30,355 nucleotides of DNA from a virus: the IMG/VR virus record IMGVR_UViG_3300034068_000203, positions 1 through 30,355 of that record, one strand, 5' to 3'. Positions 1 to 30,355 of this stretch are shown piece after piece. A model generated the notes under the pieces. The model was not told the origin of the DNA. It saw nothing but the letters and a program-made list of their open reading frames with translations, and did not search any database. Position 1 is the stretch's first letter. Every line of letters starts with the position of its first letter. A program made the translations under genes and the position numbers.

Positions 1-114
1 TGAGGTAAAATGTTAAAGAAGAACCACCGCCTGATGAAGCAGGGAAGTTAGCCAAGCTACCATCACCTCTCACATATTGTGATACAGTACCTGCTCCTGT
101 AACCGCTATATCTC
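1..114. repeat. Terminal overlap, copy 1 (circular join)
   Basis: These 114 bases are identical to 30242-30355. Removing one copy gives a circle of 30,241 bp. The overlap lies inside a tail-fibre reading frame that stays open across the join (994 + 1208 = 2202 nt, exactly 734 codons). The overlap therefore looks like assembly redundancy of a circular or circularly permuted molecule. A true 114-bp terminal repeat of a linear genome cannot be excluded from sequence alone. Confidence 0.95.
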
Positions 115-994
115 CACTACTTGTAATGGGACTATTCGCTACACTAAATGCGGAAGGCATTGTTAAGCCCACGCTTGTAACTGTTCCAGTTGGTATTGTC
201 GGAAGGTTGTCGAGGTCGTTATAGTTGTTGCTGAAACCAACCGCGCTGATGCTGGTGATGTCAGCCTTCAAAAGTATTTCTTCTTCGAGTGCGTCAATGG
301 CTGCTTCAATGTCTATAATAGTTTGACAATCACCAATCGTTTCGCAGGTTAATCCACTTGCTTCAAGTAAGTACCAACCGCGCACTCCTTCCTCGTCCGT
401 TCCGTAGTAATAGTTTGGTGCTGGTGTTGCCTCATCATTCACTAACGACACGTTGCCGTTCTCGTCGCGTGTAATTGAATCAATGAACGTTAAGATTGAA
501 CCCGTACCACCGCTTCCGCTTTCAAAAAAGTCGTTCCACTCCGCAGGAATTGAACACGCGTCCCAATAATAAGGAACAAGCAATTCAAGACTAATCGTCC
601 AACCTGTTAACGTGTTGTGAAATTCTTCAAGGAAGGGTTCTAACGTGACATTTTGCACCGTGATTAAGTCGCCAAACAAAACGCGGTGGTTTGTTATCTC
701 GGCAACTAAATCTTCAGCTATGCGTTGAAGGTCAGAAAGAACCTCACGTTGAAACTCAACCTTGTCGTCTTTATCTCTAGGAAGATCCGCAAGGACAATC
801 TGAAAAGAGAATGTCTTAGTACCTTTTGCGTAAGTAACGTTCGAAGGTACAACGTGCATAAATGGATATTCGGTAAACTTTTCAAGGTCTGCCGTGTCAA
901 TCTGACCATGTGAAAAGGTCTTAAGAATAAAGTGTCCAGAGGCAAATGCCTTGAATCTATCTATAAGTGCGTTGTAGCTTTGTACGTTCGACAT
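1..994 (-). CDS. Tail terminator-like / tail fibre fusion, 5' part (continues across the join)
   Basis: The frame opens with ATG at 994 and is still open at base 1. It continues at 30241 down to a stop at 29034, giving 733 aa in total. The first ~170 residues (starting MSNVQSYNALIDRF) form a compact domain with the segment LADLPRDKDDKVEFQREVLS, which resembles tail completion or terminator proteins of Bacteroidota phages. I recognise that family only by its general look. The rest of this part (Gly/Ser/Thr-rich, with GTVTSVGLTMPSAFSV and VRGDGSLANFPASSGGG) has the usual look of a trimeric tail-fibre shaft. The start overlaps the end of the frameshifted chaperone by 38 nt, which fits coupled tail genes. 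The likely role is capping the tail tube and carrying a receptor-binding fibre. The unusual feature is the fusion of both roles in one chain. Confidence 0.8.
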   Translation of the reverse strand, partial: MSNVQSYNALIDRFKAFASGHFILKTFSHGQIDTADLEKFTEYPFMHVVPSNVTYAKGTKTFSFQIVLADLPRDKDDKVEFQREVLSDLQRIAEDLVAEITNHRVLFGDLITVQNVTLEPFLEEFHNTLTGWTISLELLVPYYWDACSIPAEWNDFFESGSGGTGSILTFIDSITRDENGNVSLVNDEATPAPNYYYGTDEEGVRGWYLLEASGLTCETIGDCQTIIDIEAAIDALEEEILLKADITSISAVGFSNNYNDLDNLPTIPTGTVTSVGLTMPSAFSVANSPITSSGDIAVTGAGTVSQYVRGDGSLANFPASSGGGSSLTFYL

Positions 995-1241
995 AATTGT
1001 AGTCTATTAGGTAAGTCATATATGTAAATATCTCCCACGCGCTTTTTTCCGTAATTGAATCTAATTTAGTTATGTCACGTCCGCATGCTTCCATGAAAAG
1101 GTGATACCAACCGTATCTTCCAAGCACATGATTTAAGTTGTCTCTGTCTTCAATTGCTCCGTCAGTTCCTCCGTCAACTTCTGTACTTCCTTCTCCAAAT
1201 AGTCTAGCGAAGTGTTGCTTAGTTCGTTGAGCAAAGTCGAA
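957..1241 (-). CDS. Frameshift extension of the tail assembly chaperone (gpGT-like C-terminal part)
   Basis: A -1 slip on the T9 run joins frame 0 of the 194-aa chaperone (codons 1-159, 1717 down to 1241) to this frame (from 1241 to TAG at 959-957). The result is a 253-aa protein. The -1 frame is open without interruption and reads like real protein, with the segments NHVLGRYGWYHLFMEACGRD and SAWEIFTYMTYLIDYNYVE. A GWY segment followed by an acidic helix is typical of the second tail chaperone of Bacteroidota siphoviruses. It has no suitable start of its own close to the slip. By analogy with lambda gpG/gpGT, this domain would bring tail-tube subunits to the tape measure. The alternative is a sequencing error in the T9 run. 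Against that, the frame-0 tail (LEKEVQKLTEELTEQLKTE) also reads as real protein. Confidence 0.75.
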   Translation of the reverse strand, partial: FDFAQRTKQHFARLFGEGSTEVDGGTDGAIEDRDNLNHVLGRYGWYHLFMEACGRDITKLDSITEKSAWEIFTYMTYLIDYNYVERTKLQRTYR

Positions 1242-1717
1242 AAAAAAAGCATCGCACCATTGAATTGTTCAAGCGTCATCTGCTCAACGTAGCCTTCAAC
1301 GAGTTCTCTGTTTTGTTTGCTGTGTGGGACGATTGTATACTTTGAACCTACGCGTTTGTCTATTGGTCGGTAAAGCGTTCCCATTATTTTGACCATGTTC
1401 TCACCTACATTTGCAGCCCACGTTGAAATGTCAGCGTACTCACCCATTGAGATAGAATACAGGTCAGGAATGAAACCAAAGTCCTTGTCTTTGATTGTTA
1501 TCGTTTCAAAGAACTTTGCGCTTTCGTTAGCGAGTGTATCTTCAAACGCTCCTAACAATGTCGGCAAATGTTGGAAGGGAATTTGTTCCGCTTGTTCTTT
1601 CAGTAGGTTACTAATGCTAACCAACTTGTCGATGTCGTTCTTCGCTGCGTGGTAGTCAACGTATTGCTTGACGCTTATTGAAGAATAGTCAGCAGGTATA
1701 CTTACTTTTATACTCAT
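1133..1717 (-). CDS. Tail assembly chaperone (gpG-like), 194 aa
   Basis: The protein starts MSIKVSIPADYSSISVKQY and has a long mixed helical body, with SISMGEYADISTW near the middle. It ends in a charged helix rich in Glu, Lys and Leu that is probably a coiled coil. The layout matches tail assembly chaperones of Bacteroidota phages, which bind the tape measure and tube subunits during tail building. Codons CTT TTT TTT near residues 157-159 form a T9 slippery tract where a -1 shift leads into a second good frame (957-1241). The leader holds two perfect copies of a 20-base repeat. In this genome the gene sits upstream of a terminator/fibre fusion and far from the tape measure, while in most siphoviruses the two are adjacent. 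The chaperone assignment rests mainly on the frameshift architecture. Confidence 0.75.
   Translation of the reverse strand: MSIKVSIPADYSSISVKQYVDYHAAKNDIDKLVSISNLLKEQAEQIPFQHLPTLLGAFEDTLANESAKFFETITIKDKDFGFIPDLYSISMGEYADISTWAANVGENMVKIMGTLYRPIDKRVGSKYTIVPHSKQNRELVEGYVEQMTLEQFNGAMLFFSTLLNELSNTSLDYLEKEVQKLTEELTEQLKTETT
1240..1248 (-). promoter_or_regulatory. Slippery T9 tract for -1 ribosomal frameshifting
   Basis: On the coding strand the sequence is C followed by nine T, read CTT TTT TTT TCG in frame 0. A one-base backward slip keeps perfect tRNA pairing. The new frame then runs 94 codons to a stop. About seven bases downstream a weak 5-bp stem (TTGCT with AGCAA, 10-base loop) can form and might help pausing. 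Confidence 0.7.
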
Positions 1718-1726
1718 ATTCGTAAC

Positions 1727-1766
1727 TTTCGTAATGGTTTAGTAATTTTCGTAATGGTTTAGTAAT
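1727..1766 (-). repeat. Two perfect tandem copies of a 20-bp unit in the chaperone leader
   Basis: The unit reads tttcgtaatggtttagtaat on the plus strand at 1727-1746 and again at 1747-1766. It fills the spacer between the 51-aa gene and the chaperone start at 1717. The stop codon of the upstream gene (1766-1768) shares one base with the outer copy. It may be a recent slippage duplication, or a duplicated site affecting translation of the chaperone. Confidence 0.9.
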
Positions 1767-1921
1767 TAAGATCCGCAATAAAGACAACCTTCATCGTCGT
1801 CGTCGATAGTGTTTGCTTCTTCGTGTACGCGTATGGCTTCCATGTGTACTTGTTCCTTCGTCCATTCGGGGTGGAACATCGCAATCTGCGAACGCAAAAA
1901 GTTCAATTTGTTTTCGCTCAT
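1766..1921 (-). CDS. Small Cys-ended protein, 51 aa
   Basis: The ORF starts with ATG at 1921, which overlaps the TGA of the upstream gene as ATGA. It encodes a protein beginning MSENKLNFLRSQIAMFHPEW and ending in an acidic DDDD run followed by CLYCGS. The tight coupling and the reading frame support a real gene. The function is unknown. The CxxC ending could bind a metal or be a tail-assembly feature. It lies directly before the tail chaperone. Confidence 0.75.
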   Translation of the reverse strand: MSENKLNFLRSQIAMFHPEWTKEQVHMEAIRVHEEANTIDDDDEGCLYCGS

Positions 1922-2163
1922 TTTATTAATTGTTCAATGTTTATTTCGTGATGACTAAGTAGTGCGCGAAAGTATTCGAATACTTCTTCAATACCTTCTT
2001 GATATGCGCCTTCCTGTCGCTCATTGTATTTCGTAAACTTGCGATATCCATTCATTTCAATTTCCCAAAGTAACGAAGCCATATCACGAGCCTTTGTTGC
2101 TCTGTTGAACTCCACCCGATCGTTGGAATCTGAAAGGTCAAATGTCAAAGTTGCTTTGCTCAT
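1918..2163 (-). CDS. Conserved-type hypothetical protein, 81 aa
   Basis: The protein starts MSKATLTFDLSDSNDRVEF and is rich in charged and aromatic residues (WEIEMNGYRKFTKY). Its ATG overlaps the TGA of the small terminase-like gene as ATGA, and its own TGA overlaps the next ATG. Small proteins opening with a KATLTFDL-like strand are common next to DNA packaging genes in phages, but I know no function. It is soluble and has no membrane segment. Confidence 0.8.
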   Translation of the reverse strand: MSKATLTFDLSDSNDRVEFNRATKARDMASLLWEIEMNGYRKFTKYNERQEGAYQEGIEEVFEYFRALLSHHEINIEQLIK

Positions 2164-2516
2164 AACTTGTCGTTTATGATTATTTGTATCGGTTCGCTGT
2201 TGGCTCCTGTTAACTCTGTCATTTGTTTTGGGTTACCAAACGCACGGCTTAACAATGTTTCCAACGAATACAACGAACCCTTCTTTAACGAAGTCATCAT
2301 TGCGTTGGCTATTGTCTTTTCAAGTATCGTTGCGCGTGGGTTATCCCAAACGCTTTTCAGTTCGTCCATATCCATAGCCATCATAGCTTGTATGGTGTCG
2401 TTTATTTCGCTCAACTTGTAACCGCTTTCCTTCAACAACGAAACGTATTTCTTCGGTCGTCCGTTGGGGTTGCCGCTTTCTCCTTTCTTGTATGGTATTA
2501 AATGTTCTTTGCTCAT
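2160..2516 (-). CDS. Terminase small subunit-like protein (DUF5681-type N-terminus), 118 aa
   Basis: Residues near the start contain GESGNPNGRPKK, the signature of DUF5681-type proteins that often act as small terminase subunits. A helical body follows with repeated Met and Leu and a C-terminal strand (EPIQIIIND). The frame could begin at 2540, but ATG at 2516 lies four bases after the methyltransferase stop and directly before the conserved region, so I prefer it. The expected role is binding phage DNA and directing the large subunit to the packaging site. The large subunit gene is on the other strand, about 8 kb away, which is unusual. The family assignment is fairly firm; the function is inferred. 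Confidence 0.7.
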   Translation of the reverse strand: MSKEHLIPYKKGESGNPNGRPKKYVSLLKESGYKLSEINDTIQAMMAMDMDELKSVWDNPRATILEKTIANAMMTSLKKGSLYSLETLLSRAFGNPKQMTELTGANSEPIQIIINDKL

Positions 2517-2520
2517 TCTG

Positions 2521-3804
2521 TTATTGTTCTGTTTTAGCATACGTTTGACCGTTACGCTTTACGCTCAACGAAGGGTCTAGTTTCAACATTCTATCTATTA
2601 TCACTTGACAATACTTTGGGTCGAGTTCCATTCCATAACACTTGCGATTAAGTTGGTGCGCTGCAACCATTGTTGAACCCGAACCCAAGAAAGCATCTGC
2701 AACTATTTCATTTTCTTTTGAGCTGTTTTGAATTAATGGAGCCAATAAAAGTATTGGTTTCATTGTTGGGTGTTCTGTGCTTCTAGTTGGTTTGTCGCAA
2801 TGTATTATTGTTGACTTGGTTTTATCGCTTAGCATTTCAGTAAGCATTTTTTTCATTTCGTCTTTTGTAAGTTTTTTAATATCTATCTTGTCTTCTATTA
2901 CGGTTGTATGATTTCTTTCGTTTGTAAAATAATGAGCAGCTCCTTCCTTCCATCCGTATAAACAAAGTTCGTGTTTCCATTGGTAATCTTGCCTTCCCAT
3001 AACCATTGAATTTTTGACCCACACAAGGTATTGTTTTAATAAAAGTCCTGAATTTCTCATAGCTGTTGAGAAGTTTGCGGTTTCTGTCGAGGCGTGCCAA
3101 ACATACCAAGCACCGCCCTTTTTTGTGTAGCTTCCTAACGCTGTGTAAAAATCATATAAAAATTGGTAGAAATTGGAATCGGACATATCATCATTTTGTA
3201 TTGTTAAAGCGTCCTTTGTTTTTCCAATGTAAGCAATATTATACGGAGGATCAGTCATAACCATGTCGCAAAGTTTTTCATTCATTACTTTGTCCCAAGT
3301 GTCTACTTGTGTACTATCTCCACACAACAAACGATGTTCGCCTATCTCAAATAAATCTCCAATTACAATGTTGGTATTTATTTCATCTGGTATTTCGTAA
3401 TCATCTTCTTCAACTTCTATTTCTTCTTCAACTATTAAATCTGAAGGCAAGTCTAAACCCCACTGGTCCAATTGTTCCGCGTCCCATTCGTTTGCTAACG
3501 CATCCCAGTCCCATTCACCAAAACCAACATTGTCTTTAATAATAAAGGCGCGTTGTTGTTCTTCGTTTAATTCAGATGCTTTGATAATTGGTATTTCTTT
3601 AAGTCCTGCTTCTTTGCACGCTTTCAATCTCATGTTACCACCAAGAACAATCATATCTTCATTTACGACTATTGGACGTAATTCCAACATTTGTGGAAGT
3701 TCTTTGATTGAAGCAACGAGTTTCTTGAATTTATCGTCCTTAATAATTCTTGGATTATTAGGATTAGATTTTACTTCGTTGATAGGGACAGTTTGTGTCT
3801 TCAT
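2521..3804 (-). CDS. ParB-like domain / DNA (N6-adenine or N4-cytosine) methyltransferase fusion, 427 aa
   Basis: Residues 1-110 form a ParB/Spo0J-type N-terminal domain with SNPNNPR at 13-19 and the GGNMRLKACKEAG nucleotide-pocket motif at 55-67. Residues ~145-415 are a beta-class amino methyltransferase. The catalytic motif DPPY is at 185-188, HPTMKP at 345-350, and the S-adenosylmethionine-binding AFLGSGST at 371-378. It probably methylates phage or host DNA; the ParB part may guide it to DNA. It is the first gene of the late leftward unit, just before the small terminase, so it may mark DNA for packaging or protect it from host restriction. No restriction enzyme gene is adjacent. By eye the gene is more AT-rich than its neighbours. 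Confidence 0.9.
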   Translation of the reverse strand: MKTQTVPINEVKSNPNNPRIIKDDKFKKLVASIKELPQMLELRPIVVNEDMIVLGGNMRLKACKEAGLKEIPIIKASELNEEQQRAFIIKDNVGFGEWDWDALANEWDAEQLDQWGLDLPSDLIVEEEIEVEEDDYEIPDEINTNIVIGDLFEIGEHRLLCGDSTQVDTWDKVMNEKLCDMVMTDPPYNIAYIGKTKDALTIQNDDMSDSNFYQFLYDFYTALGSYTKKGGAWYVWHASTETANFSTAMRNSGLLLKQYLVWVKNSMVMGRQDYQWKHELCLYGWKEGAAHYFTNERNHTTVIEDKIDIKKLTKDEMKKMLTEMLSDKTKSTIIHCDKPTRSTEHPTMKPILLLAPLIQNSSKENEIVADAFLGSGSTMVAAHQLNRKCYGMELDPKYCQVIIDRMLKLDPSLSVKRNGQTYAKTEQ

Positions 3805-3810
3805 ATAAGT

Positions 3811-3840
3811 TAAATATATTATTGTGCTAATTTACTTCAG
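3811..3840 (-). promoter_or_regulatory. Candidate leftward late promoter
   Basis: On the minus strand TATATTTA (3818 to 3811) approximates the Bacteroidota -7 box TAnnTTTG. CTG, one base off TTG, lies 19 bases upstream. The box is only six bases from the ATG at 3804, so a start there would be leaderless or nearly so. The match is imperfect. It could instead be read by the phage sigma-like protein. Confidence 0.3.
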
Positions 3841-4089
3841 TTGTTCCTTTTGTGTCACTAAACTTATTGACTGTCTTAAATGTGCAAAGAAAACAAAACA
3901 AACAAAAACAAAAAGGTAAAACAAAAAGAAAGAAAAGAAAAAGTCTCCCCAAGAAAAACAAACTGTCTTTGCTCTTAAAAGAGCAGTTGCGCGATCCAAG
4001 CATTGATGTATTGCAAGTGTAGTCATTGGTTACTTCGCTGTGACTTACGAAGGAGGTTGTTGTTCTTATCCAGTTTGTTTCATTTACTT

Positions 4090-4142
4090 AAAAAATATAC
4101 CCCCAATTGTTTCTAGCCGCCAAGCAAAAACAAAAGGGGGTA
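4090..4142 (-). terminator. Strong intrinsic terminator of the leftward early unit
   Basis: TACCCCC (4098-4104) pairs with GGGGGTA (4136-4142). After an AA/AA internal loop, TTGTTT (4107-4112) pairs with AAACAA (4128-4133). In the leftward direction the hairpin is followed by TATA and six T (4095-4090). It lies about 70 bases after the Cys-rich gene and closes the nuclease-sigma-Cys unit. Confidence 0.75.
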
Positions 4143-4163
4143 ATAAGTTATTACTTGGCTATA

Positions 4164-4171
4164 CAAATATA
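4164..4171 (-). promoter_or_regulatory. Isolated TATATTTG box, leftward
   Basis: CAAATATA on the plus strand gives a perfect TAnnTTTG -7 box on the minus strand. No TTG is found at the expected distance. A transcript from here would run straight into the terminator at 4090-4142, so only a short RNA of about 70 nt could result. The evidence is weak. Confidence 0.25.
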
Positions 4172-4211
4172 CGTTTGTACTTCTAAAAGTTGCCTAAGAA
4201 GTTTTAAGTTC

Positions 4212-4652
4212 TTAATTGTTCAAATCAACATCGACATCTTTCATTGATTCAAGAAACGTATTGATGTCTTTCTTAACGCAAGGCGGACACGTTGAACGCT
4301 CGTTGAACGCTCCTGTGGCTTTATCCTTAAAATAATAAAACTTTAACATATCTTTCTGCTCTAAACGTCCCTGAGCCTTCATATCGAGCAAGAATCGTTT
4401 GAACTCTATTTGTTCGTCCATTGAAAGAACACCGTTCCATTTAGACGCTGGACAAGATGCGAAGGCGAGTTTTGCTTTGACTGGCATGACACAACCACAT
4501 AACTTAATTGACTTCTTGCGGAATAGAACTTCAGTTTCTACTTCGTCGCCTAAAATTAAAGTACCGCACGACTGCGTTGAAGGTTCGAAGAATTTGCAAG
4601 CACGACAAATGTCTAACCTGCGTTTGTACTCATTGTGTTTTGCGAATAACAT
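4212..4652 (-). CDS. Cysteine-rich, probably zinc-binding protein, 146 aa
   Basis: I do not recognise a named family. Eight cysteines are seen: C16, C19 and C29 (ICRAC...C), C52, C54 and C67 (LCGC...C), and C122 and C125 (TCPPC). The spacing suggests two or more metal sites. The protein is otherwise charged and soluble. Its ATG (4652) overlaps the end of the sigma-like gene by 23 nt, so the two are probably made together. It may be a DNA- or RNA polymerase-binding accessory to the sigma-like protein. That role is inferred from position only. Confidence 0.75.
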   Translation of the reverse strand: MLFAKHNEYKRRLDICRACKFFEPSTQSCGTLILGDEVETEVLFRKKSIKLCGCVMPVKAKLAFASCPASKWNGVLSMDEQIEFKRFLLDMKAQGRLEQKDMLKFYYFKDKATGAFNERSTCPPCVKKDINTFLESMKDVDVDLNN

Positions 4653-5133
4653 TTGCTCTTATTTTTTGTTTGATATTATCAATGGTTCGGTAAAGGAATG
4701 GAGTAGGTATTCCCGTCTGTTTGGATAGTTCACGATAGGTAAAATCTTCAAGTATGTATTCCTGAAAGATAAGACGCTCAAACTCGCTCAACCTACTTAT
4801 AAGAATATCCAGTTGCTCGTTGGTCATTCGTGCGCCGAGCCAAGTCTTGTCCACTTCGTGCGCATAGTCTTTGAAGTCGCGGCGGTTTCTATTCCAGGCT
4901 ATTGTTTGTTTATAGAAAGGCGACGTTGGACTGTTGACCGACAAATACATAACGCGAATAAGATAAAACTCAAAGTCGCCTGTGTCAATTAGGTTTTCAA
5001 TGTGTTTACTACCAAACATAGAAAGCAAAGAGTCGTGCAAAAGATCCTCGTAGTAATCTTCGCCTCGCGAAATGTTCTTCGCAAGTTCTTTGAACTTTTT
5101 ATAGTTACCTTCTATGTAGTGGTCAAGTGTCAC
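4630..5133 (-). CDS. Sigma-70-like transcription factor, 167 aa
   Basis: The N-terminal half has a region 2-like helix set (EDYYEDLLHDSLLSMF at 25-40, then FYLIRVMYLSV). The C-terminal part, about residues 112-158, fits a region 4 helix-turn-helix: LSEFERLIFQEYILEDF, then YRELSKQTGIPTPFLYRTI, then a basic end. At 167 aa it is a short ECF-like sigma. It would bind host core RNA polymerase and direct it to phage promoters. It sits in the early leftward unit just upstream of a terminator and the late unit, so it is a good candidate for switching on the structural genes. Its ATG overlaps the nuclease stop. It could also be an inactive or anti-sigma-like relative; I see no loss of the main helices. 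Confidence 0.75.
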   Translation of the reverse strand: MTLDHYIEGNYKKFKELAKNISRGEDYYEDLLHDSLLSMFGSKHIENLIDTGDFEFYLIRVMYLSVNSPTSPFYKQTIAWNRNRRDFKDYAHEVDKTWLGARMTNEQLDILISRLSEFERLIFQEYILEDFTYRELSKQTGIPTPFLYRTIDNIKQKIRANVIRKTQ

Positions 5134-5540
5134 ATGTTAAAGTATTCGTCTATTATCTTTATAGCTTCCTCGCTACCTTTACAAATATAAGAACAATAAC
5201 CTCTGTTTCTTAATTGTTCCTGCCAAGCTATTTGCTCGGGTTCTATTTTACTTCCCTTTACTTTCTTCATTTCAATTGCAAGACCGTGAAATTGACCGCG
5301 CGACTCGTATATGAATAAGTCTGGAAACCCTTTGACATATCCTGCCTTTGCCATTTTGATTCTTTGCGAATCGCTTGTCCACATTCCACCTGCTGAAGCA
5401 CAATACAACGCGTCGGGGTATGCTAAACGAAGGTACTTAATTACTATTTCTTGTTGGTTTTGTTCCGATTCGGGTGTTATTTTACGCTTCACAACACTTT
5501 TTTTATAAGTTTTCTTAAAAGTTTTCACGTTCATTTTCAA
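5130..5540 (-). CDS. VRR-NUC-type nuclease, 136 aa
   Basis: After a basic N-terminus (1-20) the protein has the VRR-NUC fold of PD-(D/E)XK nucleases: GGMWTSDSQRIKMAKAGYVK, then GFPDLFIYE with the catalytic PD at 73-74, then AIEMKK with E90 and K92. The following helix PEQIAWQEQLRNRGY and strand YICKGSEEAIKII complete the fold. Stand-alone phage VRR-NUC proteins are thought to cut branched DNA such as Holliday junctions or to trim DNA before packaging. Starts at 5540 or 5534 (MKMN) are both possible. It is the first gene of the leftward arm, beside the divergent control region. Confidence 0.88.
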   Translation of the reverse strand: MKMNVKTFKKTYKKSVVKRKITPESEQNQQEIVIKYLRLAYPDALYCASAGGMWTSDSQRIKMAKAGYVKGFPDLFIYESRGQFHGLAIEMKKVKGSKIEPEQIAWQEQLRNRGYCSYICKGSEEAIKIIDEYFNM

Positions 5541-5579
5541 TTAGTTAGAAATTATTTTCAATTTATTTTCATTTTTTTG

Positions 5580-5609
5580 TTGTGTATTCAAAAGTTTAGC
5601 ATATATTTG
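5580..5609 (+). promoter_or_regulatory. Rightward early promoter (Bacteroidota type)
   Basis: TTG at 5580-5582, a 19-base spacer and a perfect TAnnTTTG box, TATATTTG, at 5602-5609. The predicted start point is about 25-30 bases before the ATG at 5645. It lies in the 104-bp divergent gap. A clear opposite promoter for the leftward arm was not found in the same gap. Confidence 0.7.
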
Positions 5610-5644
5610 TCAAACAATTAACAACAACACCAAAGATACACAAA

Positions 5645-5869
5645 ATGAACACAACGAAAACAAACAGAGTTAAAGAAGTAATTTCACAAGTAGCAGGAAT
5701 CGCAGTTGACTTTACAATCAGAGGCGAAAAGTCTTTCACATTTCACTTTGAAGGAAAGAACGAAAGAGCAATGAACAGAATTGCAAACTATTTTATTTCA
5801 GGCAACGCATCGGTTCAATCAGAATACGATTCAGAAATCGATTACACTTGCATCTTTATTGAAGCATAA
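5645..5869 (+). CDS. Early hypothetical protein, 74 aa
   Basis: This is the first gene behind the rightward early promoter. The protein is small and soluble, starts MNTTKTNRVKEVISQVAGIA, has alternating strand and helix character and an acidic end. I do not recognise it. First early genes of phages often encode host-takeover proteins, but nothing in the sequence shows this. Confidence 0.75.
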   Translation: MNTTKTNRVKEVISQVAGIAVDFTIRGEKSFTFHFEGKNERAMNRIANYFISGNASVQSEYDSEIDYTCIFIEA

Positions 5870-5890
5870 CAACTAAAACCAAATAATCAA

Positions 5891-6004
5891 ATGAAAAAAC
5901 AACTACTGTACATCGCGCTTCTATTCGGAGCAATGTTAATCGCAGGAACGATTGACGAACAAACAAGAATCTTAGAACAACAACCAAACACAACAAACAA
6001 ATGA
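5891..6004 (+). CDS. Small membrane protein, 37 aa
   Basis: A short ORF begins MKKQLLYIALLFGAMLIAGT. That is one hydrophobic segment after two lysines, followed by a polar Gln-rich tail (EQQPNTTNK). Its TGA overlaps the next ATG as ATGA, which supports expression. It could be an inner-membrane peptide or a secreted peptide. The function is unknown. Confidence 0.6.
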   Translation: MKKQLLYIALLFGAMLIAGTIDEQTRILEQQPNTTNK

Positions 6005-6171
6005 AAGTAGAACTAATTCAAAAAACAACGTTGACCGATATGTACTACAAGATTGTAGTCAACGGAGAGTTTCATATGTCGTACAACGACTACGACGAAG
6101 CGGTGCGCGCTTACGACAAAATCAAGTCAGCCATTCCACGCGAAGAAGTAATCTTATCAAAAGAAATTTAA
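6001..6171 (+). CDS. Hypothetical protein, 56 aa
   Basis: The ORF starts at the ATGA overlap with the preceding small gene. It begins MKVELIQKTTLTDMYYKIVV and continues with an acidic-aromatic middle (SYNDYDEAVRAYDKI). The beta-then-helix pattern resembles many small phage early proteins with a two-strand, one-helix fold. Codon use matches its neighbours. The function is unknown. Confidence 0.7.
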   Translation: MKVELIQKTTLTDMYYKIVVNGEFHMSYNDYDEAVRAYDKIKSAIPREEVILSKEI

Positions 6172-6185
6172 AACCAACAAACAAA

Positions 6186-6413
6186 ATGAACAATGAAAAA
6201 CATCTTTACACAACCCCGTTCTTATTTGAAAACGACGTTAAACTCATTATGGATTCAATCATGCAAACCCAAGATTATTGGGGTAGCAAGAGAAATGGAA
6301 CACTGGCTTGGGATACGTTTTGTCAAAGTCGAATTGACGAACTTGAACCACTACTCAACAAACTTGATTCAACATCTTGGAAAGAACTACCAGAGCCAAC
6401 AAAAGAAATCTAA
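6186..6413 (+). CDS. Hypothetical protein, 75 aa, possibly shortened by a frame change
   Basis: It begins MNNEKHLYTTPFLFENDVKL and ends KELPEPTKEI. It is acidic, soluble and uses the same codons as its neighbours. Immediately after its stop, the +1 frame reads as real protein for about 45 codons up to 6549, which suggests the gene once was, or still is, about 120 aa with a frame change near 6400. Another ATG frame (6193) overlaps it, but its first half looks like a shadow. The function is unknown. Confidence 0.6.
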   Translation: MNNEKHLYTTPFLFENDVKLIMDSIMQTQDYWGSKRNGTLAWDTFCQSRIDELEPLLNKLDSTSWKELPEPTKEI

Positions 6414-6549
6414 CTTTATTTGCGTTTCTTCGTCAGCGTCAGCGTACAACCTAACACACAACGAAGTCGCAGCCAACATTGAGAAACATCAAAAACTTTC
6501 GGAAGCGCGTTGGAACGACAACTTAATTGAATATATTTGTAACCACTAA
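6414..6549 (+). other. Coding-like segment in the +1 frame without its own ATG
   Basis: In this frame the sequence gives ASAYNLTHNEVAANIEKHQ and then LSEARWNDNLIEYICNH before TAA at 6547-6549. Amino-acid balance and codons look like the phage's true genes. No in-frame ATG lies after the previous stop. It is either the separated end of the 75-aa gene (indel or +1 frameshift) or a gene starting at a non-ATG codon. Confidence 0.4.
6510..6539 (+). promoter_or_regulatory. Second rightward promoter
   Basis: TTG (6510-6512), 19-base spacer, TATATTTG (6532-6539). Spacing and boxes are identical in form to the promoter at 5580-5609, and even the bases around the -7 box (ATATATTTGT) are the same. It lies 24 bases before the ATG at 6564 and probably drives the SSB and replication genes. 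Confidence 0.65.
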
Positions 6550-6563
6550 AAATCAAATAAACT

Positions 6564-6854
6564 ATGTACTGTCCTAAAATCACTTACTGCTTTAACGATG
6601 ACGATATACGCACGTTGAACGAAAGAATTAAATCAATCGCAAACAACTACAACGACGACCGCACAGGCTGGTTTGAAGTAGACGAACAACAACACCTGAC
6701 ATTTGTAGACGAACAAGACAATATGTACACAATCAGTTTGCGCGGTCGCTTCTGGAAGAACGACGATCCTGAATTTGACTTGGACTACGTGACGTTAGAA
6801 AAGGACGGTGTTTCGTTTAGCTTCGACATTAACATTTTTGATGACCACGTGTAA
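6564..6854 (+). CDS. Acidic hypothetical protein, 96 aa
   Basis: A strongly acidic protein (MYCPKITYCFNDDDIRTLNE...FDINIFDDHV) with several predicted strands. Its stop overlaps the ATG of the SSB-like gene as TAATG, so the two are translated together. An acidic DNA-mimic role is imaginable next to an SSB, but nothing specific supports it. No family is recognised. Confidence 0.75.
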   Translation: MYCPKITYCFNDDDIRTLNERIKSIANNYNDDRTGWFEVDEQQHLTFVDEQDNMYTISLRGRFWKNDDPEFDLDYVTLEKDGVSFSFDINIFDDHV

Positions 6855-7645
6855 TGGGTTACTTCAAACGGATAAACGAACAATCCGACATTCACGACAG
6901 TCAGTTGAGGCATATCCAAAGCGACCACGAACTCGCTATAAAGTTCGAAGAATACTTAAATCAATTTAATAACAACAAAATAAACAACAACATGAGCATC
7001 ATTGCACAACAAACAAACAACGGCGGCGGCGGACAAACAGTACCTGCTGGAACACACGTAGCACGCTGCTACCAAATCATTCACATCGGAACAATCCTCG
7101 ACACCTTTCAAGGTGAGGAGAAGTTAGTTAACAAAGTTCGTTTGGTATTCGAACTACCTTTAGAAACCGCCGACTTCGGTAAAGGTGAACAACCATTCTC
7201 AATTGGTCGCGACTTTACTTTGTCTATGCACGAAAAGAGCGGACTGAGAGCCTTCGTTCAAGGTTGGTTAGGCAAAGCATTCAGCGACGCAGAAGCTAAT
7301 AAATTTGACATCGCAACGCTGTTAGGTAAGGAAGGAATGGTGAACGTAATGCACCGCACCGCGAACACAGGACGCACCTACGCAGACATCAAAGGTGCTT
7401 CGCCACTTGTTAAGGGTATGACTTGTCCCCCATTGGTGAACTCGGCTTTCCTTTTGGACTACGATAGCGAAGATTTTGACTTGCGTTTTAAGATGTTACC
7501 AGAGTGGTTGCAAAACAAGGTCAGCACGTCGGCTGAATTTAGCAACCGATTGGACCGCGCTGCGGATCAAATGAACAAGGCAAAACAGATGCTTGAAAAA
7601 AGCGGTTTAGTTTCTACTGACGAAACAGACGATATGCCATTCTAA
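6854..7645 (+). CDS. Single-stranded DNA-binding-like protein, up to 263 aa
   Basis: The core from residue ~60 (PAGTHVARCYQIIHIGT) through FELPLETADFGKG, SMHEKSGLRAFVQGWLGKAF and KGASPLVKG matches a phage ssDNA-binding protein type with an OB-like fold. The last five residues, DDMPF, are the acidic-aromatic tip by which SSBs recruit replication partners. The start is uncertain. ATG at 6854 is coupled to the previous stop, but an internal ATG at 6992 is preceded by a typical CAA-rich leader of this phage, so the first 46 residues may be a former separate gene. A strong hairpin follows the stop. Confidence 0.75.
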   Translation: MGYFKRINEQSDIHDSQLRHIQSDHELAIKFEEYLNQFNNNKINNNMSIIAQQTNNGGGGQTVPAGTHVARCYQIIHIGTILDTFQGEEKLVNKVRLVFELPLETADFGKGEQPFSIGRDFTLSMHEKSGLRAFVQGWLGKAFSDAEANKFDIATLLGKEGMVNVMHRTANTGRTYADIKGASPLVKGMTCPPLVNSAFLLDYDSEDFDLRFKMLPEWLQNKVSTSAEFSNRLDRAADQMNKAKQMLEKSGLVSTDETDDMPF

Positions 7646-7652
7646 ATAATAC

Positions 7653-7676
7653 GAGAGGGTTGAAATATACCCTCTC
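7653..7676 (+). terminator. Intercistronic hairpin after the SSB gene
   Basis: GAGAGGGT pairs with ACCCTCTC (8 bp, loop of 8) eight bases after the SSB stop, followed by only a few T. It may be a leaky terminator or a 3' stabiliser that raises SSB mRNA above the genes downstream. The stem is similar to those near the capsid and tube genes. Confidence 0.65.
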
Positions 7677-7706
7677 TAATTTCAAAAACCACACAATCAA
7701 AACACA

Positions 7707-8000
7707 ATGAAAAAATTAGTATCACTTGAAAACCGCGTTGAGAAACTACTTAAGAAGTACAAATTTCTCCGCAACAACAACAACGCACTTTGCGTGAAAG
7801 TTTGGGAACAACAGTTCGACGAACGCAAGGACATTACAAGCAACTTCTTTGCTATGTACGAAAGCGGCAAGTACGTCAGCGCGGACAACATCACACGCAT
7901 AGCACGACTTGTTAAGCAATACAATCCAGAACTACGCGGAACAAATGACAAAGACAACAAGAAGAAAGCGCAACTAATCAAACCACTATTAAGAAAATGA
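7707..8000 (+). CDS. Basic hypothetical early protein, 97 aa
   Basis: The protein begins MKKLVSLENRVEKLLKKYKF, with segments VKVWEQQFDERKDI and SADNITRIARLVKQYNPELRG. Proteins with a final ITRIARLVKQYNPELRG-like stretch are frequent in the replication regions of phages. I do not know a proven function. It is basic, so nucleic-acid binding is plausible. Its stop overlaps the next ATG (ATGA). Confidence 0.75.
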   Translation: MKKLVSLENRVEKLLKKYKFLRNNNNALCVKVWEQQFDERKDITSNFFAMYESGKYVSADNITRIARLVKQYNPELRGTNDKDNKKKAQLIKPLLRK

Positions 8001-8416
8001 AAACAAGAAAAGAATTTAACATTGCAAGAGTTCGTGAATTTTGCAAATTAGTAAATGAAGGAATAAAACCTCACCACGCATTGACACAAATGAACGCGTG
8101 TAGCGGTTACGTTAGACCACTAAAAAAATCGGGCTTATACTGGAAAGAAAAAAACGGAACGTATAAAGCCGTTGAGCGTATCCGAGCAGATCGTTATGAA
8201 TTGTTTGTTAAAGCTAAAAACGAATACAACAAAATGAACTACTTAAAGTATGAAAAGCAATCTATTGAAAAGAAAAGGTCTTATACCAAATTCGTAAAAC
8301 AAGCAACGCTTTTCAATCAGGCAAAAGAACCAAAACAAAAGACAACAATACCAGTTCGAAAAAAAATACAACTGTCCTTCATTCAACGCGTGGTAAAATC
8401 ACTTTTTAAACTATGA
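7997..8416 (+). CDS. Basic hypothetical protein, 139 aa
   Basis: It begins MKTRKEFNIARVREFCKLVN and has a possible N-terminal helix-turn-helix-like part (EGIKPHHALTQMNACSGYVR), then a Lys-rich C-terminal half. The high positive charge suggests DNA binding. By eye it is more AT-rich than its neighbours, hinting at separate acquisition. It is coupled to the genes on both sides by ATGA overlaps. No family is recognised. Confidence 0.7.
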   Translation: MKTRKEFNIARVREFCKLVNEGIKPHHALTQMNACSGYVRPLKKSGLYWKEKNGTYKAVERIRADRYELFVKAKNEYNKMNYLKYEKQSIEKKRSYTKFVKQATLFNQAKEPKQKTTIPVRKKIQLSFIQRVVKSLFKL

Positions 8417-8652
8417 ACAAACAAATCTATAAAACGCCCTTCGGTCGCCTTGTTAAGATAAACTTTAAGACAATGCAGAACTTCAAGAACGTTCTCCGCA
8501 TCAGCGATCCAACGGCACGACTTTACGTTACGCATCCAGAACGAATGAGAATCAAAGACTTCAACAACATCTGTTTGCACACAGGATTGTCGCGCGAAGA
8601 AGTATTTAGCACCTTTACACCAACCAAATTAATAAACGAAGAAAATGACTAA
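8413..8652 (+). CDS. Hypothetical protein, 79 aa
   Basis: It begins MNKQIYKTPFGRLVKINFKT and ends with a helical part (FNNICLHTGLSREEVFSTFT) that could be a small helix-turn-helix. It overlaps both neighbours by a few bases, in a tightly packed set leading to the DnaA-like gene. It may be a small DNA-binding partner in replication; this is inferred from position. Confidence 0.7.
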   Translation: MNKQIYKTPFGRLVKINFKTMQNFKNVLRISDPTARLYVTHPERMRIKDFNNICLHTGLSREEVFSTFTPTKLINEEND

Positions 8653-9178
8653 CGAACAGATAAGAAACGAAGTGCTTGACATGATACCATTCAGACACAT
8701 GGAACGCTTCGAAACACTTTGGCTTATGCTGACGCCACGCTACGAAAGATTGACGACGGAACAAATAAAGATGCAACAAGAACTGGAGAATGAACGTGAA
8801 ATGTTTTGGTCAGCATTGGAAGATATAACGTGCAGCGTGTTGGGAATACCTTCGCAAGCGTTATACACACCAACAAGACGACGTGAGATTGTAACAGCAA
8901 GACAAGTTATATTCTTTCTTATTCGTCCTTGCTACCTTCAAAGCTACGAATCAATAGGGAAGCACTACGGCAAGGATCACGCAACGGTTATGCACGGAGT
9001 GAAGCAAGTAAGTTGGCAAATTGAGTGCGACAAGAACTATGCAGCCAACGTTGAACGCATCTGTTATTTATTAAATGATATGGGTTATGCTAAACCAATA
9101 AAATTTTACACTAAATTTGTCGAGCATCTGGAACATCAAAAACAAATCAAACTTAAAAAACAACTAAAAAGAAAATGA
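8645..9178 (+). CDS. DnaA domain IV-like replication protein, 177 aa
   Basis: The middle of the protein (about 57-125) matches the DNA-binding domain IV of DnaA: RRREIVTARQVIFFLIR, then the signature YGKDHATVMHGVKQV at 108-122, where host DnaA reads its 9-bp box. The AAA+ ATPase domain is absent. The N-terminus is helical (LENEREMFWSALEDI) and the C-terminus is Lys-rich. It probably recognises an origin on the phage, or competes with host DnaA, and may work with the two replication proteins downstream. I found no obvious cluster of consensus DnaA boxes by eye. Confidence 0.85.
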   Translation: MTNEQIRNEVLDMIPFRHMERFETLWLMLTPRYERLTTEQIKMQQELENEREMFWSALEDITCSVLGIPSQALYTPTRRREIVTARQVIFFLIRPCYLQSYESIGKHYGKDHATVMHGVKQVSWQIECDKNYAANVERICYLLNDMGYAKPIKFYTKFVEHLEHQKQIKLKKQLKRK

Positions 9179-9378
9179 AATCAGAATTAATCTTTTGTCC
9201 GAATTGCGAAAGCAAAGAACTCGGAGAGCGAGTTGATGAAATCTTACGTGACCAACAGCTTGAAGATTGGGACACCGCCTACGAATTTGTTGACGACGAA
9301 GGAGAAATCAAAGTGTGCTTCGATTGTCAGGACTGGGACGACGCAGACGACGACGCAAAAGGTGAGGGTTGGGACTAA
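9175..9378 (+). CDS. Acidic zinc-ribbon-like protein, 67 aa
   Basis: CPNC at residues 8-11 and CFDC at about 48-51 give a four-cysteine ribbon. The end is very acidic (DWDDADDDAKGEGWD). It is coupled to the DnaA-like gene by an ATGA overlap. It could be a small protein-interaction factor. The function is unknown. Confidence 0.75.
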   Translation: MKSELIFCPNCESKELGERVDEILRDQQLEDWDTAYEFVDDEGEIKVCFDCQDWDDADDDAKGEGWD

Positions 9379-9390
9379 ATAAAAAACAAA

Positions 9391-9783
9391 ATGATGTTAA
9401 TACTACAACTAAAAAAGAGAATTGAGATTCTCGAAGCGCAGGTTCAACAATTGTTGACAGCGCAAACAACACCAACGCTAATCGCAAAAGAAAAGAAGTC
9501 GCCATTTGTCAAACCAACTGTTGTTGAAATCTACGATTATGCCTGTGAGAAATTAAGCAACGACGACGCATTGAAATTCACCGAGAAATTCCACGCACAC
9601 TACGAAGCAAATGGCTGGAAGGTCGGACGCAATCAAATGAAAGACTGGAAGGCTGCCGTTCGTAAGTGGGACTTATCTACCTTTGTAACTACAAACCAAA
9701 CTACAAAAATCAAAAATGGAAAATTCGACTCCGATGCTGCGCAACGCATCTACAACGACGCTCACAATTACACAAAGGGTTGA
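9391..9783 (+). CDS. Replication-type protein with C-terminal WKxxVR domain, 130 aa
   Basis: An N-terminal coiled coil (LQLKKRIEILEAQVQQLL) is followed by a linker and then the domain PTVVEIYDYACEKL, ending YEANGWKVGRNQMKDWKAAV. This last domain is common at the C-terminus of phage replisome-organiser and DnaD-like proteins. Here it stands alone with a coiled coil, which suggests a dimer that recruits another replication protein. It overlaps the next gene by 68 nt in another frame. Confidence 0.75.
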   Translation: MMLILQLKKRIEILEAQVQQLLTAQTTPTLIAKEKKSPFVKPTVVEIYDYACEKLSNDDALKFTEKFHAHYEANGWKVGRNQMKDWKAAVRKWDLSTFVTTNQTTKIKNGKFDSDAAQRIYNDAHNYTKG

Positions 9784-10471
9784 TCGTGCGGAACGTGAAA
9801 GCGCGTTTGTTGCCGACTACGAACTCCCTGCATTCGTTAAGTTATGCTCAAAGGTCTGCGCTATGTACGGCATCGCACTTCCTGAAGCGCAACTGTTGCA
9901 AATGTTGCATGAGTTCATAGGCAAGCACTTTCGTTGGGTTACGTTCGAACACTTCAACCTCGCGTTTGAATTGAACGCAGCGAATGAGTTAGACAAAAAG
10001 TGTGAGCATTATGGAGCGTTAAGCGTGTCGTTTATAGGCGACGTGTTAACGGCTTACAAACCACACCGCGACAAGGCGAACCTGCAAATTCAGAGAGAAA
10101 TTGCGGAACAAAAAGAAGAACAAACCAAACAATTAAAGGAAAGCGAAATGGCGGTAAACGATGATAGCTGGAGAAGAATGCTTGCGGAAGACTTGCAGAA
10201 CTATAAGAAAGGAAAATATACGGTCATTGAGATTCGTGCGGTGTCGCTTATGCGTTGGCTCGAAGAAAGCAAAATAATAAACGCTGAAACCTTCACCGAA
10301 GAAGAATACCGCCTTTGCAAAGCGAACGCAAAGAAGAACGTGTATTTCGAACAACAACTCGTTCAATCAATGGTTGACCGCATGAGCGACCGCAAAAGAA
10401 TGTTGTTGAAGGAATCAATACGTTTCGAAGGTATGCGTGAGTTGTACAAATTATATCTAAGTAAACAATAA
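9716..10471 (+). CDS. Putative replication protein / helicase loader-like, 251 aa
   Basis: I do not recognise a named family with certainty. It is largely helical. An N-terminal domain (LPEAQLLQMLHEFIGKHF, then FEHFNLAFELNAANEL and SFIGDVLTAYKPHRDK) is followed by a charged coiled coil (~115-150) and a C-terminal helical domain (ending MRELYKLYLSKQ). No Walker A motif is present. Proteins of this shape and place, after DnaA-like and DnaD-like genes, often load the host helicase. The start at 9716 lies within the preceding gene. Use of a later start cannot be excluded, but no good ATG is close. Confidence 0.65.
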   Translation: MENSTPMLRNASTTTLTITQRVDRAERESAFVADYELPAFVKLCSKVCAMYGIALPEAQLLQMLHEFIGKHFRWVTFEHFNLAFELNAANELDKKCEHYGALSVSFIGDVLTAYKPHRDKANLQIQREIAEQKEEQTKQLKESEMAVNDDSWRRMLAEDLQNYKKGKYTVIEIRAVSLMRWLEESKIINAETFTEEEYRLCKANAKKNVYFEQQLVQSMVDRMSDRKRMLLKESIRFEGMRELYKLYLSKQ

Positions 10472-10475
10472 AACA

Positions 10476-10595
10476 ATGGACACAAAAGACAAAATTTTAG
10501 CAGTGATTGGTTTTGTATTATCACTTGCGTTAAACGTTACGATCGTTGGCGGAATTGCCTATATTATTTATCACTTCATTACTAAATGGTGGTAA
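10476..10595 (+). CDS. Single-pass membrane peptide, 39 aa
   Basis: MDTKDKILAVIGFVLSLALN begins a peptide with a short charged start, a long hydrophobic stretch to residue ~36 and a WW end. Its stop overlaps the TerL start by 10 nt. It resembles small holin or pinholin-like peptides, but its place between replication and packaging genes, away from the lysis cassette, argues against a simple holin role. It might anchor replication or packaging at the membrane. Confidence 0.6.
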   Translation: MDTKDKILAVIGFVLSLALNVTIVGGIAYIIYHFITKWW

Positions 10596-11905
10596 ACAAA
10601 CCATACAAACCAAACTACCTGCCGCGTCAGATTGAAGCGTTAAACTACCTGAACACCGATAGTATCGTTGAACAGTTGTTATACGGTGGCGCGGCAGGAG
10701 GTGGTAAGACGAAGTTTGGTTGTATGTGGCAGATTCAACGTCGTTTGAAGTACGCAGGGACACGTTCTCTTATTGGACGTAGCAAATTAGATACGTTGAA
10801 AAAGACGACCTTAAACACCTTCTTTGAAACGGCTGAGGAGTTTGGATTGATAGCGAATAAACACTACACTTTCAACGGACAATCCAACGTGATTAAGTTC
10901 TTCAACGGAAGTGAAATTGTTTTGAAAGATTTATTCGCATACCCTTCCGATGTAAATTTCAACAGTCTTGGTTCGTTAGAAATCACAGATTATTTTATAG
11001 ACGAATGTTCCGAAGTAACAGAAAAGGCGGTGAGCATTGTTCACTCCAGATGCCGTTATAAGTTGAACGAGTTCGGGTTAATACCCAAAGGTTTCTTATC
11101 CTGCAATCCTGCGAAGGGTTGGTTGTACAATGAGTTCTACATGAAGAACAACCGCAACGAACTACCTTCACACCGCGCATTTGTTCAAGCGTTACCGCAA
11201 GACAATCCATTCCTTCCTGTTGCTTACATCGAATCTCTTAGACGCCTTCCTGAATACGACCGCAAAAGACTACTCGAAGGGAACTGGGAGTTCGACGATG
11301 ATAGCGACAAGTTGTTTCAAACCGAGAACTTATTGCGAATGTTTCGAAACGAAGTAATCAATGAAGGCAAGAAATACATAACAGCCGACATAGCGCGTTT
11401 CGGTAAGGATAGAACCATTATCTGCGTTTGGGAAGGTCTAACTATCATTGATATAATTGAGCTCAACAGAGCAGCCATTGACGAAGTCGTGAACAAGATT
11501 CGCGTTGTAATGAAAGACCATTCTATTCTTCTTCAAAATGTTATCGCAGATGAAGACGGCATCGGCGCGGGTGCGGTTGACTATCTGAAGTGCGTCGGAT
11601 TTCAGAATGGATCTAAACCCAAACACCCACAATACCAAAATCTGAAAAGCGAATGTTATTACAAATTGGCGCAATACGTCGAAGAAAATAAAGTCACTAT
11701 CTTATCCAGTACGCGCAAAGAACAAATCGTTCGTGAACTCGAAATGATTAAGCGACACCGCGCGGACGTGGACGGAAAACTTATGGTCACACCGAAGGAC
11801 GTTATCAAGAACCGCGAAGGTATTTCTCCTGACGTTGCCGACGCAATCATGATGCGAATGTATTTCGAACTTAATCCTTCTTATGGACAATATGTTGTCG
11901 GTTAG
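10586..11905 (+). CDS. terL: Terminase large subunit, 439 aa
   Basis: ATPase domain: Walker A GGAAGGGKT at 34-42, Walker B YFIDE at 136-140, coupling motif SCNP at 172-175. Nuclease domain: TADIARFGKD with D268, ADEDGIGAG with D322/D324, and SPDVADAIMMR with D416, the three acidic positions of the RNase H-like fold. It drives DNA into proheads and cuts the concatemer. Length and motif order are those of a complete enzyme. It ends the rightward replication arm, while the small-subunit candidate and the portal are on the leftward strand. TerL expression may therefore begin earlier than that of the head genes. Confidence 0.95.
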   Translation: MVVNKPYKPNYLPRQIEALNYLNTDSIVEQLLYGGAAGGGKTKFGCMWQIQRRLKYAGTRSLIGRSKLDTLKKTTLNTFFETAEEFGLIANKHYTFNGQSNVIKFFNGSEIVLKDLFAYPSDVNFNSLGSLEITDYFIDECSEVTEKAVSIVHSRCRYKLNEFGLIPKGFLSCNPAKGWLYNEFYMKNNRNELPSHRAFVQALPQDNPFLPVAYIESLRRLPEYDRKRLLEGNWEFDDDSDKLFQTENLLRMFRNEVINEGKKYITADIARFGKDRTIICVWEGLTIIDIIELNRAAIDEVVNKIRVVMKDHSILLQNVIADEDGIGAGAVDYLKCVGFQNGSKPKHPQYQNLKSECYYKLAQYVEENKVTILSSTRKEQIVRELEMIKRHRADVDGKLMVTPKDVIKNREGISPDVADAIMMRMYFELNPSYGQYVVG

Positions 11906-11925
11906 AATTATTTAGCATACATTTA
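11895..11925 (+). promoter_or_regulatory. Candidate promoter after terL
   Basis: TTG (11895-11897), 20-base spacer, TACATTTA (11918-11925), one base off TAnnTTTG. The -7 box ends four bases before the ATG at 11930, so transcription would start at or inside the gene start. Either the mRNA is leaderless or the match is chance. Confidence 0.35.
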
Positions 11926-11929
11926 CAAT

Positions 11930-12142
11930 ATGGAAGCAAAAGAAAGGGCAGAAGAACTGTTCAACAAGTATTGCATTTATTTGCGAGCAGGTTTATTATA
12001 CGATGACGAGGCAAGGGAAGATGCAAAGCAATGCGCTTTAATTGCAGTAGACGAAAGTTTAGAGTATGTGAATTCTCTTGATAATGATACAATAGAATTT
12101 CTTATGGATGTAAAACAAGCAATAGAAAAAATAATAATATGA
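11930..12142 (+). CDS. Hypothetical protein, 70 aa
   Basis: An acidic helical protein, MEAKERAEELFNKYCIYL... with AKQCALIAVDESLEYV, of a type very common in phages of Bacteroidota. It has no known function. Its stop overlaps the next ATG (ATGA). It lies after terL, possibly under its own promoter. Confidence 0.75.
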   Translation: MEAKERAEELFNKYCIYLRAGLLYDDEAREDAKQCALIAVDESLEYVNSLDNDTIEFLMDVKQAIEKIII

Positions 12143-12354
12143 AAAACACACCACTATACGAGTCTTTAAAAATGACTTACGACAGAGAGCGAGAAATTGT
12201 TAATTCAATTGCAACCTACTTTCAACAAGGTAAGATTCTCGGAGATATTCTTCTGGAACTTTCACAACGAAAAGACTTAAACGCAAAAGAGAAAATCTAC
12301 TTAGCGTTAATGATTGGAAGTATGATGTCTAAACCAAACGAAGATGCAAACTAG
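12139..12354 (+). CDS. Hypothetical protein, 71 aa
   Basis: It begins MKNTPLYESLKMTYDREREI and is all helical in appearance, with no motifs that I recognise. It overlaps both neighbours by a few bases and is clearly part of the same small operon. Confidence 0.7.
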   Translation: MKNTPLYESLKMTYDREREIVNSIATYFQQGKILGDILLELSQRKDLNAKEKIYLALMIGSMMSKPNEDAN

Positions 12355-12595
12355 TATTGATTGGCTTATATCTGAATTTGAAAAACAGATTCAATTTAGA
12401 CCTGATTCAGAATTGGATATTTGGTTTAAGGAATTATTTCCAAAAGCTAAAGAACTTCATAAAATGGAAATTGAAAATGCTTATTTAGATGGAGATTCTA
12501 ATGGTTGTGGTTGCTACGATTATAGCACAGAACAAGATGCAGAAGAATACTACAATTCAAAAAATTATATAACAGATGGCGCAGAGCAAAACTAA
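12344..12595 (+). CDS. Hypothetical protein, 83 aa
   Basis: It begins MQTSIDWLISEFEKQIQFRP and has an acidic middle, a GCGCYDY stretch and an ending EEYYNSKNYITDGAEQN. Proteins opening with a similar IDWLI-type helix and ending in an EEYYN-like stretch are widespread in Bacteroidota phages, with unknown function. It is AT-rich by eye and overlaps the next gene by 20 nt. Confidence 0.75.
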   Translation: MQTSIDWLISEFEKQIQFRPDSELDIWFKELFPKAKELHKMEIENAYLDGDSNGCGCYDYSTEQDAEEYYNSKNYITDGAEQN

Positions 12596-12761
12596 AAAAG
12601 GAATATGTGTTTACTTACACAAAGACCTGTGGAATGAGATTGACGAGAAACGTGGGGAGAATAGCCGCAACATTTTTTTAAGCGAAGCTATCCAGTTCTC
12701 AATGAAATTCTACATTCCTGAATCTAAAGTAAAATTGAAAGAACAAACGTCGACAAAATAG
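12576..12761 (+). CDS. Ribbon-helix-helix-like small protein, 61 aa
   Basis: KGICVYLHKDLWNEIDEKR fits the strand and first helix of a ribbon-helix-helix domain. NIFLSEAIQFSMKFYI fits the second helix. The end is Lys-rich. Such dimers usually repress transcription. As the last gene of the rightward arm it may act as a late-acting repressor of early promoters; this is inference. Its 3' end overlaps the convergent spanin-like gene by 38 nt. Confidence 0.65.
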   Translation: MAQSKTKKGICVYLHKDLWNEIDEKRGENSRNIFLSEAIQFSMKFYIPESKVKLKEQTSTK

Positions 12762-13299
12762 CGACGGTTGACGTAACGACTAAAGCGTGGTTTCTGCGCT
12801 TTTTTTGTTTCTCTAATTTCTTTTTATCAGCAGCGAGATTGTTAATTTCTTCGGTTAATATGTTTTCCTTCTGTTCATAAGCAACAACCACTTCTTGTAA
12901 GTTGTTTATTTTTTCTTCTTCGATGTTTAATTGTTCTTTTAGGTTGTTAATTACCAATGAATCGGAAGCAATAACGCTATCGCAAGAGTTCACCAAAGTG
13001 ATAACATCAACCCTATTAATAGTATCTCGAATAATAATAGCAGAACGAGTTCTTTTATAGGTGGTTTTGGCTGTAAGTTGAGCATCTTCATACGTTCTCA
13101 GTTGTTTGTAAAGTTCTATTTGTTCTTGAAGTAGTCGGTCGTATTCGCCAACGTTGTAGTTAATGACGCTATCTTGTTTTTGTACGTTTTCTTGTACGCT
13201 TTTTTTAGGCGTACAACCCCACCAATTCCAACACAACACCAACCAAAGCAAAGACGTTCCAATAAATAGCAGCAATGCCGCAAGTATATTCCTTCTCAT
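12724..13299 (-). CDS. Spanin-like coiled-coil membrane protein (u-spanin candidate), 191 aa
   Basis: The N-terminus MRRNILAALLLFIGTSLLWL is a signal or membrane segment followed by LCWNWWGC, a possible but non-standard lipobox at C29. A long coiled-coil middle follows (ITLVNSCDSVI to ~165, with LKEQLNIEEEKINNLQEVVV). The C-terminus VVTSTVAILSTFVLSILL is a second membrane segment. A lipid-anchored N-terminus and a C-terminal membrane anchor joined by a coiled coil is the plan of one-piece spanins, which fuse inner and outer membranes at lysis. It lies at the end of the lysis cassette. If C29 is not lipidated, it is simply a two-TM coiled-coil protein. Confidence 0.6.
   Translation of the reverse strand: MRRNILAALLLFIGTSLLWLVLCWNWWGCTPKKSVQENVQKQDSVINYNVGEYDRLLQEQIELYKQLRTYEDAQLTAKTTYKRTRSAIIIRDTINRVDVITLVNSCDSVIASDSLVINNLKEQLNIEEEKINNLQEVVVAYEQKENILTEEINNLAADKKKLEKQKKRRNHALVVTSTVAILSTFVLSILL
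12781..12807 (+). terminator. Terminator of the rightward arm
   Basis: AAAGCG (12782-12787) pairs with CGCTTT (12797-12802), with T from 12800 to 12807. It lies 20 bases after the last rightward stop, inside the coding end of the convergent spanin-like gene, so one sequence serves both roles. Confidence 0.65.
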
Positions 13300-14297
13300 A
13301 ATATCTGACCTTCGTGTATTCTTAAATTCTTAACGCTGTAACTTCCATTCGTTCCTTTTTCAACAATAGCAAAGCCGTGATTGTACTTCGAATATGGGTT
13401 GTAGTCAGGACTTAATTCAGATAAGCAACCAACACCCCAACAAGTGATAAACTTGCCGTTAGCGTCCCTTTCGTTGTGTTCCGCCGTCTGGTGATGATGT
13501 CCACACAACGCAGAAACTTTTGTCTTCATAAACAATCCACGCGCTACGTTGACCGACGGAAGGAATTGTTTTCCAAACTCATGTCCGTGAAAGATTGAAA
13601 GTTTACCGATATTCAATTTGCTCTTGCCGTCAATCCAAGTGATGTTGTGTTTGTCTAAATGACACAATGAAGCAAAGTCGAAAGCGTCAATGTCGAATAG
13701 TTCTGGCGCTTTAATACGCATATATCTCCAATATCTTTCTTCGTGGTTTCCTTCCTTATAATAAATGTGAGCTGTTGGAAATTGTTTGCGTAACGTATCT
13801 ACAAACTGACGCATTGCGTACAACTCGTCTTTGAATTTTCTTTTGCGTGGATCTTTGACAAAGTCGCTAATCATGTGACAGTCCAACGCGTCCCCGTTTA
13901 GAATAACCGCGTCGCACCCCTGACGAACACCTTCGTTAATTGCAACCGTTAACGCTTCGTTATCCTGATAAGGAATGTGAACGTCGCAAAGAATCAAAAA
14001 CTTCGTTCCCTTAACCTCAACGTGTCTGCGCTTTTTAGCATACGACTTCGGAAGGGCAAATGGGTTAAGTGGTCGTGGCTTTGCTTCAAACAATGACTTG
14101 TCCGTTGTTCTCTTTCTTTCAAGGTTACCATGCTTACCACGAATAGTGCGGATAAAGTCACGCGCGTGTTCTTCTGTTGTGTAAACTTCGGGATATTCTG
14201 CAAACAATTTCTTCGCAAGAGTGAGCGAAGGAGCGTCTTTGAATTTAGAACAAACTTCCTCAGCTATTAATCTCGCTGGTGTTTTCGGTGTTGCCAT
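13296..14297 (-). CDS. Calcineurin-like metallophosphoesterase, 333 aa
   Basis: From the start at 14297, the metal-binding motifs of the calcineurin-like family appear in order: DVH (105-107), GD (135-136), GNHE (183-186), HGH (237-239) and GHHH (266-269). All main ligands are present, so the enzyme is probably active on a phosphoester. The substrate is unknown and could be nucleic acid, a nucleotide or a signalling molecule. The first ~80 residues form a helical domain that may bind DNA (RLIAEEVCSKFKDAPSLTLA, then the basic GKHGNLERKRTTDK). The frame is open to 14324. The start at 14297 is closer to the usual overlap with the upstream gene. It sits oddly within the lysis cassette. Confidence 0.85.
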   Translation of the reverse strand: MATPKTPARLIAEEVCSKFKDAPSLTLAKKLFAEYPEVYTTEEHARDFIRTIRGKHGNLERKRTTDKSLFEAKPRPLNPFALPKSYAKKRRHVEVKGTKFLILCDVHIPYQDNEALTVAINEGVRQGCDAVILNGDALDCHMISDFVKDPRKRKFKDELYAMRQFVDTLRKQFPTAHIYYKEGNHEERYWRYMRIKAPELFDIDAFDFASLCHLDKHNITWIDGKSKLNIGKLSIFHGHEFGKQFLPSVNVARGLFMKTKVSALCGHHHQTAEHNERDANGKFITCWGVGCLSELSPDYNPYSKYNHGFAIVEKGTNGSYSVKNLRIHEGQIL

Positions 14298-14514
14298 TCT
14301 TTGCTTGTTTTGTGAATCTCTCAATTACAGTACCACCGAACAATCCTGCGGTCAACAATGCTAATGTGTCAAACATTGCAATGGGACAAACGTAGGTTGT
14401 AAAAGTCGCAACATAGGTGAAAGCAATTAGGTTAATTGTAACAAATATAGCAACAATTCGTTTCGAACTAACTTTTGAACACGAACTTAACAAAGATATT
14501 AACCATTCTTTCAT
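14260..14514 (-). CDS. Holin candidate, two membrane segments, 84 aa
   Basis: After a short basic N-terminus, hydrophobic segments lie at about 19-42 (IVAIFVTINLIAFTYVATF) and 46-65 (LALLTAGLFGGTVI), followed by a polar, charged tail. Size, two-TM layout and position one gene after the lysozyme fit a class II holin. Its ATG overlaps the previous stop. Whether it or the XhlA-like neighbour makes the hole cannot be told. Confidence 0.65.
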   Translation of the reverse strand: MKEWLISLLSSCSKVSSKRIVAIFVTINLIAFTYVATFTTYVCPIAMFDTLALLTAGLFGGTVIERFTKQAKNGNTENTSEINS

Positions 14515-14759
14515 ATTAGACGCAAGACAAGTTGAACAATAAGACCACCAACGACACCAGCAGCGGTTGCAATACCACTAAAACGAGCGACTTGTAAACG
14601 TTGGTTTTGAATATACTTGTCGTGTTTTTGAACCTTACTCACAAGACCTTCGATTTTCATTTCGTCATCACCAATAAGAACGTGATAAATGCGGTCTATC
14701 TTCTTATTCATATTCTGCAATTCCTCGTGTATCAAAGCTATCTCGTTTTCGGTGTTCAT
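14511..14759 (-). CDS. XhlA-like lysis-associated membrane protein, 82 aa
   Basis: The start at 14759 follows the lysozyme stop by one base (the frame is open to 14810). The N-terminal two thirds are a charged coiled coil (MNTENEIALIHEELQNMNKK, ending KVQKHDKYIQNQ). The end is one membrane segment (GIATAAGVVGGLIVQLVL). This is the layout of XhlA/haemolysin-type proteins, which work with a holin and an endolysin. The assignment is by shape and position. Confidence 0.6.
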   Translation of the reverse strand: MNTENEIALIHEELQNMNKKIDRIYHVLIGDDEMKIEGLVSKVQKHDKYIQNQRLQVARFSGIATAAGVVGGLIVQLVLRLI

Positions 14760-14760
14760 G

Positions 14761-15204
14761 TCATTTGAAGTATAGTTGTATTTCTGCCTCTCTGCGTGTA
14801 ACCAAACCATTTAAGACTTTACCACCGCCCTTGTTCCAAAGTTTGAAAGAATCTGCAATTGTTGGATCTTGTGGATTGATATTTAATTTCTTAAACACCG
14901 AAGAACGTTTAAAGCCACCCGTACCAATGTTGTACGCAAGTGAAACACACGCGCTAAATTGATTATCGTTGAGTGGTTTCAAAATAAAAGGAGTGATTGA
15001 AACTGCGAACTGGTCAATTATAAACTTCGCTAATTCGTCAGCACGTTGCTGAGTGATTACGTCGCCTTCTTTCACCTTATCTCCGTTCTCGTAGAAAGTA
15101 TTTCCAAAGCCAATAGTCCACACGTTTGCAGGACATTTATACGCTTTCAATCTACAACCTTCAAAACGCTTTATTAGAGCGTATCCTTCTGCGTTAACTT
15201 TCAT
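14761..15204 (-). CDS. Lysozyme-type endolysin (GH24), 147 aa
   Basis: A single-domain T4-type lysozyme. E15 lies in KRFEGCRLKAY and T30 in VWTIGFGN. The place of the usual catalytic Asp is taken by C24 (YKCPANVW), giving the known E-8aa-D/C-5aa-T variant. The C-terminal half has NDNQFSACVSLAYNIGTG and GLVTRREAEIQLY. It cleaves the glycan strands of peptidoglycan. No signal or SAR segment is present, so release should depend on a holin. It starts inside the preceding 38-aa gene and is followed by two membrane proteins. Confidence 0.9.
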   Translation of the reverse strand: MKVNAEGYALIKRFEGCRLKAYKCPANVWTIGFGNTFYENGDKVKEGDVITQQRADELAKFIIDQFAVSITPFILKPLNDNQFSACVSLAYNIGTGGFKRSSVFKKLNINPQDPTIADSFKLWNKGGGKVLNGLVTRREAEIQLYFK

Positions 15205-15310
15205 TCACCAATCTTTTTATTTGTTTCTCTTTTCGAATTAAATACTTACGGAATTTCTCCTCGTAAATCTTTTGCTTAACCATGTCTTTCTTGCGTCCCC
15301 TTGTAGCCAT
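15194..15310 (-). CDS. Small very basic protein, 38 aa
   Basis: The ORF starts at 15310, 15 bases after the head-tail connector gene, and overlaps the lysozyme start by 11 nt. MATRGRKKDMVKQKIYEEKF continues with more Lys and Arg; about a third of the residues are basic. The close fit between neighbours supports a real gene. It could bind DNA or RNA, or mainly provide translational coupling for the lysozyme. The function is unknown. Confidence 0.55.
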   Translation of the reverse strand: MATRGRKKDMVKQKIYEEKFRKYLIRKEKQIKRLVNES

Positions 15311-15325
15311 GTTTTGTTTTATTCG

Positions 15326-15898
15326 TTATCTAATCCACCCCAAACCTTGTCTTCTGTAAGTGTATGCGTATCTATCGCGTCCTGTACTAATCTCAAAAGC
15401 GTTGGAAGGGTACACGTTAGTCTGCGACCATATCTGTTGAGTTACGTTTGTCGTGTACTCTGGAAAGTCCGATTGATTAAAACACAAATAGTCAACCATT
15501 CTTTGAGTGTAAAACATAGCTTGTGAACGTGCTTGGTCGCGGTAGTTCTGCAAGTCGGTTTGTGTTATTGGTGTAGTGTCTTCGCTTGTGCGAATTACTA
15601 AACTTCCGTTATCCGTTTTAACGTACAAATGAGGCAGCATTTCATACAAAGACCACCACATAATCATTCGACGCAAGTAATTGTCAAGAAGGGTTGCGTA
15701 TGCGCCCGTGATGTCATCGTTGACAACATCTTCTTTCACTTTGTTATAAAGGTCAGTTCCTAAATACAACTGCGCGTACTTGTCCTGCGACAAATAGATA
15801 GCAGGGTACATAAGCAACGGATCGACTGAGCCGTTAATCCAACTATATTTTTTTATGTAGTTTTCGTCAATGAGTAGAACTTCGGGTTGTAGTGCCAT
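15326..15898 (-). CDS. Head-tail connector / adaptor protein (DUF6712-like), 190 aa
   Basis: The pattern IDENYIKKYSWINGSVDPLL, YPAIYLSQDKYAQLYLG, LDNYLRRMIMWWSLYEMLPH and QRMVDYLCFNQSDFPEYT is that of adaptor proteins in Bacteroidota phages, which sit under the portal. It follows the portal gene by three bases. The length is typical. The Tyr- and Arg-rich end (GRDRYAYTYRRQGLGWIR) may contact the portal or tail. Confidence 0.8.
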   Translation of the reverse strand: MALQPEVLLIDENYIKKYSWINGSVDPLLMYPAIYLSQDKYAQLYLGTDLYNKVKEDVVNDDITGAYATLLDNYLRRMIMWWSLYEMLPHLYVKTDNGSLVIRTSEDTTPITQTDLQNYRDQARSQAMFYTQRMVDYLCFNQSDFPEYTTNVTQQIWSQTNVYPSNAFEISTGRDRYAYTYRRQGLGWIR

Positions 15899-15901
15899 TT
15901 T

Positions 15902-17590
15902 TTATGAGTATTTAATTGAACCTCGTGAGGGTGTGTTAATTGGAGCAACACCTTCAGCTCCTTTTTGCGGTACAAATGGATTGTTACCAACGCGCTTGTC
16001 GTTATTTAATCCGTCGTTAGGAAGTACACGTCCTTTTGAATCTCTTTTACGAATGTAAATTTGACGCTTCCAAAAGTGATGACAAAACGCGCCACCTTTC
16101 CAAATAAATATGTCGTAGGTGTTTGAACCGCCTGGTCCGAAATCGGGGTTAATGTCGGGATCTTTGCTCATCTTTTCAATATCTTCATATCTAAAAGACA
16201 AACCTGCTTGAGAAATACCTACCATTTCTTGACAAAACTCACGACTATTTTCGCTTAAGTTTTGTGAGTAAGCATAACGTAATTTGTAAAGTCCTGTGTC
16301 GCCAAAAGCAGACCTTTCGTCAGCGTTTGCGTAACTACGAACACTCATATATTCCTGACGGAAATTAGCCTCGTTTTCGGGTTCTGTTACGTCTTCTTCA
16401 CTCAACAACTCCCACTCGTCTAAATCGACTAATTCAGCTTTTTCTTTTAGCGCGTTAATCCAAAGACGACCTTGCTCATCTGAAAAATCATTTTCAGCAG
16501 CAACTACTTTTTTTTTTAACTCAGCAGTTTGAACCGTTGGTTGAACAACAACTACTTCGTCGAATACGCTGTTCATTGTGATAGTTAAATCACTTCCAAG
16601 AATAGGCGCGAATGTATTTGTAATGATTCTTTGGTATGGCTTGATTACTTGATTGTTGAATATCTCCATTCCAACCAACATTTCGTCCTTATTCGAACCG
16701 AATCCTGTTGTATCTCTAATTCCGTGAATCAATGGCGACACAACGCGGTGTCCTACCATGATTTGCTTTGCGGTTTCTTCTGATAAGAACTGATATTGTT
16801 TGTCAGCGTCCGACAAAGGAAAGTCTTGTATTTGTGGAGCGCGTGTAGGATCTTCGTTGAAAGTCATTAAGAACTTCCCTGCGTTACTTGCACCGCTCAA
16901 TCTTTCTTCCCACTCACGACGTATTGCCTCACGTTCTTCTTTCTGCGGTATTCCGTTTAAGAAGTTAATGATGAATGAAGGAAATAATCCGTTTAAGATA
17001 TTGTTGACGTGGTATAGTCCCATTTGATAAGACAACTCAACGTAGTTCAACGCTCCGAAGTAGTCAGGCTTTGCGTAGTACGAAGAACCTGCCATCATTC
17101 CGTGAGCGTAGATAACTTGACGCGGTTGTTCTTCCGCCTGTGAAGGATTGAATGCAGGAATGAACTCAGGCTTTCCTTTTTTGCTTCGTGAGTTAGCCCA
17201 GTCACGTGAATACCAAATTCCTGTAATGTCATCTTCTTCTTTGTCGTAAGCAAGACGACAGTTCTCAAAAGGCAAGTGGTTGATTTTAACAACGCGAGTG
17301 AAGTCCATTGACCAAATCACTTCGGCAACAAATGCACCTTGAAGTTTTAAGTCGAACGCAATACCTTGCAATGCGTTGTCGAGAATCGTACCGGTACCTT
17401 TGCCTTCAATCATGTAAGCAATTGAGTTCGTCAATGCGTTGTGAATAGGACTGTTATAATAAAGCGTGATTAGGTGCTGAGGAAATAAGTTGTTGTAACC
17501 GTAGTCAATCCAACCAGCACGGTTCTCTTTTTCAGTTGCTTCAACTGGTTCGTATGCCGATAAGTTAATTGCTTGAATGTTATTTTCCAT
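15902..17590 (-). CDS. Portal protein with extra C-terminal domain, 562 aa
   Basis: Residues 1-~370 have the portal outline, with NNLFPQHLITLYYNSPIHNA, an early clip and wing region, ETAKQIMVGHRVVSPLIHGI, and FNNQVIKPYQRIITNTFAPI in the stem and crown area. An acidic linker (~370-420) leads to a C-terminal domain with YAYSQNLSENSREFCQEMVG, MSKDPDINPDFGPGGSNTYD and GGAFCHHFWKRQIY. This domain is often found at the end of Bacteroidota-phage portals and might be a minor-head or injected-protein function. The protein forms the ring through which DNA enters and leaves the head. In this genome it follows the capsid and tube genes instead of preceding them. Confidence 0.88.
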   Translation of the reverse strand: MENNIQAINLSAYEPVEATEKENRAGWIDYGYNNLFPQHLITLYYNSPIHNALTNSIAYMIEGKGTGTILDNALQGIAFDLKLQGAFVAEVIWSMDFTRVVKINHLPFENCRLAYDKEEDDITGIWYSRDWANSRSKKGKPEFIPAFNPSQAEEQPRQVIYAHGMMAGSSYYAKPDYFGALNYVELSYQMGLYHVNNILNGLFPSFIINFLNGIPQKEEREAIRREWEERLSGASNAGKFLMTFNEDPTRAPQIQDFPLSDADKQYQFLSEETAKQIMVGHRVVSPLIHGIRDTTGFGSNKDEMLVGMEIFNNQVIKPYQRIITNTFAPILGSDLTITMNSVFDEVVVVQPTVQTAELKKKVVAAENDFSDEQGRLWINALKEKAELVDLDEWELLSEEDVTEPENEANFRQEYMSVRSYANADERSAFGDTGLYKLRYAYSQNLSENSREFCQEMVGISQAGLSFRYEDIEKMSKDPDINPDFGPGGSNTYDIFIWKGGAFCHHFWKRQIYIRKRDSKGRVLPNDGLNNDKRVGNNPFVPQKGAEGVAPINTPSRGSIKYS

Positions 17591-17592
17591 AG

Positions 17593-17976
17593 TTATGCAC
17601 CTGTATAAATTACGTCTACGGGAATCGTAGGCGAAGAAACGTCGAAGTAAATTGTTCCATCTTGAAGTATCATTGAACCACGTTCAACCAAACCTACAAC
17701 GGAAGCGTTTGTTGGATCTAAATTAACCGCGCTGTTTTGTCCGTACACGTCGTACTTATATTTTCCAGCGTCAACAAGACCAACTGTTGTCAAACGTATT
17801 TTAGTAACACGTTCATTTTCGTTTATGACCTCTACGACCTGACCAAGTTGTTCACCTGTCATTTCGTATGTCATAACAAGAAGGTAATTTGTAAACGCAA
17901 CATTGAAGTAAGCACGTCCCTCGTCTAACGAAAGCCATGCGTATTGATTCGCAGTATTTGTATTCAAATAAACCAT
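17593..17976 (-). CDS. Structural hypothetical protein, 127 aa
   Basis: The protein is beta-rich, with LDEGRAYFNVAFTNYLLVMT, YDVYGQNSAVNLDPTNASVV and a repeated hydrophobic-strand pattern. Similar proteins lie among head and tail genes of Bacteroidota phages. Their role is not known to me; a head decoration or joining part is possible. It ends two bases before the portal start and follows a hairpin. Confidence 0.7.
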   Translation of the reverse strand: MVYLNTNTANQYAWLSLDEGRAYFNVAFTNYLLVMTYEMTGEQLGQVVEVINENERVTKIRLTTVGLVDAGKYKYDVYGQNSAVNLDPTNASVVGLVERGSMILQDGTIYFDVSSPTIPVDVIYTGA

Positions 17977-18001
17977 TCTAACTTTTATTTGTTTGCTAAA
18001 A

Positions 18002-18039
18002 TTACATCACAGAGGGACGCTTTGCCCCTCTATGTGTAA
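18002..18039 (-). terminator. Hairpin after the tail tube gene
   Basis: Core AGAGGG/CCCTCT (18011-18016 with 18026-18031), with an outer part of seven more pairs around one mismatch and a one-base bulge. It lies ten bases after the tube stop and is followed leftward by TTTT. It is probably a leaky terminator or RNA stabiliser. On the plus strand it is followed by T6, so it may act in both directions. Confidence 0.6.
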
Positions 18040-18049
18040 AAGTTTTTTG

Positions 18050-18556
18050 TTAGTCAAGGATTGACAAAGGCGCACCGCTCAATTTGTACGCTCTTTTTGG
18101 AGTTTCGTGTACAAATGCAAGTGTGTATCCGTTCATATCACCTAAAGCTGTTCCTGTCGCTGCTGTTCCTGTTGAAAGGTCAGCACCGAACTCATAACCA
18201 ACAGCCCACCAATTATCGCTGGAATCGTTAACGAAAACCATTGGACGACCTTGTGCAACTGTTTGCAACTCCAAACGCTTTGGAGCGCTCAATTTGTTCA
18301 ACATAACGTTTACCGTCTGCGTGTAGAAAATAGTTCCTGCATCGCGGTTGAAGTTAATTGTTTCTTCAAACGATCCTGTTTGTGTTGGCAATTCGTATGT
18401 GTACAAATCACCTGAGATTGGGCCAACGATAGCAGTAACAATTTCGTTTGCGTCAAAAGTTAACGAAGTAACCGTGTCGCAAAGAATGATTTTCTTAATA
18501 CCACCGATGCCGTCTTTGCAATCGAGTGTGAAACCTGTGCTTAATTCACATGCCAT
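18050..18556 (-). CDS. Major tail tube-like protein, 168 aa
   Basis: It begins MACELSTGFTLDCKDGIGGI and continues with alternating strands (YTYELPTQTGSFEETINFNR, TIFYTQTVNVMLNKLSAPKR) and a Gly/Thr-rich loop before GYTLAFVHETPK. Fold type, size and position directly after the capsid gene match major tail proteins of Bacteroidota siphoviruses, which stack into the tail tube. It is bordered by hairpins on both sides, as expected for a highly made protein. The assignment is by family resemblance. Confidence 0.7.
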   Translation of the reverse strand: MACELSTGFTLDCKDGIGGIKKIILCDTVTSLTFDANEIVTAIVGPISGDLYTYELPTQTGSFEETINFNRDAGTIFYTQTVNVMLNKLSAPKRLELQTVAQGRPMVFVNDSSDNWWAVGYEFGADLSTGTAATGTALGDMNGYTLAFVHETPKRAYKLSGAPLSILD

Positions 18557-18582
18557 ATTATTAATGTTTTTATTAGCACAAA

Positions 18583-18611
18583 AGAGGGGTGGTTTTTATG
18601 CCACCACCTCT
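18583..18611 (-). terminator. Hairpin after the major capsid gene
   Basis: AGAGGGGTGG (18583-18592) pairs with CCACC and CCTCT (18601-18611) with one bulged A, 10 bp in all, loop of 8. Leftward it is followed by TTTG. It lies between the capsid and tube genes and may attenuate transcription or protect the capsid mRNA. Confidence 0.6.
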
Positions 18612-18639
18612 CTATATGCAAGGGTTAGAATGGTTGAGA

Positions 18640-19542
18640 TTAGGCAGTATATTGGTAGAACGCGATTTCGTTTCCGAATCCGTATTGTACACCTGCGAAG
18701 AAAGACGCTGCGAAACGTACGTTGTCAGAAAGGTCGTATTGGTACATATCTAAAACCGCTACGTTGTTCCATTGGTCAAGTAAGTTAGTACCGAACCAAA
18801 GGTTTGATTTTTGGTAAAACGCCATTGTGTCGTCGCTCATTCCAGGACATTCGATAACGTCGTATTGTCCCTGCCAGTTCATTACAACTGATTCACCTTG
18901 ATACAAGTAGTATCCACCACCAAGACCAAGAATTGCGCTTCTGTATGCTTCAGCAACATTTGAAGAAACTGCGATAACAGGCTTTTCAGTAGCACGACGA
19001 ACGCGTGTTGGAAGTGTCAAAACAAGTTTACCCATTTCCTCGATTACGTTTGCAGAAGTGATTGCCTCTGGAGCATCAACGTCAAGAACATCTCCGTCAG
19101 CTAAGAACAAAGTTTCGAAACCTGCGTACTCACCAGCGTTAGCGTTAACACCCTGCCATATCAATACTTCGTTGCGTGCTGCAACACCCGCCAATACGTT
19201 AGCGATTAAAGCGTCAGTCAATGAAGCGTGAAGGAATCCGTCTTGCTCAGACTTAGCTTCCCAATCAGTCAAGAAATCTTTCTTGCAAAGTTGACGGTGA
19301 ACTTGGAATTTCTCCAAAGTCAAGATACGCTCTGTAAGAGTAACAGTTCCAGTTGGTGTGAAGTCACAAGTCGCGTTTGCGAAAGTGATAGAATCAACTA
19401 ATTTGCGAACAACTTGCTTGTACTCGATGTTCTCTTTGAAAGTAACAGCAGCAAGTGATTCGTTGCTTAAAAACGCAGCGCGGATATATCCTGCTGCTTC
19501 GCGACCTGCGTAGGTCGTAGTTAATGAAGTGGTAGTAGCCAT
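18640..19542 (-). CDS. Major capsid protein, 300 aa
   Basis: Sequence outline: a mobile N-terminus (MATTTSLTTTYAGREAAGYI), TLEKFQVHRQLCKKDFLTDW in the peripheral part, LPTRVRRATEKPVIAVSSNV in the axial part, and YDLSDNVRFAASFFAGVQYG at the end. This fits HK97-fold capsid proteins of Bacteroidota phages. It follows the scaffold-like gene by 16 bases, is preceded by an A-rich leader and is followed by a hairpin, all consistent with high expression. The fold itself is inferred. Confidence 0.8.
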   Translation of the reverse strand: MATTTSLTTTYAGREAAGYIRAAFLSNESLAAVTFKENIEYKQVVRKLVDSITFANATCDFTPTGTVTLTERILTLEKFQVHRQLCKKDFLTDWEAKSEQDGFLHASLTDALIANVLAGVAARNEVLIWQGVNANAGEYAGFETLFLADGDVLDVDAPEAITSANVIEEMGKLVLTLPTRVRRATEKPVIAVSSNVAEAYRSAILGLGGGYYLYQGESVVMNWQGQYDVIECPGMSDDTMAFYQKSNLWFGTNLLDQWNNVAVLDMYQYDLSDNVRFAASFFAGVQYGFGNEIAFYQYTA

Positions 19543-19558
19543 TTTTTATTTTGTTTTT

Positions 19559-20128
19559 TTATTTTTTTAAGTGAAATAAGAAGCGTTCTTCTGCTGACAT
19601 TTTATTGTAGCTTTTTGAAGGTGCGCTTACTTTTGATTGTTTAACTTCTTTGATTGATGTTGCCGCAGGTTGTGCGCTCAACTTCTCTACGTTAGCAGAA
19701 AGTTCGGTGTTTGCCTTCTTGATGTCGGCAAGTTCGCTTTCTAATTTAGCAACCAAAGACAAAAGACCTTCAACCTCTGCGTTGAATGTGTCCTCAACAA
19801 CAACTTCCGTTGATTGTTCTTCTTCGATTGTTATTTCAACCTCTGGTTCTTCAACCATTGGCTTCAATTCAACAAGTAGTCCGTCAGTAACAACTACAAT
19901 AACCCCTTCGGCTGTTGTGTATTCTCCGTCCGCTACAACAACTTCGTTGCCTTCTGCGTCTTTTGCGAATACACGAACTCCAGGCGCCCATGTGTCGCTG
20001 TCTGAATAGATGCTTGTTCCGTCCTCTAATACCGCTTCAACCATTTGCTTAACCTCAACTACTTCTTCAGCAGATAGGCTTACATTGTGCTTTGCGAAAA
20101 GAGCGTTAACTTTTTCTCTTAAGTTCAT
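19559..20128 (-). CDS. Scaffold-like acidic protein, 189 aa
   Basis: The frame is open to 20200, but the start at 20128 (MNLREKVNALFAKHNVSLSA) fits better because the added stretch is basic, unlike the rest. The middle is very acidic (EEPEVEITIEEEQSTEVVVE), followed by a coiled coil (LLSLVAKLESELADIKKANT) and a basic C-terminus (KQSKVSAPSKSYNKMSAEER). Acidic coiled coil plus basic tail is the usual layout of capsid scaffold proteins, which bind the shell through the basic end. It lies between the protease and capsid genes as expected. Confidence 0.7.
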   Translation of the reverse strand: MNLREKVNALFAKHNVSLSAEEVVEVKQMVEAVLEDGTSIYSDSDTWAPGVRVFAKDAEGNEVVVADGEYTTAEGVIVVVTDGLLVELKPMVEEPEVEITIEEEQSTEVVVEDTFNAEVEGLLSLVAKLESELADIKKANTELSANVEKLSAQPAATSIKEVKQSKVSAPSKSYNKMSAEERFLFHLKK

Positions 20129-20171
20129 ATAAGTGTTTATTAAATGTTTAGTTCCTAAATAGAAAAACCTG

Positions 20172-20256
20172 TATATTTGTTTCACAATTCGGCTTTTCAT
20201 AGTTGATTTTGATTTTTAGGTTTGACGAGGGGAGTAGTTACCCCTCGTTTTTTTTT
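20172..20256 (+). ncRNA. Candidate short plus-strand RNA unit inside the leftward late region
   Basis: A perfect -7 box TATATTTG (20172-20179) is followed 46 bases later by a strong intrinsic terminator reading rightward (20226-20256). A transcript starting near 20185 would be about 70 nt and antisense to the leader upstream of the scaffold gene. No good TTG is found at the right distance (TTTA is the nearest), so this is only a candidate. Confidence 0.35.
20226..20256 (+). terminator. Hairpin with T9 run, rightward
   Basis: CGAGGGG (20226-20232) pairs with CCCCTCG (20241-20247), extended by A-T and G-T, followed on the plus strand by nine T (20248-20256). It directly abuts the stop of the 58-aa leftward gene. 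In the leftward direction no T run follows, so it should terminate only plus-strand RNA, or serve as a 5' or 3' stabiliser for leftward RNA. Confidence 0.7.
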
Positions 20257-20431
20257 ACCCTAAAGAATCCAATATCGTGTTTAGCGTCTTCATTTCGTCG
20301 TCGGTCAATCCGTAAGACTTGAACCCCATTTTACCGCCATCGTCCGTTATCTTGGTGAGTGCGTTGAGAAACAGGGTAGCATCGTCGTTGAATAGTTCGA
20401 CCTTTAAGAACCCCCCTGCTTCTATGTTCAT
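20255..20431 (-). CDS. Small structural-region protein, 58 aa
   Basis: It begins ATG AAC ATA immediately after the protease TAA. The protein starts MNIEAGGFLKVELFNDDATL, contains GKMGFKSYGLTDDEMKTL and ends TILDSLG. It is acidic and soluble. Perfect abutment with the protease stop and phage-like codons support it. The function is unknown; it may be a small head or scaffold partner. Confidence 0.65.
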   Translation of the reverse strand: MNIEAGGFLKVELFNDDATLFLNALTKITDDGGKMGFKSYGLTDDEMKTLNTILDSLG

Positions 20432-21022
20432 TTAATCCTCTTTCAAAAGGTCATTTAGTTCTTCAAGAATGGCAGCAAACTCGTCGTGTGAGTGCAAATA
20501 CATTTCTTTCTCAACTTCAAATTTTCCTTCGATTGAGAAACCCAACACTTCTTTGTTTTGTATCTGCTGTTTCACTTCTTCGTTGTCCACTTTCATGCAA
20601 CCGAACCACGTTCCTTCTGGAAGGTCGAAGCCGAAGTTCTTTGACTTGTCGTTTTCGCCTTCAATGATCCACGTTTCCACCAAAGAAACACCGTCAACCA
20701 CTTTCGCGTGTTCAACTGTTGCGTTGTTGGTCATGTTTTGCTTTAAGTAGTTGTAAGCAATTGAGCGAATGGTGTCCTTTGAATACTTAACGTAGTATTC
20801 TTCATTCGTCTTGTCGTCACGTCGGTAGATTAGTTGGTCAGGAATCAATAGAGCGCCGTATAAAAGACCTCTAAAATCTTCTTTGAACTTTACCGTATGT
20901 TGTTCGCTTAACGCAACGAAATCGACACCTATTGCAGGTTGTTCTACCACGCTGATTGCGAATACTCCGAGCGAACCTTCGTCGTCCACTCCGTATTCAA
21001 TAACTTTAATTTTTTTGTTCAT
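20432..21022 (-). CDS. Prohead protease (XkdF-like), 196 aa
   Basis: The pattern of the XkdF/prohead protease family is clear: LLIPDQLIYR (58-67), YVKYSKDTIRSIAYNYLKQN, VEHAKVV with candidate catalytic H105, then GTWFGCMKVDNEEVKQQI and VLGFSIEGKFE with S163. These enzymes mature the prohead by cutting the scaffold and sometimes the capsid N-terminus. It lies upstream of the scaffold and capsid genes and directly follows the tape measure gene, an unusual neighbour. Confidence 0.8.
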   Translation of the reverse strand: MNKKIKVIEYGVDDEGSLGVFAISVVEQPAIGVDFVALSEQHTVKFKEDFRGLLYGALLIPDQLIYRRDDKTNEEYYVKYSKDTIRSIAYNYLKQNMTNNATVEHAKVVDGVSLVETWIIEGENDKSKNFGFDLPEGTWFGCMKVDNEEVKQQIQNKEVLGFSIEGKFEVEKEMYLHSHDEFAAILEELNDLLKED

Positions 21023-21026
21023 GTTT

Positions 21027-22922
21027 TTATCCTCCTAATCGTGATTGGTTTTGAATTAACTGTTGTGCTTCTAAGTTGCTTGACACTTGACCGCCTAAGA
21101 CGTACGCTTGCAATGGTGGTTGTTGGTTGGGTTGCTGACTGATAAAGTCGTAGTTAGCAGGGGAAGGTGCTGTTGTTCCACCACTTGCGCTTGGTACACT
21201 TCCACCGCCACCACCACCACTTGTTCCACTTGTTCCTTGAAATTGTTGTTTGCTTATAATGGCGACACGCGCAAGACCTTGTGCTATTGCTATTCCTGCT
21301 GCTATTGCTGCACGAACAGGTGCGTCTGGTGTACTAATAGCCATTTGCGAACGATACGCTCCTTGTGCGGCAAGATATGTGTCTATGGTAGCTGTTGCTA
21401 TACTTACACCCTTTTGTATTGCAAATGCTTTCTTCTGTTGCGCTTCAGACTTTCCTGCAAATGCCGCTGCTAAATCTCCAATGATTGATAAAGACGTTTT
21501 TAATGCGTCAACGCGAAGTTGTGCTTTTGCTGCTTCCGCTTGTCTTAATTCTTCAAGTTCTTCTTGTGTATGTATAGATTTTAAGGCGGTAAGATTTGCA
21601 TGTGACTGCATTTCGGCAAGAAGTTTTGCATCTGCTTTTTTCTTTTCTCTTGCCTTTAAATCTTCGTAGCTAATAGATGCCATTCTATCATCTTCAGCCA
21701 TCATTTCGTCGTTTAATTTTTTACGACGTTCTAACTCATCTTTATCTGATTGTTCTTGCAAACGTTTCTTTTCATCTTCTTCTTTTTCTCTTGCAGTTTT
21801 TGCTGCTTTAGTTCTTTCATGAATTGCTTTTACTTCGGTGTCAATAGTAGCTAATACCGCAGAAGATGCTTCTTGTTCAAGATATGCTATTCTTTGAGTA
21901 GATTCTTCTAAATCTAAAGCAGCTTTTCCTATTCCTTCTGTACCATTGTACCATTCACTTATATTTTGGTTTGTTTCTTTAAATAATGTTTGTGTATTAA
22001 ATCTTGCTGTTTCTACTGCTTTATCAAATTCTTGTTGAGTTAATTTTCCTTTTTTAGCAGCAAGTTCTTGTTCTAACGCTATTTTCTTTGCATATTCTTG
22101 TTCTAATAATCCTTTTGCTGCATTTGCTTTTGCTTCTTTTTTTATGTTGTCAATTAACTTTACTTTTGCTGCATTTAACGCTTCTGTATCGTTAATATCT
22201 CCATTGATATTTGAGAAGTATGCTGGATACATATCTTCTAAATCACTCAATGCTTTTCTTCTTTCTTTTTCTGTTAAATTATGGTCTTGAACTCTTTGAG
22301 TTAATATCTCAATTTGAGCAATATTTTCTGCTCCTTTTGCAAGTTCTTGTTTTGTTGCTTCATTTAAATCATTAGTAACTCTTGTAAGATTTTGTTGTTC
22401 TATTGAAGTTTGTTTTGACCATGTAGCAATTTCTTTCCAATTGTAAGCAATAGCAGCTAAAACACCAACAGTTAAAAAGAAAGGATTAGATACAACAGAA
22501 GCAGCAAGATTTCCTAAACCTTTAACTAATCCTCCTACTTCTTCTTTAATTGTTTTAAAATCTATTTTTCGAACCGCTGTTCCCATTCCTGTAAGCGCTT
22601 GTCCTGCGCCTTTCAAGTCCAAGTCCATAAGACGTGAACCGAACAAACCAACGTTGTTAGAAAGACCTTCGAAGGCGTTACCAGCGTTAGCACTAATCTC
22701 TGCGCCTAAGTCGGAAATGTTGTCCTTCAACTCAGCAGCACGTGCAGACGCTTTTTTGAACGCGTCGCTCGTTTGATCCATCGTGAGCAACTGATTATTC
22801 AGCGCACGAAGTTCAGCCTTTGCGCTCTTGAATCCTGTCGCCGTATTGTCCGCAGCGTTTGCGGTTTGGTTGAGGATATTAACCGCATTTGTGCTTACGT
22901 TGAAATCTATTGTATTCGCCAT
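21027..22922 (-). CDS. Tape measure protein, 631 aa
   Basis: A long Ala-rich helical protein with coiled coils at the start (~25-80) and middle (~330-460), a hydrophobic segment at about 140-160 (ASVVSNPFFLTVGVLAAIAY) and a Gly/Ser/Pro-rich end (GGGGGSVPSASGG). It sets tail length and is ejected with DNA. At roughly 1.5 angstrom per residue the tail would be near 95 nm. The middle (about 21540-22560, residues ~121-460) uses clearly more AT-rich codons than both ends, which suggests recombination. Its ATG overlaps the previous stop as TAATG. Confidence 0.88.
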   Translation of the reverse strand: MANTIDFNVSTNAVNILNQTANAADNTATGFKSAKAELRALNNQLLTMDQTSDAFKKASARAAELKDNISDLGAEISANAGNAFEGLSNNVGLFGSRLMDLDLKGAGQALTGMGTAVRKIDFKTIKEEVGGLVKGLGNLAASVVSNPFFLTVGVLAAIAYNWKEIATWSKQTSIEQQNLTRVTNDLNEATKQELAKGAENIAQIEILTQRVQDHNLTEKERRKALSDLEDMYPAYFSNINGDINDTEALNAAKVKLIDNIKKEAKANAAKGLLEQEYAKKIALEQELAAKKGKLTQQEFDKAVETARFNTQTLFKETNQNISEWYNGTEGIGKAALDLEESTQRIAYLEQEASSAVLATIDTEVKAIHERTKAAKTAREKEEDEKKRLQEQSDKDELERRKKLNDEMMAEDDRMASISYEDLKAREKKKADAKLLAEMQSHANLTALKSIHTQEELEELRQAEAAKAQLRVDALKTSLSIIGDLAAAFAGKSEAQQKKAFAIQKGVSIATATIDTYLAAQGAYRSQMAISTPDAPVRAAIAAGIAIAQGLARVAIISKQQFQGTSGTSGGGGGGSVPSASGGTTAPSPANYDFISQQPNQQPPLQAYVLGGQVSSNLEAQQLIQNQSRLGG

Positions 22923-23128
22923 TATGAGAGTAGTTTATAAAGTATAAATATCCAAAACGCTACGTTTAACGAAATACGTGTCACTTTCCAAGCGTAGTGC
23001 TTCCACATTTCCAACTTACGTTTGCCGTTAGCCATTATTCCGCTCTCGCCTTTTGTCTTGATATTCAACTTAATGAACTCTAAACAAGCGACCATTGAGT
23101 GTGCTTTATTTTGAAAATTATTTATCAT
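22922..23128 (-). CDS. Small membrane protein before the tape measure, 68 aa
   Basis: It is coupled by an ATGA overlap to the large tail-tip gene. The N-terminal part is polar and basic. The end (WKVTRISLNVAFWIFILYKL) is one membrane segment. An internal start at MANGKRKLEMWK (residue 32) would give a 37-aa form. It may help tail insertion in the membrane or be a helper of lysis. No family is known to me. Confidence 0.65.
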   Translation of the reverse strand: MINNFQNKAHSMVACLEFIKLNIKTKGESGIMANGKRKLEMWKHYAWKVTRISLNVAFWIFILYKLLS

Positions 23129-25977
23129 GCTCTTTCGATTATTGCGTTAACAACAGACGCTGTATTTGCGGTGAAAGCAATAGCACTTCCAACCGCTATA
23201 TTGTTTCCTAAAGTATAAGCACTTCCGTCGTCGGTAATGGTTACAACAGGACTATTCTTTACGTTGTCAATCTTGTTAATGATTAAGTCGTAAGGAGCGA
23301 AAACGGTAGCCGTTAAACTGCTCATGAAGTCAATAGTCCACGTTATCGTGTTGTCGTTTTCGCTATCAATCTTCCAGTTGCTGCCGTCGCTCACCAAAGT
23401 CACGACACTACCGCTTGTTTTTATTGTGTACGTTATTGCGCTTTCAATCTTTTGCCCTGTGTATGCGTGAAGCGTTGCGCCATAATCGTCGCTTGCTAAT
23501 TTTATGCTGATGATTGTCCCTCTCGTTGTTTGTGCAGAAGGAAGGTAAACATCAATATCTGCGGCTAAGTCAGTAAGTAAAATCGTTCTGTCGAAATTAG
23601 TCACTACATAATCGGTACTTATTGACCTTACTGGCTGCGATACCGACGCGTTAAAGCTCACAGGCGCACCGAAGCGTGTTGGTGCTAACGTTGGTGCTTC
23701 TGCCGTAATGAATGAACGTGTGCCGATGTTTGGAACAGAGAAACAATTATTCTTCGCAGAGTTCCAATAGTAGCCAAAGCGACGACAACAATCTTCGGTG
23801 ACTACCGCAGGATCTCCGTTTGGTGTTTCCCAATTTATTGTTTGGTCAAGATTGGCGGTGATAGGTAAAATGTCGCAGTCGTTGTCTATGTCCAAAATAC
23901 GAATAAGTTTTACCTTTGTCATGTTTTGCTCACCTACAACGTAGCCTTCGATGTCTAACACTCTCCACCATGAATCAACAATCCATATTTTATCTGACCA
24001 TTGAAAAGTAAATATGTCGTTTAGTGTTAGTGCAAACATACCCTCTAATATGCGCGCTTGTCCGTCGTATAACTCGCGGTAATAGTTACGCCACCAACGG
24101 TTGTAAAGGTTGTTGTATGGGGGCGCTATGATTGTGTGAAGTGGTACTTCGGGTGCAAAGTTTAAGTCTGAATCTCCGACACTTGCGTTCATTGTCGAAT
24201 AGTTATTCAAACACTTAACAGCCGTTTGCACTACTGTATTTGTAACCTCATCGTACATATTCACGAAGAAGTCAGCGAAGTAATAAAGTATGCGTGGTTT
24301 TGGTTGCACGAATTGACCTTCGCCATTGATGAAACGAGGAACTACAACGTCAGTATTCTCAACCGCCCGTGAAGGTGTTGGTGCAAATGCTAACTCAACC
24401 TTTTCTTCTCCAGTTGCAAACTCGTTGATTACTTCAAAGTCGTTCTCCGTTACTTCGTAGCTTCCGAAGATATGACCGTTGTCTTTGTAGACGTTGTTGT
24501 AATAGTCTGAATCTTCGGTGTACGTGAAGGTGAACTTAGCCTTTTGAAGGTCGGTTGTTGGATAGTACGTTATGTCTTTTGAAAGGTCGAGTTTCTCCGT
24601 CCAATCTAACGTGTTACCGCTTCCGATATATTCAACAAGTGGTTCAATGCGTAATGTGTTTGGAAGTGTGCGGTCGGGAACGAAGGCAAGGTTGAACATC
24701 TTTTGAATAGACGTGATAAAGTCTATTTGCTTCATGTCTGGAGCGTTGTATTCCATAACACACGCATCACCTGTTAAAGATGTTCCAATGCTTACAATTT
24801 CCAATCCTGTTCCAAAAGAATCTACTGCTCCCGTTCCGAATAAATCAACGTCCCAAGTAAATGTTCCTGCGGTTGAATCTTGTGGAAGTATTTGCAACTT
24901 GAATTTTACTTGTTGTCCTGCATTAAATGCAAAAGTTTGCGTTGTATCTAAATAAAACAAATAACTTGTTTGAAGCAATTCGTAGTCATAAGTAAACACA
25001 TCGTCAACATAAACCAAAACACGCAAAGGATAGTTTCCAAAATCCTCTCCATTCAAAGTATTTACTCTGCCGTGAGCAGTAATGCGAAAAGAGTATTGTG
25101 CGGAATATGGAACAGTAAATACTCCAGCACTCCAATTTGCACCTGCATCTTCATATTCAGTTAGTGCGCTGTATAAATTATAAATGTTGTTTGAAGGTGC
25201 AAATGTTAATCCGTTAACGTTAGACGCTACTGCTAAATTTGCAGCGTTATCGTTTAGCCCAAGTGTTGCGTTCAAATACTGACCATTGACAAATGGAACA
25301 TACACGTGTTCAAGACATTCGGTCAATGTATTACTTGCCCATTGAACTCCTGCGTCTTTAAGTATCTCGTCGAACAGATATTGAGCCCTCACGGCAGGTG
25401 TCAAGTGTCCTACTTTAAGCGAATTAGGAATATCAGAAGAATAAATTACTTGTCCCTCTGTGTTTGTTGCTGTTAAGTTCCACTTATCGCAAAGCGTCAA
25501 TATCGTGTGTGCGTTAGGCGGTGTTCCCACGTTAGCGTGAAGCAAGTCGTAGTCCAAGTCACCTGCAACGATGCTCTCAATATCGCGTAGTTTCTTTTCA
25601 TTTAATAAACGTGAAAGGTTAGGTACTTCACCGAAGAAAACAACTTCAAATTCAAACAATTTTCCACTCTGCCAATAAAGTTTTTTCACTTGAATGTGAC
25701 CACTTGCTATTGGGATAGTGTTAACCGTTAAGTTCGCAGTCACCTTCTTACGGAAGTCAAACCACCCGTTGAAGTTAACGTTGAAGATAGCACCGAAGAA
25801 GTCTACGTTTGTCGCGCTTGCTGGTATGCGAAACTCCTGCGAGTAGTTACCGACAGAACTAAAGTTCGTGAGATCCGTGAACTTATAGTTGAGGTGCATT
25901 TTCTCATTCTCGTAAAGGTCAATCGTTGACGCGTTGCCGTTGCTATCGGTCAGCGTTAGTATTACTTCGTTCATCAT
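23125..25977 (-). CDS. Large tail-tip / baseplate hub-like protein, 950 aa
   Basis: The start (VILTLTDSNGNASTIDLYEN, then FSSVGNYSQEFRIPASATNV) is typical of a large tail-tip protein in Bacteroidota phages, with a distal-tail-like first domain. Residues ~255-400 form a jelly-roll-like inserted domain (WSAGVFTVPYSAQYSFRITA, ending FNAGQQVKFKLQILPQ) in more AT-rich codons. A later part (~790-880, VYLPSAQTTRGTIISIKLAS and SGSVVTLVSDGSNWKID) resembles small beta domains seen in fibre and adhesin proteins. It probably links the tail tube to receptor-binding parts and may itself bind cell-surface sugars. It overlaps both neighbours by 4 nt. Confidence 0.7.
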   Translation of the reverse strand: MMNEVILTLTDSNGNASTIDLYENEKMHLNYKFTDLTNFSSVGNYSQEFRIPASATNVDFFGAIFNVNFNGWFDFRKKVTANLTVNTIPIASGHIQVKKLYWQSGKLFEFEVVFFGEVPNLSRLLNEKKLRDIESIVAGDLDYDLLHANVGTPPNAHTILTLCDKWNLTATNTEGQVIYSSDIPNSLKVGHLTPAVRAQYLFDEILKDAGVQWASNTLTECLEHVYVPFVNGQYLNATLGLNDNAANLAVASNVNGLTFAPSNNIYNLYSALTEYEDAGANWSAGVFTVPYSAQYSFRITAHGRVNTLNGEDFGNYPLRVLVYVDDVFTYDYELLQTSYLFYLDTTQTFAFNAGQQVKFKLQILPQDSTAGTFTWDVDLFGTGAVDSFGTGLEIVSIGTSLTGDACVMEYNAPDMKQIDFITSIQKMFNLAFVPDRTLPNTLRIEPLVEYIGSGNTLDWTEKLDLSKDITYYPTTDLQKAKFTFTYTEDSDYYNNVYKDNGHIFGSYEVTENDFEVINEFATGEEKVELAFAPTPSRAVENTDVVVPRFINGEGQFVQPKPRILYYFADFFVNMYDEVTNTVVQTAVKCLNNYSTMNASVGDSDLNFAPEVPLHTIIAPPYNNLYNRWWRNYYRELYDGQARILEGMFALTLNDIFTFQWSDKIWIVDSWWRVLDIEGYVVGEQNMTKVKLIRILDIDNDCDILPITANLDQTINWETPNGDPAVVTEDCCRRFGYYWNSAKNNCFSVPNIGTRSFITAEAPTLAPTRFGAPVSFNASVSQPVRSISTDYVVTNFDRTILLTDLAADIDVYLPSAQTTRGTIISIKLASDDYGATLHAYTGQKIESAITYTIKTSGSVVTLVSDGSNWKIDSENDNTITWTIDFMSSLTATVFAPYDLIINKIDNVKNSPVVTITDDGSAYTLGNNIAVGSAIAFTANTASVVNAIIERA

Positions 25978-27209
25978 AAGCCAACAGGTTGTGAGTATTT
26001 AAGGTTCAAAGTAACGTTGTAAAGTTTCGAATATCTTTCGTCCTTGATAACAAAGTTTTGAGTGTCGACAAGAACAGGTGTCAGCGTTGCGTCGTCGTTG
26101 ATTATAAACACGTCGTTGGAACGACAAAGCGTTTGCAATAATTCAAACTCTCCAACGGAAACCCAGTCGCTATTTATTTGTAGTCCTTTCGTTGTCTTAA
26201 CGTAGCGGTCGGTTGTTCCCCTGTCCCATGTGTTGAATGAAAACGTTGCAGCGTTGTATTGACCTACTACTTTTTGGTATTGTTTGCGGTCGTAGTTATA
26301 CGATAGTTCCGACTTCTTCGTGAAGTTGAAGTAATCCACACCGCCGCAAGTGTTTGTCCAACCCAAACGCACGTTGTCAAAGCGACAATCATCAGCGACA
26401 ATATAAAAACAATAGACGCGTGAAGCAGGTGTGTAAACGGGGAAGGCAATTTCTTTTCCAAATTGTATTGTGTAGTATTTAGCACCTGTCAAGTCTATTC
26501 CTGTCGCAGCGACGTTTTGATAAAATGCAGCTACTATGTTAACAACAGAATCATTGTTGCCTATTGCAATTGATATTGTATCAATCAAAGTATTTGTGTT
26601 GTCGTAGGTCGTAATTACGGCAATGTCGAAGTCATTATCTATAAGCAATGTGGTATAAGAAGGAGCGTACAAAACACCGTAGTCAGCTAATCGAGTAGGA
26701 ATATAAACCCAATCGTTAGATAGTCCGCGTGCGCTTGCTTCAATCCATTTGTGCGTATCTGTTGTGCGTTCACTCATTGCGTATTTCGTGATGCCGTCTA
26801 ACGCGTAACGTGTGTTTGGGTTTGGTTTATATCCGTCGCTTACTTGATATTCAGCAAGGAAAGCAAAAACGTCGTCAATGTCAGCCATTCCTGCGCCACT
26901 AACGGTGAACACTCCGTCAATCAACCAACCTTCTTTTATTGTGCATGAGATAAACGCTACGCTGGTGTTCTCTGTTCCTGTTGTTTGGAAGTGTTCGTTC
27001 GCTTCGTGTTGTAGTTGCTCACGAAATATCGGAGCAAGGTCTAAAATACCTTTGTTTGAAGCGTTAGGTTGCACGTTGACTTGGAACGCACCGAAGTCAA
27101 ACACAAAACGAAAGCCTGTATTTGCGACGTTGGTTGAACTGCACACGATCATCAGCCGTTGTCCGATAGGTGTGTATTGGTATGGTTGTTCGTTTATTGT
27201 AATTGCCAT
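25974..27209 (-). CDS. Tail protein, 411 aa
   Basis: A beta-rich protein (MAITINEQPYQYTPIGQRLM, FVFDFGAFQVNVQPNASNKG, DLTGAKYYTIQFGKEIAFPV), with a cysteine-bearing stretch (YCFYIVADDCRFDNVRLGWT) near the middle. This kind of protein regularly precedes the large tail-tip protein in Bacteroidota phages, where it is thought to be part of the tail tip. It overlaps that gene by 4 nt. No enzyme motif is seen. Confidence 0.7.
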   Translation of the reverse strand: MAITINEQPYQYTPIGQRLMIVCSSTNVANTGFRFVFDFGAFQVNVQPNASNKGILDLAPIFREQLQHEANEHFQTTGTENTSVAFISCTIKEGWLIDGVFTVSGAGMADIDDVFAFLAEYQVSDGYKPNPNTRYALDGITKYAMSERTTDTHKWIEASARGLSNDWVYIPTRLADYGVLYAPSYTTLLIDNDFDIAVITTYDNTNTLIDTISIAIGNNDSVVNIVAAFYQNVAATGIDLTGAKYYTIQFGKEIAFPVYTPASRVYCFYIVADDCRFDNVRLGWTNTCGGVDYFNFTKKSELSYNYDRKQYQKVVGQYNAATFSFNTWDRGTTDRYVKTTKGLQINSDWVSVGEFELLQTLCRSNDVFIINDDATLTPVLVDTQNFVIKDERYSKLYNVTLNLKYSQPVGL

Positions 27210-27214
27210 ATTTG

Positions 27215-27817
27215 TTAAATGTCTTTTAGTTGGTTTTCTAAAACTGCGTTAAAGTCTTTTCCGTATGCTTCGACCACCTTCGCTTCGTACTCGTCCCAAA
27301 TGTTTTCAAAGGCATATTCAAATGCGTTCCACCCCTTGATACCGTCACGACGAACCTTGAACATAATGAGTTTCGCAACCTGTTGTTTTAAGTCCTCTGT
27401 TGATTTCTTAAACTTTCCGCTACTCTTATCGCGTAGTCGTATTCCCTTAATTGTCATCCAGTCGTAGATGCTTTTCTGCATTGGCGACATTTGACCTTTC
27501 GCAGGTTTGCTTCCGCTTCCTTTCTTAAATGAGTAGGGTGCGCCTTGCGACTTGCTCGTTCCATTCACACCCTTTTCACGAAACAGGAAGTATTGTCCTG
27601 CCTTGCCTTTTGCGTACACCGCGACGTTTATCTCTTTGCCTTTAATCTTCAATCGATAAGTTAACGACTTTTCAAGCGTACCACTTGCTACCGCGTTGGT
27701 GAAGTTGCGTCCCACCTTTCGCTTCATGCGATAGTCGGACTGCATCAACTCAACAAAGCGTTTCGCCATGTCGTTGACCACAGCGAAGAAGTTGGGTGCG
27801 CTCTGTTCGTTAGGCAT
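27215..27817 (-). CDS. Neck / tail completion protein, HK97 gp10-like, 200 aa
   Basis: The basic protein has the segments GTLEKSLTYRLKIKGKEINV and AVYAKGKAGQYFLFREKGVN, then GAPYSFKKGSGS. This resembles gp10-type proteins that join the head to the tail. The final helical domain (AFEYAFENIWDEYEAKVVEA) is typical of this group in Bacteroidota. In this genome it lies among the tail-tip genes, far from the portal and connector. Confidence 0.6.
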   Translation of the reverse strand: MPNEQSAPNFFAVVNDMAKRFVELMQSDYRMKRKVGRNFTNAVASGTLEKSLTYRLKIKGKEINVAVYAKGKAGQYFLFREKGVNGTSKSQGAPYSFKKGSGSKPAKGQMSPMQKSIYDWMTIKGIRLRDKSSGKFKKSTEDLKQQVAKLIMFKVRRDGIKGWNAFEYAFENIWDEYEAKVVEAYGKDFNAVLENQLKDI

Positions 27818-28013
27818 TAGCTTTTAATGCTTCAACAAATAAATTAATATCTGTATATTTTGAATCGTTAATAGTACAAGAAAGGTCAAGTAAGATTAAG
27901 CCACTTGTGGTTGAGATTAATGCTTGACTGCTGCTTATTATTTCATTTTCTCCTTCGAAAGTATATTCGATTGAATTGAAAATAAATCCGTTTTGTGTTG
28001 TTTCTATATTCAT
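27810..28013 (-). CDS. Fibre-partner protein, copy 2, 67 aa
   Basis: The start at 28013 (MNIETTQNGFIFNSIEYTFE) lies one base after the fibre stop and corresponds to the start of copy 1; the frame is open to 28040. It shares the core LLDLSCTI-D-(F/Y)TDIN-F--AL with the 99-aa protein at 28733-29032. It is probably a small cap or folding helper of the fibre encoded just upstream. It overlaps the neck gene by 8 nt. Confidence 0.75.
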   Translation of the reverse strand: MNIETTQNGFIFNSIEYTFEGENEIISSSQALISTTSGLILLDLSCTINDSKYTDINLFVEALKANA

Positions 28014-28014
28014 A

Positions 28015-28740
28015 TTAAATATATTTAGTTGCCCTTGCAAATTTAATCACTGCGCTATCACTTGAATTAGTTAATTGAATTGAAAATAATAAATAATATG
28101 ATGTATTTGTATTGTATGTTATATTACTAACACTTCCAGCAATACTAAAATCTCCCAAAGTCGCTGTATTTGCTTGAATAGTGCTTAAAGTATTACTCTT
28201 TATACTCATATTTCTTATGGATTGAAAAAATTGAGAATTAGTATTTACTAATGTAGCTATCAATGTTGCTCCTGTTATAGTATTTGATGTATTCAAATAA
28301 ATGCGGATTGCAGCGTTTCCTGCGCTACCTGTTTTTAACGCTCTTGTTATTATTTCAAGCATTCCGCTTGTGGTAAAAGTATTTGCAGCAATTAACATTG
28401 ATTTAGACAACGTATCTGCGGTTGTTCCCGTTACAACTGTGCCGTCAGTTATATCTAATGAAATGACTGACGGATTACTGCTTCCACCAACTACTAAATC
28501 ACCACTTCCTAAAACCGAACTTCCATTAATGGTTTTGATGTTAGTACCACTAACAAGAGCTGCCTGTTTTGCGTTGAAGGTAGCCCAATCCGTAGCCGAT
28601 AAATAACCGTCAACCAAACTGGTAGCAGCAGGCATACTGATAGCAGGTGTCGCTCCACCTGACGACACAACAGGTGCTGTCCCTGTTACGGAAGTTACAC
28701 CACTCGCAGCCGCTGCTTTTATGTAGACGTTGTTAACCAT
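28015..28740 (-). CDS. Second tail fibre-like protein, 241 aa
   Basis: It begins MVNNVYIKAAAASGVTSVTG and contains SATDWATFNAKQAALVSGTN and IKTINGSSVLGSGDLVVGG, nearly the same as in the long fibre (DWTTFNGKQ and INGNSLLGSGDLVVGG). The C-terminal ~150 residues are also related to the long fibre tip (MLEIITRALKTG, YLNTSNTITGATLIA, ending KYI). It looks like a shortened copy of the fibre end and is likely to bind receptors. It is followed by a copy of the small partner gene, so both came from one duplication. Confidence 0.8.
   Translation of the reverse strand: MVNNVYIKAAAASGVTSVTGTAPVVSSGGATPAISMPAATSLVDGYLSATDWATFNAKQAALVSGTNIKTINGSSVLGSGDLVVGGSSNPSVISLDITDGTVVTGTTADTLSKSMLIAANTFTTSGMLEIITRALKTGSAGNAAIRIYLNTSNTITGATLIATLVNTNSQFFQSIRNMSIKSNTLSTIQANTATLGDFSIAGSVSNITYNTNTSYYLLFSIQLTNSSDSAVIKFARATKYI
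28468..28600 (-). repeat. Diverged direct repeat between the two fibre genes
   Basis: This stretch matches 29491-29625 with scattered changes. Both encode the ATFNAKQ/TTFNGKQ to LGSGDLVVGG linker and the start of the tip domain. The flanking tips differ far more, which suits exchange of tips through a conserved linker. Confidence 0.75.
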
Positions 28741-29032
28741 TTGTTTTCAGTCGCTTCAGTTCCTCAAACATCTCAAGAAGTTGCGCTTCTTTTTGCGCTA
28801 TTAATTCCTCTTGCGTTGGTTCTTTAATTATTTCAACAATTCCTAACGCACTAATAAAATTATTAATATCGGTAAATGATACATCTTGAATTGTACAAGA
28901 CAAATCTAATAACACATTACCTTTGTCAGTGTATGCCAATATTTGTGTGCTATTTAAGATTTCAATTGAACTTAAAATATAATCATTTTCTTTGAAGAAA
29001 ATAATATTGTTTGGTTTAATTACTATATTCAT
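28733..29032 (-). CDS. Fibre-partner protein, copy 1, 99 aa
   Basis: It begins MNIVIKPNNIIFFKENDYIL and has the core LLDLSCTIQDVSFTDINNFI shared with copy 2. The extra C-terminal ~28 residues form a Glu/Lys helix (EELIAQKEAQLLEMFEELKR) that copy 2 lacks. It follows the stop of the long fibre by one base, in the same arrangement as copy 2. It could be a chaperone or a cap for the fibre tip, like small genes after fibres in other phages. Confidence 0.78.
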   Translation of the reverse strand: MNIVIKPNNIIFFKENDYILSSIEILNSTQILAYTDKGNVLLDLSCTIQDVSFTDINNFISALGIVEIIKEPTQEELIAQKEAQLLEMFEELKRLKTNG

Positions 29033-29033
29033 G

Positions 29034-30355
29034 TTAAAAGTATTTTGTTAATAAAGCTGCTTCAGTTCTTGCGGTATCACCTCCACCCACTGTTCTTATA
29101 CAAAACAACAAATAATTATCAACAGTTGTATTGAATGGTGTTGTCATCATTTGATCTGCAACGAAATCTGTAAGTTGAGCTCCAGTAGTCCCAAAGTAAC
29201 ATAAATTACCAGCTGTTAAATGAAAATTTCGTGTAAGAGTTGCATAAGTTTGAGTCGTGCCTATTGTCGGACAAGCTGCTACTATAATTGCTCCTGATAA
29301 ACTATTTGATGTGTTTAGAAAAGCAGAACCAGTAATACCACTTGCAGCACCTGTAATTCTTTTTACTTTGTAAATAACTTCTAACATAGAATTACTTGTT
29401 AATGTGTTTGCAGGTATTAAAACTGACAAACTAATTATTTGAGTAAATGGAGTACCAACAGTTGCACCACCTGTTGTATTTATATAAACTGTTGAGGGAT
29501 TACTGCTTCCACCTCCTCCTACTACTAAATCCCCACTACCAAGCAACGAGTTGCCGTTAATAGTCTTGATGTTAGTACCGCTAACGAGTAGATCTTGCTT
29601 GCCATTAAACGTTGTCCAATCCGCAGAACTTAATGCGCCTCTATTGGCTGCGCTTGCTGTTGGAAGGTTAAACGTATGCGTACTTGTCGCTGATGAGATA
29701 CCGAAGTCAGTGCCACTCGTTCCAGTTGCGAAGTTCTGCACCTGTGCCGTTAAGCCATTCAATGCAGTAACACCTGTTGAGAAGGTAGTAATGACTTGAC
29801 AAAGATGACTATTTTCAGTATGAAGTGTAATCGTTCTGCCTGAGTGCGTAACGTAGATTCTTATTGCTAACCTATCCGTTACCGTTAACACTGTTTGCGG
29901 TACTGCTAATGCACTAACGTAAAGGTGTATTGCCGTTCCGTTGGTGATGCCTTCGGGAGTAGCCGAGTTAGACGCTATCAAAGACAATGTTGCTCCATCC
30001 CATTTGTATAACTCAATATAAAATGAAGGAGTGCCACCGCTACTTGATGCGCTGAAATATGTTTCAAAGTTCCAATTTCCTCCAGGTATCTCTAATAGAT
30101 TTGGAACATTCGCATCTGTAATAAAAGACTGAATGTAACCATCTGCTGCTATTGTGAAATCTGTTCCTGCACCTAAGATAGGCACTCTGTCCATTTCCTT
30201 AAACGCTACACCGCCAAATGTTCCTTGTGCTACTGATCCGTTGAGGTAAAATGTTAAAGAAGAACCACCGCCTGATGAAGCAGGGAAGTTAGCCAAGCTA
30301 CCATCACCTCTCACATATTGTGATACAGTACCTGCTCCTGTAACCGCTATATCTC
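29034..30355 (-). CDS. Tail terminator-like / tail fibre fusion, 3' part
   Basis: This is the continuation of the gene that starts at 994. 30355-30242 repeats 114-1, and residues after the join run to TAA at 29036-29034. It has fibre shaft signs (VTALNGLTAQVQNFATG, TFNLPTASAANRGALSSADW, INGNSLLGSGDLVVGGGGSS) and then a tip domain (~150 aa, ending LLTKYF) related to the second fibre. The tip part is more AT-rich than the shaft, as if exchanged. A GTG at 30314 could be read as a start, but the frame is open upstream through the join, so it is internal. Confidence 0.8.
   Translation of the reverse strand, partial: DIAVTGAGTVSQYVRGDGSLANFPASSGGGSSLTFYLNGSVAQGTFGGVAFKEMDRVPILGAGTDFTIAADGYIQSFITDANVPNLLEIPGGNWNFETYFSASSSGGTPSFYIELYKWDGATLSLIASNSATPEGITNGTAIHLYVSALAVPQTVLTVTDRLAIRIYVTHSGRTITLHTENSHLCQVITTFSTGVTALNGLTAQVQNFATGTSGTDFGISSATSTHTFNLPTASAANRGALSSADWTTFNGKQDLLVSGTNIKTINGNSLLGSGDLVVGGGGSSNPSTVYINTTGGATVGTPFTQIISLSVLIPANTLTSNSMLEVIYKVKRITGAASGITGSAFLNTSNSLSGAIIVAACPTIGTTQTYATLTRNFHLTAGNLCYFGTTGAQLTDFVADQMMTTPFNTTVDNYLLFCIRTVGGGDTARTEAALLTKYF
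29491..29625 (-). repeat. Diverged direct repeat in the long fibre, partner of 28468-28600
   Basis: Shared stretches on the plus strand include ggattactgcttccacc and ttgatgttagtacc, at equal order and nearly equal spacing in both copies. It marks the linker between shaft and tip. Confidence 0.75.
30242..30355. repeat. Terminal overlap, copy 2
   Basis: Identical to bases 1-114. See the first copy for the reading-frame argument. Confidence 0.95.

Follow-up and report, generated by a model that had tools for sequence, protein, structure and literature searches.

How can one phage gene be open in two reading frames towards its 3' end, and what would carry gene expression from one frame into the other? 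A gene in a 30,355-nucleotide viral contig (the window, meaning here the whole stretch of DNA analysed) raises this question. The two ends of the window are joined by a 114-nt terminal repeat, leaving 30,241 unique bases; the window is therefore a closed circle, a circular phage contig. The gene lies on the minus strand, which an earlier sequence-only reading of this DNA had left unstated. Its frame-0 ORF (1133..1717, minus strand) has 194 codons, of which codons 1-159 encode an N-terminal domain common to both possible products and the last 35 a frame-0 tail with its stop codon at 1133-1135. The two parts meet at a run of nine T's, the putative slip site (1240..1248, minus strand), which appears as A9 on the plus strand and as CTT TTT TTT TCG in the codons of the gene. 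After a -1 shift in the run, the frame stays open for a further 94 codons (957..1247, minus strand), including a GWY motif, and closes with a stop at 957-959. The last 38 nt of this extension (957..994) overlap the start of the next gene, whose ATG is at 994. The sequence-only reading had given the run, the lengths of the two tails and the overlap correctly, and had explained them by a lambda-like ribosomal -1 slip yielding a gpG/gpGT-type pair of tail chaperones. Just 5' of the start codon of the gene, a 20-nt unit, ATTACTAAACCATTACGAAA, occurs twice as an exact tandem (minus strand, 1727-1766).

We collected relatives of the gene from viral contigs. Scans with the frame-0 protein returned 128 relatives and scans with the -1 domain 117, of which the best 80 of each were kept. 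The near set comprises 144 genes readable from the start, 88 of them distinct, with identity down to about 74%; this count leaves out the locus of the window itself and L113, L144 and L135, which are cut at the start. Among named phages, the frame-0 protein retrieved just the Nonlabens phages P12024L and P12024S (28-29% identity), and the -1 domain of the window had no match in the phage collection at E<=1. With P12024L as the query we obtained 63 loci, namely P12024L itself, two at 94% and 56% identity, and others at 25-34%. A wider set was gathered by profile and single-sequence scans from several clades, in two of which the best 80 of at least 600 matches were taken. It contains 563 loci with the N-domain, 561 readable at the site and two (L480, L487) cut at contig ends. 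The run-length count, which besides these two leaves out L001, L149, L248 and L249, is based on 400 sequences that are distinct over up to 450 nt, many of them close relatives; the number falls from 563 to 400 because many loci were one contig fetched repeatedly. Tails were counted in 381 of the 400, since 19 end at a contig edge, and the tree holds 396. Two scans of a bacterial genome collection gave 29 and 21 pattern-matching stretches, none encoding a relative, and thus no prophage copy at that sensitivity. The named relatives point to a host of the window phage among the Bacteroidota.

The T run was present in every relative: T9 in 308, T10 in 84 and T12 in 8 of the 400 distinct sequences, with none shorter. 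In the near set the sequence TGC-T9-CGA was unchanged in 88/88. The distant, P12024L-type set (48 distinct sequences, P12024S included) had T9 in 47 and T10 in one, L193, in the usual phase. In L193 a T replaces the base preceding the run and the frames are as usual; L193 had been considered as an in-frame fusion, which was rejected because the usual split frames are present. The cultured phages P12024L and P12024S share T9 with the window, as do other contigs, demonstrating that the T9 of the window is no assembly artefact.

The shifted frame was conserved as well. In each of the 381 relatives with both frame ends within the locus, the -1 frame was open for 79-93 codons after the run and outlasted frame 0, and a GWY-like motif was found in 379 of these extensions; frame +1 ended within 19 codons. 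None of the 381 has a stop that breaks the -1 frame. On the 5' side of the run a stop soon closes the -1 frame, usually at a distance of 14, 11, 6 or 2 codons and never beyond 63, and the -1-frame residues directly after the run are conserved. Among the 88 near sequences, 85 have their -1 stop at nucleotide 758 or 761 of the gene (the other three run off the contig), and the frame-0 length differs by a few codons.

Selection on the two frames was assessed from parsimony changes per site on a tree of 85 of the 88 near sequences, three of which run off the contig. At codon positions 1, 2 and 3, the part coding in frame 0 only had 2.9, 1.77 and 14.11 changes per site, and the part coding in frame -1 only, read in that frame, had 3.48, 1.02 and 8.28. 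The dual part, read in frame -1, had 5.71, 2.5 and 2.41. Frame-0 position 3, which is -1 position 1, was thus at 5.71 in the dual part versus 14.11 in the frame-0-only part, and -1 position 3 was at 2.41 versus 8.28 in the -1-only part. Neither third position stays near its single-frame rate (14 and 8, respectively), which indicates purifying selection on both frames. In a second clade, comprising 24 sequences whose overlap is 83 codons, the drop was similar, with 0.39, 0.12 and 0.57 in the dual part and 2.35 at position 3 of the single-coded frame 0; its -1-only part, at just 7 codons, says little. The run of at least nine T's in 400/400 relatives and the conservation of both frames bear out the proposal of a programmed frame change behind a shared N-terminus, and on this comparative evidence recoding at the T run appears nearly certain.

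Phage P12024L has the same arrangement. Its gp40 and gp41, annotated as two hypothetical genes, resemble the window in T9, in frames and in a similar gene order, at 28-29% identity. The -1 extension of gp40 carries a GWYH motif, as that of the window does, and the frame-0 tail is 25 codons long, compared with 35 in the window. The gp40 stop and the annotated gp41 start overlap as TAATG (JQ823123, 24473). The gp41 gene corresponds to the end of the -1 extension, and its annotation is probably wrong. The slip-gene family matches PHROG 32199, whose function is unknown.

Homologues in which the two domains form one protein were also found. The frame-0 protein had a weak fold match (E 1.9e-3, TM 0.36) to a protein of Flavobacterium phage 6H, and the match in BFVD, R9VW65, is presumably gp10 of 6H, judging from its length of 191 aa. 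This weak match led us to homologues in Cellulophaga phage Ingeline_1 (gp5), Flavobacterium phage laban6-1 (gp017), Bacteroides phage BT-TP2 (gp31) and Polaribacter phage Leef_1 (gp2), in each of which one continuous frame of 259-301 aa spans both domains; two Microcystis phage records were also matched in that search. A profile of trans-frame products (69, of which 46 remained after filtering) aligned with these four single ORFs at an hhalign probability of 96.8 and E 2e-10 in this one comparison. The alignment starts near column 76 of 248, passes across the joint and shows the domains to be colinear. Against the same family the N-domain alone scored 94.6 and the C-domain alone aligned weakly, at 7.6. 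In contrast to the window, the four single-ORF genes have T runs of at most 6, and their other frames are never open beyond 51 codons. The single-ORF homologues give independent support for the long product. In phage 6H itself a 105-codon frame, mostly unannotated, follows gp10 (L249 10044-10361, minus strand) and matches the C-terminal part of the single-ORF homologues, and a TAG closes the -1 frame of gp10 right after a T6. The 6H gp10 may be a further split case, in which a frame change, re-initiation or a sequence error are all possible.

Two explanations would dispense with any frame change. The C-domain could be a separate protein, made from an internal start or by re-initiation at the frame-0 stop, and P12024L is in fact annotated in this way, with the gp40 stop overlapping the gp41 ATG. 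In the near set, however, the first ATG of the -1 frame is at codon 48-49, behind the GWY motif, in 88/88 sequences, and in the distant set 32 of 47 sequences have no ATG in the -1 frame at all and in the others its place varies (GTG and TTG were not counted in either set). The conserved -1 residues moreover begin right at the run, and the single-ORF homologues join the two domains in one chain, so that we regard a separate C-domain protein as very improbable. The other is an error of sequencing or assembly, to which homopolymers are prone, or a pseudogene with one broken frame. Against this, 400 distinct sequences, which come from many contigs and include two isolate genomes, all break frame in the same way at nine or more T's, and both frames are under selection; we give hardly any credence to either an error or a pseudogene. 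More probably, programmed slippage on a homopolymer of nine or more T's lets the gene yield two proteins. A template read without a slip would give the short protein, consisting of the N-domain and the frame-0 tail, and a net -1 shift in a fraction of the events, most simply an mRNA with one extra U, would give the long protein, consisting of the N-domain and a C-domain of about 80-94 residues.

Is it the ribosome or RNA polymerase that slips? A ribosomal -1 slip needs a heptamer of the form X_XXY_YYZ, which is U_UUU_UUU in this gene; U_UUU_UUC, or a run of only seven or eight, should serve it too. Slippage by polymerase needs a long homopolymer and no stem. Outside the slip gene, sense T runs in 1,061 other ORFs of these loci (at least 150 codons each; 865,557 nt; raw counts) comprised 399 T6, 64 T7, 4 T8 and 1 T9, and sense A runs comprised 78 A8 and 16 with a length of at least nine. 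A run of nine or more T's, found in 400/400 relatives of the slip gene and once in 865,557 nt elsewhere, is therefore kept here and very rare in other genes. Another slippage-prone run of the window lies in the portal ORF (15902-17590), where T10 on the plus strand at 16508-16517 is a sense A10. Within the near clade, slip codons 157-159 showed no third-position changes, compared with 3 to 22 (average 15) at six conserved Phe codons of the same gene. The argument that the eighth T could have changed silently is weak by itself, given that the distant clade prefers TTT (0.80) and TTA (0.85); the argument rests on the length of the run and on its moves. Part of the run is owed to amino-acid constraint, with a hydrophobic NTT codon before it and Y, S or W codons after it.

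Aligned by the flanking protein sequence, the runs form six classes that differ in length and in where they start, four start positions being used. On the tree of 396 sequences the class changed at least 24 times, indicating repeated moves of the run, and it always remained at least nine long. The eighth position is C, G or A in 58 sequences, and there the run begins one codon earlier: codon 159 is changed in 58 of the 66 sequences with an upstream NTT-TTT extension versus none of the 334 without one. Likewise, the ninth base is not T in 11 of 94 sequences where codon 157 is TTT versus none of 299 where it is [ACG]TT, and nine sequences retain T9 with a non-T ninth position by having T as the first base of codon 157 instead. 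In seven sequences the preceding codon is AGT and the run extends further downstream. Fisher P-values on these run-shift groups are inflated, because the groups were chosen post hoc and the tips are related, kinship being ignored.

These data bear on the ribosomal explanation, in which two tRNA-Phe would slip in tandem on U_UUU_UUU as in the gpG/gpGT system. The heptamer is in frame in all 400 sequences, as follows from run lengths and phases, and the -1 direction fits; lambda and other phages are described as making their tail chaperones by a -1 slip (PMC5009743). A heptamer, however, would permit runs of seven or eight and U_UUU_UUC, and nothing under nine was seen; positions eight and nine are lost only beside an extension on the opposite side. 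The earlier expectation of at most a weak 3' stem agrees with our results, since none of 29 pairs downstream covaried in an 18-sequence alignment and the folding of 12 downstream stretches gave z-scores of -1.34 to +1.29, without consistent stability. We therefore judge a ribosomal slip the less likely mechanism. Because the conserved feature is a run of at least nine rather than a heptamer, RNA-polymerase slippage is favoured, although the length is not fixed, being 10 or 12 in 92 of the 400, and from the sequence comparison RNA polymerase is likely to be the slipping agent, generating mRNAs with U10 in place of a slip by the ribosome. Slippage of polymerase and of ribosome may both act.

RNA-polymerase slippage has precedents. 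Baranov et al. (2005) report that in a large share of the bacterial genomes they studied selection against A/T runs becomes evident at a length of nine, and regard a 9A/9T run whose length is conserved among homologues as very likely purposeful slippage (PMC1088944). What is looked for in transcriptional realignment, a run of about nine or more kept in the homologues and a conserved shifted frame downstream, is what we found (9, 10 or 12 in 400/400; an open -1 frame in the 381 readable to the end). Known cases of transcriptional slippage include Thermus dnaX, IS elements and Shigella spa13/mxiE (PMC5009743, PMC1088944). Like the window, Thermus dnaX (A9), the IS transposases and Shigella spa13/mxiE combine a slippage run with an extension or truncation in the shifted frame, and the spa13 extension, like the one here, runs into the next gene (PMC5009743, PMC1088944). 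They differ in that dnaX and the IS elements, as described there, use nine A's, whereas the window has a T run in the structural operon of a tailed phage. In Citrobacter tssM1, slippage at A11 is reported to give two length variants, both needed and in a critical ratio (PMC4256274), and the methyltransferase of Campylobacter phage CPt10 is another phage gene with suggested slippage (PMC2853527). No paper linking transcriptional slippage with phage tail chaperones was found among the open-access texts covered by our literature search. Translation of the next gene may also be coupled to that of the extension through the 38 nt that they share.

The surroundings of the gene bear on its function. 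The window and P12024L have a common gene order, T9 gene, gp42-like, gp43-like, gp45-like, gp46-like, tape measure, protease, capsid and portal, in which the gp45 pair is weak (E 0.18). The gene next to the slip gene (2..994, minus strand) continues across the circle joint to 29034, and its N-terminus resembles P12024L gp42 (22% identity, E 3e-5). Only this N-terminus is gp42-like; the rest of the gene (window 1-994 and 29034-30355) looks tail-fibre-like by eye, and past the N-terminus it shares motifs with window 28015-28740. The gp43-like gene carries a PHROG hint of tail completion or Neck1 (E 4e-4). In all 12 further loci that we looked at, gp42-like and gp43-like genes come after the slip gene, and in the 10 distant loci among them a large-terminase-like gene lies upstream of it. 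The single-ORF homologue of Ingeline_1 sits between an adaptor gene and the tape measure. The shared gene order and the Ingeline_1 position together make the slip gene part of a neck/tail operon, which, by its place in that order, it heads. Near the slip gene, window 2521-3804 holds a ParB-like/DNA methyltransferase gene with counterparts in L188, L191 and L214; over parts of its length it shares 59-75% identity with distant members of the family, exceeding the structural genes.

The tape measure gene itself (21027..22922, minus strand; PHROG tape-measure matches, best E 9.9e-12) is downstream in the same transcription direction, about 8.3 kb past the -1 stop round the circle. The separation of the two genes noted in the sequence-only reading is thus real, in the window as in P12024L, with several genes between. 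Like lambda gpG/gpGT, the slip gene lies in a structural operon with a slippery site and would give a short and a -1-extended product with a common start, the frame changing shortly before the first ORF ends. It differs from gpG/gpGT in that it is not directly upstream of the tape measure, in that neither protein of the window matched the Pfam and PHROG chaperone models at E<=1, and in that its relatives conserve a run length of nine or more, not a heptamer. Of the proposed gpG/gpGT-type chaperone pair, then, the two products from one start stand, and we have not filed the gene as a gpG/gpGT member because it lacks the position next to the tape measure.

Structure comparison added little to this. 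The predicted model of the frame-0 protein (pLDDT 84) had 35 matches in BFVD at E<=1e-3, all uncharacterised or unnamed phage proteins, and the name 'tail assembly chaperone' appeared only at E 1.1. Among PDB folds it had none at E<=1e-3 and three weak rows (Z 2.1-2.7), and profile searches of solved structures gave none for the N-domain and two chance-level matches for the C-domain (E 0.66 and 1.8). For the -1 domain the predicted model was too poor to use (pLDDT 57). A tail-chaperone function is the best available guess, with about an even chance of being right, because the gene is recoded and sits in a structural operon, and pairs of this kind are characteristic of chaperones. Its chief competitor is a role in the connector or neck. 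More tentatively, the pair may serve in the assembly of the tail or neck, in which case the long form would be the counterpart of the one protein that other phages make, and the short form an added partner whose ratio would be set by the run.

Taken together, these data raise the prospect, to which we give slightly less than even chances, that programmed slippage of the host RNA polymerase on at least nine T's sets the ratio of two tail or neck assembly proteins throughout a large family of tailed phages, whose hosts are probably Bacteroidota. The ratio logic of gpG/gpGT would then operate at transcription, in a gene that elsewhere is one continuous ORF. The annotation of P12024L is corrected in the process, part of its extension having been annotated as a separate gene. 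The family is widespread, with at least 600 matches in each of two scans. If the proposal is true, the gene would offer a natural way to assay slippage of the host's RNA polymerase, which could be put to the test in cultured P12024L, and tailed phages would regulate an assembly-protein pair by a frame change at two levels, by the ribosome or by RNA polymerase depending on the lineage.
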